Shown here in pieces: positions 1 to 64,000 of a stretch of 64,000 nucleotides of DNA. The position numbers and the translations under genes are program-made. Numbering within the stretch: position 1 is the first letter of the stretch; every line of letters begins with the position of its first letter. This DNA comes from Aminobacter carboxidus (GTDB lineage Bacteria; Pseudomonadota; Alphaproteobacteria; Rhizobiales; Rhizobiaceae): the NCBI RefSeq assembly GCF_014863355.1, contig NZ_JACZEP010000002.1, forward strand, positions 186,001 through 250,000, read 5' to 3'. Below the pieces are notes generated by a model, which made no database searches, had not been told where the DNA came from, and saw nothing but the letters and a program-made list of their open reading frames with translations.

Positions 1-238
1 CTACCACGACCCTCGGATGCGAGCCCTCGGCCAGTTTCTGCAGCTCCTCGGCATCGTCCCAGATGACATTGAAGTAGCCGATGATCTTCTGGATCATCGC
101 CCAGGTCGGCACGCCACGATGGCCATGCTCGAGCGCCGACAAATAGGCCGCGCTGACGCCGATGCTGGCTGCCATGTCCTTCTGGCTGACACCGCGCTCG
201 CGCCTGAGCTCGCGGATGCGTTCGCCGAGCGGCGTCAT
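1..238 (-). CDS. XRE-family helix-turn-helix regulator, C-terminus outside the window
   Basis: Reading the minus strand from the ATG at 238 gives MTPLGERIRELRRERG followed by a helix-turn-helix with SQKDMAASIGVSAAYLSALE near residues 18-37, the classic Cro/C1 fold. Only about 79 residues are visible and the frame stays open to the window edge. The start overlaps the stop of the Smr gene by four bases (ATGA), so it is probably co-translated with it and is the last visible gene of a Tim44-MltA-Smr-XRE unit. Target genes are unknown. The DNA-binding role is safe from the fold; anything beyond that is not. Confidence 0.9.
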   Translation of the reverse strand, partial: MTPLGERIRELRRERGVSQKDMAASIGVSAAYLSALEHGHRGVPTWAMIQKIIGYFNVIWDDAEELQKLAEGSHPRVVV

Positions 239-780
239 GCACCGAGCCTCCGCCTGATCCTGATGTAGAGCGCACCGGAACCGCCATGGTGGCGCTCGGC
301 ATGGTCTTGGCTCGAAATCAGCATGCGGAAAGGCGCGGTGTCCAGCCAGGCCGGCACCATGCGCTTCAGAACGCCGTCGCCGCCCTTCGAATTGCCCTTG
401 CCGGTGATGACCAAAACGTAGCGCAGGCCACCGGCATGCGCCCGGCTCAGGAAGGCATACAACAGCGAATAGGCTTCGTCCTGTGTCATACCATGCAGGT
501 CGACGCGGCCTTCAATCGGCAGGCGGCCCTTGGAGAGCTTGTCGCGCGTTGGAACATCGAGCGTATGAGCAACATACTGCCGCTTCGGCGCAGCCGCGGG
601 TGCTGCCACTTGCGCAGGCACCGCCTTGGCGGGTGTCGGGTCCGGCTTGGCAACGACAGGTGCCGGCAGTTCGGGGATTTCAACCGCCCGCCTGCCTTTG
701 AGCGGCGAGGTGGTGCGGGCGATGACGTTCCACAAAACGCGTTCTTCGTCGCTCAGCTTGCCGTCGCGGCGTGGGCTCAT
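235..780 (-). CDS. Smr-domain protein
   Basis: 181-residue protein. Residues 1-90 are a charged, Ala/Pro-rich linker; from about residue 92 comes a Smr (small MutS-related) domain with VDLHGMTQDEA near 93-103, the ITGKG turn, and HGGSGALYI near 165-173. Stand-alone Smr domains are usually nucleases acting on nucleic acids, some on RNA during ribosome rescue; which applies here is not visible. The start ATG overlaps the mltA stop by four bases, and its own stop overlaps the XRE start, indicating translational coupling through the cluster. Confidence 0.92.
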   Translation of the reverse strand: MSPRRDGKLSDEERVLWNVIARTTSPLKGRRAVEIPELPAPVVAKPDPTPAKAVPAQVAAPAAAPKRQYVAHTLDVPTRDKLSKGRLPIEGRVDLHGMTQDEAYSLLYAFLSRAHAGGLRYVLVITGKGNSKGGDGVLKRMVPAWLDTAPFRMLISSQDHAERHHGGSGALYIRIRRRLGA

Positions 781-1883
781 GACGTTTCACCGGCAAACAG
801 GGGCTTCGGCAGCAGCGCGAAGAAATCGGCGTCGCTGCGGACGACACCGGCGATCTCGCCCGCTTCGAAACCGGAACCGGCAAACAGGTCGCCACGCGCC
901 GGGCCGGTGATCGCGGAACCGGTGTCCTGGGCGATCATCAGCCGGGCGAAGGGCTCGCAGCCGAATGCCAGCAGTTTGGGCGCTGCGATGAAGAACGGGG
1001 TGCCGAAGGTATGGAGCAGGCGGTCGACGGCGACCGAGCGGCCCGGCGTCAGCGGCACCTTTGCCGCGGCGATCGGACCGAATGCTGGATCATCGACCTC
1101 GGCATCGCGGAAGAAGATGTAGGAGCGGTTGCGCCACAAGATTTCGTCGACGCGGTGGGGGTTGGCCTTGAACCAGGCCCGGATCGATTGCATCGTTACT
1201 TTTTCGAGCGGGATCTCGCCGATTTCGGCGAGAATTCCGCCGGGGCCGGTGAAGCGCTGGCCGGATTTGGCGGCATAGGTGACGCGACGCAGCGAACCGT
1301 CGGTCATGTTCAACCGCGCAGCGCCCTGGACGTGGACGAAGAACGCATCGACGCGGCCGCTAACCCAGGCGATCTCCAGTCCCTTGCCAGCCAGTGCGCC
1401 TTGTTCGATCGCCGGGCGGTCGAAATACTCGACCAGCCCCTCGGCCGTCAGCCTGGCGAAGGCGAGGTAGGGATCCATGCCGGTCGGGCGGTTTTGGTCA
1501 TCGATGTCGATCAGGTCGGCCGGGCGCGCCAGCAGCGGCACGCTAAAGGTCTCGGTCCTGATCGGTGACGCTTCGACCTCGGGCTCGTAGAAACCGGTGA
1601 CAAAACCGTGCTCGCGGCCTTCCGGTGCGACAAAAGCGGGCTGGAAGTGGCGCTCGAAGAACGCTCGGGCTTCGATGCTGTTCGCCGTCGGCCGTTCGCG
1701 CGCTTCATCATAGGCCGGGCCAAAAGCGTCGAAAGCAACGCCAAGGGCGCCGCTGCGATAGGGTTTGGTCAGGACGTGGAAGGCAGAACGGCGAAAGGCC
1801 TCGAAGGCAGCCAGCTGGTCATCTTCATGCCAGCCGGGCAGGTCGGCGAAACCGACCGGGGTGAATGCGGGCGAGAGCAGCAC
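777..1883 (-). CDS. mltA: MltA-type membrane-bound lytic murein transglycosylase
   Basis: 368 residues. It has the MltA domain followed by a C-terminal 3D (three-Asp) region with QDTGSAITGPARGDLF near residue 318, which carries the conserved catalytic and structural aspartates of lytic transglycosylases that cleave peptidoglycan to 1,6-anhydromuramyl products. The start is a GTG at 1883, because the upstream Tim44 stop lies in the same frame and no other start is available in between. No lipobox or clear signal peptide is seen at the N-terminus, unlike E. coli MltA, so export route is uncertain. It lies 21 bp behind the Tim44-like gene. Confidence 0.93.
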   Translation of the reverse strand: MLLSPAFTPVGFADLPGWHEDDQLAAFEAFRRSAFHVLTKPYRSGALGVAFDAFGPAYDEARERPTANSIEARAFFERHFQPAFVAPEGREHGFVTGFYEPEVEASPIRTETFSVPLLARPADLIDIDDQNRPTGMDPYLAFARLTAEGLVEYFDRPAIEQGALAGKGLEIAWVSGRVDAFFVHVQGAARLNMTDGSLRRVTYAAKSGQRFTGPGGILAEIGEIPLEKVTMQSIRAWFKANPHRVDEILWRNRSYIFFRDAEVDDPAFGPIAAAKVPLTPGRSVAVDRLLHTFGTPFFIAAPKLLAFGCEPFARLMIAQDTGSAITGPARGDLFAGSGFEAGEIAGVVRSDADFFALLPKPLFAGETS

Positions 1884-1904
1884 GGGCTTCGCCCGCCACG
1901 CGGA

Positions 1905-2615
1905 TCAGTCTTCTTCCTCGGTGGCGACAAGCTTCCAGTTTGGGTCGCGCGAACGGGTGTCGCGGGCGAAGGTCCAGACATCCTTGACCTCGGCCACGGT
2001 CTCCGGATCGCCATCGATGACCTCGCCGGCCTTGTCGCGGGTCGCCGAGATCAGCTCACTGACGATGCGCAAGGTGACATGGGCTTCGCCGCCCTTCATC
2101 TCGGCCGAGACGATATCGGCCTTGTCGATGCCGACGAAGGAAGACTGAATCTTCTCCGAGCGGCCCTCACGGTCGGCGATTGCGGCGACAAAGCCGTCGA
2201 AGACCTCGCGGGAAAGCAGGTTCTTCAGCGTTTTGCGGTCGCCGTCGGCATAAGCCATGACGATCATCTCGTAGGCCATCTTGGCGCCTTCGACGAAAAC
2301 CTTGGGTTCGAACGAGGCGTCTGCGTCCTTGATGGCGCGCAGGCCCTTGTTCAGGTCGGTGCCCGGCTTGGCGAAAGCGTCGATGGCGACATAGGCGTCT
2401 TCAGCCGGCTCACCGGCGACGCGCTTGCGCTGCGGCAGCGACACCACATTCTCGGGCTTGCCATTGGCGTCCTGAGGCTTGTTGCGAGCTGCGGTGTAAG
2501 GATCGAAGGGCGGACGTTCATTGCCTGTGCGGCGTCCAAGCACGTTGCGCAGCTGGAAAAAGATCACCACCGCTGCGATCAGAAAGAAAATCGTGCCGAA
2601 ATCGAAGAATTCCAT
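1905..2615 (-). CDS. Tim44/TimA-family membrane-anchored protein
   Basis: 236 residues. An N-terminal membrane segment (FGTIFFLIAAVVIFFQL, about 6-22) is followed by a Pro/Asn-rich linker and then, from about residue 85, a Tim44-like alpha/beta domain ending in VWTFARDTRSRDPNWKLV. Alphaproteobacterial relatives (TimA) are thought to resemble the mitochondrial import motor anchor, but their bacterial role is not firmly known. It heads the minus-strand unit Tim44-mltA-smr-XRE and is divergent from fxsA, across a 216-bp gap that probably holds both promoters. Confidence 0.92.
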   Translation of the reverse strand: MEFFDFGTIFFLIAAVVIFFQLRNVLGRRTGNERPPFDPYTAARNKPQDANGKPENVVSLPQRKRVAGEPAEDAYVAIDAFAKPGTDLNKGLRAIKDADASFEPKVFVEGAKMAYEMIVMAYADGDRKTLKNLLSREVFDGFVAAIADREGRSEKIQSSFVGIDKADIVSAEMKGGEAHVTLRIVSELISATRDKAGEVIDGDPETVAEVKDVWTFARDTRSRDPNWKLVATEEED

Positions 2616-2778
2616 ATCTTCTGCCGATCCGTCCCTTGTTCGCGGCCGAAGCCAGCTTATGTGCCATTCGCCGGCGCCGCATCTGTGCCGCGCCCGTTAG
2701 CCTTGCATATAGAACGCATGCGCCGATCATTCAAATTAAAGGCGCAGCGCCCTATCTAAAGATGTATGCACTATGCCT

Positions 2779-2799
2779 GTGACCGCATCTGGCGGTCAC
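2779..2799. repeat. Perfect 8-bp inverted repeat upstream of fxsA
   Basis: GTGACCGC and GCGGTCAC are separated by ATCTG, about 33 bp before the fxsA start and inside the divergent timA/fxsA promoter region. It has no T-run, so it is more likely an operator or a 5' UTR hairpin than a terminator. No regulator can be named. Confidence 0.4.
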
Positions 2800-2831
2800 G
2801 TCAACTCAAACCGGACGGATCGACGCTGTTC

Positions 2832-3305
2832 ATGCTGCCCCTCCTGCTCCTTGCCCTGCCTTTGTTCGAGATTGCCGGCTTTGTGGTGGTCGGCAGCGAA
2901 ATCGGCGTGCTTGCGACCATCGGCCTGATCCTGCTCAGCGGCATCGTCGGCTCGATCCTGCTGCGCGTCCAGGGTTTTGGCGTCATGACCCGGATCCGCA
3001 CCGAAATGGACGCCGGCCGCGACCCGTCCAAGCAACTCGCCAATGGCGCGATGATCGTGCTTGCCGGCATCCTGCTTCTGATCCCCGGTTTTATCAGCGA
3101 CATCGTCGGCATCCTGCTGTTCCTGCCGCCGGTGCGGGCGCTGGCCTGGCGCTTCCTGAGCAAGCGGGTGCGCTTCAGCACCGACTTCGGCGGCTTTGCG
3201 CGCCGCGGCGGCCCGGCCGGTGGCAAGACCATCGACCTCGACGAGGACGACTTCACGCGCCAGCCCAACCCGAATTCGCCGTGGCGCTCGATCCGCGACG
3301 AGTAG
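2832..3305 (+). CDS. fxsA: FxsA family membrane protein
   Basis: 157 residues starting at the ATG for MLPLLLLALPLFEIAGFVVV; the frame is open further upstream but the preceding residues are not protein-like. It shows the FxsA pattern of two N-terminal hydrophobic segments, a short amphipathic linker with GRDPSKQLANGAMIVLAG, another membrane segment (LLLIPGFISDIVGILLFLPP) and a cytoplasmic tail. E. coli FxsA affects phage T7 exclusion, and its normal role is unknown. It precedes secB on the same strand with a 111-bp gap. Confidence 0.9.
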   Translation: MLPLLLLALPLFEIAGFVVVGSEIGVLATIGLILLSGIVGSILLRVQGFGVMTRIRTEMDAGRDPSKQLANGAMIVLAGILLLIPGFISDIVGILLFLPPVRALAWRFLSKRVRFSTDFGGFARRGGPAGGKTIDLDEDDFTRQPNPNSPWRSIRDE

Positions 3306-3416
3306 TCGAGGGGCTTCCAACACCGGCAAAACCTTGTCTTGGCATGCCGAGCGTGCTAGCCAACCGCGGATTCCAATCCGGGCCGCGTTGCGGCCAAGCC
3401 AAGAGGACATGGGCTA

Positions 3417-3911
3417 ATGGCCACGAATGAAGCGCCGGAAGGCGCCAACGGCAACGGTAACGCACAGCAGCCCACGCTCAACGTGCTGGCGCAGTATGTG
3501 AAGGATCTCTCCTTCGAAAGCCCCGGCGCTCCGAATTCGCTGCGTGGCCGCGACAAGGCTCCCGGCATCAACATCAACGTCAACGTCAACGCCAATCCGA
3601 TGACGGACAAGCAGTTCGACGTCAACCTGACGTTGAGCGCGAAAGCCGCCTTCGACAAGGACGTGCTGTTCAACGTCGAGCTGGTCTATGGCGGCGTGTT
3701 CCGCATCGACGGCTTCCCGCAGGAGCACATGCTGCCGCTGCTCTTCATCGAGTGCCCGCGCCTGCTGTTCCCGTTCGCGCGCCAGATCATCGCCGAAGCA
3801 ACCCGCAATGGTGGCTTCCCGCCGCTGATGCTCGACCCGATCGATTTCGCCCAGATGTTCCAGCAGAAGATCGCCGAGGAACAGGCCGCTTCCAAGGTCA
3901 AGGTCAGCTAA
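3417..3911 (+). CDS. secB: Protein-export chaperone SecB
   Basis: 164 residues, usual SecB length. Conserved parts include [19 protein letters not shown], the central [11 protein letters not shown] strand and the [25 protein letters not shown] region. SecB is a homotetrameric cytosolic chaperone that keeps preproteins unfolded and passes them to SecA. An AAGAGGAC-type ribosome site lies just before the ATG. A strong bidirectional hairpin follows the stop and separates it from the convergent dnaQ. Confidence 0.97.
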
Positions 3912-3937
3912 GACCGCGCCTTCAAGCGTTATCAGTC

Positions 3938-3967
3938 AAAAGCCCGGCCCCAGCGCCGGGCTTTTTC
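3938..3967. terminator. Bidirectional intrinsic terminator, secB / dnaQ
   Basis: AGCCCGGC and GCCGGGCT form an 8-bp stem around a 6-nt loop, flanked by an A-run on the left and TTTTT on the right. It therefore works in both directions, ending secB (+) and dnaQ (-). Confidence 0.9.
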
Positions 3968-3975
3968 GTTGGGGT

Positions 3976-4689
3976 TCAGTTCGGCTCGGCTGATGAAAGC
4001 AGCTTGGCCCAAAGCGCCTTTTCGCCAAGGCCGCCGACGAGCTTGTCGTGGGCGGCAAGTTCGGCTTCGCTGAGGCGAGGCGGCAACGGCTCGGGCCGCA
4101 CGGCGACGACGATCTCGATCTGCCTGGTGTTGCCGCCGCCATTGGCCGACGAAAAGCTCTCCAGCACCAGCGCCGACTGCTTGCCGCCAATCAGCTCGAT
4201 ATAGACCTCGGCCAGAAGCTCGGAGTCGAGCAGGGCGCCGTGCTTGGTGCGGCGGCTGTTGTCGATGCCATAGCGCCGGCACAACGCATCGAGCGAATTC
4301 GGCCCCATCGGGTGCTTGCGGCGGGCAAGCGCCAGAGTATCGATCAGCCGGCCCGCGTCGATGGCGGGCTGGTCGAGCCGGGCGAACTCGGCGTTGATGA
4401 AGCCAAGATCGAAGGTGCCATTATGCGCGACAAGCTTGGCGCCATCGATGAAATCGATGAATTCGTCGATGATCTCGGGAAAGGTCGGCTTGCCCTCGAG
4501 GTCGGCATTCGAGATGCCGTGTACATCCTGCGCGTCGGGATGGACCTGCCGTCCCTGCGGGTTGATGTATTTGTGGAAGGTATTACCGGTCGGGAAGCGG
4601 TTGATCATCTCGATCGCGCCGATCTCGATCACGCGATCCTCGCGGTTGTCGAGGCCGGTGGTTTCCGTATCGAAAATGATCTCGCGCAC
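3976..4689 (-). CDS. dnaQ: DNA polymerase III epsilon subunit (3'-5' proofreading exonuclease)
   Basis: 237 residues. The DEDDh exonuclease motifs are intact: Exo I with D7 and E9 (FDTETTGLD), Exo II with D94 (VAHNGTFDLGF) and Exo III with H150 and D155 (HGALLDSELLAEVY). It proofreads within the polymerase III core. The GTG at 4689 is chosen because AAGGAGA sits five bases upstream; the frame is open further back but without a ribosome site. It follows coaE by 66 bp on the minus strand, as in other rhizobia. Confidence 0.96.
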   Translation of the reverse strand: MREIIFDTETTGLDNREDRVIEIGAIEMINRFPTGNTFHKYINPQGRQVHPDAQDVHGISNADLEGKPTFPEIIDEFIDFIDGAKLVAHNGTFDLGFINAEFARLDQPAIDAGRLIDTLALARRKHPMGPNSLDALCRRYGIDNSRRTKHGALLDSELLAEVYIELIGGKQSALVLESFSSANGGGNTRQIEIVVAVRPEPLPPRLSEAELAAHDKLVGGLGEKALWAKLLSSAEPN

Positions 4690-4755
4690 GTGATTCTCCT
4701 TGCCGCCAGCATGCCCTCCCGGACAGCCGGCGAACAAGTGCGGCGATTCGCCAGG

Positions 4756-5346
4756 CTAGGGCTTTCCCACCGTCAAATCGGCAATGATGGTCTCAACAGC
4801 AGCCCGCGCCGGCTCAAGCCCATTGCCAGTGTCGACGATGTAGTCGGCAAGCTTGCGCTTTTCAGCGTCGGGAACCTGCTTGGCGAGGATCGCCTCGAAT
4901 TTCTGTTCGGTCATACCGGGCCGCGCCAGGACCCTTTGGCGCTGGACGTCAGCCGGCGCAGTGACCACCACCACCTTGTCGACGCGGCCTCGGCCGTTGG
5001 TTTCGAACAGAAGCGGGATATCGAGCACGGCGATAGCAGCCCCGGCTGCGCGGCTGCGCTCGAGAAAGGCGTTGGCGTCGGCACGAACGAGCGGATGGAT
5101 GATGCCCTCGAGCTTCTTCAGCGCCACGGCATCGCCCAGCACATGACGGGAAAGCTCGGTGCGGTCGACGACGCCTTGCTTCACCGTTCCCGGGAACGCC
5201 GCCTCGATCAAGGGGGCTGCCTGGCCGGCATAGAGGCGATGCACCGCCTCGTCGGAATCGTGGACCGGAACGCCGGCGTCAGTGAACATCTTCGCCGTCG
5301 TCGACTTGCCCATGCCGATCGACCCTGTCAGCCCGAGGACGATCAT
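4756..5346 (-). CDS. coaE: Dephospho-CoA kinase
   Basis: 196 residues, normal CoaE length. The P-loop GSIGMGKST is at about 8-16, followed by the CoaE lid and CoA-binding segments ([22 protein letters not shown]). It catalyses ATP-dependent 3'-phosphorylation of dephospho-CoA, the last step to coenzyme A. Its start codon overlaps the aroE stop by four bases, so the two are translationally coupled. Confidence 0.96.
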
Positions 5347-6182
5347 TTCTTGGCGCCCAGGTCGGCGACGATGAGGTTGCGTAGTTCGGCTGTCACTTCG
5401 GGCCTGCGGCCGAACCAGCGTTCGAAACCAGGAACGGCCTGGTGCAGCAGCATGCCGAGCCCATCGACGGTCTTCAGCCCACGCGCTCTGGCTGCGGCGA
5501 GCAACGGGGTTTCGAGCGGCACATAGACAATGTCGGTGACGATGGCGTGATCGGGCAGGGTGGCAGGATCGGCGGGCAGGCCCTCATTGCCGTGCATGCC
5601 AAGTGCCGTCGTGTTGACCAGCAGGGACGCATCGCCAAGCAATTCGGCGGTCGCCGCCTGTGGATGCGCGCTGACGCCGTCGCCGAACTGATCGGCAAGT
5701 TCCTCGGCACGCGCGACAGTGCGGTTGACGACGCGGATGTCGGTGAAACCGCGCTGCTTGAGCGCGTGGACGATCGCCCGCGACGCACCGCCGGCACCCA
5801 GAACCACGGCGACATCGCCATTGGTGGCCCAGCCGGGCGCAAGATGATCGAGATTGGCGGCAAAACCATAGGCGTCGGTGTTGCCGCCCCACAGGACACC
5901 GTCCTCGAGCCACACGGTATTGACCGCACCGATCTGCTCGGCAGCCTCGTCGCGACGCTGGACTGTGGCGAAGGCAGCCTCCTTGTGCGGGATCGTGACG
6001 TTGCCGCCGCGCAGGCCTGCAGCAGCAAGCCCACCGACAAACGCCGCAAAATCGGCTGGGGCTACATCGATCGCGGTGTAGCTGCCGTCGATGCCGTAGC
6101 TCTTCAGCCAATGGCCATGGATCATCGGCGAGCGCGAATGCGCGATCGGGTGACCGCAGACGAACGCCTTCAGCTCAGCCAT
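5343..6182 (-). CDS. aroE: Shikimate dehydrogenase (NADP+)
   Basis: 279 residues. Substrate-binding serines lie in HSRSPMIH (S16, S18), the catalytic lysine in NVTIPHK (K67), and Asn/Asp in GGNTDAYGF (N101, D103). The Rossmann motif GAGGASRA follows near 128, then NRT. It reduces 3-dehydroshikimate in the aromatic pathway. The start at 6182 overlaps the maf stop by eight bases. A longer upstream frame exists but is the antisense shadow of maf and lacks AroE features. Confidence 0.96.
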
Positions 6183-6774
6183 CGATGGCCCCGAGCTCGC
6201 GCAGCTCGGCCAAGACAGGCAGCAGCGGCAGGCCGACGATGGTGAAATGGTCGCCCTCGACCTTTTCGAACAGCTGGATGCCTTCGCCTTCGATCTGGTA
6301 GACGCCGACGCTCGACAGCACCTTGTTGCCAACGCGGGCAAGGTGGCGGCCGATGAAGGCCGGATCGAGCTCGCGCATCGTCAGCGATGCAATCGCAACG
6401 TGACGCCACAAGGTTTCGCCGTCACGTACCAGCACCACGGCACTGTTGAGCTGGTGGGTCTGGCCCGAAAGTCTGAGCAGATGCCGGCGCGCGCCTTCCA
6501 TGTCTTCCGGCTTGTGGAACACTTCGTCGCCGAGCGACAGCGTCTGGTCGCAACCGAGCACCAAGCGGCCGGGATGCTCTTCACTGACCGCAACCGCCTT
6601 GGCCTCGGCCAGTACCAGGGCTACCTCTTCGGGCGTCGCACCACTTTCGGCCAGCGGCGCTTCCAGTGCCCGTTCGTCGAGATCGGCCGGGATCGCATCG
6701 ACGGCCACGCCGGCATTTTCGAGCATGGCTTTGCGGAAGGGACTTCCGGAAGCAAGAATGAGTTTTTCGGTCAC
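6175..6774 (-). CDS. maf: Maf-family nucleoside triphosphate pyrophosphatase
   Basis: 199 residues with the Maf signatures [12 protein letters not shown] at the N-terminus, LVLGCDQTL with the catalytic-site aspartate in the middle, and [14 protein letters not shown] at the C-terminus. Maf proteins hydrolyse modified or canonical NTPs, in a house-cleaning role. It overlaps aroE and lies 53 bp behind ppsR, in the conserved ppsR-maf-aroE-coaE-dnaQ order beside the alphaproteobacterial origin. Confidence 0.94.
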
Positions 6775-6827
6775 TGGCTTTGCCTGAAAACGAACCGCGC
6801 AGGCGGCGTTGCTGGGTGCTTTCGGTC

Positions 6828-7649
6828 CTAGCGGCTCTTGTTGCGCAGGGCAACGATGGCGGCGGCCGTTTCCTCGATCGAACGGCGGCTGACGTCGATC
6901 ATCGGCCAGTTGTGCTTGGTACAGATCTTGCGCGCATAAGCCAGCTCTTCGGTGATCGAGGCGCGGTCGATGTACTCCTGGGCGTCGAAGGCCATCGTCG
7001 TGCCGAGGATACGGTTCTGGCGCACATGCGAGATGCGTTCGGCGGTGGCAATCAGGCCGACGACCAGCGGTTTCTCCGCCTTGACCAGGCTGTCGGGCAC
7101 CGGCACGCCGAGCACGATCGGGATGTTGGCGGTCTTGATACCGCGATTGGCGAGATAGATGCTCGTCGGTGTCTTGGACGTCCTCGATATGCCGATCAGT
7201 ACGACATCCGCTTGCTCCATGTCGGCAGGCAGCTGGCCGTCATCGTGCTCCATGGTGAAGTTGAGCGCGTCGATGCGGCGGAAATATTCGGCGTCGAGGA
7301 CATGCTGGGCACCGACACGACGGCCGGCCGGTGCGCCGAGATAGGACTGGAACACCGACAGCACCGGCTCGAGCACAGACACGCAGGGCAGGCCCATCGA
7401 CGCGCAACGACTGTCGATGATGCCGGCAAGGTGCTGGTCGACGACGGTGTAAAGCACGATGCCCGGCTCTTCCTCGATGTCGTCGAACACCTTCATCAGC
7501 TGCTTTTCGGTGCGGATCAGCGGGTAGATGTGCTCGATCGCGCGCGCGTCCTTGTATTGCGCCGAAGCCGCGCGCCCGGCCGCCAGAAGTGTTTCGCCGG
7601 TGGCGTCGGAAATCAGGTGCAGATGGAAGAAGCTTTGGGGTTTGTTCAC
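6828..7649 (-). CDS. ppsR: Pyruvate, phosphate dikinase / PEP synthase regulatory protein (DUF299)
   Basis: 273 residues counted from the GTG at 7649 (start of [20 protein letters not shown]). The P-loop-like [18 protein letters not shown] near residue 150 is the DUF299 hallmark. Family members are bifunctional ADP-dependent kinases and phosphorylases that switch pyruvate-phosphate dikinase or PEP synthase off and on. The upstream residues of the open frame run through the DnaA-box region and are not family-like, so the shorter start is preferred. Its neighbour across the origin is hemE. Confidence 0.93.
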
Positions 7650-7674
7650 AGCAGGCGCCTGGTCTGTGGTCAAA

Positions 7675-7683
7675 TGTGGATAA
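7675..7683 (-). promoter_or_regulatory. DnaA box, perfect consensus
   Basis: TGTGGATAA on the plus strand is the complement of the consensus TTATCCACA. It lies 26 bp upstream of the chosen ppsR start, inside the proposed origin. Confidence 0.8.
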
Positions 7684-7732
7684 ACGGGCAGTTCGGCCCG
7701 AAGCGGTCGGCGCGACTGTATCAGATGCCGAC

Positions 7733-7741
7733 TTGTCCACA
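7733..7741 (+). promoter_or_regulatory. DnaA box, one mismatch
   Basis: TTGTCCACA differs from TTATCCACA at one base. It is oriented opposite to the perfect box 58 bp away. Confidence 0.7.
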
Positions 7742-8048
7742 ATTCGCCCTGCTGTCTGTTTCGATTCAGCGGCGGGGAGTATTGTGGGGATAGTTTTTTA
7801 GTCCCCGGCTGTCCACAGAATCAGCACCGGCCACGTGCTCGGCTAGAATCCTGATTCAAATCGACGAATCCGCTTGCTGCCCGAAGTTTTCCCCGCTGGC
7901 GAAAACGGCCGCGCGTCACTATGACAAGTGGATATCTAGGGCCGCCTATGGACAGGTCGTAATTCTCGATTCCAACAGACTCTAAGAATTAGAAGAATCC
8001 TTCAGAATAAATTTTTGTTTATAGAAGGCTCAAGGAAAGGCAGACCTG

Positions 8049-9083
8049 ATGCCCGCGAAACGCGCCCTGCTCCAAGTGCTCAAAGGCGAGAGCCTCGAGG
8101 TTCCACCGCTCTGGATGATGCGACAGGCAGGCCGCTATCTCCCGGAATATCGCGAAGCCAGGAAGAAGGCCGGCAGCTTCCTCGATCTCTGCTACAACCC
8201 CGACTTTGCCGTCGAGGTGACGCTGCAGCCGATTCGACGCTTCGACTTCGATGCGTCGATCCTGTTCTCGGACATTCTCGTCGTTCCGCATGCGCTTGGT
8301 CGCGACCTGCGCTTCGAAGAGGGCCGTGGACCGCTGATGACGCCGATCGCCGCGGACGAAGTTGCAGCGCTCGACGGCGAAAAGTTTCACGTGAATCTCG
8401 AACCGGTCTACGAAACCGTGCGCCGGTTGCGTCGAGAACTGCCCGAGAAGACGACGCTGATCGGCTTTTGTGGCGCGCCGTGGACTGTCGCGACCTATAT
8501 GATCGCCGGGCATGGCACGCCGGATCAGGCGCCGGCGCGGCTGTTCGTCTATCGCGAACCGGAAGCAATGGCGCGGCTGCTGCAGATCCTCGCCGACCAT
8601 TCGGCTGCCTATCTCATCCGCCAGATCGAAGCCGGCGCCGACGTCGTACAGATCTTCGATTCCTGGTCGGGTGTGCTCGACGAGGCGACGTTCGAGGCCT
8701 GCTGTGTCAAGCCGGTCACTGAAATCGTGCGTAAGGTCCGCGCGGTCTATCCCGATGTTCCGATCATCGGCTTCCCGAAAGGGGCAGGCGCCCAGCTCGA
8801 CAGCTACCGGCAGCGTACCGGTGTCACCGGCCTTGGCCTCGACTGGACGGTGCCACTGAGCCAGGGGCAGCGCCTGCAGGCCGGAGGAGCCGTGCAGGGC
8901 AATCTCGACCCGCTCAGGCTGGTCGTTGGCGGCAAGGCGCTGGAAGAGGGCGTGGACGCCATACTGAAGGCGCTAAGCGCTGGTCCACTGATCTTCAATC
9001 TTGGTCACGGCATCACGCCCGAAACCCCGGTGGCGCATGTCGAGGCTATGGTTCGGCAGGTGCGAAAGGCATCAGGGCAATGA
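8049..9083 (+). CDS. hemE: Uroporphyrinogen decarboxylase
   Basis: 344 residues. It has the N-terminal signature [16 protein letters not shown], the central [14 protein letters not shown], and the C-terminal [11 protein letters not shown]. It converts uroporphyrinogen III to coproporphyrinogen III in the cytosol. AAGGAAAGG is 8 bases before the ATG. The 3' end overlaps the hemJ start by four bases (ATGA), so two haem steps are made together. It directly borders the proposed replication origin. Confidence 0.97.
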
Positions 9084-9619
9084 GCGGTCAGAGCGTGGGC
9101 CCTTCGAGCAGTGGAACGGCGGCCAGGCGAGCCGTCATTGCCATCGTCGTCCTGGTTGTGCTGACGACCACACTTTTCCTCGCCGCCCCGGATGGTTTTT
9201 ATCCCTGGGCCAAGGCGATCCATGTCATCGCCGTGATCTCGTGGATGGCCGGCATGCTCTATCTGCCGCGCCTGCTTGTCTATCACGCGGAAGCAGAGCA
9301 AGGGTCGGTGCAATCCGAGACCTTCAAGGTGATGGAGCGTCGGCTGCTGCGCGCTATCATCAATCCGGCGATGATTGTCACCTGGGTGTTCGGGCTGTGG
9401 CTGGCCTGGAAAGGCTTCGACTTCGCCGGTGGCTGGCTGCACGCCAAACTGGCTGCGGTGCTGCTGCTTTCAGGCGTGCACGGCTACCTCTCAGCGTCGG
9501 TCCGGCGTTTTGCCGAGGACCGCAATCAAAAGCCCTCGCGCTACTGGCGCATGGTCAATGAGATCCCGACGTTGCTGATGATCGTCATTGTCATACTGGT
9601 GGTTGTAAAGCCTTTTTGA
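9080..9619 (+). CDS. hemJ: Protoporphyrinogen oxidase HemJ (CopD-like membrane protein)
   Basis: 179 residues with an unusual soluble N-terminus of about 17 residues and then four membrane segments. The HemJ-type conserved histidines are in [20 protein letters not shown] and LLVYHAEAE, plus a lysine/histidine segment [17 protein letters not shown]. HemJ is the oxygen-tolerant, haem-containing protoporphyrinogen IX oxidase of most alphaproteobacteria. Coupling to hemE by ATGA overlap supports the assignment. Confidence 0.93.
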
Positions 9620-9692
9620 GTTCCTAAATTTGCTGGACTGCGCCTTGCTCTTTCGTTTCGAGAGGGCTAAAAGGCTGTTCTTCCTTCCTGCC

Positions 9693-9752
9693 ATGCGCCG
9701 CCCCATTTTCATTCCCTGGCCGCGCCCGGCACTTATCGCAAAACGCCGATAG
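9693..9752 (+). CDS. Possible leader peptide ORF before rho
   Basis: A 19-codon frame MRRPIFIPWPRPALIAKRR ends 36 bp before the rho ATG, within the 169-bp rho leader. No clear ribosome site precedes it. In enterobacteria rho has a leader ORF and is autoregulated by premature termination, which is the only reason to list this. Coding is unproven; it may be chance. Confidence 0.2.
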   Translation: MRRPIFIPWPRPALIAKRR

Positions 9753-9788
9753 CCAATTTCCCCAATTCTCCACGCTCAGAGTCCGTCC

Positions 9789-11054
<1,266 letters not shown>

Positions 11055-11064
11055 CGAAGGCCGA

Positions 11065-13083
<2,019 letters not shown>

Positions 13084-13144
13084 GTGGCGTGCCCAAAACA
13101 GTGATATGAGGCGTCAACCTAGGGCGCTTCCAAGAGACCGGCAA

Positions 13145-14464
13145 ATGCTATTCACCGATTCGATCGCTGCATTGTCAAGCGGGCACCTCCCGTCAGGCGT
13201 CGCGATCATCCGGATTTCCGGGCCGCATGTCCGATTCGCCCTCGAAACGATTGCCGGGGCAGTGCCGCAGCCGCGTCGCGCGCACTATGGCCCGCTGACG
13301 GCACCCGACGGACGCAAGATCGATCAAGCGCTAACCCTGTTTTTTCCGGGCCCGCAAAGCTTCACGGGGGAAGATTGCGGCGAGTTTCACGTTCATGGCG
13401 GTCGGGCGGTGGTAGCGGCATTGCTCGAGGAGATCGGCAAACTGCCCGGTTTCAGGCAGGCCGAGGCCGGTGAATTCACCCGGCGTGCATTTCTCAACGG
13501 TAAAATGGACCTGCTGGAGGCCGAAGCGCTTGCCGATCTTATCAATTCGGAGACGGAGGCGCAGCGCCAGTTCGCGGTGATGAACTCGGCGGGAGCCCAA
13601 AGTGAACTCTACCTCGCGTGGCGCAAGCGGCTTATCCACGCGCGCGCGATGATTGAAGCCGAGATGGATTTTTCCGACGAATCCGACGTACCGGGCTCGG
13701 TATCCGCCCAGGTCTGGGACGACGTTCGCTTGCTGATAGCCGAGATCGACCGGCATATCGACGGCTACAGCAAAGCCGAGATGATCCGAGATGGCTTCGA
13801 TGTGGTCATTCTCGGCGCCCCGAATGCTGGAAAGTCGAGTCTGCTCAACACGCTGGTCCAGCGTGAGGCTGCGATTGTCACCGACGAGCCCGGCACAACC
13901 CGTGACTTGGTCGAGGCAGTGCTCGACATCAGCGGGCTAAAGGTGCGGATTACCGACACCGCCGGGCTGCGTGAACCCGCCGGAAAAGTTGAAGCCATCG
14001 GGATCGAGCGTGCGAAGGAACGCGCCAACGCGGCAGACCTGGTGCTGTTTCTGCAGGATATGTCAGAGCCCGGCGAACCGCAGCTGCCTGCGAATGCGTC
14101 GGTGGTAGTGATCGGCACCAAACAGGACAGGCTCAAGGATGCCGCCGTGGACAAGCGCTATGCCCTGACCATTTCCACCACGAATGGCGAAGGCATTGAC
14201 GAGCTGATCAAATTGATCGGCGCGAGCGCAGCCGCAGCGGTCGGCCAGCGCGGCGACGTCCTGCCTTCGCGCCTGCGCCATGTTGAGCTGCTCAACGGCG
14301 CACGCGGCTATCTGGAATCTGGACTTTCGGCTTCAGATGTCATGCTGGAGTTGAAGGCGGAGAACCTGCGACTGGCGAGCGACCGGATCGGCAAACTGTC
14401 CGGCGCTGTCGATGTCGAGGATTTGCTCGATGTCATCTTTTCACAGTTCTGTATCGGCAAGTGA
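13145..14464 (+). CDS. mnmE: tRNA uridine-5-carboxymethylaminomethyl synthesis GTPase MnmE
   Basis: 439 residues from the ATG at 13145 (LFTDSIAALSSGHLPSGVA), with AAGAGA 9 bases upstream. After the folate-binding N-domain come GAPNAGKSSLLN (G1), DEPGTTRD (G2), DTAGLRE (G3) and GTKQD (G4; canonical NKxD is TKxD here). The C-terminus is the essential CIGK with its catalytic cysteine. It acts with MnmG at the tRNA wobble uridine. A longer upstream frame is ignored, since it overlaps the divergent gene's promoter and lacks family sequence. The last codon overlaps a parS-like site. Confidence 0.96.
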   Translation: MLFTDSIAALSSGHLPSGVAIIRISGPHVRFALETIAGAVPQPRRAHYGPLTAPDGRKIDQALTLFFPGPQSFTGEDCGEFHVHGGRAVVAALLEEIGKLPGFRQAEAGEFTRRAFLNGKMDLLEAEALADLINSETEAQRQFAVMNSAGAQSELYLAWRKRLIHARAMIEAEMDFSDESDVPGSVSAQVWDDVRLLIAEIDRHIDGYSKAEMIRDGFDVVILGAPNAGKSSLLNTLVQREAAIVTDEPGTTRDLVEAVLDISGLKVRITDTAGLREPAGKVEAIGIERAKERANAADLVLFLQDMSEPGEPQLPANASVVVIGTKQDRLKDAAVDKRYALTISTTNGEGIDELIKLIGASAAAAVGQRGDVLPSRLRHVELLNGARGYLESGLSASDVMLELKAENLRLASDRIGKLSGAVDVEDLLDVIFSQFCIGK

Positions 14465-14477
14465 TTCACGTGAAACA
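14462..14477. other. parS: parS-like site 1
   Basis: TGATTCACGTGAAACA matches 15 of 16 bases of the near-universal ParB site TGTTTCACGTGAAACA. It overlaps the mnmE stop codon. Confidence 0.8.
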
Positions 14478-14496
14478 TTAAGACGGTGGATTCCGA

Positions 14497-14512
14497 GGAT
14501 TCACGTGAAACA
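14497..14512. other. parS: parS-like site 2
   Basis: GGATTCACGTGAAACA matches 14 of 16 bases of the parS consensus and lies 35 bp after site 1, in the mnmE-mnmG gap. Confidence 0.65.
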
Positions 14513-14543
14513 TCGGCATTGACTCCCCACCGCCCGGCCGGGT

Positions 14544-14559
14544 TGTTTCACGTGAAACC
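14544..14559. other. parS: parS-like site 3
   Basis: TGTTTCACGTGAAACC matches 15 of 16 bases, with the palindromic core TTTCACGTGAAA intact. It lies in the mnmG promoter region. Confidence 0.88.
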
Positions 14560-14634
14560 ACCACCGCAGCGATTCTCTTGACATGAGGCGGAGATGGAGA
14601 CATCTGTCTCGCCAAATGTTTCCTGGAGACTGTG

Positions 14635-16509
14635 ATGAGTGAAAGCTACGACGTCGTCGTGGTGGGTGGAGGCCATGCCGGTTGCGAAGCGGCCTCGGCT
14701 GCGGCACGCACCGGCGCCAAAACTGCGCTTGTTACGCTTCGTCGCGATACGATCGGCGTCATGTCCTGCAATCCGGCAATAGGTGGATTGGGCAAGGGCC
14801 ACCTGGTTCGCGAGATCGATGCGCTTGACGGCCTCATGGGCCGTGTCGCCGATGCCGCCGGCATCCAGTTTCGCTTGCTCAATCGTCGCAAGGGACCGGC
14901 AGTGCGCGGCCCGCGCACCCAGGCAGACCGCAAGCTCTATCGCCTGGCAATGCAACAGGCGATATCGGAGCAAGTGAACCTGACGGTTCTCGAGGCAGAA
15001 GTATCTGATTTCACTATAGATAATGACCGACTGAGCGGCGTTGTACTGGGCGACGGCCAGCTGCTCTCCTGCGCAGCGGTGGTTTTGACGACAGGCACGT
15101 TCCTGCGCGGTCTGATCCATATTGGCGAACGCAAGTTTCCAGCTGGCCGGATGAACGAACAGGCGTCACTGGGCTTGTCGGAGACACTGAAATGCGCCGG
15201 ATTGCGTCTTGGCCGGTTGAAGACCGGCACGCCGCCCAGGCTCGACGGCCGCACGATCGACTGGGCGTCGCTCGACACGCAGGCAGCCGACGAGGATCCG
15301 GTTCCGTTTTCGCTGCTCACTGACAGGATCAGCAATCCGCAGATCGAATGCGGCATTACACGAACGACTGAAGCGACCCACGGCATCATTCGTGACAATC
15401 TCGGCCGGTCGGCGATGTATTCCGGGTCCATCGAAGGTGTCGGGCCACGCTATTGCCCATCCATCGAGGACAAGATCGTCAAGTTTGGCGACCGGGAAGG
15501 ACACCAGATCTTCCTCGAACCGGAGGGGCTCGACGATCACACTGTCTATCCCAATGGGATTTCGACGTCCTTGCCCGAGGATGTCCAGCTGGAGATCTTG
15601 AAATCGATCCCCGGATTGGAACGGGCGGTGATGCTGCAGCCGGGATATGCGATCGAATACGACCATATCGACCCGCGTGAGCTGGAGCCGACGCTGGAGA
15701 CCAAGCGCGTTCGTGGTCTTTTCCTCGCCGGACAGATCAATGGCACCACAGGTTATGAAGAGGCCGGCGCCCAGGGCTTGCTTGCCGGACTTAATGCCGC
15801 GCGCCTGGCCGGCAACGGGGAAGGGCTGATACTGAGCCGTGCCCATGCCTATATCGGCGTCATGGTCGATGACCTCACCAGCCGCGGCATCAGCGAGCCG
15901 TATCGCATGTTCACCTCGCGTGCGGAATTCAGGCTTTCGCTGCGCGCCGACAATGCCGACGAGCGGTTGACGCCGCTTGCCATTGAACTGGGCATTGCTT
16001 CTGCTGAGCGCGAGAAGCGATTTGGCGCGATGACATCGCGCGTCGAGGCTGCGCGAGAAATGACACAATCGCTCAGGCTGTCGCCCAACGAGGCGCGCCG
16101 CCATGGCCTCGAGGTCAACCACGACGGCGTCAAGCGATCGCTTTATGAGCTGTTGGCTTACCCCAACATCGAGTTCAAGCAACTTGTTAAGATATTGCCA
16201 GAACTCGCTTCCGTCGACGGTAAGACGGCGGAAGCCATTGAAACAGAAGCAAAATATGCTGTTTACCTCGACCGGCAGAAGGACGATGCGGCGCTGATGC
16301 TAAAGGAAGAGGAGAGGGTGATCCCGGAAGCGCTTGATTTTGAGTCGGTTCCTGGCCTTTCCAACGAGCTCCAGCAGAAGATGCAGATGCGTCGGCCGCG
16401 TTCGCTGGCCGAAGCGCAGCGGATCGAAGGCATGACACCAGCGGCTTTGGCCATCATCCTTGCCCATGTACGCAATTCAGAAGCTCAGTCACGTAGGGGC
16501 GCCGCTTGA
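14635..16509 (+). CDS. mnmG: tRNA uridine-5-carboxymethylaminomethyl modification enzyme MnmG (GidA)
   Basis: 624 residues from the ATG at 14635, which stands 6 bases after GGAG; a GTG one codon earlier is possible but too close to it. The FAD fold is [14 protein letters not shown] at the N-terminus, followed by [19 protein letters not shown] and later [21 protein letters not shown]. With MnmE it installs the cmnm5 group on U34 of tRNAs. It follows the parS-rich gap and overlaps the rsmG start, giving the mnmE-mnmG-rsmG-parA-parB order typical near origins. Confidence 0.97.
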
Positions 16510-17138
16510 ACAATGACGCCTATGCCCGGTTGCAAGAAGTAGCCGGTCCCGTTTCACGTGAAACATTCGACAAGCTGAAAGCCTTCGAGACTGTGTTCCG
16601 AAAATGGGCGCAGCGTATCAATCTTGTGGCGCCGTCGACGCTCAATGAGGTCTGGGAACGCCACATCCTCGACAGCGCCCAGATCGTGAAGCTAGGTGGC
16701 GACAGCCAGAAATGGCTCGACATCGGGTCGGGCGGCGGCTTTCCCGGACTGATCATTGGTTTGATGATTGCTGAACGGCCGGGTGCGACCATCGATCTGG
16801 TGGAAAGCAACCGCAAGAAGACCGGGTTCCTGCAGGCCGTTGTCGGTGAACTGGGATTGCCAGCCAAGGTTCATTCCAAGCGCATCGAGGATGTTCACGA
16901 CGTGATCAATGCCCCCGAGATATTGAGTGCGCGCGCGCTTGCACCACTACCGCTGCTCCTGGAACTGTCGGCGCCTTGGTTGGAGGCGGGTACCGTGGCG
17001 CTTTTCCACAAAGGCCGGGATTACCGCCAGGAAATCGAAGATAGCGCTCACCAGTGGAGATTCGATCTGGTAGAACACGGGAGCCTGACCGACACCCAAG
17101 GTGTCATTCTCGAGATTCGGAACCTGCGCCGCGCCTAG
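16506..17138 (+). CDS. rsmG: 16S rRNA (guanine-527-N7) methyltransferase RsmG (GidB)
   Basis: 210 residues. Start is a TTG at 16506 overlapping the mnmG stop (TTGA); the nearby ATG is out of frame. Family features are the NLVAPST and HILDSAQI motifs, the SAM site [13 protein letters not shown] near 75-87 and [12 protein letters not shown]. It methylates G527 of 16S rRNA. Its 5' coding region carries a parS-like site (16550-16565), so codons 15-20 also serve ParB binding. Confidence 0.95.
16550..16565. other. parS: parS-like site 4, inside rsmG
   Basis: CGTTTCACGTGAAACA matches 15 of 16 bases of the consensus. It encodes part of PVSRETF, a segment that allows the palindrome without changing the protein. 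Confidence 0.85.
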
Positions 17139-17177
17139 CTGCGGGGCTGTGACGAAACGGAAAACAGCAGTCGAGCC

Positions 17178-17975
<798 letters not shown>

Positions 17976-18008
17976 ATCGATTCGGACTCGAAACAAGCTG
18001 GACTAGAC

Positions 18009-18890
18009 ATGAACGAAGACCTTTCCAGAAAGCGCCTAGGCCGAGGACTTGCCGCCCTGATCGGCGAAATGGACAAGCCAGTTGTACCGGAAAAGCCGGC
18101 GGCCCCGGCAGACGGACGCGTGCCTATCGAGTTTGTCAGTCCGAACCCACGCAACCCGCGCCGCCATTTCGGCGAAGCCGAGCTCGCCGATCTGGCGCAG
18201 TCGATCCGCGAGCATGGGCTGGTGCAGCCGGTTGTCGTCAGGCCTGCCGCCCAGGCTGGCCGCTACGAGATCATCGCTGGCGAACGGCGCTGGCGCGCAG
18301 CGCAGCGCGCAGGGGTCAACGAGATCCCGGTCATCGTTCGCGATGTTAATGACCGTACCGCGCTCGAACTCGCGATCATCGAAAACGTCCAGCGCTCCGA
18401 TCTCAACGCCATTGAAGAGGCGATGGGCTATCAGCAGCTGATCGACGACCACAACTATACCCAGGCCGATCTCGGCCAGGTCATCGGCAAAAGCCGCAGC
18501 CATGTCGCCAACACGCTCAGGCTGCTTAAGCTGCCGGATGTGGTTCGCGACATGCTGATCAATGGGGAATTGTCGGCTGGCCATGCCCGCGCGCTGATTA
18601 CGGCTCAGGACCCGGCTGGCCTCGCCCAACGGATCGTCGAAGAGGGCCTGTCGGTGCGGCAGGCCGAGGCGCTGGCCCAGCTTCCAGCTGATGCGCTGCT
18701 GGAAAAGCAGCCGTCGCGGCCGGCGGAGAAGGACCCCGATACGATCGCGCTGGAGAAGCTTCTGACCGACGTCGTCGGCATGAAGATCTCGATCGCGCAT
18801 AAGGAAAAGGGCGGTGAACTGCGCATCGCCTATCGCTCGCTGGAACAGCTCGACGACCTGTGCCGCCGCCTGAAAAGCGAACATATGTAA
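18009..18890 (+). CDS. parB: Chromosome-partitioning CTPase and DNA-binding protein ParB
   Basis: 293 residues. The N-terminal KRLGRGLAALIGE (8-20) is the ParA-stimulating segment. The CTP-binding motif GERRWRAAQRAG is at 91-102 and NVQRSDLNAIEEA follows, then a helix-turn-helix (TQADLGQVIGKSRSHVANTL) that reads parS. The C-terminus is a dimerisation domain. It loads onto the parS-like sites 2-5 kb upstream and spreads. A strong intrinsic terminator follows. Confidence 0.97.
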   Translation: MNEDLSRKRLGRGLAALIGEMDKPVVPEKPAAPADGRVPIEFVSPNPRNPRRHFGEAELADLAQSIREHGLVQPVVVRPAAQAGRYEIIAGERRWRAAQRAGVNEIPVIVRDVNDRTALELAIIENVQRSDLNAIEEAMGYQQLIDDHNYTQADLGQVIGKSRSHVANTLRLLKLPDVVRDMLINGELSAGHARALITAQDPAGLAQRIVEEGLSVRQAEALAQLPADALLEKQPSRPAEKDPDTIALEKLLTDVVGMKISIAHKEKGGELRIAYRSLEQLDDLCRRLKSEHM

Positions 18891-18913
18891 TTGATTCTAT
18901 TGATTCTTGCCTG

Positions 18914-18940
18914 AAAACGCCGGCTTGCGCCGGCGTTTTT
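18914..18940. terminator. Bidirectional terminator, parB / holA
   Basis: ACGCCGGC and GCCGGCGT form an 8-bp stem with loop TTGC, flanked by AAAA and TTTTT. It lies between convergent parB and holA. Confidence 0.9.
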
Positions 18941-18944
18941 GCGT

Positions 18945-19994
18945 TCAGCGCCGGCCTGAAGAGAGACGAGCGCCTTCGACGGCAATGCCGAGCATCGCCT
19001 GACGCGCCAGGGCAACCGCAAGATCCGGCCTGCGGCGGGTCTGCAGTGTTGTCGACTGCAGCCGCGTCAGCGCGCGCGTCAGTGCAGCTGCGCTCCAGCT
19101 CGACAAGGTTCGCTCCACCGCGCGGCGCCGCGAGAAGAACACCGGCGGGCGCGCCGCGGCGACGACTGCTGCGGCATTTCGGCCGCCACTTTCCATCTCG
19201 CCGCGCATCAGGTGGATGTTCTGGAGGTGGCGGGTGGCTGTCGCCAGCAGCTGTGCTGCCTGGCTGCCGGTCTGGCACTGCTTGGTGAAGGCCGCGTCGA
19301 ATTCGGCGATGTTGCCACCAAGGGCCGCATCGATGGCATCGTCCAGCGACAGTGCCGAGACGTCGCCGGTCATGTCCTTGACGTCGTCGAGGCTGATTTC
19401 GCCACGTCCCATGGCGTAAAGCGTCAGTTTCTGGACTTCGCCGCGCGTTGCCAGCCGGTCGCCGCCCAGGCTGCGGCGAAGCGCGTTGCGGGCGTCCATC
19501 GCCATCGTCAGGCCAGCCGCGCGCAGTTCGTCGTCGATCACGGCCTCGATATCGCGCGCCTCGTCGCCATAGCAAGGCAGGGCCATGCCGGCGAAGGCAC
19601 CCTCGACGATGGTGCGCAATGGCGCGCCCTTCTTGAGGTCTTGCGCCTCGATCAGGATGATCGCATCGCGCGGCGGGTCGCCGGCCAACGCCTTGACGTC
19701 GTCGGCAAGGCTCTTCTGGGCAGCGGCATTGCGCACCCAGATCAGCCGGCGCGGCGAAAACATCGGCACCGTGCGCGCCTCGTCGACAAGGCGGCCACTG
19801 TCGCGCTCGATATCGGCGGCGTCGATCTTGACCACGGAGAAGGGGTCATCGAGCGGCAGGCCGGTCTTGGCGGCGAAGGCTGCTGCGCGCTCGGAAACGA
19901 GACCGCGGTCGGGGCCGTAGATGAGCACGATCACCGCCTCGGCAGCGGGGCGTTTCAGCCAGGAATCGACCTCGTGAGCTTTCTTTTGCGCCAT
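18945..19994 (-). CDS. holA: DNA polymerase III delta subunit
   Basis: 349 residues, usual HolA length. Features include LIYGPDRGLVSERAAAF at the N-terminus, the FSPRRLIWVRNA segment and the AAA+ lid with GGDRLATRGEVQKLTLY. It opens the beta clamp in the clamp loader. In most related genomes leuS and lptE lie immediately upstream on the same strand. Here ccoS and the cbb3 cluster stand there instead, across a 119-bp gap. Confidence 0.94.
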   Translation of the reverse strand: MAQKKAHEVDSWLKRPAAEAVIVLIYGPDRGLVSERAAAFAAKTGLPLDDPFSVVKIDAADIERDSGRLVDEARTVPMFSPRRLIWVRNAAAQKSLADDVKALAGDPPRDAIILIEAQDLKKGAPLRTIVEGAFAGMALPCYGDEARDIEAVIDDELRAAGLTMAMDARNALRRSLGGDRLATRGEVQKLTLYAMGRGEISLDDVKDMTGDVSALSLDDAIDAALGGNIAEFDAAFTKQCQTGSQAAQLLATATRHLQNIHLMRGEMESGGRNAAAVVAAARPPVFFSRRRAVERTLSSWSAAALTRALTRLQSTTLQTRRRPDLAVALARQAMLGIAVEGARLSSGRR

Positions 19995-20113
19995 GCCGCT
20001 CTGTTAGCACAGGCGTTTGGGGGGCCGCAGCATTTTTGTCCTGTCAGTTGTATTGCCGCGAAAGCGGCCGGCAGTCCCCCGGGCGCCGACGCGGATGGGA
20101 ACACTGGAAAGGC

Positions 20114-20254
20114 TCAATCGTCGTCAATCAGGATACGCGCTGCGGCGCCGTCCATGTCTTCATACTGGCCGCTGCGCAGCGACCAGAGAAAGGCCGCGAG
20201 GCCGAGCCCGCCAAGAAAGAGCGCAATGGGCAGGAGAACCAGCAGGCCGCTCAT
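20114..20254 (-). CDS. ccoS: cbb3-type oxidase assembly protein CcoS
   Basis: 46-residue single-span membrane protein, MSGLLVLLPIALFLGGLGLA followed by AFLWSLRSGQYEDMDGAAARIL. The FLWSLRSGQYEDMDG motif after one membrane helix is the CcoS hallmark. Its ATG overlaps the ccoI stop by four bases. CcoS is needed for cofactor insertion into the cbb3 oxidase. It is the last gene of ccoGHIS. Confidence 0.93.
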   Translation of the reverse strand: MSGLLVLLPIALFLGGLGLAAFLWSLRSGQYEDMDGAAARILIDDD

Positions 20255-22524
20255 GACGCCATGACCTGCTTGGTCGGAAACGCCTTGGCGGCGTCCCTTG
20301 TCCAGTTGGCCTTGCGGGATTTGCCGGCGCCGAGCCGCAGCCCGTTGGCGATCACGATCACCGATGACCCGGACATCGCGAGCGCGGCGATCAGCGGCGT
20401 GACGTACCCGAACAGTGCGATCGGTACGGCGATGGCATTGTAGATAATGGCCAGAACCAGGTTCTGGCGGATCAGCTTTTTGGCGTTGCGCGCGGTCGCC
20501 AAGGTGAGCGGAATGGCAGCCAGGCTTTCGCGCAGGAAGACGAAATCGGAGGCGCTGCGGCCGATTTCGGCAGCACTTGCCGGTGCCATCGACACATGGG
20601 CTGCGGCAAGCGCTGGCGCATCGTTGAGGCCATCGCCGACCATCAGTACCTTGCGGCCCGCCGCCTTGAGTGCGTCCAGGCGATCGACCTTGCCGCTCGG
20701 CAGGACTTCGGCTGAAGACGTCGTGATGCCGAGCGCCCTGGCCACCGCGTCGACCGCTTCGGCCCGATCGCCGGAGATGATCTCAACGGCAAGTCCCTTG
20801 TGACGCAGTTCAGCCACCGCCTCGGTGGCGCCGGCCCGCAGCCGATCCTCGAAGGCGAAGGCAGCCAGCTCCTCGCCGTTCTTCGACAGCACGGTGCCCG
20901 GGGTGGCAGCAGCGTTGCAGAGCGCCCAGGCGGCGCGGCCGAGCCGATAGGTATTGGCGCCCAGCCGTGCCTCGAGGCCGAAGCCGGGCACTTCCTCGAT
21001 GCTATCGAACCGCCATTCCCTTGCCGGCATTCCAGCCTGGGTTTCAGCCAGCGCCCTCGAGATCGGATGGCGCGAATGCAGGGCGATCGCGGCCGCCAGC
21101 GACAGGGTAGCGGCCGGCATTTCGTGGGTGTTGGTCAATCGGGGCATGCCGAGCGTCAACGTGCCGGTCTTGTCGAAGACGACAGTGTCGATTTCGGCCA
21201 ACCGCTCCATCGCGCCGCCGTCCTTGACCATGATGCCGTTCTCGAACAGGCGCCGGGCGGCTGCGACCTGCACGATCGGCACCGCCAGGCCCAGCGCGCA
21301 GGGGCAGGTGATGATGAGCACGGCGATGGCGATGGTGATCGCCTGATGCCAGTTGCCATCGGCGATCATCCAGGCGACGAAAGTCATAAAGGCGGTCAAA
21401 TGGAGGATGGGCGCGTAAAGGGCAGCAGCACGGTCGGCGATGCGGCGATAGCCGCCGCGGCCGCTTTCGGCGGCTTCCATGAGGCGTGTCATCTCGGCAA
21501 GGAAAGAATCCTGCGCCTTGGCCGTCGCCTCGATGGTCAGCGGCCCGGTCAGGTTCAACGTGCCGGCGCGGACGCACGCACCTGACTCCACGGCAACCGG
21601 ATCGCTTTCGCCGGAAACGATGGAGCAGTCGAGCTCGGAGCGGCCCTTGACCACCCTGGCGTCTACCGGCACGCGCTCGCCGGCTGCGAGCAGGATTTGC
21701 ATGCCCGGCTCGATCTCCTGCACCGGCAGATAGGTGCTGGCACCGTCATGCTGCAGCACGGTCGCGCCACGGGCGGCAAGGCGGGCCAGGCCCTTGACGG
21801 CGACGCGGGCCCGTTCGCGCATGACGTGGTCGAGCGTGCGACCGATCAGAAGGAAAAACAGCAGCGAGGCCGAAGCATCGAAATAGGCGTGGGGGCCGCT
21901 GTTGGCGGTGTCGTAAAGGCTCATGCCGAAGGCGAGCAGGATGCCGATGGAGATCGGCACATCCATGTTGGTGCGGCCGCTGCGCAACGCACCCCAGGCC
22001 GAGCGGAAGAAGATGCGGCCGGAAAAAGCGAGGGCGGGCAGGGCAATGAGTGCTGACATCCAGTGGAACAGGTCACGCGTCGCGTCGGTTGCGCCGGACC
22101 AGACCGACACTGACAGCAGCATGATGTTGCCGGCGGCAAATCCGGCGATGCCGAGACCGCGGATCAGTTCGGCCAGCGTCTCGTCCCTGTCATCGGTGCC
22201 CTGGTCGAACAGGTGACTTTCGTAGCCGAGCCTTGCCAGGGCTTGTGAAATGGGCGGCACGCCGGTTTCGTCGCGCCAGCGCACGGACACGCGCCTGGTC
22301 GACAGGTTGACGCGTGCGTGCTCGACGCCGTCGAGCTTGCCGAGGGTTGCTTCGATGTTGGCGATACAGGCGCCACAATGCACGCCCGGGACGGAAAGCT
22401 CGACCTGCCTGATCCTGCCGGGTTGGACGCGGCTCGCAAGCAGCAGTTCTTCGCGCGCCGGCCCGCTTGCGGCAGCAGGGTTGAGGCTGAGGGCGATTTC
22501 GGCATCGGGACCGCAGCAGTTCAT
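20251..22524 (-). CDS. ccoI: Copper-translocating P-type ATPase CcoI / FixI
   Basis: 757 residues from the ATG at 22524. The N-terminal NCCGP cysteines are followed by a heavy-metal domain with GVHCGAC (C50, C53). Then come eight membrane segments with the transport motif CPCALGLAVP, the phosphorylation site DKTGTLT, the HP motif and GDGLNDAPAL. This P1B ATPase supplies copper for the CuB centre of cbb3 oxidase. It is coupled at both ends by four-base overlaps (ccoH stop/start and ccoS). Confidence 0.96.
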   Translation of the reverse strand: MNCCGPDAEIALSLNPAAASGPAREELLLASRVQPGRIRQVELSVPGVHCGACIANIEATLGKLDGVEHARVNLSTRRVSVRWRDETGVPPISQALARLGYESHLFDQGTDDRDETLAELIRGLGIAGFAAGNIMLLSVSVWSGATDATRDLFHWMSALIALPALAFSGRIFFRSAWGALRSGRTNMDVPISIGILLAFGMSLYDTANSGPHAYFDASASLLFFLLIGRTLDHVMRERARVAVKGLARLAARGATVLQHDGASTYLPVQEIEPGMQILLAAGERVPVDARVVKGRSELDCSIVSGESDPVAVESGACVRAGTLNLTGPLTIEATAKAQDSFLAEMTRLMEAAESGRGGYRRIADRAAALYAPILHLTAFMTFVAWMIADGNWHQAITIAIAVLIITCPCALGLAVPIVQVAAARRLFENGIMVKDGGAMERLAEIDTVVFDKTGTLTLGMPRLTNTHEMPAATLSLAAAIALHSRHPISRALAETQAGMPAREWRFDSIEEVPGFGLEARLGANTYRLGRAAWALCNAAATPGTVLSKNGEELAAFAFEDRLRAGATEAVAELRHKGLAVEIISGDRAEAVDAVARALGITTSSAEVLPSGKVDRLDALKAAGRKVLMVGDGLNDAPALAAAHVSMAPASAAEIGRSASDFVFLRESLAAIPLTLATARNAKKLIRQNLVLAIIYNAIAVPIALFGYVTPLIAALAMSGSSVIVIANGLRLGAGKSRKANWTRDAAKAFPTKQVMAS

Positions 22525-23018
22525 TTCAGCGCTCCATCGGAGACGACGATGCGACGTGCCTCGAGGTACGGCTGGTGGTTCGCAACAGTGGCTTCCGTGC
22601 TGACGATCCAGATGCCGTCGCGCAAGGGCGTGACGATCGAAAATGCGCCGTCGGGGCGGCGCTGCAGCGCCACCTGCCAATCCTCGGCTTCATAGGCCGG
22701 GCGGCGGAAGGAAGCGGTCACGCTGTCAACCGCGACCGCGGTACCGGTGGCGTCGGCCAGGCTGTAGCTGATCTCGCCATCGGCAACAGTGAGTCTGCCT
22801 TCCCAACCCAGTGCTGCCTGTGCGCGCTGCTTGGCGACCCGTTCGTTGAACTGCTGGCTCGCGACATAGGTGTTCTGTACGACGAGGCCGGTCCAGCTCG
22901 TCCTGGCAAAGGTCGCCATAAGCAGGTTGACGGCGATGATGACGCCGAAGAAGGCAACCATGATGGCCAGCATGTGCCGCCCGGTGAAGGCTTTCGGCTG
23001 AATGGCGCGCGTGCTCAT
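22521..23018 (-). CDS. ccoH: FixH/CcoH assembly protein
   Basis: 165 residues. One N-terminal membrane span (MLAIMVAFFGVIIAVNLLMATFA, trimmed here) is followed by a periplasmic FixH domain with TWTGLVVQNTYVASQQFN-like sequence and a C-terminal beta-rich part ending in ATVANHQPYLEARRIV. It is required to stabilise the cbb3 complex. It overlaps ccoG and ccoI by four bases each. Confidence 0.93.
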   Translation of the reverse strand: MSTRAIQPKAFTGRHMLAIMVAFFGVIIAVNLLMATFARTSWTGLVVQNTYVASQQFNERVAKQRAQAALGWEGRLTVADGEISYSLADATGTAVAVDSVTASFRRPAYEAEDWQVALQRRPDGAFSIVTPLRDGIWIVSTEATVANHQPYLEARRIVVSDGALK

Positions 23019-24571
23019 CTTGCTATCTCCGGAACGTTGAACTTTGCGGCATAGACATCCCGCTCGGCGCCGGCCCTGTCGACGACGACAAACGAGAAGC
23101 CTTGTCCCTGGCCAAGCTGCTCGCGCGGCTGGCGGACATAGACCCTGACGGTCTTGAGCTTGTCGGGCTCGGCATCGATGGTGATCGAGCGCGTCTCACG
23201 CTGGTCGATGCCGACGACGCTCATGACCGCACCGGGAAGGCCCTCGATGCTGAGTTCGAAGCTACGCGGCTCAGGCACCATGTTGAGCAGCTTGACGGTG
23301 TAGCCGTTGCGGATCGAGCCGTCGGACAGGACGACATATTGCGGGTTGCGGTCTTGGAGCACGTTGATGTCGAGCCGGTCGCGGCTGAGCAGCGCTGCCA
23401 GCAGGCCAAGGCCGACAAGGCTCCACGCGCCGGCATAGACGAAGGTGCGCGGGCGCAGGAGCCTGCGGATGTGGAAATGCGAAATGCCCTTGTCGAGCTT
23501 GCCTTGGGCATCACGCACACGAGCGGGATCGATGGTCGCCGTGCCGCGGTCGGTGGCGATCGCCATGTTGGACTGGTAGTCGGCGAGCGTGGCGTAGGAG
23601 ATCAGGCCGCGCTCCTTGCCGATCTTGTCCATGACGCCGTCGCAGGCGTCGATGCAGAGCGCGCAGGTGATGCATTCGAGTTGCTGGCCGTCACGGATGT
23701 CAATGCCCATCGGGCAGACGGCGACGCAAGCGTTGCAGTCGACGCAATCGCCGACCGAAAGCCCCTCGGCCAATGCCTTCTTGGCATGGCGCGAACGCGG
23801 TTCCCCGCGCCAGTCATTGTAGGTGACGGTTAGCGAGTTCTCGTCGAGCATGGCCGCCTGGATGCGCGGCCACGGGCACATGTAGGTGCAGACCTGCTCG
23901 CGCATCAGACCGCCGAAGACGTAAGTGGTGGCGGTGAGGATGGCGACGGTGATGTAGGCGACCGGTTCAGCCTGACCGGTGACGAACGCACCGAGCAGCC
24001 TGGGCGCGTCGGCGAAGTAAAAGATCCAGGCACCGCCGGTGGCAACGGCAATGACCAGCCAGATCGCGTGCTTGGCGATGCGCTTCCACAGCTTGGTGAG
24101 CGACCACGGCGCGCTGTCTAGCTTGATGCGGGCGTTACGGTCGCCTTCGATGCCGCGCTCGACAACCAGGAACAGGTCGACCCACACCGTCTGGGGACAG
24201 GTGTAGCCGCACCAGGCGCGGCCGACTGTCGATGTCACGAGGAACAGCCCGATCCCAGCCATGACCAGCAGGCCGGCGACGTAGAAGAATTCCTGCGGCC
24301 AGATTTCGATGGCGAAGAAGTAGAAACGGCGGTTGGCGATGTCGAGGAGGACCGCCTGGTCTGGCGCATAGGGACCGCGGTCCCAGCGCAGCCACGGCGT
24401 CAAATAGTAGATGCCGAGCGTGATCAGCATGATCACCCATTTGAACTGGCGGAACTGGCCCGAAGCCCGCTTGGGAAAGACCTTCTGGCGCGCGGTGTAG
24501 AGTGGTTGGCGGATCCTGGCGGAGTTGACCGCCTCGACCTCGAGCCTCTCCACTTCCCTGTCGTCAAGCAT
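23015..24571 (-). CDS. ccoG: CcoG / FixG, 4Fe-4S membrane oxidoreductase
   Basis: 518 residues from the ATG at 24571, with AGGAG 7 bases upstream (an earlier in-frame ATG has no ribosome site). Five membrane segments, the GYTCPQTVW and CTYMCPWPR cysteines and two ferredoxin-type clusters (DCVDCNACVAVCP and CITCALCIDACD) are visible. A C-terminal periplasmic IgG-like domain follows. CcoG reduces copper for cbb3 assembly. An anaerobox lies 83 bp upstream. Confidence 0.96.
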   Translation of the reverse strand: MLDDREVERLEVEAVNSARIRQPLYTARQKVFPKRASGQFRQFKWVIMLITLGIYYLTPWLRWDRGPYAPDQAVLLDIANRRFYFFAIEIWPQEFFYVAGLLVMAGIGLFLVTSTVGRAWCGYTCPQTVWVDLFLVVERGIEGDRNARIKLDSAPWSLTKLWKRIAKHAIWLVIAVATGGAWIFYFADAPRLLGAFVTGQAEPVAYITVAILTATTYVFGGLMREQVCTYMCPWPRIQAAMLDENSLTVTYNDWRGEPRSRHAKKALAEGLSVGDCVDCNACVAVCPMGIDIRDGQQLECITCALCIDACDGVMDKIGKERGLISYATLADYQSNMAIATDRGTATIDPARVRDAQGKLDKGISHFHIRRLLRPRTFVYAGAWSLVGLGLLAALLSRDRLDINVLQDRNPQYVVLSDGSIRNGYTVKLLNMVPEPRSFELSIEGLPGAVMSVVGIDQRETRSITIDAEPDKLKTVRVYVRQPREQLGQGQGFSFVVVDRAGAERDVYAAKFNVPEIAR

Positions 24572-24647
24572 TCTCGTCTCCTGCGGCACGCACGCCATGG
24601 GTTCGGCAGCGTCGCTATTGCTTTGCCGTAATCGCCGGCGGTCGGCC

Positions 24648-24661
24648 TTGATTCAGGTCAA
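24648..24661. promoter_or_regulatory. FNR/FixK-type anaerobox upstream of ccoG
   Basis: TTGATTCAGGTCAA fits TTGAT-N4-ATCAA with one mismatch. It is centred 83 bp before the ccoG start and after the ccoP terminator, so ccoGHIS may have its own oxygen-controlled promoter. Confidence 0.75.
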
Positions 24662-24676
24662 GCCGAAGCGAGTGCG

Positions 24677-24708
24677 AAAAAAGAGGCCCGGCATCGCTGC
24701 CGAGCCTC
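24677..24708 (-). terminator. Intrinsic terminator after ccoP
   Basis: On the minus strand GAGGCTCGGCA and TGCCGGGCCTC pair (11 bp with one G-U or mismatch) around GCGA and are followed by TTTTTT. It closes ccoNOQP. Confidence 0.88.
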
Positions 24709-24746
24709 TCCCCGCCCTTCGTCCGTTACCCTGCGGCGATGGAGGG

Positions 24747-25610
24747 TTATTCGCCGCCGCCGAGCGAATGGACGAAAATCGCGAGTTCCTTGACGTTGAC
24801 GTCGCCGAGCCGGGCGCCCCAGGCCGGCATCACGCCATGCTTGGGATGGCGCACCTGACTGACAATGGCGGCCTGCCCCGAGGCATAGAGCGCGATGGCG
24901 TCGGTCAGGTCGGGCGCGCCCAGCTCCTTGTTGCCCTTGGCGTTGTCGCCGTGGCAGGCGGCGCAATTGTCTGCGAACACCTTGGCGCCGGCTGCTGCCA
25001 GTTCGGGCGTGTCGGCGGTGCCCGACAGGCTCGCGACATAGGCCGCGACCTCGTTGACCTGCTTCGGCTCGATAATGTCGGCAAAAGCCGGCATTTCGGA
25101 CGCATGGGTGTTCTCGTCACCGTCGAAGCGGACCCCATGCGCGATGGACTTGTAGATCTGGTCGATGCTGCCGCCCCACAACCATTCGTCGTCATTGAGG
25201 TTGGGGAAACCGGGTGACCCCTGCGCGCCGGAGGCGTGGCACTGGATGCAATTGACCTTGAAGGCGGCCGAGCCGGCGGCCGTGGCGAGTTGGCGCAGCT
25301 TGTCGTCAGCAAGGATATCACCGACGCTGTTCGACTTCACCGCCTCGATATAATCGCTCTTGGCTGCTTCGGCTGCGGCGAGTTCGTTCTTGACGTCGGC
25401 ACGGCTGGAATAGCCGAGCACGCCTGTCGTCGCCGAGCTGATCATCGGCCAGGCCGGGTAGGCGATGGTGTAAGCCAGTGCCCAGACGACGGTGGCGTAG
25501 AAGGTCCACAGCCACCAGCGCGGCATCGGGTTGTTGAGCTCGGTGATGCCGTCCCATTCGTGTCCGGTGGTCTCGACGCCGGACAGTTCGTCGATATGCT
25601 TTTCGCCCAC
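24747..25610 (-). CDS. ccoP: cbb3 cytochrome c oxidase subunit III, dihaem CcoP
   Basis: 287 residues from a GTG at 25610, with AAGGAGG upstream. One membrane span (about 33-55) is followed by two c-type haem sites CIQCH (121-125) and CAACH (216-220), with axial methionines in ASEMPAFAD and HGVMPAWG. It brings electrons from cytochrome c to CcoO and CcoN. It starts 3 bp after ccoQ. Confidence 0.96.
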   Translation of the reverse strand: MGEKHIDELSGVETTGHEWDGITELNNPMPRWWLWTFYATVVWALAYTIAYPAWPMISSATTGVLGYSSRADVKNELAAAEAAKSDYIEAVKSNSVGDILADDKLRQLATAAGSAAFKVNCIQCHASGAQGSPGFPNLNDDEWLWGGSIDQIYKSIAHGVRFDGDENTHASEMPAFADIIEPKQVNEVAAYVASLSGTADTPELAAAGAKVFADNCAACHGDNAKGNKELGAPDLTDAIALYASGQAAIVSQVRHPKHGVMPAWGARLGDVNVKELAIFVHSLGGGE

Positions 25611-25613
25611 AGA

Positions 25614-25763
25614 TCAATCCTCCTTGAGCGGAATTTGCGCGGCACGCTCGGCGGCCTGCTTGCCGCCGGGGCGAAGCGCGAACAGCACCGCGCCGATGAA
25701 AAAGACCGTCATCGCCAGCAGCCCCCAGCTGTCGGCGAAATGCCGCAACGTCGTGTAGTCCAT
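25614..25763 (-). CDS. ccoQ: cbb3 oxidase subunit CcoQ
   Basis: 49 residues, too short for most gene tracks. MDYTTLRHFADSWGLLAM leads into one hydrophobic span TVFFIGAVLFALRPGGK and a polar tail ending KED. Size, position between ccoO and ccoP, and the ALRPG junction fit CcoQ, a small stabilising subunit. Confidence 0.9.
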   Translation of the reverse strand: MDYTTLRHFADSWGLLAMTVFFIGAVLFALRPGGKQAAERAAQIPLKED

Positions 25764-25773
25764 GACAAATCTC

Positions 25774-26505
25774 CTAGCGGTAGCCGGTGGCCGGGTCGTA
25801 GGTCGAGAAGTCGACCAGCGTGCCGAGCATCTGCAGGTAGGCGACCAGCGCGTCCATCTCGGTCAGCGCTGCCGGATCGCCGTCGAAATCGCCAAGCTTG
25901 GCCTTGGGATAGCGTGCCACCACACCCGAGGTGTCGGCGTCGGGGTCGGCTTGCGCCTTGATGTCGGCCTCGGCACTGGCGATCATCTCGTCGCTGTAGG
26001 GCACGCCGACGCGGCTGTTGGCGATCAGGTCGTAGCTGATGGTCTTTACCGCCAGCGGTGTTTCCTTGAGGAAGGCGTAGCTCGGCATGACCGATTCCGG
26101 CACCACCGAGCGCGGCTCGACCAGATGCTGGACGTGCCATTCGTTGGAATAGCGGTTACCGACACGGGCGAGGTCGGGGCCGGTGCGCTTCGACCCCCAC
26201 TGAAACGGATGGTCATACATCGACTCCGCAGCCAGGCTGTAGTGGCCGTAGCGCTCGACCTCGTCGCGGAACGGCCGGATCATCTGGCTATGGCAGGTGT
26301 AGCAGCCCTCGCGGATGTAGATGTTGCGCCCGGCCAGCTCCAGCGGCGCGTAAGGCCGCATGCCCTCGACTTTCTCGATGGTGTTTTCGAGGTAGAACAG
26401 CGGCGTGATCTGGACCAGGCCGCCGATGCTGACGACCAGCAGCGTGCCAACCAGGAGCAGCGTCGCGTTCTTCTCGATGGTCTTGTGTTTGTCGAGCAGT
26501 GCCAT
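25774..26505 (-). CDS. ccoO: cbb3 cytochrome c oxidase subunit II, monohaem CcoO
   Basis: 243 residues. An N-terminal membrane helix (about 14-34) is followed by the c-haem motif CYTCH at 68-72 in [17 protein letters not shown], and methionine ligands further on (VMPSYAFL). It passes electrons from CcoP to the CcoN haem. It lies 10 bp from both ccoN and ccoQ in the canonical NOQP order. Confidence 0.96.
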
Positions 26506-26515
26506 GTCGGGCTCC

Positions 26516-28132
26516 TTACTGCGCAGGCTGGAGGACGGGGGCAGCCGCGGGCATCGGCTCTTCCTGGCGCTGGTGGCCGCGGATCGTCATGAAGACGTTC
26601 CAGGCCATGACCAGCGCGCCGGCGAGGTACATCAGGCCGCCAATGGTGCGGACGACGTAGTAGGGCACCATGGCCGCGACGCTTTCGGCGAAGGAATAAA
26701 CCAGGAAGCCCTGCTCGTCGTATTCGCGCCACATCAGGCCCTGGCTGATGCCGGCGACCCACATGACCGCGGCGTAGACAACGATGCCGAGCGTGGCGAG
26801 CCAGAAGTGCCAGGTCACCATGCGCAGCGAATAGAGTCGTTCACGGCCCCACAGGCGCGGCACCAGGAAGTAGATGGCGCCGAAGGTGATCATGCCGTTC
26901 CAGCCAAGCGCGCCGGAATGGACATGACCGATGGTCCATTCGGTGTAGTGGCTGAGCGAATTAACCGCCTTGATCGACATCACAGGGCCTTCGAAGGTCG
27001 ACATGCCGTAGAAGGCGATGGCAACCACCATCATGCGCACGATCGGATCGGTACGGATCTTGTCCCAGGCGCCCGACAGCGTCATCAGGCCGTTGATCAT
27101 GCCGCCCCAGGACGGCATCCACAGCATGATCGAAAACACCATGCCAAGCGTCTGCGCCCAGTCGGGCAAAGCGGTGTAGTGGAGGTGGTGGGGACCGGCC
27201 CAGATGTAGAGGAAGATCAGCGACCAGAAATGGATGATCGAGAGCCGGTAGGAATAGACAGGGCGATCGACCTGCTTGGGCACGAAATAATACATCATGC
27301 CGAGGAAGCCGGCGGTGAGGAAGAAACCGACGGCGTTGTGTCCGTACCACCATTGCGTCAGCGCGTCCTGCACGCCCGAAAACAGCGAATAGCTCTTCGA
27401 GCCGAGGAACGACACTGGCACCGCCAGGTTGTTGACCACGTGCAGCATGGCGATGGTGATGATGAAGGCGAGATAGAACCAGTTGGCCACATAGATATGC
27501 GGCTCCTTGCGGTTCAGGATCGTGCCGAGGAAGACGACGAGATAGGCGACCCAGACGATGGTCAGGAAGATGTCGACATACCATTCGGGCTCGGCATATT
27601 CGCGGCTCTGGGTGATGCCGAGCAGATAGCCGGTCGCCGCCATGACGATGAACAGCTGGTAGCCCCAGAACACGTACCAGGCGAGATTGCCGCCGAAGAG
27701 CCGCGCCCGCGAGGTGCGCTGGACGACGTAGAAGGACGTGGCGATCAGCGCGTTGCCGCCAAAGGCGAAGACGACAGCCGACGTATGCAGCGGGCGCAGC
27801 CGGCCGAAGTTGAGCCAGGGTTCGATGTTGAGGTCGGGGAATGCCAGCTGGGCTGCGACGACAACGCCGACCAGAAAGCCGGTGACACCCCAGAACACGG
27901 TGGCGACGACGCCGTAGCGTATTGGCCCATCCATGTAGGGCGACTTGTCCTCGGCGAGGATATCGACCGGCGCGTAGTTGCTGGTGCGCAGCAAGACGAT
28001 TGCGCCTGCAACCAGGGCGAAGAACAGCACCCACATATGGGCGCCGAACTGGCTGTCCTGCGCGAAGGCGGCGCCGAGCAGGGCGGCAAAGGCCGCCAAT
28101 GCCAGCAGGATGATTTCGTTTCCGTATTTCAT
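26516..28132 (-). CDS. ccoN: cbb3 cytochrome c oxidase catalytic subunit I CcoN
   Basis: 538 residues, starting at [11 protein letters not shown] with GGGGA upstream. About 13 membrane segments are seen. Haem and CuB ligands are present: [49 protein letters not shown], and [15 protein letters not shown]. It lacks the Tyr-His signature of aa3 oxidases at the usual helix position, as all cbb3 types do. It is the high-affinity terminal oxidase for low oxygen and heads ccoNOQP. Confidence 0.97.
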
Positions 28133-28215
28133 AAGCGATCCCCGACGATGGTCGCGCGCCGCAAATTCATGCCGGCGCCAGGCCGCACACATCCATGACA
28201 TCGGCGGCCCGCGCC

Positions 28216-28229
28216 TTGATCTGGATCAA
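28216..28229. promoter_or_regulatory. Perfect anaerobox between ccoN and the hemerythrin-like gene
   Basis: TTGATCTGGATCAA is an exact TTGAT-N4-ATCAA palindrome. Its centre is 90 bp before the ccoN start and 63 bp before the divergent hemerythrin-like start, so FnrN could control both. Confidence 0.88.
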
Positions 28230-28285
28230 GGTCAAGCCGGCCGTGTCAGCCCAGCCTTGGCGTCAAAGGGGAACTTCGAAAGACA

Positions 28286-28777
28286 ATGACTGCGCCCGAC
28301 GACACACAGACCGGTTGGCAGGATGTGGCGGTGCGCGATGCCGTTGCGATCATGCGGCACGCGCATGCGGCCGAACTCGCTTTATGCGACCGGTTGGAAG
28401 AGATCGCCGATTCGCTGCCCAATGGTCTCGACCGCCGCAACTGCCTTTTGACGGCACGGGCGCTTGGCCCGACCATGGCGAAGATCCACCGGTTCGAGGA
28501 GCGGCGGATCTTTCCGTATTTTTGCGTGCGCCTGGGAAACAGCGCCGAGGCGGACAAGACCGTCGAAAGGCTGAAGAACGAACATCTTGAAGATGAGGGC
28601 TCTGCTGCTGAGCTGCGCGATGCGTTACGGTTCGCCGCCCGGCATGGCGTGGCTGATAACCCCGAGATGCTCGGCTTCATGCTGCGCGGTTATTTCGGCG
28701 CGGTACGCCGGCACGTCGCCTTCGAACGCGACCATGTCATCGCGTTGCTGGCACCGCCTGGATACATCAGCACTTAG
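28286..28777 (+). CDS. Hemerythrin-like (HHE) domain protein
   Basis: 163 residues, mostly helical. Candidate di-iron ligands are HAHAAEL near 25-31, HRFEERRIFPYF near 68-79, NEHLEDE near 99-105 and HVAFERDHV near 143-151, matching the H...HxxxE...H...HxxxxD arrangement of hemerythrin-like domains. Such proteins bind O2 or NO or sense them. Location between ccoN and fnrN, with a shared perfect anaerobox, suggests a role in low-oxygen or NO response; that is inference. Its stop overlaps the convergent fnrN stop by four bases. Confidence 0.8.
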   Translation: MTAPDDTQTGWQDVAVRDAVAIMRHAHAAELALCDRLEEIADSLPNGLDRRNCLLTARALGPTMAKIHRFEERRIFPYFCVRLGNSAEADKTVERLKNEHLEDEGSAAELRDALRFAARHGVADNPEMLGFMLRGYFGAVRRHVAFERDHVIALLAPPGYIST

Positions 28778-29499
28778 ATGTTGGCGCGGCGTTCCAGCTT
28801 GTCGACGTCGAAGACGGTGACGTGGCGGTTGTTTTCGACCGCGATCAACCCGTCCTTGCGCAGCTTGGTCAGCTGGCGGCTGACGGTTTCGATGGTCAGG
28901 CCGAGGAAATCGGCGATGTCGGCGCGGGTCAGCGGCAGGTCGAAGCTGATTTCGCCTTCGCTCTCCGCCTCGGGGTCGCCATGACGGGCAATGAGGTGCA
29001 GGAAGGAGGCAACGCGCTCGGCAGCCGTCTTGCGTCCGAGCGTCAGCATCCAGTAGCGCGCCTCGTCGAGTTCGTTGAGCGCCTGCAGGTGCAGCCGGTG
29101 GCCAAGTTCCGGTGCCTGGCTGATCATCCGGTCGAGCGAGGTCTTGGGGAAGGCGCAGACGCGGACGGCGGTCGCGGCCTCGGCAGTGATCGAGCTTTCC
29201 TGCTTGAACGGACGGCCGATGAAATCAGGCGCAAACTGCAGCCCGACGATCTGCTGGCGGCCATCGGGCAATGTCTTGGTCAGCTTGACGACGCCGGCCA
29301 GCACGTTGGCGTAGCTGTCGATCGTATCGCTGTCCGATACCAGCACGGTGCCTGGCTCGACCTTGCGCTTGGTTGTGTGCCGGCTGAGCTCGACAAGCTG
29401 CTCCGGCGTCAGTGCACCACAAACGCCGCGATGCCGCGCCTCGCAGGCGCGGCACAGCGCAGGGATCTCCGAATTGTGAATGTCCTGGCGAATGGCCAT
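28774..29499 (-). CDS. fnrN: Oxygen-sensing Crp/Fnr regulator FnrN
   Basis: 241 residues. Cysteines C16, C19 and C27 (ALCRACEARHRGVCGAL) plus C115 (RVCAFPK) match the four ligands of a 4Fe-4S cluster, as in FnrN and unlike cluster-free FixK. The C-terminal helix-turn-helix has the FNR recognition residues ETVSR. It should activate the anaeroboxes of this cluster at low oxygen. It is convergent with the hemerythrin-like gene, and an anaerobox lies 94 bp upstream, allowing autoregulation. Confidence 0.94.
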   Translation of the reverse strand: MAIRQDIHNSEIPALCRACEARHRGVCGALTPEQLVELSRHTTKRKVEPGTVLVSDSDTIDSYANVLAGVVKLTKTLPDGRQQIVGLQFAPDFIGRPFKQESSITAEAATAVRVCAFPKTSLDRMISQAPELGHRLHLQALNELDEARYWMLTLGRKTAAERVASFLHLIARHGDPEAESEGEISFDLPLTRADIADFLGLTIETVSRQLTKLRKDGLIAVENNRHVTVFDVDKLERRANI

Positions 29500-29586
29500 T
29501 TCTTCGTCCAGTACTCCGATTTGCCCAATCTAGGGACCGGGTCCGGCAAAAGGAACCGTGTCATTGTGTCCATCGCACGGCGCCGC

Positions 29587-29600
29587 TTGATCCAGGTCAA
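29587..29600. promoter_or_regulatory. Anaerobox between fnrN and hemN
   Basis: TTGATCCAGGTCAA fits the FNR consensus with one mismatch. It is centred 57 bp before hemN and 94 bp before the divergent fnrN. Confidence 0.78.
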
Positions 29601-29650
29601 GGCGATGCCGGTGTCTCCGTCGCATGCTTCGGCCGTTGACGGAGACGATC

Positions 29651-31000
29651 ATGGACAGGAAACTCGTCGAGAAATACGCAGCACCGGTGCCGCGCTACAC
29701 CAGCTATCCGACCGCGCCGCATTTCAACGCGGCGGTGTCTTCGACGACCTATGGCGGCTGGTTGCGCGCGTTGCCCAAGGGGGCGAATGCGTCGCTCTAT
29801 GTGCACATCCCCTATTGCGACCGGTTGTGCTGGTTCTGTGCCTGCCATACCAAACAAACGCGGCGCTACGACCCGGTCGCGCGATATCTGGCGGCCTTGA
29901 ACTGCGAAATTGACACGGTCGCGTCGCTTTGTGGAAGCCGGCTAAATATCCGTGCGTTGCACCTTGGCGGTGGCTCGCCAACGATGCTGACGGCGACGGA
30001 TCTGATGTCACTTGGAGCCAGGCTGCGCGAGAAATTCAGCTTCGCCGGCGATGCCGAGATCAGCGTCGAGATCGATCCCAACGACATGGACGAGACGCGC
30101 TTCGACGCGCTGGCATCGATCGGCATGACCCGCGCGAGCCTCGGCGTCCAGGATTTCGACGAGCGCGTGCAAAAGGCGATCAACCGCGAACAGAGCTTCG
30201 AGCAGACCAAGGCCGTTGTCGACGCGGTTCGCACCCGTGGTGTGAGTTCCGTCAATCTCGACATGCTCTACGGCCTGCCGCACCAGACGCTCGCAGGCAT
30301 CGTCGTAACGACGCAAAAGCTGCTGTCGCTGCGGCCCGACCGGATCGCGCTTTTCGGCTACGCTCATGTACCTTGGATGAAGAAGCACCAGACGATGATC
30401 GACGATGCGGCGCTGCCCGACGCCGTGGCACGGTTGGAGCAAGCAGCGGCCGCGGCCGAACTCATCCTGGCCGCCGGCTACGAAGCCGTCGGCATGGATC
30501 ATTTCGCGCTGCCGAGCGACAGCCTCGCCGCCGCCGCGCGTTCCGGCACGTTGCGGCGCAATTTCCAGGGCTACACCACCGATCGGGCCGATGCGCTGAT
30601 CGGGCTCGGCGCCTCGTCGATCGGGCTTCTGCCGCATGGATACGTCCAGAACATGCCGGCAACCGGTGAGTATGAGCGCCGCGTGCTGGCGGGCGGGCTG
30701 GCCACCGTGCGCGGTTTCGCGCTGTCCAATGCCGACCGCATGCGCGCCTGGCTCATCGAGCGATTGATGTGCGATTTCGCCTTCTCACGCTGCGAGTTGC
30801 TTTCTCGCTTTGGCGAGCCGGCGCGCGCTGTCATCGCCGAGGCCGAATTGCTGGCCGCTGGCGATCGTGACAGTGTCTTCGTGTGCGCCGGCAACCGCTT
30901 TGTCGTCACCGAACGTGGCAAGCCTTTCCTCCGGTCGATCGCGGCTGCCTTCGATGCCTATCTCGGCCAGGGCACGGCGCGCCACTCGATCGCCGTCTGA
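29651..31000 (+). CDS. hemN: Oxygen-independent coproporphyrinogen III dehydrogenase HemN
   Basis: 449 residues from the ATG at 29651, with GGAG upstream. The radical-SAM cluster motif CxxxCxxC is C56, C60 and C63 in PYCDRLCWFCACH, followed by the GGGSPT SAM motif. The N-terminal VPRYTSYPTAPHF is typical of true HemN. It makes protoporphyrinogen when oxygen is scarce, supplying haem to the cbb3 oxidase. Control by the anaerobox 57 bp upstream is likely. Confidence 0.95.
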   Translation: MDRKLVEKYAAPVPRYTSYPTAPHFNAAVSSTTYGGWLRALPKGANASLYVHIPYCDRLCWFCACHTKQTRRYDPVARYLAALNCEIDTVASLCGSRLNIRALHLGGGSPTMLTATDLMSLGARLREKFSFAGDAEISVEIDPNDMDETRFDALASIGMTRASLGVQDFDERVQKAINREQSFEQTKAVVDAVRTRGVSSVNLDMLYGLPHQTLAGIVVTTQKLLSLRPDRIALFGYAHVPWMKKHQTMIDDAALPDAVARLEQAAAAAELILAAGYEAVGMDHFALPSDSLAAAARSGTLRRNFQGYTTDRADALIGLGASSIGLLPHGYVQNMPATGEYERRVLAGGLATVRGFALSNADRMRAWLIERLMCDFAFSRCELLSRFGEPARAVIAEAELLAAGDRDSVFVCAGNRFVVTERGKPFLRSIAAAFDAYLGQGTARHSIAV

Positions 31001-31072
31001 ACTTCTACGCGCGGTCAAATTCCTGTATCAAGCGCGTGCAAAGCGCACGGGCGCGAACGGGATCTGGACCGA

Positions 31073-32404
31073 ATGAATCTGACAGTCTTTGGCATTGGCT
31101 ATGTGGGTTTGGTGCAGGCGGCTGTGTTGGCCGAGGTCGGGCATGACGTCGTCTGCGTCGATGTCGATGCGGCCAAGGTCGAGCGCTTGAACCAGGGTTT
31201 CATCCCGATCTTTGAACCGGGGCTGGAGGCGCTGGTGCGCGACAACCACGCCGCTGGGCGTATCGTCTTCACCACCGATGCAGCGCTTGCCGTTCGCCAT
31301 GGCGAGATCCAGATGATCGCCGTCGGCACCCCGCAAGGCGAGGATGGCTCGGCCGACCTCAAATACGTGCTGTCGGTGGCCGACGCCATCGGCCGCGAGA
31401 TGGCTGGACCAAAGATCGTGGTGACCAAGTCGACAGTGCCGGTCGGTACCGCCGACAAGGTGCGCGAAACGATGCTGGCGGCGCTGAAGCTGCGGGGCCG
31501 CGAGGAGCTTGGCTTCGACGTCGTCTCCAATCCGGAATTCCTCAAGGAAGGCTCGGCGGTCGCCGACTGCATGAAGCCCGACCGCATCATCATAGGCACC
31601 GACAGCGAGGCTGCCGAAGCGGTGATGCGTGAGCTCTATGCGCCGTTCAACCGCAACCACGAAAAGATGATCGTGATGGATGTGCGTTCGGCCGAGTTCA
31701 CCAAATATGCCGCCAACTGCATGCTGGCGACCAAGATCAGCTTCATGAACGAGATGGCCAATCTGGCCGAACTGCTCGGCGCCGACATCGAGGAGGTGCG
31801 CAAGGGTATCGGCTCGGACCCGCGCATCGGCTACCACTTCATCTATCCCGGCCTGGGTTATGGCGGCTCGTGTTTCCCCAAGGATGTGCGTGCCTTGATC
31901 CGCACCGCCGGCGATGTCGGCTTCGAGCCGGTGCTTTTGCATTCGGTCGAGGCGCGCAACAACGCCCAGAAGGCGGTGCTGTTCGACAAGCTCAAGGCGC
32001 ATTTCAACGGCGACCTCGCGGGCAAGACCTTTGCGCTGTGGGGCCTGGCCTTCAAGCCCAACACCGACGACATGCGTGAGGCACCGGCCCGTGTGCTGAT
32101 GGAAGCGCTATGGGCGGCTGGCGCCAAGGTCCAGGCCTACGATCCCGAGGCGATGAACGAGGCGCAGCAGATCTATGGCCAGCGCGACGACCTCACCCTG
32201 TGCGGCACCAAGGAGGCGGCGCTGCGTGGTGCGGATGCATTGCTGATCGCCACCGAGTGGAAGAATTTTAGGGCACCGTCGTTCGAGCTGATCAGGGAAC
32301 AACTGGCGACCCCTGTCATCTTCGACGGCCGCAACCTCTACGATCCGGCTGTCGTCGCCCGCCACGGCATCAAATACGTCTCCATCGGGCGCAAGGCGGT
32401 CTGA
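31073..32404 (+). CDS. ugd: UDP-glucose 6-dehydrogenase
   Basis: 443 residues. NAD-binding [11 protein letters not shown] (6-16), the KSTVPVGT and [10 protein letters not shown] motifs, K211-N215 (KYAAN) and the catalytic cysteine C267 in [10 protein letters not shown] are intact. It oxidises UDP-glucose to UDP-glucuronate for capsule, exopolysaccharide or lipid A sugars. It is a single gene here, between hemN and a bidirectional terminator, with no polysaccharide genes beside it. Confidence 0.95.
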
Positions 32405-32410
32405 AAAACA

Positions 32411-32440
32411 AAAAAAGGCACGCGCGAGCGGGCCTTTTTC
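32411..32440. terminator. Bidirectional terminator, ugd / mcm
   Basis: A-run, then AAGGC and GCCTT closing an inner CGC/GCG helix with a GCGA loop, then TTTTT. It lies between convergent genes. Confidence 0.75.
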
Positions 32441-32454
32441 GTTGGGTGCGGCGC

Positions 32455-34596
<2,142 letters not shown>

Positions 34597-34604
34597 GTTA
34601 CACC

Positions 34605-36608
34605 TCACTCGAACTCCATGATCAGCTCGTCGACGGCGAGGCTTTCGCCCGCAGTTGCCGCCACGCGCTTGACCGTGCTCCTGCGCTCTGCGCGCAGCAC
34701 GTTTTCCATCTTCATCGCCTCGACTGTCGCCAGCGATTGGCCGGCCTCGACGGTGTCGCCTTGCTTGACCAGGATCGACGTCACCACGCCCGGCATCGGG
34801 CAGAGCAACATCTTCGAGGTGTCGGGCGGCAGCTTGACGGGCATCAGCTTCGCCAATTCGGCGACGCGCGGGCTGCGCACATGCGCCACCACATCCATGC
34901 CGCGCCAGCGCAGGCGCCAGCCGGTGCCGGAGCGCGAAACCTTGACGCCAATCGACGTGCCGGCAACGGCGAAGTTGGCGTGCAGGTGGCCGGGCATCCA
35001 GTCGCTCGAAACCGCAAGTGCCGTGCCGTCGTCGAACTCGACGACCGTGCCGTCGGCGCCGTCCCTGACACGCAGCTGCAAGAAGAAGCCGGCAAGGGTG
35101 ACGACCCAGTCGGCGCCGATGGGGCGCTGGTGGTTGGCCAGCGATCCGGAAATCTGCGCGCCACGGCGCTGGGTGAACTGGTTGATCAGGGCGGCGACCG
35201 CCGCCAGCTTCCTGGCGTCGGTCTCATCAGGCGCCACCCCTGAAAAGCCGTCGGGAAACTCCTCGGCGATATAGGCAGTGGTCAGCCGTCCGTCGCGGAA
35301 ACGCTGATGGTCCATGACCGCCGACAGGAATGGCAAATTGTGACCGATACCTTCGACCTCGAAATCGTCGAGCGCCCGGCCCATCGCCTCGACAGCCGTC
35401 AGACGATCGGGTGCCCAGGTGCACAGCTTGGCGATCATCGGGTCGTAATACATCGAGATCTCGCCGCCCTCGAACACGCCGGTGTCGTTGCGGACGATGG
35501 AGCCATCGTCGCGCTTGCCCTCGACCGGAGGCCGGTAGCGGGTCAGCCGGCCGATCGACGGCAGGAAGTTCCGGTATGGGTCTTCGGCATAAAGCCGGCT
35601 TTCGATCGCCCAGCCGTTCAGCTTGACGTCGTCCTGGGTTAAACGCAGCTTCTCACCGGCAGCGACGCGGATCATCTCCTCGACCAGGTCGATACCGGTG
35701 ATCAGCTCGGTCACCGGATGCTCGACCTGCAGGCGGGTGTTCATCTCGAGGAAGTAGAAGTTCCTGTCACCATCGACGATGAACTCGACGGTGCCGGCCG
35801 AGAAGTAGCCGACCGCCTTGCCAAGGGCCACGGCCTGCTCGCCCATCGCCTTGCGGGTTTCGGCGTCGAGGAAGGGCGATGGTGCCTCTTCGATGACCTT
35901 CTGGTTGCGGCGCTGGATCGAGCATTCGCGCTCGCCGAGATAAAGCAGATTGCCGTGCTGGTCGCCCAGCACCTGGATCTCGATGTGGCGCGGCTGGGTG
36001 ACGAACTTCTCGATGAAGATGCGGTCGTCGCCGAACGACGATTTCGCCTCGTTCTTTGACGACTGGAAGCCTTCGCGCGCCTCGGCGTCGTTCCAGGCAA
36101 TGCGCATGCCCTTGCCGCCGCCGCCGGCGGAGGCCTTGATCATCACGGGATAGCCGATCTGGTTGGCGATCTTCACCGCCTCATCGGCGTCCTCGATCAG
36201 GCCCATATGGCCGGGCACTGTCGACACGCCGGCGGACGCCGCGATCTTCTTGGAGGTGATCTTGTCGCCCATCGCCTCGATCGCGACCGGGGGCGGCCCG
36301 ATGAAAGCGACGCCCTCGGCCTTCAGCGCCTCGGCGAAGTTCGAGTTCTCCGACAGGAAGCCGTAGCCGGGATGCACCGCATCGGCACCCGTCTGGCGCA
36401 CCGCGTCGATGATCTTCTGGATGACGATATAGGACTGGTTCGACGGTGCTGGCCCGATATGGACGGCCTCGTCGGCCATCTTCACATGCAGCGCCTCGCG
36501 GTCGGCGTCGGAATAGACCGCGACCGTTGCGATACCCAGTTTCCGGGCCGACTTGATGACCCGGCAGGCGATCTCGCCACGATTGGCGATGAGGATTTTC
36601 TTGAACAT
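34605..36608 (-). CDS. pccA: Propionyl-CoA carboxylase alpha subunit (biotin carboxylase and BCCP)
   Basis: 667 residues from the ATG at 36608. Biotin carboxylase motifs include [23 protein letters not shown] and [17 protein letters not shown] domain follows and the C-terminal biotinyl domain has EAMKMENV with biotinylated K633. With PccB it carboxylates propionyl-CoA. It follows pccB by 11 bp and precedes mcm. Confidence 0.96.
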
Positions 36609-36619
36609 GTCTGGCCTGC

Positions 36620-38151
<1,532 letters not shown>

Positions 38152-38152
<1 letters not shown>

Positions 38153-38733
38153 CAGTTCATGCCCCTTGTGGAAAGCCACTTCCAGGCGGCTGGGAAGGCG
38201 ATGGCCGCAAGCACGGCCTTGGCGATGTCGCCCGGGATGAAGGGGTAAAGGCCGAAGGCCAGTACCGGCTTGTCGAAGCCGATGACCGAGCCGAGCCAGA
38301 GCAGGCCGGGCACGTAGATGATGGCGCCCGAAAGCAGCGCTGCAAGCATTGCGGTAAAGACGTTGCGGTCCCAGCCGCGCTCGGCCAGCCAGCCGGCGAG
38401 CAATGCAGCGGGCAGATAGCCCAGGAGATAGCCACCGGTTGGCCCCATCATGTAGGCGAGGCCGATGCCTTTTTCCGGCGTGCCGGCGAAAACCGGCAGG
38501 CCAAGCGCGCCTTGCATCAGGTAGAGCGCGACCGCGGCAGCGCCGCGGGCCGGACCAAGCGCCAGCCCAAGCCCGATCACCACAAGCGTCTGCATGGTCA
38601 TCGGTACGGGATAAAACGGAACCTGGACCTTGGCTGACAGCGTCAGAAGCAGCGAGCCTGCGACGACGGCAACGACATCCATTGTGCTGAGCCGGCTGGT
38701 TGGCCTGTCGGCGACGGCTTGGTAGAGCGTCAT
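38152..38733 (-). CDS. bioY: Biotin transporter BioY
   Basis: 193 residues, six membrane helices. BioY motifs: [45 protein letters not shown] and [14 protein letters not shown]. It is the S component of an ECF biotin transporter; solitary BioY can also import biotin. GGGAG is about 8 bases before the start. Translational coupling to pccB (TGATG) ties biotin uptake to the biotin-dependent carboxylase. No BioR box was seen upstream. Confidence 0.95.
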
Positions 38734-38879
38734 GAGCTTTCTCCCGCGCTACGAGTTTGAAAACAATGGCCTCTCGCCGCGTCAGCGGCAAGCAGCGAAG
38801 TTGGCGCAATAGCCCCGTGGCGCGCGCAGGAAAACAGTTGAAAGTGTGCGAAAGCGTAATATACAAATTCGAACAATGT

Positions 38880-38897
38880 AAATTGCGAAATTGCAAA
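38880..38897. promoter_or_regulatory. Candidate operator at the pccR start codon
   Basis: Two tandem half-sites, ATTGCGAA and ATTGCAAA, directly abut the ATG of pccR. ScfR/RamB-type regulators bind TTTGCAAA-like half-sites, so this may be an autoregulatory site. Half-site match is partial and the spacing is tighter than the one I recall for PccR. Confidence 0.45.
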
Positions 38898-38898
38898 C

Positions 38899-40311
38899 AT
38901 GGCGACCCGCAAACTCTATATCGGCCGCAAAGTGCGCGAGCTGCGCGACGCCAACAAGGCGACGCAGGCGAGCTTCGCCGAACGTATCGGCATCTCGACC
39001 AGCTATCTCAACCAGATCGAAAACAACCAGCGCCCGGTTTCGGCCTCGGTGCTGCTGGCGCTCGCCGAAAAGTTCCAGATCGACATCACCGAGATTTCGC
39101 AAGGTGATGGCGACCGGTTGTTGTCGGCTCTGTCTGAGGCGCTCAGCGATCCGCTGTTCGAGAACTATGTGCCCAACCTGCAGGAGCTGAAGCTGGTGAC
39201 GCAGAACGCGCCGGGGTTTGCCCGCGCGCTGATCTCGGCTCACCAGGCCTATCGCCGCAACAGCGAGCAGCTTGCCAGCCTCGACGACACACTCGGCAAG
39301 AGCATCGGCCTGACCGAGCCGACGCCTTACGAGGAAGTGCGCGACTTTTTCCACTTCGTCGACAACTATATCCATGGCCTGGACGTCGCGGCCGAGCGGC
39401 TGGCTGGCGAACTCGGCATTGGCGAGCGCGACAGCTATGCGGCGCTGGCGGCGCATCTGGACAGCCGGCATGGGGTGCGGATCGCCCGTGCCGAAGTCGA
39501 TGATGACGCGCTCCGGCGCTTCGATGCCAAGTCAGGTGTGCTGTTCCTCAACCCTTATTCGCCGCTTGCCACCCGCAGCTTCCAGATCGCCTTCCAGATC
39601 GCCGAGATGGAGATGGAAACAGAGGTAGCGCAGATTGCGCGGGCGGCCGATTTCCGCACCAGTGAGGCGCTGGAAATATGCAAGATGGGGCTGCGCAACT
39701 ATTTCGCCGGGGCGCTGACCCTCCCCTACCAGGCTTTTATGCGCGCTGCCGGCGAGCTACGTCACGACCTGGAGCTGATGGCGGCGCATTTCGGCGCCAG
39801 CATCGAGCAGGTCGCGCATCGCCTCAGCACCTTGCAGCGGTCGGGGCACAAGGGTGTGCCGATCTTCTTTGCCCGCATCGACCGTGCCGGCAACATCACC
39901 AAGCGCCATAGCGCCGCAAAGCTGCAGTTTGCCCGATTTGGTGCTGCATGCCCGCTGTGGAACGTGCACCAGGCCTTCGAGACGCCAGGCCGCATCATCC
40001 GCCAACTGGCCGAGACGCCCGACGGCGCGCGCTATCTCTGCGTCGCCACCGAGATTTCCAAAGGTGGTGGCGGCTTCAACGCGCCGCATCGCCGCTATGC
40101 GATCGCGCTCGGCTGCGAGGTCGCCTATGCCAAGGACTTCGTTTATGCTGACGGACTGGAGCTTGGCAGCAAGACCGCCTTCGACCCCATCGGCATATCT
40201 TGCCGTATCTGCGAGCGCACCAATTGCCAGCAGCGTGCCGTGCCGCCGCTCAAGCGCAAGCTGGTGATCGACCGGGATGTCCGCCATCCCCTTCCCTATC
40301 GGATCGGCTAG
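38899..40311 (+). CDS. pccR: Short-chain acyl-CoA responsive regulator, ScfR/PccR type
   Basis: 470 residues. An N-terminal XRE helix-turn-helix ([19 protein letters not shown], then [20 protein letters not shown]) is followed by an IrrE/ImmA-like middle and a C-terminal DUF2083-type domain with cysteines CRICERTNC near 435-443. This is the architecture of PccR, which controls propionyl-CoA carboxylase in Rhodobacter sphaeroides. Divergence from bioY-pccB-pccA-mcm fits that role. No Shine-Dalgarno is seen; the start is read straight from the ATG, so a leaderless message is possible. Confidence 0.9.
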
Positions 40312-40314
40312 CTT

Positions 40315-40671
40315 CTAGTTGTTCTTGCGCGCGAACAGCCCGCCCACCGCAAGCATCAGCCAGCCCAGGATCATGCCGGTGCCGCCGATGGGTGCTGCGA
40401 AGGGGAACAGCCGCTGGCCAAGATAATCGCGCGCCAGAAGGTCGCCTGAAAACATCAGGACCGCGACCAGCAGCACGGCTGCGCCGAAGTGGAGAAGCCT
40501 GCCGCCGGCAACGACCAGCGACAGCGCGATCAGTGCTGGGGCGTGAAACAGCAGGAAGTTCGCTGCCGTTGCGACATTGACGCCGCCGCCATGGCTCGCC
40601 GCCGCCGACAGCGCGACGCCCACAGCGCCAAACAATGCGCCGGACATGAAAAGAACCCTGTCAAACTGCAT
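40315..40671 (-). CDS. DUF423 family membrane protein
   Basis: 118 residues from the ATG at 40671 (GGGAG seven bases upstream). Four hydrophobic segments; family motifs are [10 protein letters not shown] near 20, [13 protein letters not shown] and the C-terminal [14 protein letters not shown]. Small DUF423 proteins are common in bacteria, but function is unknown. Its 3' end lies 3 bp from the convergent pccR stop. Confidence 0.88.
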
Positions 40672-40865
40672 TCGCTCGCTCCCGTCCTCGCTTGGCGGTA
40701 GCATATAGCTTCGGCTTGGCGAAAAGGTTCATTGGCCAAGCGCGCCGATTGCCGCAGGATGGCCGCTTTCCTGTGGACCTTGAACAGGCGGGGCTGAATG
40801 GCCGTTTGGCGTTCTGCCCGGCAGTCACTATGTTCGCGCACCGTTCAACAGGCACCAGGATTTCC

Positions 40866-43169
40866 ATGGCTGGCGACAACAGGAAAATCGCTGCGATCAT
40901 CGCAGCCGAAATCAACGCGAAGCCGGAGCAGGTCATAGCGGCGGTTGGACTGCTCGACGAAGGCGCGACCGTGCCTTTCGTGGCGCGTTACCGCAAGGAA
41001 GTCACCGGCGGCCTCGACGACACCCAGCTGCGCGATCTGTCCGAGCGCCTCGCCTATCTGCGCGAACTTGAAGCGCGGCGTGCGACAATCGTCGAGTCGA
41101 TCATCGGCCAGGGCAAGATGACCGATGACCTGGCAATCCGGATCGCCGCCGTCACCACCAAGGCCGAGCTCGAGGACATCTACCTGCCCTACAAGCCGAA
41201 GCGCCGCACCAAGGCCGAGATCGCCAGGGAACGCGGTCTCGGTCCGCTCGCCGAAGCCATTCTCGCCGACCGCTCCAAGGTTCCGGCCGAACTTGCCGTT
41301 GCCTTTGTTGCCGGCGAGGTCGCCGACGTGAAGGCCGCACTCGAAGGCGCGCGCGATATTGTTGCCGAGGGCATTTCGGAAAACGCCGACTTGCTCGGCC
41401 GCCTGCGCACCCACATGAAGGAACGCGCTGTGCTGCGTGCCCGTGTCGTCGACGGCAAGCAGGACGCCGGCGCCAAGTTCGCCGACTATTTCGACCATTC
41501 CGAGCGCTGGGCCAATGTGCCGAGCCACCGCGCGCTGGCCATGCTGCGCGGCCGCAACGAGGATTTCCTGTCGCTCGACCTCGAGATCGACGCCGACGAC
41601 ACTTCGCCGGTCAAGCCGGTCGAGCGCATGATCGCCGCCGCCTATCAGATCGGCGCGACCCTGCCGGGCGATCAGTGGCTGATGCAGGTCGCTGGCTGGA
41701 CCTGGCGAGTGAAGCTCTCGCTGTCGCTTTCGCTCGACCTGATGCGCGACCTGCGCGAGGCTTCAGAGGAAGAGGCGATCCGCGTTTTCTCGCGCAACCT
41801 CAAGGACCTGCTGCTCGCAGCCCCTGCCGGCTCCCGCGCCACCATGGGTCTTGACCCGGGCATCCGCACCGGCGTCAAGGTTGCAATCATCGACGCCACC
41901 GGCAAGGTGCTCGACACCACCACAGTCTACCCCTTCCCGCCGAAGAACGACGTGCGCGGCACCCAGGCCGAGCTTGCCCGGTTGATCATCCGTCACAAGG
42001 TCGAGCTGATCGCCATCGGCAACGGCACCGGCAGCCGCGAGACCGAGCGCCTCGTAGCCGACATGCTTCAGGACATGCAGGCGCCGAAGCCGACCAAGGT
42101 CATCGTCAGCGAGGCCGGCGCGTCGGTCTATTCGGCGTCGGCGACTGCTGCCGCCGAGTTTCCCAATCTCGACGTGTCGCTGCGTGGTGCCGTGTCCATC
42201 GCACGCCGCCTGCAGGATCCGTTGGCCGAACTGGTCAAGATCGAGCCGAAATCGATCGGCGTCGGCCAGTACCAGCACGACGTTGATCAGTATCGTCTCG
42301 GCCGCTCGCTGGAAGCGGTGGTCGAAGACGCGGTGAACGCAGTCGGGGTCGATCTCAACACGGCGTCCGCTCCCCTTCTCGCTCGCGTTTCCGGCCTCGG
42401 GCCGTCCTTGGCCGAGTCGATCGTCGCCTATCGCGACGCCTCGGGCGCGTTTGCCACGCGCCGCGATTTGCTCGCCGTGCCGCGTCTTGGCCAGCGCGCC
42501 TTCGAGCAATGCGCCGGCTTCCTGCGCATCCGCGACGGCAAGGAACCGCTCGACGCTTCGTCGGTGCATCCTGAAGCCTATGGCGTTGCCAAGAAGATCG
42601 TGGCGTCCTGCGGTCGCGACTTGCGCCAGCTGATGGGCGACAGTGCAGCCCTCAAGGCAATCGATCCCCGCGCCTTCGTCGACGAGCGTTTCGGCCTGCC
42701 GACGGTGCGCGACATCATCGCCGAGCTGGAAAAGCCGGGCCGCGATCCGCGCCCGGGCTTCAAGACCGCGACTTTCGCCGACGGCGTCGACGACATCAAG
42801 GACCTGAAGCCGGGCATGCTGCTCGAAGGCACGGTCACCAACGTCGCCGCCTTCGGCGCCTTCGTCGACATCGGCGTGCATCAGGATGGCCTCGTCCATG
42901 TCTCGCAGCTGGCCGACAAGTTCGTTAAGGATCCGCACGAGGTGGTGAAGGCCGGCGACGTGGTCAAGGTCCGCGTCGTCGAGGTCGACATCCCGCGCAA
43001 GCGCATCGGGCTGACCATGCGCAAGGATGGCGGCGAGGCCGCTCCCCGCTCGGCCGCCCCTGCCAAGGCCCGCGACATGAAGTTCGCCTCGTCGAAGCCG
43101 CAGCCGAACAAGTCGGACCAGCAAGGCGCGTTCGGCGCCGCCCTGCTCGAGGCGATGAAGCGCAAGTAG
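40866..43169 (+). CDS. tex: Tex family RNA-binding transcription factor
   Basis: 767 residues from the ATG at 40866 (AGGA upstream). Tex order is complete: N-terminal HtH domains with [21 protein letters not shown], the YqgF-like domain with [13 protein letters not shown]-like sequence, helix-hairpin-helix motifs ([19 protein letters not shown]), and a C-terminal S1 domain with [21 protein letters not shown]. It has a Lys/Pro-rich tail. Tex binds nucleic acids and affects transcription elongation and stress tolerance. The frame opens further upstream but without a ribosome site. Confidence 0.95.
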
Positions 43170-43177
43170 GCAAGCCT

Positions 43178-43214
43178 GGGCGATCACGCTGCTGCTCAAG
43201 CGGCATGATCGCCC
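43178..43214. repeat. Inverted repeat after tex
   Basis: GGGCGATCA and TGATCGCCC, 9 bp perfect, with a 19-nt loop that itself can fold. No T-run follows, so it is either a weak terminator of tex or a 3' stabiliser. Confidence 0.4.
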
Positions 43215-43294
43215 TTGCCCGCTTGCCCGTTCCTGCTTAGAAAGCCCCGGAAACGCGGCCTCAGCCGGCCGCTTGAAAAAGGTGCCGTGCTCAA

Positions 43295-44515
43295 ATGTCC
43301 AAGTGGAAAGACGTCAAGAAGGTCGTGCTCGCCTATTCCGGCGGCCTCGACACCTCCATCATCCTGAAGTGGCTGCAGACCGAGCTCAATGCGGAGGTCG
43401 TTACCTTCACCGCCGATCTCGGCCAGGGCGAGGAGCTTGAGCCGGCGCGCAAGAAGGCCGAGATGCTCGGCATCAAGGAGATCTTCATCGAGGACGTGCG
43501 CGAGGAGTTCGTCCGCGATTTCGTCTTCCCGATGTTCCGTGCCAATGCCGTCTATGAAGGTGTCTACCTGCTCGGCACCTCGATCGCCCGGCCGTTGATC
43601 TCCAAGCACCTCGTCGACATCGCCCGCAAGACCGGCGCCGACGCCATTGCGCACGGCGCCACTGGCAAGGGCAACGACCAGGTCCGCTTCGAGCTGTCGG
43701 CCTATGCGCTCAACCCCGACATCAAGATCATCGCACCGTGGCGCGACTGGGAGTTCAAGAGCCGCACCGACCTGCTCGACTTCGCCGAAAAGCACCAGAT
43801 CCCGGTCGCCAAGGACAAGAAGGGCGAGGCCCCCTTCTCCGTCGACGCCAACCTGCTGCACTCCTCGTCCGAGGGCAAGGTTCTGGAAGATCCGGCCGTC
43901 GAGGCGCCCGAATACGTCCACATGCGCACGATTTCGCCCGAGGCTGCGCCCGACAAGGCGACTGTCATCAAGATCGGCTTCGAACAGGGCGATGCCGTGT
44001 CGGTCAACGGCGAGCGCCTGTCGCCGGCGACGCTGCTCGCCAAGCTCAACGACTATGGCCGCGACAACGGCATCGGCCGCCTCGACCTGGTCGAAAACCG
44101 CTTCGTCGGCATGAAGTCGCGCGGCGTCTACGAGACCCCCGGTGGCACCATCCTGCTTCAGGCGCACCGCGCCATCGAGTCGATCACGCTCGACCGTGGT
44201 GCCGCGCACCTCAAGGACGAGCTGATGCCGCGCTATGCCGAGTTGATCTACTACGGCTTCTGGTTCTCGCCGGAGCGCCAGATGCTGCAGGCGGCGATCG
44301 ATCTCAGCCAGAAGGACGTCGAGGGCGAAGTGACCCTCAAGCTCTACAAGGGCAACGTCATGGTCATCGGCCGCGAGTCGGCGAAGTCGCTCTACTCCGA
44401 CAAGCTGGTCACCTTCGAGGACGACCAGGGCGCCTACGACCAGAAGGACGCCGCCGGCTTCATCAAGCTCAACGCGCTGCGTCTACGCACGCTGGCGGCC
44501 AGGAACCGTCGCTGA
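43295..44515 (+). CDS. argG: Argininosuccinate synthase
   Basis: 406 residues. The PP-loop AYSGGLDTS is at 13-21; [31 protein letters not shown] and [18 protein letters not shown] are conserved ArgG segments. It joins citrulline and aspartate in arginine synthesis. AAGGTG precedes the start. The unknown exported protein gene starts 5 bases after its stop. Confidence 0.97.
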
Positions 44516-44519
44516 CCCT

Positions 44520-45047
44520 ATGCGACCAGTGATCGCACAGGCTGCCGCCTTCGGCTTGCTGGCGGCAGCCTTGCCAGCCGCCGCACAGGAGTTCGACCCG
44601 GCCACGCTGGACTTGCCGGCGCTGGTCGAGTGCCGGACCGATGCGCCCGCCTACACCAGTTTTGCCCTGTGGCTGGCGGGCGAGCCAGACGCCGCCAGCA
44701 CGCTTGGCTGGCGCGCGGTCGACAGCGGCAATCCCTTCCTGTCGCAATATGAGTTGGTCAAGCCATTGGCCGCCTTTGGCATGAAAACGAGCACCATCGT
44801 TTTCACCTCCAGCGGGCCGATGGCCGTGCTGGACGGGCTCAGCGCGCCCGACCTCGCCAAAAAGCTTGGCATCGCGCCGATGCTTGCCACGCCGCAGAAG
44901 TTCCTGGGCGAAAAGGTCGTCTCGGAAAAGACCGAAACCTCCGAGAGCGTCACGCTGGCGACGCGTATCAGCCTCAATGTCTCCACGGTCGAGACCCATC
45001 CCGGCAAGGTGCTGGCCGGATGTTCCTACGTGCTTGACATCAAGTAG
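44520..45047 (+). CDS. Unknown exported protein
   Basis: 175 residues. The N-terminus is a signal peptide (IAQAAAFGLLAAALPAAAQ, likely cleavage after AAA-Q). The mature part has two cysteines (C38 and C169), which could form a disulfide, and no domain I recognise. It follows argG by 4 bases without its own obvious ribosome site, so it may be translated by readthrough coupling. Function is unknown; a link with arginine is not implied. Confidence 0.72.
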   Translation: MRPVIAQAAAFGLLAAALPAAAQEFDPATLDLPALVECRTDAPAYTSFALWLAGEPDAASTLGWRAVDSGNPFLSQYELVKPLAAFGMKTSTIVFTSSGPMAVLDGLSAPDLAKKLGIAPMLATPQKFLGEKVVSEKTETSESVTLATRISLNVSTVETHPGKVLAGCSYVLDIK

Positions 45048-45064
45048 AAGGCCTGCCGCTTCCT

Positions 45065-45088
45065 GGGAAAGCCGATGCCGGCTTTCCC
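45065..45088. repeat. Perfect 10-bp hairpin between convergent genes
   Basis: GGGAAAGCCG and CGGCTTTCCC with a 4-nt loop ATGC, between genes converging from 45047 and 45113. There is no T-run on either side, so termination is uncertain. Confidence 0.5.
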
Positions 45089-45112
45089 CTCGCAGATCAT
45101 GAGCAGAGAAAA

Positions 45113-45631
45113 CTAGGCCCCGCCTTCATACACATCGCCAAGATAAACCCGCTTGGCGGCATCGTCGCGAGCCGAATAGAGGTAGCGGTTGAAGGCCAGC
45201 CTCTCATGGTTCACCGCAGCCAGTTCCCAGACGCAGAAGGTTGCGCGGTGCGGCCCTGGCAGCGCAAACAGCGCGAAATCGGGCGCGTCTGATGTCTTGG
45301 CGTAGACTGTTTCCCACATCTCGTTGGCATTGCGCCACGAACTCACCAGCAGGAAATGGAAATCGCCGCCGCAGCGGTGCAATATGACGAAGCCAAGCTC
45401 ACCCTTGAGATTGAGCCGCCCGGTCGCCGTCTCGGCCGCGAGGAAACGCTGGGCCAGCGCGCTGGTTTCTGACGTCACCGGCGTTGCTGCTTCTGAGATA
45501 TCGTACCATTTAAGCAGGCCGCCGCCTGCCGGTGCCGGCAGCCCCGGCGTCACCGTCTTGGGGTAGTGGGTGTAGCCTTCGACATTGCCGAAGCGCGAGA
45601 GATCGGCGGGCAGGCCGCTCTGGCTGTTCAT
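45113..45631 (-). CDS. Conserved-looking protein of unknown function
   Basis: 172 residues, no signal peptide or membrane segment. It is rich in aromatic residues (YTHYPKTVTPGLP, GFVILHRCGGDFHFLLVSSWRN, ATFCVWELAAVNHERLAF). The HRCGGDFHF core and the WxNANEMWE-type segment suggest a compact alpha/beta fold. I do not recognise the family. Codon usage looks like that of the neighbours. It lies after the terminator of the transglycosylase gene, hence its own unit. Confidence 0.7.
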   Translation of the reverse strand: MNSQSGLPADLSRFGNVEGYTHYPKTVTPGLPAPAGGGLLKWYDISEAATPVTSETSALAQRFLAAETATGRLNLKGELGFVILHRCGGDFHFLLVSSWRNANEMWETVYAKTSDAPDFALFALPGPHRATFCVWELAAVNHERLAFNRYLYSARDDAAKRVYLGDVYEGGA

Positions 45632-45653
45632 GACAAGATCCTCGTCCGCATTG

Positions 45654-45682
45654 AAAAAAGCCCGATGTTACCACCGGGCTTT
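45654..45682 (-). terminator. Intrinsic terminator after the lytic transglycosylase gene
   Basis: On the minus strand AAAGCCCG and CGGGCTTT form an 8-bp stem with a 10-nt loop, followed by a run of six T including the stem's last three. Confidence 0.85.
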
Positions 45683-45762
45683 GGTCATTCTGCGTCCGAG
45701 GCGCCGGCTTTGCCAGTGCGCCGCCGATGTCTCCTGACAGGGTTGTGTCAGGTCATCAGGCG

Positions 45763-46581
45763 TCAGTTGCCGTCGATTTCCGCGCCGATGATGGCGATCG
45801 CCTGCTGATAGACTCTGGCCGCGTTCCAGCCCTGCAGCGCGCCGAAATTGGCCTGGCCGGGCTGATAGCCGGCGCCGGCGCTCCAGCCATGGCCGCGCAG
45901 GAAGTTGGCGGTCGAGGCCAGGGCGTCAGCCTTGGAGCGGACCATGTCGATCTTGCCGTTACCGTCGCCATCGGCGCCGTACTTCAGCACGTTGACCGGC
46001 AAGAACTGGGTCTGGCCGATTTCACCGTGGGCAGCACCGATGGCGTTGGGCGCCAGCGTGCCGCTCTGGACGAGCTTGAGCGCCGCATAGAGCTGGTCGG
46101 TGAAGTATTCCGAACGGCGGCAGTCATAAGCGAGCGTGGCGACGGCCGAAAGCGTGTGCTGGTTGCCCAGGAAGCCGCCGAAGCCGGTTTCCATGCCCCA
46201 GATCGCGATCAGCGGGCCGGCCGGAACGCCATAGCGGGCTTCGATGCTCTGGAACAGCGCCGCGTTCTGCTTCTTAATGGTCTTGCCCTTGGAGGCAATC
46301 GCCTTGCCGCCGCGCTTGGCCATGAACTGGTCGAGCGAGAGCTTGAAGCTCTTCTGGTTGCGATCGGCGTAAATGGTCTTGGTGGCGTAGGTCGTCTTGG
46401 CAAGGGCGCTGAGCGCGTTACCCTTGATGCCGTTCGCCGCCGCCTGGTCGGCAAAGGCTGCCTTCCATGCTTCGAAGCCACCCGCGTTGTTGCCGCACTC
46501 CGCCGCATATGCGCCGCCAGCCATAGCCGCCAGCATGGCGGAGGCTGCAGCAAAAGTCTTCACCTTGGCAAATAATGCCAT
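45763..46581 (-). CDS. Lytic murein transglycosylase, MltB (SLT_2) type
   Basis: 272 residues. A signal peptide (AAASAMLAAMAGGAYA, cleavage near 26-27) is followed by the SLT_2 domain. The catalytic glutamate E131 is in IAIWGMETGFGG. Further motifs are GAAHGEIGQTQFLPVNVLKYG and DGDGNGKIDMVRSKADALASTANFL, of which the latter is calcium-loop like as in MltB. It cleaves peptidoglycan glycan strands in the periplasm. It is a compact version without a C-terminal binding domain. Confidence 0.93.
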   Translation of the reverse strand: MALFAKVKTFAAASAMLAAMAGGAYAAECGNNAGGFEAWKAAFADQAAANGIKGNALSALAKTTYATKTIYADRNQKSFKLSLDQFMAKRGGKAIASKGKTIKKQNAALFQSIEARYGVPAGPLIAIWGMETGFGGFLGNQHTLSAVATLAYDCRRSEYFTDQLYAALKLVQSGTLAPNAIGAAHGEIGQTQFLPVNVLKYGADGDGNGKIDMVRSKADALASTANFLRGHGWSAGAGYQPGQANFGALQGWNAARVYQQAIAIIGAEIDGN

Positions 46582-46748
46582 GCCGTTCTCCTGATGCCTG
46601 AATCAATGCCCCTGGGAGGGATGTTGCCAGCCCCACGCTCTCTTGTCATCGTTAAGAAGGCGTTTACGTCCCCATCTGCCTGCAATGGCAGGTGGCAAAA
46701 AACTCGCATACGATCAAGCGGTGAATATGGCGAGAGCGGGGAAAAACC

Positions 46749-47987
46749 ATGGAAGATGTCGATGTTGTGATCGTCGGTGCCGGGTCCGCGGGTCTGTCGG
46801 CGGCAAAAGCGCTTCGCCGGGCAGGACTTAGCTTCAAAGTGCTGGAAGCCATGGATCGCATAGGCGGTCGCGCCTGGACCAGCAACAAACACTTCGGTGT
46901 GCCCTTCGACATCGGTTGTGCCTGGCTGCATGCGGCTGACCGCAACCCCTATTTCCCTGAAGCGCAGGCCGCCGGGTGGACGATGCATCATCACGACATG
47001 AACATCGACCACCTCTATTACCGCAACCGCAAGGCGAGTGAGGCCGAGGAGGCAGCCGTCAAGGCGGCCGATGCCGCCATGACCGTTCTGCTCGAAGGCC
47101 ACAACAATGCCGACGACCGGCTTGGCGCTCTGTTGGCCAAGGGACGCTCGTCGCGCGCCGCAGCCACCTTCTGCGGACCGATGGATTTCGGCACCGACGA
47201 GGACGAAATATCCATCGCTGACTTCAGGAATGCCGCCGACCTCGATCCCAATTACTTCACCAAAGAGGGTTATGGCACGCTCGTTGCGCGTTTCGGTGCC
47301 GACGTGCCAGTCGAGCTTGGCACGCCGGTGCGCCGGATCGACTGGGATGGCTCGGGCGTCAGCTGTCACACCGATCGCGGGGTGCTGCGCGCCGATGCGG
47401 TGATCGTGACCGCATCGCCGGCGGTGCTGGCCTTCGAAGAGATCGCCTTTTCGCCGGCGCTGCCGGAAAGCTACATGACAGCCTTTTTCGACCTGCCGAT
47501 GGGCATGCTGACCAAGCTCCCTGTCGAAATCAAAGGCAGCCGCCTTGGGCTCAAGCCCTTCGACGACCTCCTTGTCGAACGTGCCGCGCGCCACGACATC
47601 TATTTCCTCAGCTTTCCCTTCGATCTCAACCTGATGGTCGGCTTCGTCGGCGGCGATTTCGCCTGGGAGCTGTCGGCTGCCGGCGAGGCCGCAGGTGCCG
47701 ATTTCGCCACCGACAGGCTGTGCGAGATCTTCGGCAACGACACGCGCAGGCATGTCGGCCGCGCCATGATGACCAACTGGGGGGCGGAACGCTATGTCAG
47801 GGGCGCCTACGCCGCCGCCCGTCCCGGTCGCGCCGAAGCGCGGTCGATACTGATGCATCCCGTCGGTGAGCGCATATTCTTCGCCGGCGAGCACCTTGCG
47901 GGACCGCTGATCCAGACCTGCGGCGGCGCTCGACTGTCGGGCGAAGCGGTGGCGCGAGCGATCGTTTCTCAGCTCATGGCACACTGA
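46749..47987 (+). CDS. FAD-dependent amine oxidase-like protein
   Basis: 412 residues. The Rossmann motif VIVGAGSAGLSAA is at 7-19, RIGGRAWT follows (37-44), and the C-terminal FAD segment is RIFFAGEHLAG. The arrangement matches flavin monoamine oxidases and phytoene-desaturase relatives. The substrate cannot be told from sequence. It is divergent from the transglycosylase gene and stands alone. No signal peptide is seen. Confidence 0.85.
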   Translation: MEDVDVVIVGAGSAGLSAAKALRRAGLSFKVLEAMDRIGGRAWTSNKHFGVPFDIGCAWLHAADRNPYFPEAQAAGWTMHHHDMNIDHLYYRNRKASEAEEAAVKAADAAMTVLLEGHNNADDRLGALLAKGRSSRAAATFCGPMDFGTDEDEISIADFRNAADLDPNYFTKEGYGTLVARFGADVPVELGTPVRRIDWDGSGVSCHTDRGVLRADAVIVTASPAVLAFEEIAFSPALPESYMTAFFDLPMGMLTKLPVEIKGSRLGLKPFDDLLVERAARHDIYFLSFPFDLNLMVGFVGGDFAWELSAAGEAAGADFATDRLCEIFGNDTRRHVGRAMMTNWGAERYVRGAYAAARPGRAEARSILMHPVGERIFFAGEHLAGPLIQTCGGARLSGEAVARAIVSQLMAH

Positions 47988-48112
47988 GGGCCGCCGCGCT
48001 CGCAAGCGTCAATCTGCCACAATTCGTGAGCGTTGCGGGCCATTTCATCAGGAACTGATGCCTGTCCACGCCGTTTTCGCTCCCTGAGGGACCAAGAAAA
48101 CGGAGCGAAAAG

Positions 48113-48724
48113 ATGAAAACCAAACTGTTGTTGCCCGCCGTTGCGGGCGCCCTTCTCGCCTTCTCCGGCCCGTCATTCGCAGACGTTGCGGTGCAGGCGG
48201 CGACCGATCTCAATGTCCGCGCCGGCCCGGGACCGCAGTATCCTGTCATCGGTGTCATCGGCGCGGGGCAAGGCACGACACTCCGCGGCTGCCTTGAAAG
48301 CAGCAAATGGTGCAGTGTTGCCGATTCCGGTGGTGATGGCTGGGTCTATTCCGACTATCTGGTCGGTGATTTTGGCGGTCAGCAGATCGCTCTCTCCGCA
48401 CGCCCGGCCGATTCCGGCGTGATTGTCGTTGACCCGCCCGCCGCCGGTGGCGCTGGCGACGTCGTCATCGACGGCACGACGGGAGCGATTGTCGCTGGCG
48501 ATACCATGCCGGCCATCGAGCCGCCCGGCGCGGTGCGCACCTATGTGACCGACAACCGGATCGAGCCGGTCTATCTCGACGGCGAAGTCGTCGTCGGCGC
48601 CGGACTGCCTGACACTGTCGAGCTGACCGAGATTCCCGACTACGAATACCGCTATGTCTATGTGAACGGCCAGCCCGTGCTGGTCGAGCCGTCGACGCGG
48701 CGCGTGGTCTATGTCGTGCGCTAG
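48113..48724 (+). CDS. Exported protein with SH3-like domain and DUF1236-type tail
   Basis: 203 residues. Signal peptide about 1-23 (cleavage after SFA). Residues 24-90 resemble a bacterial SH3 domain (ATDLNVRAGPGPQYPVIGVI, GGDGWVYSDYL), often cell-wall or peptide binding. The C-terminal part has tandem VTDNRIEPVYLDGEVVVG and YVYVNGQPVLVEPSTRRVVY segments typical of DUF1236-like rhizobial proteins. It is a single gene, probably periplasmic or surface-bound. Its exact role is unknown. Confidence 0.85.
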   Translation: MKTKLLLPAVAGALLAFSGPSFADVAVQAATDLNVRAGPGPQYPVIGVIGAGQGTTLRGCLESSKWCSVADSGGDGWVYSDYLVGDFGGQQIALSARPADSGVIVVDPPAAGGAGDVVIDGTTGAIVAGDTMPAIEPPGAVRTYVTDNRIEPVYLDGEVVVGAGLPDTVELTEIPDYEYRYVYVNGQPVLVEPSTRRVVYVVR

Positions 48725-48771
48725 ACCTAATTGCCGGTCGCTGGGCGAACTGCCCGGCGGCCGGAGCTAGA

Positions 48772-50493
48772 CTAGAACCGGATCGCCGGTGCCTTTTCAG
48801 GAACTTGCTCGGCCTGCTTCAGCATGCGTTCGAACTCGCTCGCCGGCAGCGCCTTGGAATAGAGGTAGCCTTGGCCGACGCGGCAGCCCATGGCGTAGAG
48901 CGCCGCCTCCTGCGCCCTCGTCTCGATGCCTTCGGCTACAACCGACAGCCCCATGTCCCTGGCCATGCCGAGCACCGCGCGCACGATCGCCGCATCCTGC
49001 GGATCTCGCAACATGTCACGGACGAAGCTGCGGTCGACCTTGAGCACCGTGAGCGGGAAGCGTTTGATGGTGCTGAGTGCTGCGTGGCCGGTGCCGAAAT
49101 CGTCGAAGGCGAGACCGACACCTGCCTTGCCGAGCTTGCGGAACGGCGCCAGCGTGCGCTCCTCATAGTCGAGCGCGATGGTTTCGGTGACTTCGAGTTC
49201 CAGCGCGTTAGCCGGCAAGCCATGACGCGACAGCGTGGAGGTCACCGTGTCCGCCAGGTTGCCGGCATTGACCTGCACGGCGAACAGATTGATGGCCATG
49301 GTGATCGGGGCAAATCCGTCGGCACGCCACTTGGCCGATTGCCGGCAGGCTTCTTCGAGAATCCAGTTGCCCACGGTCAGCGCCCCGGAATGGGTTTCGA
49401 GCACGGCGAGGAAGTCGGCAGGCGCGAGCAACCCGCGCGACGGATGGTTCCAGCGCAGCAGCGCCTCGGCGCCCAGCACCTTGCCGGACTCAAGGCAGAC
49501 CTGTGGCTGGTAATGCAGCACGAACTCGCGTGCGCCGATGGCGCGCAGCAGCTCGTCCTGCAGAGCGCGCCGCACCGCCACCGCATTGCGCATGCCCGGT
49601 TCGAATATGCGATAGCTGCTGCCCTGCTGGCGTGCGCGGAAGAGCGCCAGGTCGGCGCTGGCCATCAGCTCTTCCGGTTCTGCGCCGTCGCGGGGCGCGA
49701 CCGCGCCGCCGATGCTGACGCCGAGCTTGAGCAGGTGATCGCCGATCTCGAAGGGCTGCTCGAAGGAATGCAGCAAGCTGTTTGCCGCCGCCGCGACCGC
49801 CGCAGGCTTGTCGATGCCGCGCAACAGCACTGCGAACTCGTCGCTGCCGAGCCTCGCCACCATCGCATTGGCGTCGAGCGCGGCAGGCAGGCGCACTGCA
49901 AGTGCCTGCAGCAGCGTGTCGCCGGTGGCGTGGCCGAGCGTGTCGTTGACCTTTTTGAAGCCGTCGAGGTCGACAAGCAGCAGCCCGGTCGCCTCGCCTT
50001 TCGAAAGCGCGTCCTCGAGCTGCATGTCGAACTGGAGGCGGTTGGGCAGGCCGGTCAGCGTATCCTGATGCGCCAGGCGATGCAGCCGCATGTCGCGCTG
50101 CCTGCGCTCGGAGATGTCGCGGATGATGCCGCCCATCGATACGCCATTCGGTCCTTGCCAGACGGAAAGCGACAGTTCGATAGGAAACTCCGAGCCGTCG
50201 CGGCGCAAGGCCGAAACCTCGACGGTCTTGCCGCTTAGCTTCGACGGTTCGCCAGCGCCAACACGGGCGATTCCGGCATTGTGGGCGCCGCGCAAGCGAG
50301 CGGGAATGATCAGGTCGAGCGTCTGTCCGACCATTTCGGCTCTGTCATAGCCGAACATGCGCTCGGCCGACTTGTTGACAAAGGAGATGTTGCGGCCGGC
50401 ATCGATGACCACCAGCGCGAATTCGATGTTCTCGACAAAGCCGGCAAGCGGCGAGGCGTCTGCGGTCGGGGTCATGAAGCCACCACCGTCCAT
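48772..50493 (-). CDS. PAS-GGDEF-EAL cyclic-di-GMP protein, degenerate GGDEF
   Basis: 573 residues with PAS (about 15-130), GGDEF (about 140-300) and EAL (about 320-560). The active site of the cyclase reads GSDEF (216-220) and no RxxD inhibitory site is seen. The EAL domain keeps EAL (343-345), DDFGTGH, the lysine of VLKVDRSF and AEGIET. It is therefore more likely a phosphodiesterase with a regulatory GGDEF. Start may also be the ATG 6 codons downstream; neither has a clear ribosome site. Confidence 0.93.
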   Translation of the reverse strand: MDGGGFMTPTADASPLAGFVENIEFALVVIDAGRNISFVNKSAERMFGYDRAEMVGQTLDLIIPARLRGAHNAGIARVGAGEPSKLSGKTVEVSALRRDGSEFPIELSLSVWQGPNGVSMGGIIRDISERRQRDMRLHRLAHQDTLTGLPNRLQFDMQLEDALSKGEATGLLLVDLDGFKKVNDTLGHATGDTLLQALAVRLPAALDANAMVARLGSDEFAVLLRGIDKPAAVAAAANSLLHSFEQPFEIGDHLLKLGVSIGGAVAPRDGAEPEELMASADLALFRARQQGSSYRIFEPGMRNAVAVRRALQDELLRAIGAREFVLHYQPQVCLESGKVLGAEALLRWNHPSRGLLAPADFLAVLETHSGALTVGNWILEEACRQSAKWRADGFAPITMAINLFAVQVNAGNLADTVTSTLSRHGLPANALELEVTETIALDYEERTLAPFRKLGKAGVGLAFDDFGTGHAALSTIKRFPLTVLKVDRSFVRDMLRDPQDAAIVRAVLGMARDMGLSVVAEGIETRAQEAALYAMGCRVGQGYLYSKALPASEFERMLKQAEQVPEKAPAIRF

Positions 50494-50867
50494 AATTTAT
50501 GCGGATCAACCCGTTGATCACACATGGTGGTAGAAGACTCTAAAATAGTACATGTATCCCCCCGGATGGCGCGGATGATAGCAGGGAAGTATTAACAGCC
50601 GCTGATTTTCGACTGAGAATCCCCCAATAATCTCGCTCCCGCGGCCTTTGCCTTGACTCCCTGGCCATTTTCCTGTCTACAGCCGACAAATTCCGCGACG
50701 AGTTTCACTCCGAGCGGCCGACCGGGACGCCCTAGTGGCTAATATACGATCCCGGAGGCCAACACCCGGCAGCGCAGTGCGCCCCCGGGTGCTTTTTGGT
50801 TTGGATCAGGCGCGCGGAGGCATTACCTCTCGGTTCGACACCGGTTGGCTGAGAGAAGGGAAGTCGA
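50494..50867. other. 374-bp gap upstream of ffh
   Basis: No gene is supported here. Seen are an AT-rich stretch near 50500-50620, a weak promoter-like TTGACT (50653-50658), TAATAT (50740-50745), and an intrinsic terminator at 50763-50797 on the plus strand. That terminator implies a short plus-strand transcript (leader or small RNA) ending 70 bp before ffh. Confidence 0.5.
50763..50797 (+). terminator. Intrinsic terminator upstream of ffh
   Basis: CACCCGG and CCGGGTG pair around a 15-nt loop and are followed by CTTTTT. No plus-strand gene ends nearby, the last being at 48724. Confidence 0.75.
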
Positions 50868-52451
50868 ATGTTTGAATCGCTGCAAGAGCGGCTTGGATCG
50901 ATCCTGAACGGCCTGACCGGCCGTGGCGCACTGTCGGAAGCCGACGTCTCGGCAGCCCTGCGCGAGGTTCGCCGTGCCTTGCTTGAAGCCGACGTAGCGC
51001 TGGAAGTCGTCCGCTCGTTCACCGACAAGGTGCGTGAAAAGGCCGTCGGTGCCGCGGTCCTGAAGTCGATCAAGCCCGGGCAGATGGTCGTCAAGATCGT
51101 CCATGACGAGCTGGTCGAGATGCTCGGCTCCGAAGGCGTCGCCATCGATCTCAACGCGCCCGCGCCGGTCGTCATCATGATGGTCGGCCTGCAGGGCTCG
51201 GGCAAGACCACGACTTCGGCCAAGATCGCCAAGCGCCTCACCGAGCGCCAGGGCAAGAAGGTCCTGATGGCCTCGCTCGACACGCGCCGCCCGGCTGCGC
51301 AAGAGCAGCTGCGCCAGCTTGGCGAGCAGACCAAGGTCGCTACCCTTCCCGTCGTCGCCGGCCAGTCGCCGGTCGATATCGCCAAGCGCGCCGTCCAGGC
51401 AGCCAAGCTAGGCGGCCATGACGTCGTCATCCTCGACACCGCCGGCCGCACCCATATCGACGAGCCGCTGATGGTCGAGATGGCCGACATCCGCAAGGTG
51501 TCGGACCCGCACGAAATCCTGCTCGTAGCCGACTCGCTTACCGGCCAGGACGCCGTCAACCTCGCCAAGAATTTCGACGACCGTGTCGGCATCACCGGCC
51601 TTGTGCTGACCCGCATGGACGGCGATGGCCGCGGCGGTGCAGCACTTTCGATGCGCGCCGTCACCGGCAAGCCGATCAAGCTGATCGGCGTCGGCGAAAA
51701 GATGGATGCGCTTGAGGAGTTCTATCCCAAGCGTATCGCCGACCGCATCCTCGGCATGGGCGACATTGTCTCGCTGGTCGAGAAGGCTGCCGAAAACATC
51801 GACGCGGAAAAAGCCGCGGCGATGGCCAAGAAGATGCAGTCGGGCAAGTTCGACCTGAACGACCTCGCCGACCAGCTTGGCCAGATGCAGAAGATGGGCG
51901 GCATGGGCGGCATCATGGGAATGATGCCGGGCATGGGCAAGATGAAAGACCAGATGGCCGCCGCTGGCCTGGACGACAAGATGTTCGGGCGCCAGATCGC
52001 CATCATCTCGTCGATGACCAAGGCCGAGCGCGCCAATCCCGACGTGTTGAAGCACTCGCGCAAGAAGCGCATCGCGGCGGGCTCCGGCACCGATGCGGCC
52101 GAGATCAACAAGCTGCTCAAGATGCACCGCCAGATGGCGGACATGATGAAAGCCATGGGCGGCAAGGGCAAGGGCGGTGGCCTGATGCGCGGCATGATGG
52201 GCGGCCTGGCTTCCAAGATGGGCCTCGGCGGCATGGGTGGAATGGGCGGCATGCCGGACCTGTCCAAGATGGACCCCAAGCAGCTCGAGGCCTTGCAGAA
52301 GCAGGCGGAAGCCGCCGGTCTCGGTGGCGGGCTCAAGGGCCTCCCCGGCGGCGGCTTGCCCGGTATGGGCGGTGGTTTGCCCGGCCTGCCCGGCGGCATG
52401 AAGCTTCCGGGTCTCGGCGGCGGCCTGCCTGGCCTTGGCAAGAAGAAGTGA
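50868..52451 (+). CDS. ffh: Signal recognition particle protein Ffh (SRP54)
   Basis: 527 residues. N domain, then the GTPase with GLQGSGKTTTSAKIAK (G1), DTRRPAAQEQL, DTAGRTHID and TRMDGDGRGGAAL, then the Met-rich M domain. The C-terminal 90 residues or so are an unusually Gly/Met/Pro/Leu-rich tail with repeated GGLPG units. It binds signal peptides on ribosomes and docks on FtsY. It is followed by chorismate mutase and rpsP at close spacing. Confidence 0.97.
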   Translation: MFESLQERLGSILNGLTGRGALSEADVSAALREVRRALLEADVALEVVRSFTDKVREKAVGAAVLKSIKPGQMVVKIVHDELVEMLGSEGVAIDLNAPAPVVIMMVGLQGSGKTTTSAKIAKRLTERQGKKVLMASLDTRRPAAQEQLRQLGEQTKVATLPVVAGQSPVDIAKRAVQAAKLGGHDVVILDTAGRTHIDEPLMVEMADIRKVSDPHEILLVADSLTGQDAVNLAKNFDDRVGITGLVLTRMDGDGRGGAALSMRAVTGKPIKLIGVGEKMDALEEFYPKRIADRILGMGDIVSLVEKAAENIDAEKAAAMAKKMQSGKFDLNDLADQLGQMQKMGGMGGIMGMMPGMGKMKDQMAAAGLDDKMFGRQIAIISSMTKAERANPDVLKHSRKKRIAAGSGTDAAEINKLLKMHRQMADMMKAMGGKGKGGGLMRGMMGGLASKMGLGGMGGMGGMPDLSKMDPKQLEALQKQAEAAGLGGGLKGLPGGGLPGMGGGLPGLPGGMKLPGLGGGLPGLGKKK

Positions 52452-52461
52452 GGAGCGCTGA

Positions 52462-52788
52462 ATGACCGACACCAATCCTCAGGCTCTGCTCCAGGAACTG
52501 CGCGCTTCGATCGACAACATCGACGCCGCCCTGATTCACATGCTGGCCGAGCGTTTCCGCTGCACCAAGGCAGTCGGCGTGCTCAAGGCGACCCATGGTC
52601 TGCCGCCGGCCGATCCGACACGCGAACAGACCCAGATCGCGCGGCTCCGGCGCCTTGCCGACGATGCGCATCTCGACCCCGATTTCGCGGAGAAGTTCTT
52701 GAACTTCATCATCCGCGAGGTGATCAGACACCACGAAATGCTGGCCGCCGAGCGAAATGGCGGCTCAGACAGGACCACCTCCGCCTGA
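52462..52788 (+). CDS. Chorismate mutase (AroQ type)
   Basis: 108 residues, all helical. AroQ features are LRASIDNIDAALIHMLAERFRC at the N-terminus, VGVLKATHGLPPADPTREQ and FAEKFLNFIIREVIRHHE. It converts chorismate to prephenate in phenylalanine/tyrosine synthesis. It lies 10 bp after ffh with GGAG upstream, an arrangement usual in rhizobia. Confidence 0.92.
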   Translation: MTDTNPQALLQELRASIDNIDAALIHMLAERFRCTKAVGVLKATHGLPPADPTREQTQIARLRRLADDAHLDPDFAEKFLNFIIREVIRHHEMLAAERNGGSDRTTSA

Positions 52789-52844
52789 AGGCGGAATAAG
52801 CAGAACATACCAAACCCAAGACAGAACTATTCAGGAGTAAGACA

Positions 52845-53240
52845 ATGTCCCTTAAGATCCGCCTGGCTCGTGCCGGCTCCAAGAAGCGCCCCTACTACCA
52901 CATCGTCATCGCTGACGCCCGCAGCCCGCGCGACGGCCGCTTCATCGAGGCGATCGGTGCCTGGAACCCGCTGCTGCCCAAGGACGGCGACCGCGTCAAG
53001 ATCGACGGCGACCGCGTCAAGCATTGGCTGGCGAACGGCGCGCTGCCGACCGACCGCGTTGCCCGCTTCCTCGACGAGGCCGGCCTGGTCAAGCGCGAAA
53101 CCCGCTCGAATCCGACCAAGGGCGAGCCGGGCAAGAAGGCCCAGGAGCGTCTGGCTGCCCTCAAGAAGGCCCAGGACGACGCCGCCGCTGCCATCGCTGC
53201 CGCTGCTGCCGCTCCGGCTGCCGAAGCTTCGGCAGAGTAA
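52845..53240 (+). CDS. rpsP: 30S ribosomal protein S16
   Basis: 131 residues. [20 protein letters not shown] and the following [15 protein letters not shown] are the S16 signature. The C-terminal extension of about 45 residues ([20 protein letters not shown]) is the alanine-rich tail common in alphaproteobacteria. AGGAG precedes the start. The usual partners rimM, trmD and rplS do not follow; a terminator does. Confidence 0.97.
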
Positions 53241-53632
53241 TTTTCGCTATTTTGGCGGTACAGGACGGCGGGCCGAAAGGTCCGCCGTTTTGCGTTTCAG
53301 GGGCCGGTTTCGAGCCCTTTCCCGACCAAGCCCGGGCTGCGCGGCGCCATCGCTGCTTCCGGCTAAGTTCATGACATTTATATGACATTCCGCTTAAGCA
53401 AGCGGTAAGCCCGCGCCGGCTAGGTTGCCGGTGATGGCGCGTTGGCGAAGAGCACCGCGCAGGCATGATGCCGCGCCGTCGCGCCGAACCCGCTTCGGCA
53501 TGTGCTGAAATCGATGCGACGCTGTGTCGACGCCCGACGAAGGTCGGGCGGCCGAGCGCATGGCGTTGCGCAATGGCAGGTGACGACGTGATGCTGATGG
53601 CGATGCGGAGAGGAAAGTGGCAAGGCGACGAG
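53241..53632. other. 392-bp gap after rpsP
   Basis: It holds the rpsP terminator (53265-53291), then GC-rich DNA with an open frame leading into the GGDEF-EAL gene. Alternative starts at 53465, 53573 or 53603 would extend that protein by up to 56 residues, but the extra sequence looks unlike protein and lacks ribosome sites. No rimM remnant was recognised. Confidence 0.5.
53265..53291 (+). terminator. Intrinsic terminator after rpsP
   Basis: A 10-bp GC-rich stem closed by a GAAA tetraloop, followed by TTTT, 25 bp after the rpsP stop. Confidence 0.85.
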
Positions 53633-56107
53633 ATGACAGCGCCCGACCCGCTTGAGCAAAGCGCCAATGGCGACGGTTCGAGCGACATCGCCACCGAATT
53701 CGACGACGTCAGGCTGGTGCAGCGGCGTTGGCAGGCGGCCTGCATCGACGGCGCCCTGCCGCCCTATGAAGAGCTGGCACTCGGCAGCGTCGGCCGCTTC
53801 GCCGACGAGATGGCCGTGGTTCGCCTCCAGCCCGGCACCGACAGCTTCATCCTGCGGGCTGGGCCGCGCTTCAGCGCCATTGCCGGCTTGAGCGAGCCCG
53901 CAGCCGTACTCTCTGTGCTGCCATTCCCTTTCCAGCGCGCCATATCAGGCGCGATCGAACTTGCCCGCCCGGCGGCCCGCCCGCGGCTGGCGCTGTGCCG
54001 TTCGATCATCGACGGCATGGTCTCCGCTGTCGAGGTTCTGGCGCTGCCGCTGTCATGCCGCTGGCCGGGCGAGTACTTCCTCGTCTTTGCCCGGCCGCGC
54101 AAAAGCCAGATCGATCTCGCCCGCCTGCTGATCAACTCGACCGACGAGGGTATCCTGGCGCTCAGCGCGCTCGATTCCGCCGGGGCCGAGGCGCGGGATT
54201 ACCAGGTCCTCAGCATCAACAACGCCGCCGCGCGCTTTCTCGGCGTGTCGGCCGAAGACATGCGCTTCAGGCTGCTGTCGCAGTCAAACGCCGCCCGCGG
54301 CCTGTCACGCCTGCTCGACGAATGCGGCGTTGCCCGCGCGCATGGCGTGGCCGCGCCGTCGCTCGAACTGGAGTACCAGCTTGATGGCGAAACCGTTTCG
54401 CTGCAGGTCGGCGTCGCCGAGACCGATGGCCTGCTGGCGGTGACCCTGACCGACATACGCGAGATCCGGAACCGCGAAACGCTGTTTCGCTCGCTTTTCG
54501 ACGACAATCCGGTGCCGATGTATGTGCGCCAGGTCGATGGCGGCGCGTTCCTGAACGTCAACACTGCTGCGCTCAACCTCTATGGCCGCGGCCGCGGCGA
54601 GTTCCTGGCGCTCGGCATCGCCGACCTGGAGCCCGACGTCGTCGGCTTGCCGGCCTCTGGCGAGCGCTATGTGCGCCACCGCACGGCCGCCGGCAGCGAA
54701 CTCGATGTCATCGAGTATGCCAGGAACATTCAGGTCGGCACCGCGCCGGCGACGCTGTCGACGATCGTCGACATTACCGAGCGCAAGCGCGCCGAGGACC
54801 GCATTTCATTCCTCGCCCACCACGACCCGCTGACCGGTGTCGGCAACCGCACGACCTTCTCGCAGGAGATCGAAGAGGCGGTGGCGACAGCAGTCGCCGG
54901 GCACCAACCCTTCGTGCTGCTGCTTGTAGACCTCGACGACTTCAAGGCCGTCAACGATACGCTGGGCCATGCCGCCGGCGATTCCCTGCTGGTCGAAACG
55001 GCGGACCGAATCCGCAAGCTCCTGCGCCGCAGTGATCTTGTCGCCCGGCTGGGCGGCGACGAGTTCGCCATCCTGCTGCGCGGCGCGCTCAGCCGCGCCG
55101 ATGTCGAGACGCTGGCCAAGCGCATCATCCAGGCAATCAGCGAGCCACACCTCTATGAGGGACACAAGCTCGCGATCGGCGCCAGCCTGGGTGCCGCGAT
55201 CGCGCCAGCCGATGCCCGCGAGGCCGGCACGTTGCTCAAATGCGCCGATCTGGCGCTCTACCGCTCGAAACGTGACGGCAAGGGCGCGTTCCACTTCTTT
55301 GAACCGGAGATGGACGCCGAGATGCGCGACCGCCGCGAGCTCGAATTCGAGTTGCGCTGCGCCGATCTCGACCGCGAGCTGGAGCTGCATTACCAGCCGA
55401 TCATCTCGGTGAAGACGGGCGCGCTGCGCGGTTTCGAAGCGCTGGTGCGCTGGCGCAATCCCAGGCGCGGCATGGTCTCGCCGGCGGAATTCATCCCGCT
55501 CGCCGAGGAAACCGGCATGATCGAGGCGATCGGGCGCTGGGTGCTCGACGAGGCCTGCCGCCGCGCCTCCACCTGGCCGGAAGACCTCGTCATTGCCGTC
55601 AACGCCTCGGCGGTGCAGTTCCGCCAGGGCCATTTCGCCGAGACCATCGGCCAGGCGATCGCCAGGTCCGGGCTCGACCCGGCGCGTCTGGAGATCGAGA
55701 TCACAGAATCCGTGCTTCTGGCCGATACCGGGGCCAATCTCGCCGTGCTGCAGCGACTCAAGGAGATCGGCGTGCGCATTGCGCTCGACGACTTCGGCAC
55801 CGGTTATTCGTCGATGAGCTATCTCAGGCGCTTTCCATTCAGCCGGCTAAAGATCGACCGTTCTTTCGTCCGCGACATCGGCTCGAGCCGTGAATCGATG
55901 GCGATCGTGCGGGCGATCATCGGTCTTGGCGCCAATCTCGGCATCGACACCACCGCCGAGGGCGTTGAAACCGGCGCTCAGCTCGAACTGCTCAGGCAGG
56001 AGCGCTGCGGCGAGATCCAAGGCTTCCTGTTCAGCCCGCCGGTCGATGGCGCCGGCGCTGCAGAGATCATCGCGAGCTACCGTGGCAACAAGGTTCAGGT
56101 GGCTTAG
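53633..56107 (+). CDS. PAS-PAS-GGDEF-EAL cyclic-di-GMP protein
   Basis: 824 residues from the ATG at 53633 (AAGG 9 bases upstream). Residues about 1-160 are an N-terminal sensory region with IAGLSEPAAVLSVL and RWPGEYFLVFARP; about 170-380 hold two PAS-like domains. GGDEF (474-478) is intact and preceded by an RxxD inhibitory motif (RRSD). EAL (602-604), DDFGTGY, RLKIDRSF and AEGVET are intact. Both cyclase and phosphodiesterase activity are possible. No membrane segments, so it is cytoplasmic. Start choice is moderately sure. Confidence 0.93.
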   Translation: MTAPDPLEQSANGDGSSDIATEFDDVRLVQRRWQAACIDGALPPYEELALGSVGRFADEMAVVRLQPGTDSFILRAGPRFSAIAGLSEPAAVLSVLPFPFQRAISGAIELARPAARPRLALCRSIIDGMVSAVEVLALPLSCRWPGEYFLVFARPRKSQIDLARLLINSTDEGILALSALDSAGAEARDYQVLSINNAAARFLGVSAEDMRFRLLSQSNAARGLSRLLDECGVARAHGVAAPSLELEYQLDGETVSLQVGVAETDGLLAVTLTDIREIRNRETLFRSLFDDNPVPMYVRQVDGGAFLNVNTAALNLYGRGRGEFLALGIADLEPDVVGLPASGERYVRHRTAAGSELDVIEYARNIQVGTAPATLSTIVDITERKRAEDRISFLAHHDPLTGVGNRTTFSQEIEEAVATAVAGHQPFVLLLVDLDDFKAVNDTLGHAAGDSLLVETADRIRKLLRRSDLVARLGGDEFAILLRGALSRADVETLAKRIIQAISEPHLYEGHKLAIGASLGAAIAPADAREAGTLLKCADLALYRSKRDGKGAFHFFEPEMDAEMRDRRELEFELRCADLDRELELHYQPIISVKTGALRGFEALVRWRNPRRGMVSPAEFIPLAEETGMIEAIGRWVLDEACRRASTWPEDLVIAVNASAVQFRQGHFAETIGQAIARSGLDPARLEIEITESVLLADTGANLAVLQRLKEIGVRIALDDFGTGYSSMSYLRRFPFSRLKIDRSFVRDIGSSRESMAIVRAIIGLGANLGIDTTAEGVETGAQLELLRQERCGEIQGFLFSPPVDGAGAAEIIASYRGNKVQVA

Positions 56108-56174
56108 GCGGTCTGCTTGACCCCTCCGTATCGCTGCGCCACCTATGCTGGAGCGAGGTCGCCGAGGAACCGCC

Positions 56175-56696
56175 ATGTCCGACAAGATTTCCGCAGTCAA
56201 TGCCGACGGCGTCTCCGAACCTTTTACCGCTGAAACGGCGCCGCTCGAGGCCTTTTCGCATGGCGAGCGCTTTGGATCGAGCTTCCGCCACCTGTCAAGC
56301 TTTGGCGGCGGCGACCATGTCGGTGTCGCGCTGGAAGAACTGGCGCCCGGCAAGGAGTCGAACCCGTCGCACTATCACATGCTTGAGGAGGAGCATGCCT
56401 ACATCCTGGATGGGGCGCTGACACTGAAGCTGGGTGCGCGCAGCTTTATCATGAAGGCCGGCGACTATGTCTGTTTCCCGGCGGGGCAGAAGGTAGGGCA
56501 CTCGTTGTTCAACCATACCGATGCGCCGTGCCGCTATCTCATCATCGGCGAACGCAACCCAAACGATGTCATCGTCTATCCGGAATCTGGGCGGGTCTGC
56601 GTCCGCCTGACCGGAGAAGGTTACGACAAGGCGTCGACGATGGAGTACTGGCAAGGCATCGACGCGAGCGCATCGCGGCCCTTGCCTCAGGAATAG
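56175..56696 (+). CDS. Cupin-domain protein
   Basis: 173 residues from the ATG at 56175 (GAGGAA upstream). Metal-binding cupin motif 1 is HYHMLEEEHAYILDG (H66, H68, E72 or E73) and motif 2 contains DYVCFPAGQKVGHSL (H109). Small single-domain cupins of this kind can be enzymes or sensors; the substrate is unknown. Its 3' end overlaps the convergent bestrophin gene by 10 bases. Confidence 0.88.
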   Translation: MSDKISAVNADGVSEPFTAETAPLEAFSHGERFGSSFRHLSSFGGGDHVGVALEELAPGKESNPSHYHMLEEEHAYILDGALTLKLGARSFIMKAGDYVCFPAGQKVGHSLFNHTDAPCRYLIIGERNPNDVIVYPESGRVCVRLTGEGYDKASTMEYWQGIDASASRPLPQE

Positions 56697-57592
56697 TAGA
56701 AGTTCTCCGCCGGCAGCATCGGCGGCGGCGTTTCGCCCAGAGCCTCGAACACCGAGATTTCGCAGACCCGGCACAGGCCGTCGAGGGCGAGGTCGTTGGC
56801 TTCCATGCCGAAGGGGTCTTCCAACTCTTCCGAAAGCGCGTCGAGGCCGAAGAAGGTGTAGGCGATCAGCGCTGTGAACAGCGGCGTCGCCCAGCCGGCC
56901 GAGCCCGCCAGCCCGAAGGGCAGCAGCAGGCAGAAGATGTAGGCGGTGCGCTGCAGCAACAGCGTGTAGGCGAAGGGCAGGGGCGTTCCCATGATGCGCT
57001 CGCAGCCGGCCTGAAGCGCTGAAATCGCTGCCAGCCGCTCGTCGAGGATGCGAAAATCCATTGCCTCCAGCACGTTCGCCCGTTTGAGCGCGCCGATCTT
57101 CTCGCCCATCCTGCGCATGGTTGCGTCCGGCTTGTTGGCGGCGGCATGAATTTCGTCGACGGCATCGCCGACAAAGGGACGGGCGGCCTCCCTGGTGTCG
57201 ACCCGGCGCAGTTCGCCGCGCAGGAAGTGGCAGAAGGCCAGCGAATCCATCAAGAGCGGCCTGAGTTCGTCGCGGTCGGAGATCATCGCTGTCGCGGCGC
57301 GCGACAGGTTGCGGATCTCGAAGACGAGCTGGCCCCACAGCTTGCGGGCCTCCCACCAGCGGTCATAGGCAGCGTTGTTGCGAAAGCCGAGATAGACGGA
57401 AAGCGCGACGCCAAGCAGCGCGAAGGGCGCCACGCCGGCATCGCCGAGATCGAGCTTGAGCAGCTTGATCGCGACAACCACCGCAGCGCCGTAGAGCGCG
57501 AAGCCCAGGATCTGCGGCAGGATGCGCGGCACCACGGAACCGCGCATGACGAAGAACAGCTTCAGCAGGTTGGTGCGCGGGCGAACGATCAT
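56687..57592 (-). CDS. Bestrophin family (UPF0187) membrane protein
   Basis: 301 residues. N-terminal VRPRTNLLKLFF, then membrane helices and LSVYLGFRNNAAYDRWWEARKLWGQL, the UPF0187 signature. Later RTAYIFCLLLPFGLAGSAGWATPL and the C-terminal ALSEELEDPFGMEANDLAL. Bacterial bestrophins form pentameric ion channels. The ligand or ion here is unknown. Confidence 0.9.
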   Translation of the reverse strand: MIVRPRTNLLKLFFVMRGSVVPRILPQILGFALYGAAVVVAIKLLKLDLGDAGVAPFALLGVALSVYLGFRNNAAYDRWWEARKLWGQLVFEIRNLSRAATAMISDRDELRPLLMDSLAFCHFLRGELRRVDTREAARPFVGDAVDEIHAAANKPDATMRRMGEKIGALKRANVLEAMDFRILDERLAAISALQAGCERIMGTPLPFAYTLLLQRTAYIFCLLLPFGLAGSAGWATPLFTALIAYTFFGLDALSEELEDPFGMEANDLALDGLCRVCEISVFEALGETPPPMLPAENFYYS

Positions 57593-57747
57593 GCGGCGTG
57601 GTACCTCCTTGTGCCGAATAGTGCGCCGCCGCGCGTGCCGGTGTCACCTCCATTCGTGACCTGGATGGCGATTGCGTCGAATTGTCTGAGCAAGCAGGCG
57701 GGCGGCATCACCTTGCGTGGTGGAGAGGCGCGCCTGTGTCAGGCCGG

Positions 57748-58983
57748 TCAGTTCTCGTAGGTTCGTCCTGTCAGCTTGTCGAGCAGCCGGCGAAGGAGGC
57801 CGCCCCGCCTCAGCCGGCGCACCTCTTCGGAAAGCTCGGCTGTCCTGCTCGCCAGTTCACCCATCTGGAACTGCAGTTCCTCGCTCGGGCCAAGACCCTC
57901 GCGCAATCTGAGAAAGCTGCGGTCATAGATCCGCTTCTGCTGCAGGAATCGCTCGATGATCGCGGCCATCGCCCGTTCGTCCTCGTTGGCCTCGCGCCTC
58001 GGCCATGATCTTTCCGCAAGCACGTCGCGATAGACCGCTTCCAGTTGCTCTGCGCCTTTGTCGCTGGCGAAGTCGCGCCGCACGCGTTCGGTGACCGCCA
58101 TGGCATCTTCCGCGCTGTAGCGTGCAATTTCGCGATCGAGTAGGTCGGGCGATGCCGCGTCGGACAGCGCGCCATAGGCGAAGTTGACCGCCGCAAAATC
58201 GGCAAACCTGTCCATCGTCACGAGGCCGCCGGCGCCGAAACGGTCGACATTGATCACGGCGCAGCCCCGCGCAATGGCTTCGAGCGCCATGCGGCCGCTG
58301 GCGAATGCGAGGTCCGTCCCGTCCAGCCGGTTGACGACGTCGTACGCCGCCTTGCCGATCAGTTCGCCGCGAAAGCCAATGCCATGGCGCTTGCAGGCTT
58401 CAGCGATCATGCCGGTGAAGGGAATGGTTCCCGGATGGGCAAAGATCGCCGCGGTTGACAGCCTGTCCGGAGCCAGGGCGGCTGGTCCAATACGCTGGAG
58501 GTCGATCGTGTTTGGCCAGAACTTTACCTTCGATGCTTCGATCCCGCATTCATCCACGAGCCTGCCGCGCAATGCGGCCCGCACATGGAGATAGCGGCTG
58601 ATCCTGGGATGAATGGGGGGCGCATCCAATTCGCTGCTGAAGTCGTGACAGACGAAGATGGCGGGTGTTCCGGGAAAGCGTGCAAGCGCGGCAATGGTGG
58701 GGCCGGTGTGGTGGCCGTGAATGATATCGGGGGCTTCGAGTGATGACAGCGACGTTGCCACCGGTGAACCCGTAGCGCGAATTTCGCCAATTGCAGGACC
58801 GACGATCGGGGCAAAAGCGGTTACCGAATGGCCACGCCTGCGCAGCGCCAGCACCATGTCGCGCACCAGCGTTTCGGTGCCGCTGCGGCCGGTAAGAGCG
58901 GCATTCGTCATCAGGACCCGCAGCGGCCGGTTGCCGTCGGCCTGACGGGTGCTGTCGCTGGCGTCGAGGCTATCGCGCGCCAT
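57748..58983 (-). CDS. Glycosyltransferase family 4-like protein with C-terminal coiled coil
   Basis: 411 residues from the ATG at 58983 (GGAGG upstream). Residues 20-130 form a Rossmann-type donor half with LRVLMTNAALTGRSGTETLVRDMVLALRR-like sequence (split here), HGHHTGPTIAALARFPGTPAIFV. The acceptor half has LAFASGRMALEAIARGCAVI, the EX7E-like region of GT4. The last 70 residues are charged helix, probably coiled coil (SEELQFQMGELASRTAELSE). It stands alone, with no polysaccharide genes beside it, so the sugar is unknown. Confidence 0.85.
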   Translation of the reverse strand: MARDSLDASDSTRQADGNRPLRVLMTNAALTGRSGTETLVRDMVLALRRRGHSVTAFAPIVGPAIGEIRATGSPVATSLSSLEAPDIIHGHHTGPTIAALARFPGTPAIFVCHDFSSELDAPPIHPRISRYLHVRAALRGRLVDECGIEASKVKFWPNTIDLQRIGPAALAPDRLSTAAIFAHPGTIPFTGMIAEACKRHGIGFRGELIGKAAYDVVNRLDGTDLAFASGRMALEAIARGCAVINVDRFGAGGLVTMDRFADFAAVNFAYGALSDAASPDLLDREIARYSAEDAMAVTERVRRDFASDKGAEQLEAVYRDVLAERSWPRREANEDERAMAAIIERFLQQKRIYDRSFLRLREGLGPSEELQFQMGELASRTAELSEEVRRLRRGGLLRRLLDKLTGRTYEN

Positions 58984-59055
58984 CGTCCTGCCTCCGGTAG
59001 CTCGGCCCACCGCCTCCGGTGCGAAGGGCCCAGTCTATCGAAGCAATGTCCGGAA

Positions 59056-59532
59056 TCAACCTTGGAGGGAGTTGGCCTCTGCCGCCGGCATGTTGTGGCG
59101 GACATAAAGCATATCAGGCAAGCCCTCTTCATTTGCCGAGCCCTCGCCGAAGGCTTCGGCAACGAAGCCTTCTCGTTCGTAGAAACGACGCGCGCCTTTG
59201 TTGGCTTGGAAGCAGAAAAGTTTCACGTGAGTCATTCCAACCGTCACGTGACGCAAAAGCCTGTTGCCGATGCCGCGACCGTTCCAGGCTGGATCGAGAT
59301 AGAGCTGTTCGATCCACTCATTCCTGACGGCGACGAAGCCGACGATCTTTCCTTCGACCGTTGCAACGGTGACGTGCTGCTTGGCCAACAGGACGTGCCG
59401 GACGAAGCGCAGGTCCTCGTCAGGCGTGTGCATCTGCGGCATCCAGTCGAAGGCGGCGAGCGCCGCCCTCAGGATGCGAGCGATGTCGGCTGCGTCGCTG
59501 GCCTTCGCCGGACGCAGCACGACATCGGGCAT
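59056..59532 (-). CDS. GNAT-family N-acetyltransferase
   Basis: 158 residues. GNAT folds: LRPAKASDAADIARILRAAL at the N-terminus, IEQLYLDPAWNGRGIGNRLL (acetyl-CoA loop R/Q-x-x-G-x-G/A near 88-95), and VKLFCFQANKGARRFYEREGF. Substrate unknown. It starts 4 bp after the asd stop on the same strand, so it is probably in the same message. Confidence 0.88.
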   Translation of the reverse strand: MPDVVLRPAKASDAADIARILRAALAAFDWMPQMHTPDEDLRFVRHVLLAKQHVTVATVEGKIVGFVAVRNEWIEQLYLDPAWNGRGIGNRLLRHVTVGMTHVKLFCFQANKGARRFYEREGFVAEAFGEGSANEEGLPDMLYVRHNMPAAEANSLQG

Positions 59533-59536
59533 GTCG

Positions 59537-60571
59537 TCAGGCAGCCTTCTTCTTCGGCGAGATCAGGCCGCGCTCGACCAGAAGCTCGGCGATCTGGACG
59601 GCGTTGAGGGCCGCACCCTTGCGCAGGTTGTCGGAGACAATCCACATCGACAGACCGTTGTCGATGGTCTGGTCTTCGCGGATGCGCGAGATGTAGGTGG
59701 CGTCTTCGCCGGCCGAGTCGAGAGGGGTGGCGTAGCCGCCGTCCTCGCGCTTGTCGATGACCAGGCAGCCCGGCGCCTCGCGCAGGATGTCGCGCGCCTC
59801 ATCGGCGGTGATCGGCTTGTCGAACTCGATGTTGACGGCTTCCGAATGGCCGATGAACACCGGCACGCGCACGCAGGTGGCGGTCAGCTTGATCTTGGGA
59901 TCGAGCATCTTCTTGGTCTCGGCGACCATCTTCCACTCTTCCTTGGTCGAGCCGTCATCCATGAAGACGTCGATGTGGGGAATGACGTTGAAGGCGATGC
60001 GCTTGGTGAACTTCTTGGCTTCGACCGGGTCGGCAACGAAGACGGCGCGGGTCTGGGTGAACAGCTCGTCCATGCCTTCCTTGCCGGCGCCCGAAACGGA
60101 CTGGTAGGTCGAAACGACGATGCGCTTGATGGTGGCCGCGTCATGCAGCGGCTTGAGCGCCACGACCAGCTGGGCGGTCGAGCAGTTCGGGTTGGCGATG
60201 ATGTTCTTCTTGGTGAAGCCGGCAATCGCGTCAGGGTTCACTTCCGGAACGATGAGCGGCACGTCCTGGTCATAGCGGAAGGCCGACGAGTTATCGATGA
60301 CGACGCAGCCCTGCTTGCCGATCTTGGGCGACCATTCCTTGGAGATGTTGCCGCCGGCCGACATGATGCAGATGTCGGTGTCGGAGAAGTCGTAGGTGTC
60401 GAGAACCTTGACCTTCAGCGTCTTGTCGCCGAACGACACTTCGGTGCCGAGCGAGCGGCGCGACGCAAGGGCGACGATCTCATCGACCGGAAAGCCGCGT
60501 TCCTCGAGGATGTTGAGCATTTCCCGGCCGACATTGCCCGTGGCGCCGACGACTGCAACCTTGAAACCCAT
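59537..60571 (-). CDS. asd: Aspartate-semialdehyde dehydrogenase
   Basis: 344 residues. NADP-binding VAVVGATGNVGREML (5-19), catalytic C130 in IANPNCSTAQ, the QSVSGAGKEGMDEL loop and the active-site VRVPVFIGHSEAV are intact. It makes aspartate semialdehyde, the branch point to lysine, threonine and methionine. The leader upstream contains a Thr-rich reading frame and hairpin (see 60611-60816), indicating possible attenuation. A GNAT gene follows 4 bp after the stop. Confidence 0.96.
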   Translation of the reverse strand: MGFKVAVVGATGNVGREMLNILEERGFPVDEIVALASRRSLGTEVSFGDKTLKVKVLDTYDFSDTDICIMSAGGNISKEWSPKIGKQGCVVIDNSSAFRYDQDVPLIVPEVNPDAIAGFTKKNIIANPNCSTAQLVVALKPLHDAATIKRIVVSTYQSVSGAGKEGMDELFTQTRAVFVADPVEAKKFTKRIAFNVIPHIDVFMDDGSTKEEWKMVAETKKMLDPKIKLTATCVRVPVFIGHSEAVNIEFDKPITADEARDILREAPGCLVIDKREDGGYATPLDSAGEDATYISRIREDQTIDNGLSMWIVSDNLRKGAALNAVQIAELLVERGLISPKKKAA

Positions 60572-60610
60572 ATCGAAAATCTCCTGTCCCTCTCCGCTCG
60601 CTTTTTGGAG

Positions 60611-60632
60611 AAAACCCGCTGGCCGTTGCGGG
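60611..60632 (-). terminator. Candidate attenuator terminator before asd
   Basis: On the minus strand CCCGC and GCGGG pair around an 8-nt loop and are followed by TTTT, about 40 bp before the asd start. A second palindrome (CCCGGG...CCCGGG, 60641-60657) lies between it and the leader frame and could pair alternatively. Confidence 0.5.
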
Positions 60633-60681
60633 CTTCATCCCCCGGGCCGGACCCGGGAGAGGGTGAGCAGGCCAAGGGAGA

Positions 60682-60816
60682 TCACACCGTTTTGGTGGTG
60701 GTGGTTTTGGCCATGGTTTTGGTCGAAAGCAGGGACGCGGTTCCGCGCCCGGCACGATGGTTGGCATCGTGGCCGGGGAAGTCGAATGCGAAAAGCGCCA
60801 TCAAGAGGCCGCGCAT
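60682..60816 (-). CDS. Thr/Lys-rich leader peptide of asd (candidate)
   Basis: A 44-codon frame starting MRGLLMALFAF and ending MAKTTTTKTV. Its last 14 residues hold 7 Thr and 3 Lys, with four ACC codons in a row, and the stop lies 50 bp before a hairpin-U element upstream of asd. AGGGA precedes the start by 8 bases. This is the layout of amino-acid attenuators such as thrL. Translation and regulation are unproven. A shorter version starting at the internal ATG (60714) is possible. Confidence 0.55.
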   Translation of the reverse strand: MRGLLMALFAFDFPGHDANHRAGRGTASLLSTKTMAKTTTTKTV

Positions 60817-60840
60817 CGGAGGGATCCCTGTTCGCCGCCG

Positions 60841-60869
60841 CTTTTATCCGGTTTGCATGGAGAGTCAAT
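60841..60869 (-). promoter_or_regulatory. Possible promoter for the asd leader
   Basis: On the minus strand ATTGAC (60864-60869) and TAAAAG (60841-60846) are 17 bp apart. Transcription would begin near 60834 and read the leader frame and asd. Confidence 0.35.
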
Positions 60870-60964
60870 CGGGAACGAAGCAGAGCGCCTGGCTCCGGCT
60901 GATGTGATTTGACCTTTGTCGCGGGCAACCTAGGCTTCGCCGCGGATCGATGACGGAGGAACCC

Positions 60965-61351
60965 ATGGAAATCCTGTCAAAACGCTTCCACCTTGCTGGC
61001 GCACTTGCCGCATTGGCCATGTTCACCCTGCCGGCGCTCGCCCATCACGGCTGGTCCTGGACCCAAGACGGCTTTTTCGAACTCACGGGCACCATCGCCG
61101 ACATCTATATCGGCAATCCCCATGCGACACTCGACGTCGATGTCGAAGGCGACATCTGGCGGGTGGAACTGGCGCCGCCGGCCCGGACCATCGCCGCCGG
61201 CTTCACCGATGAGGTGGCCAAAAAAGGCGACGAGGTCGTGGCGATCGGCAACCGCTCGCGCGACGATACCGAAAGGCGCATGAAGGCCGTCCGGATCACC
61301 GTCAACGGCAAGACCTATGACGTCTATTCGGACCGCGTGCCGCCGAGCTGA
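60965..61351 (+). CDS. DUF6152-type exported protein
   Basis: 128 residues from the ATG at 60965 (GGAGG upstream). Signal peptide about 1-26 (cleavage after ALA), then HHGWSWTQDG at the mature N-terminus and a small beta-rich domain (GTIADIYIGNPHATLDVDVEGDIWRVELAPPART, described in parts). This fits the DUF6152 family. Function is unknown; the HHGW start could bind metal. A gene for a DUF6644-type membrane protein starts 14 bp downstream. Confidence 0.85.
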   Translation: MEILSKRFHLAGALAALAMFTLPALAHHGWSWTQDGFFELTGTIADIYIGNPHATLDVDVEGDIWRVELAPPARTIAAGFTDEVAKKGDEVVAIGNRSRDDTERRMKAVRITVNGKTYDVYSDRVPPS

Positions 61352-61365
61352 GTGGGCGCGCGCTG

Positions 61366-61821
61366 ATGGAGCCTTTCCAGGTAATCGAGCAGCTGACCTT
61401 CGTCAGACTGCTCAAGGCTTCCTTCGTCGCCTATCCGGTCGTCAACGCCGTGCATATCGCCGCTATAGGCGCGCTGCTGACGTCGGTCACGCTGCTCGAC
61501 CTGCGCATTCTCGGCGCTCTTCGCACGCTGCCCGAACGCCCGTTCATGGTGCTGATGCGAAAGGTCGCCCTGCTCGCCTTTGGGGCGGCTGCCCTGAGCG
61601 GGCTTCTGTTGTTTTCCGTTCGGGCGTCGCATTACGCGCAGCTGCCGGTCTTCCTGGCCAAGATGGCGCTGATCGCTTTGGCTGGAACCAATTTTGTTGT
61701 CTTTGCCGCTGTCGAAAGCGGTAAGCAGGGACATGGCCTCGCGTTGCGCTTTCTAGCGCTGCTGTCGATCGTGCTCTGGTGTGCGACCCTGTTGTGCGGC
61801 CGCTTCATCGGCTTTCTGTGA
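61366..61821 (+). CDS. DUF6644-type membrane protein
   Basis: 151 residues with four hydrophobic segments, beginning MEPFQVIEQLTFVRLLKASF and with histidines in VVNAVHIAAIGALL and FSVRASHYAQLP. It resembles DUF6644/DUF2214-like integral membrane proteins. The gene follows the DUF6152 gene closely, so the two probably act together at the membrane. Function is unknown. It ends 20 bp before the convergent ABC transporter gene. Confidence 0.82.
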   Translation: MEPFQVIEQLTFVRLLKASFVAYPVVNAVHIAAIGALLTSVTLLDLRILGALRTLPERPFMVLMRKVALLAFGAAALSGLLLFSVRASHYAQLPVFLAKMALIALAGTNFVVFAAVESGKQGHGLALRFLALLSIVLWCATLLCGRFIGFL

Positions 61822-61840
61822 GCGCGCTTGCGGTGCCGAC

Positions 61841-63832
61841 CTACTTTTCCTTCAGCCGGACGCGCGGGAAGCGCAGTGGCGGCCATTCTTCTGTCGGCTG
61901 GGGCTGGGCGAGAAGCGTGGTGAGTTCGGCCGGCAGGCTGGCCAGCGCCTTCTTCGAGCCGATACCGTCTGATATGCTGAGGATGCTGTCGTAGAACTCG
62001 GCGCCGAGTGCCGATTTCGGCGGCACTGCCTCATGCATGACGCTGATCACCGTCACGCCGGGGCAATTGTCCTTGATCACCTGGTGGAAAGCGATCTTGG
62101 CCTCGAGATCGAGTGCCGCGGTCGCTTCGTCGAGGAACAGCAGACCGGGCTGCAAAAGCAGGATACGGGCGGCGACCAGCTTCTGCTTCTGGCCACCCGA
62201 CAGAAGCTGGTCCCAGCTCTTGCCCTGGCGGGTTTCGTCGTCGAGATGCTCGATAAAGTCGCCAAGGCCGGCTTTGTGCATGGCGACCGCGACCTTCGCC
62301 TCGGAATGGTTGCCGGGATGGTCGGGCAGGCAGACCAACTGCTTGAGTGAGACCTGCGGTAGCTTGACGTCCTGGGTGGCGTAGAACGACCTGATGCCTT
62401 CGGGAAAGACAATGGCGCCACGGCCGTATGGCCACAGCCCGTTGATCGCCTTGACCAGCGAGGTCTTGCCGCATCCGGACTGGCCCGACACGAACGTCCA
62501 TTCGCCACGGCGGAAGCGCAAATTGGCAACCGTCAGGAATGGGCTGGCCTCGCGGCCCTGATGCATCAATTCGAGATTGCGGACTGTCAGGCCGAACAGG
62601 GCGTTCTGGCTGCCATAGCTGAATTCCGACTGGCCGGTGGCGGCATAGAATGCCGGCGGCTTCTGGACATTTTCGATTGCCTTGGCGAGATCGGTGACGC
62701 GTTCGCTGTTGGCCCTGAGCGTGGCGATCGCCGGCATCACCTGGATGAACCACGAGCATTGGCTGATCAGAGAATTCACCAGTTCGGCGCCGGTGATGTA
62801 GCCCTTCAGATTGATGTTGCCGTGCATGTAGGGAACGAGTCCCGGCCCGTAAGCGACGATGCGCGCGGCGATGAAGCCGTAGATCGATTCAAACGACATG
62901 TAGCCGGCATTGACGACGTTGAGGCGCGACCAGGTCTTGTCGATGTCGAGATAGAGCCGGTCATGCATCGAGCGCTGCACGCTCTCGCCATGGGATGCCG
63001 CGACGTGGAAGCTGCGGCGCAGCAGCACCGTCAGTTCGCCGCGGTAGCTGCCTTCGGCCTGCTGCATGCGGATGCTGAGGCGCTCCATCACGCCGCCCAG
63101 TTTCATGGCGATGTAGGTATTGAGCGGCACATAGGCGGCAACGGCGGCAAAGGCCAGGATGACGCTGCCATAAGGGCCGAGGACTTCCAGCCCCGGCACC
63201 ACGGTCGAGGTTTCGAGCAGCTTCTGGCCGACGAAGAACAAAGATGTGGTGACGCCCATCACACCCATGGCGAGCCCGATGGCGCCGCCGGTCATGCCCT
63301 TGATCGAATCCTGGACGCGCTGGTCGATATTGTCGGGCGCCATCCCCGGACCGTCTCCGGAGCCGCCATGGTGCTGGACGTGGAAATGGGTGTGATTGGG
63401 GTCGAGCAAGGCGGCGCTGAAGCGATTGTTCAGCCAGCCGCGCCACTTGCGATGCAAGGTGGTGGAAAAGAGGTGCCGGATGCCGATGAAGCCTGCATCC
63501 TTGATCACGACCAGAACAAGCAAGGTACCAGCACTGGTCAGCAGCGACGCCAGCGGCGCCATGTTGGCCGGATCGTGGAAAAAGGCGATCGAATTGACCA
63601 GTTCGCCTGATGCTTCGGCCATCCACACGCTGGCCTTGCTGGAAAGTGCGGTAAGGAGGGCGATCACCAGCGTCAGCCCCCAGGCTTCCTTCCAGCGATC
63701 CGAGAGCCAGTAGGCCCGCATCAGGCCCCAGAAGCTACGCATCGCCGAAACCGGCGTCAGGGGAGGCGGCCTAGCGGCGCCGCGACGCCATCTGTTCAGC
63801 GATGGATATCGAGGTCTGTCGACCCGAATCAC
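61841..63832 (-). CDS. ABC transporter, fused membrane and ATPase domains (SbmA/YddA-like)
   Basis: 663 residues. The N-terminal half has about six membrane segments of the ABC_membrane_2 type, with YLDIDKTWSRLNVVNAGY as in SbmA/BacA-like relatives. The C-terminal ATPase has Walker A GQSGCGKTS (K456), the signature LLSGGQKQKL and Walker B GLLFLDEATAALD. Family members (YddA, vitamin B12 or peptide exporters/importers) work as homodimers. Cargo is not deducible. The start is the ATG at 63832; a later start at MRSFWGLMRAY is also possible. Confidence 0.9.
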   Translation of the reverse strand: MIRVDRPRYPSLNRWRRGAARPPPLTPVSAMRSFWGLMRAYWLSDRWKEAWGLTLVIALLTALSSKASVWMAEASGELVNSIAFFHDPANMAPLASLLTSAGTLLVLVVIKDAGFIGIRHLFSTTLHRKWRGWLNNRFSAALLDPNHTHFHVQHHGGSGDGPGMAPDNIDQRVQDSIKGMTGGAIGLAMGVMGVTTSLFFVGQKLLETSTVVPGLEVLGPYGSVILAFAAVAAYVPLNTYIAMKLGGVMERLSIRMQQAEGSYRGELTVLLRRSFHVAASHGESVQRSMHDRLYLDIDKTWSRLNVVNAGYMSFESIYGFIAARIVAYGPGLVPYMHGNINLKGYITGAELVNSLISQCSWFIQVMPAIATLRANSERVTDLAKAIENVQKPPAFYAATGQSEFSYGSQNALFGLTVRNLELMHQGREASPFLTVANLRFRRGEWTFVSGQSGCGKTSLVKAINGLWPYGRGAIVFPEGIRSFYATQDVKLPQVSLKQLVCLPDHPGNHSEAKVAVAMHKAGLGDFIEHLDDETRQGKSWDQLLSGGQKQKLVAARILLLQPGLLFLDEATAALDLEAKIAFHQVIKDNCPGVTVISVMHEAVPPKSALGAEFYDSILSISDGIGSKKALASLPAELTTLLAQPQPTEEWPPLRFPRVRLKEK

Positions 63833-63923
63833 AGTTTCTTACCCCATGCCCTTTGCCTATCGAAGGGTAACATGAGTTGAGCATTTCACAGTCAACATAT
63901 GGTTACCGGCTAATCAATGCGCC

Positions 63924-63951
63924 GCGAGCGTTGCGTGAGGGCAACGCTCGC
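63924..63951. repeat. Perfect 11-bp hairpin near the right edge
   Basis: GCGAGCGTTGC and GCAACGCTCGC with a 6-nt loop GTGAGG. It has no T-run. It may end a minus-strand gene entering from the right. Confidence 0.5.
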
Positions 63952-63972
63952 CAGCCGGCTCCAATGCCCCGC

Positions 63973-64000
63973 TTAGGCGGCAACTGGAGCTTGCGGCGCA
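63973..64000 (-). CDS. Possible C-terminal end of a gene continuing beyond the window
   Basis: Minus-strand codons read APQAPVAA then TAA. The Ala/Pro-rich ending and the hairpin just after it resemble a gene end, but only nine codons are visible, so this is weak. Confidence 0.3.

Follow-up and report, generated by a model that had tools for sequence, protein, structure and literature searches.

The asd gene of Aminobacter carboxidus is preceded by a leader that we read, with a probability of about two in three, as a leader-peptide attenuator most likely acting on translation initiation. It lies on the reverse strand of the 64,000-nucleotide stretch of DNA analyzed here (the window). Lysine, diaminopimelate (for the cell wall), threonine, and methionine all derive from the branch point at which Asd acts, and the enzyme catalyzes the last step common to lysine/diaminopimelate and threonine/methionine synthesis. 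The reading is supported by a leader frame and terminal codons that are conserved among relatives, by coordinated changes in the RNA helices P1, B:D, and C1:F, and by predicted toggling of B:D with ribosome position. That the ribosome stalls, in which direction asd is controlled, and that the output is translational are inferred. The Shine-Dalgarno (SD) sequence of asd would be freed when charged tRNA-Thr, and perhaps tRNA-Lys, runs short.

The asd gene occupies positions 59537 to 60571 (reverse strand, as are all window features below unless marked otherwise). It was found by profile match, and its score of 533.7 bits against the NF011456 cut-off of 223 confirms aspartate-semialdehyde dehydrogenase. 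The SD sequence AGGAG (60581-60585), read from the sequence, is placed 9 nt before the ATG. A promoter-like sequence recognized by eye at 60841-60868 consists of TTGACT (60868-60863), a 16 nt spacer, and TAAAAG (60846-60841); a strict sigma-70 scan gave no sites, and a TTGAC promoter-like element is present shortly 5' of the leader start in 16/16 loci displayed. The likely SD sequence of the leader is AGGGA (60825-60829), 8 nt before the leader ATG. The divergent neighbor of the leader (60950-61351, forward strand) encodes a DUF6152 protein of unknown function, downstream of which there is a weak DUF6644 match at 61366-61821. On the other side of asd, two related loci (L031, 2538-2624; L048, 2552-2620; - strand) carry stretches just 3' of the gene, on the opposite strand, with sub-threshold likeness to the Brucella sRNA BSnc120 (22.7 and 26.7 bits; cut-off 114).

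A sequence-only reading of this DNA had described a 44-codon frame ending MAKTTTTKTV with four ACC codons, and this frame is present at 60816-60682. Its 3' end reads ATG GCC AAA ACC ACC ACC ACC AAA ACG GTG TGA, and its stop codon is separated from asd by 110 nt. The asd upstream regions of 175 loci, taken from same-genus and family genomes and from 80 named records, gave 167 distinct sequences for comparison. Conservation of the threonine run in relatives, which had been proposed as a check, was borne out: a frame with at least four Thr in its last nine codons is found in 119/167 regions, in 0/167 antisense, and in 4/835 shuffles. With at least three Thr the counts are 141/167, 0/167, and 51/835. 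The 26/167 loci with fewer than three Thr in the scored frame include Methylobacterium, Xanthobacter, Beijerinckia, and Blastochloris records and, within the family, L145, L160, and L168. An alignment was made of 129 loci; the 38/167 left out have a Thr frame that is missing, out of place, or of poor quality.

Because selection of these 129 loci relied in part on a frame end with KT and two or more Thr, the upstream codons provide the fair test of coding. Over the 26 upstream codons (-38 to -13), the leader frame contains no stops, while the other two frames contain 72 and 42. An in-frame ATG is found at codon 30-55 in 118/129 loci, and 10 of the 11 loci that lack one have GTG or TTG at codon 39-43. 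Within a window of codons 36-46, 111/129 loci have an ATG in the leader frame, as opposed to 8 and 0 in frames +1 and +2. The inner ATG at 60714 would give 10 codons only, and the start position that is steady among relatives is the upstream one at 60816. Open upstream codons together with a steadily placed start thus make the full 44-codon frame, and not merely its last 10 codons, the likely leader. In most family loci the leader is about 39-45 codons long and has its own SD-like sequence. The 44-aa peptide has no Pfam or NCBIfam match. A search of the A. carboxidus genome for other leader copies returned one strong match, that at asd, the other four having E values of 0.37 or worse, and the 3.5-kb locus of its hom gene holds no frame with at least four Thr in the 10 codons before the stop. 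A hairpin with 12-nt arms that are 83% complementary lies at 60776-60748, in the 5' portion of the leader frame. A hairpin is frequent there in relatives as well: this region folds better than codon shuffles in 101/129 loci, strongly in only 24/129.

The putative sensor is a run of codons K T T T T K T at 60688-60708, recognized by its conservation in the 129 loci. Threonine is found at codon -5 in 123/129, at -6 in 114/129, and at -2 in 120/129 loci, and lysine at codon -7 in 103/129 and at -3 in 116/129; the commonest residues at the aligned leader ends are K-T-T-T-K-T-V-stop. In these loci, selected partly on that end, the last 11 codons are 46.7% Thr and 25.2% Lys, compared with 2.6% and 0.8% further upstream. 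The last 12 codons of the window's leader include 6 Thr and 3 Lys. The leader is therefore a short frame rich in codons for products of the pathway, and its translation is known only from print, for the probable Sinorhizobium meliloti counterpart. Some variants depart from the common form. Aurantimonas/Aureimonas/Roseitalea-like loci (L053, L057, L064, L068, L141, L142, L144, L149, L158, L159, and L209) have a shorter leader, about 78-91 nt before asd, that contains Thr, Lys, and Ile codons and whose start and stop are 11-13 codons apart. The Bartonella leaders (L065, L067) end HKKTTKKII, Lys and Ile codons replacing several Thr codons.

Four RNA elements placed after the Thr/Lys run, B, C, D, and F, were recognized by reading the alignment, and H1, formed by two of them, also appears in folds. 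P1 is a small hairpin inside the Thr codons (60685-60700), in which CACC (60700-60697) pairs with GGUG (60688-60685). The post-stop segment B, UCCCUUGGCC (60670-60679), is the partner of D, GGCCCGGGGG (60639-60648), which is also the 3' arm of the hairpin H1 (60638-60660; core CCCGGG 60657-60652 with CCCGGG 60646-60641). In the alignment, H1 is formed by C and D, and the 5' part of C is C1, CCCUCUCC (60656-60663). C1 is complementary to F, GGAGAGGG (60588-60595), which lies beside the asd SD sequence; in the window, C1:F covers this adjoining segment more than the SD sequence itself.

Covariation was assessed by re-placing the substitutions of each column on a tree of asd and leader in 2000 simulations, B:D being scored without pairs 34-76 and 40-70. 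Standard pairs reach 0.93 in P1 (null 0.77) and 0.945 in B:D (null 0.845), values that 0/2000 simulations matched in either helix. For C1:F they reach 0.90 (null 0.81; p 0.001) and for H1 0.88 (null 0.83; p 0.04). When all possible helices were scanned, B:D came out on top at lengths 4, 6, and 8, P1 third at length 4, and C1:F fifth of 8 at length 8. Pair 35-75 is seen as UG, GC, UA, CG, and GU, 89% of cells being standard, and in L098 CCCUCACC with GGUGAGGG pairs 8/8 (7/8 in L102 of the same genus). Wobble bases of Thr codons vary in step with the final base of the Val codon in P1 (GC in 90 loci, CG in 21), also inside Mesorhizobium (L014 and L017 versus their neighbors). Selection on the peptide alone would not produce these paired changes. 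A further candidate helix, P2, in which the GGCC at the Ala codon would pair with that in B, has 61% standard pairs and no covariation, and was dropped as a conserved helix.

Other analyses gave contrary or weaker signals. A generic G-test of all column pairs against the tree null yielded no significant pairs. A MAFFT alignment was made from 57 representatives, chosen after leaving out L037, L140, L054, L074, L076, L134, and L130, of which 55 were aligned; B:D has only 78% paired cells in it. P1 plus B:D is paired in 82.6% of these cells, against 81.7% in shuffles (54/500 as high; covariation score 1/500) and at most 61.4% when the segments are slid. The weakness of this 55-locus count comes from gaps in B among the Rhizobium-type sequences. 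Much of the helix variation separates two clades, and within clades the preference for the own partner over others is weak (B:D 58/96 and 20/31; C:F 52/96 and 19/31). Against the other loci, B:F is better than non-self in only 1/31 Rhizobium-type loci. No leader family of Rfam was matched in the window (57000-64000; one sub-threshold, unrelated match) or in six other loci (five sub-threshold matches); a single sub-threshold match, to ctRNA_pGA1 in L065 (25.4 bits; cut-off 45), lies over a leader.

The dependence of B:D on the ribosome was predicted by folding RNA ending 40 nt after B in 124 loci, L037, L140, and three loci with no recognizable B motif being left out. B:D has a mean probability of 0.71 when the Thr/Lys run holds a stalled ribosome, of 0.13 in naked RNA, and of 0.06 with a ribosome at the stop codon; the corresponding values for the window are 0.80, 0.0007, and 0.009. 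The probability is higher in the stalled than in the naked state in 122/124 loci, and it is high only when the A site is at codons around -11 to -3, which is the Thr/Lys run. The codon order of the leader itself holds B:D down, since the naked value of 0.13 compares with 0.32 after codon shuffling and is the lower of the two in 106/124 loci. Access to the asd SD region was predicted in 95 loci, 29/124 with fewer than six B:D pairs being left out. With B:D held, the region is unpaired at 0.61, compared with 0.47 at the stop codon, and the value is higher in 88/95 loci. Unconstrained equilibrium folds of the whole leader give the reverse order (0.38 unpaired when stalled versus 0.49 at the stop codon; 129 loci), a direction opposite to the switch model; on SD access, the two kinds of fold disagree. 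B can also pair with F, a match found in the all-helix scan. Given this possible pairing and the reversed equilibrium order, the ON state would have to be kinetic, as it is in other attenuators. As a further point against the switch, C1:F might stay paired in a pseudoknot when B:D forms. By computation, then, the leader has mutually exclusive helices that depend on ribosome position, with the G-test, the MAFFT alignment, and the equilibrium folds pointing the other way, and one of the states includes a helix, C1:F, covering the SD region.

In the switch that we propose, the promoter just upstream would give an mRNA whose first frame is the leader of about 39-45 codons ending in Thr/Lys codons. 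When threonine is plentiful, the ribosome would reach the stop codon and cover B, so that D pairs with C in H1 while F is taken up by C1; the ribosome-binding region of asd would then be hidden and its expression low. When threonine (or lysine) is scarce, the ribosome would stall on the run, melt P1, and free B; B:D would then form with C1 caught in its loop, leaving F and the SD sequence exposed and asd on. In an untranslated leader, the Thr-codon region would fold and keep B from D, and asd would again be low.

The sequence-only reading had placed a GC hairpin with a U-run 40 bp before asd, as part of a likely attenuator. The hairpin, H2 (60612-60635), does exist, with arms AAGCCCGC (60635-60628) and GCGGGTTT (60619-60612) and loop 60627-60620, starting 46 nt past the leader stop codon and ending 40 nt before the asd start (60571). 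The U-run, TTTTCTCC, is weaker than described: three of its T can pair with AAG at the stem base, leaving TCTCC. If H2 were an intrinsic terminator, B would on stalling pair with the GGCC in H2 and block its formation. The TTTT at the 3' side of H2 fits such transcription attenuation, as does the GGCC, matching B, that the H2 loop carries by eye in many non-Rhizobium-type loci; B hardly varies, however, so that this pairing lies outside the covariation tests. A consensus terminator scan of the window found none on the reverse strand and two on the forward strand, where 2.2 were expected. By a looser criterion (5 T in 8), the leader of the window does have a terminator-like site, and such sites occur in 43/129 loci, but they are divided unevenly, with 42/98 in the non-Rhizobium-type loci (window included), 1/31 in the Rhizobium-type loci, and 0/28 in distant loci. 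An intrinsic terminator between leader and gene is therefore not general among the relatives, and the window's own candidate is weak and ambiguous. What is conserved instead is C1:F, with 90% standard cells, which pairs with the ribosome-binding region of asd. Since terminator-like sites are sporadic and C1:F is conserved, we place translation first and consider transcription attenuation through H2 unlikely. Termination may nevertheless be an extra or alternative output on the Mesorhizobium/Aminobacter side. The attenuator with Thr sensor codons proposed earlier is thus well supported, its run, frame, and helices being kept, and H2 as its terminator is not well supported.

Termination could also be gated by the ribosome through Rho, which would end the untranslated mRNA before asd once the leader is fully translated, unless a stalled ribosome or an exposed SD sequence prevented it. 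A uORF-dependent, presumably Rho-dependent attenuation has been described for a DUF1127 gene of S. meliloti (PMC12218461, in the part cited here), and such an effect could add to SD hiding. As it leaves the coordinated changes of C1:F unexplained, we regard it as improbable. Least probable is that the frame encodes a small protein with its own function and that the surrounding RNA is no switch. The frame is long for a leader peptide, and the S. meliloti protein SEP5 is translated and soluble according to the account cited (PMC10117765). Against this, conservation is confined to the downstream helices and the frame end, with its codon wobble positions, the N-terminal part being free to vary, and the peptide matches none of the protein families searched.

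Beyond the family, a covariance model of the leader matched 48/297 genomes of the order at E 0.01. Of the matched genomes outside the family, 28/34 have the match immediately 5' of asd and represent 12 further families; the other 6/34 have no asd in the fetched stretch and were taken as chance. Among 35 non-redundant distant loci, 20 found with the covariance model and 15 through asd alone, the own partner fits better than those of other loci for B:D in 23/35 (p 0.0008) and for C1:F in 24/35 (p 0.005). For the control B:F, the own partner is no better (16/35; p 0.51). A wider reading, less likely than not, is of an old translational attenuator spread across the order, by which the end products of two branches are sensed together. 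Shortage of either charged tRNA (Thr or Lys) would open asd, because Thr and Lys codons both lie within the ribosome positions that favor the ON helix.

SEP5, whose end region contains six Thr and three Lys codons, is a frame reported in the 5'-UTR of an aspartate-pathway gene of S. meliloti, with translation shown by Ribo-seq and Western blot, and its authors suggest a leader peptide (PMC10117765). The last 12 codons of the window's leader hold the same numbers, 6 Thr and 3 Lys, and SEP5 is probably the same leader. Its downstream gene, termed aspartate dehydrogenase and following a frame "conserved only in Sinorhizobium" (PMC10117765), would then be asd. The description as far as cited names no RNA structure (PMC10117765). 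The sequence-only reading knew of no asd attenuator described in this group; a Thr/Lys-rich leader peptide has been suggested in S. meliloti (PMC10117765). The open-access literature searched showed no other asd leader in the group, and the comparative attenuator survey of Vitreschak 2004, outside that search, may treat one; by term search, "asd" is absent from the texts of PMC1273637 and PMC2965389. The switch structure and the asd-linked leader matches in 12 further families are new here. The Sinorhizobium-only view of the frame, as published in the part cited, is widened provided that SEP5 and this leader are the same. If a leader switch acts on this single gene across bacteria that are symbiotic or plant-associated, the aspartate pathway would be under ribosome-mediated control in a further group, where SEP5, in its cited description, is the only suggestion of such control in the literature searched. 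The leader also offers a testable case of a proteobacterial amino-acid attenuator that may act through ribosome binding and not through termination.

The leader of the enteric thr operon (thrL) is a transcription attenuator. The asd leader resembles it in its Thr-rich leader peptide, competing helices, and link to enzymes of the threonine pathway. It differs in serving the single gene asd rather than thrABC, in having no dependable terminator and a helix that pairs with the SD region, in its long leader frame, in its Lys rather than Ile codons, and in having no Rfam match. In the LEU element of actinobacterial leuA, as described in the part cited, the run of Leu codons itself pairs with the SD sequence (PMC1262725), whereas in the asd leader a separate segment, C1, does so, and B:D is the counter-structure. 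The trpL/rnTrpL leader of S. meliloti offers a likeness from a related bacterium, leader-peptide attenuation of an amino acid gene; it is, in the account cited, a leaderless frame of 14 codons and a transcription attenuator (PMC10117765), in contrast to the asd leader with its 39-45 or so codons and its own SD-like sequence.
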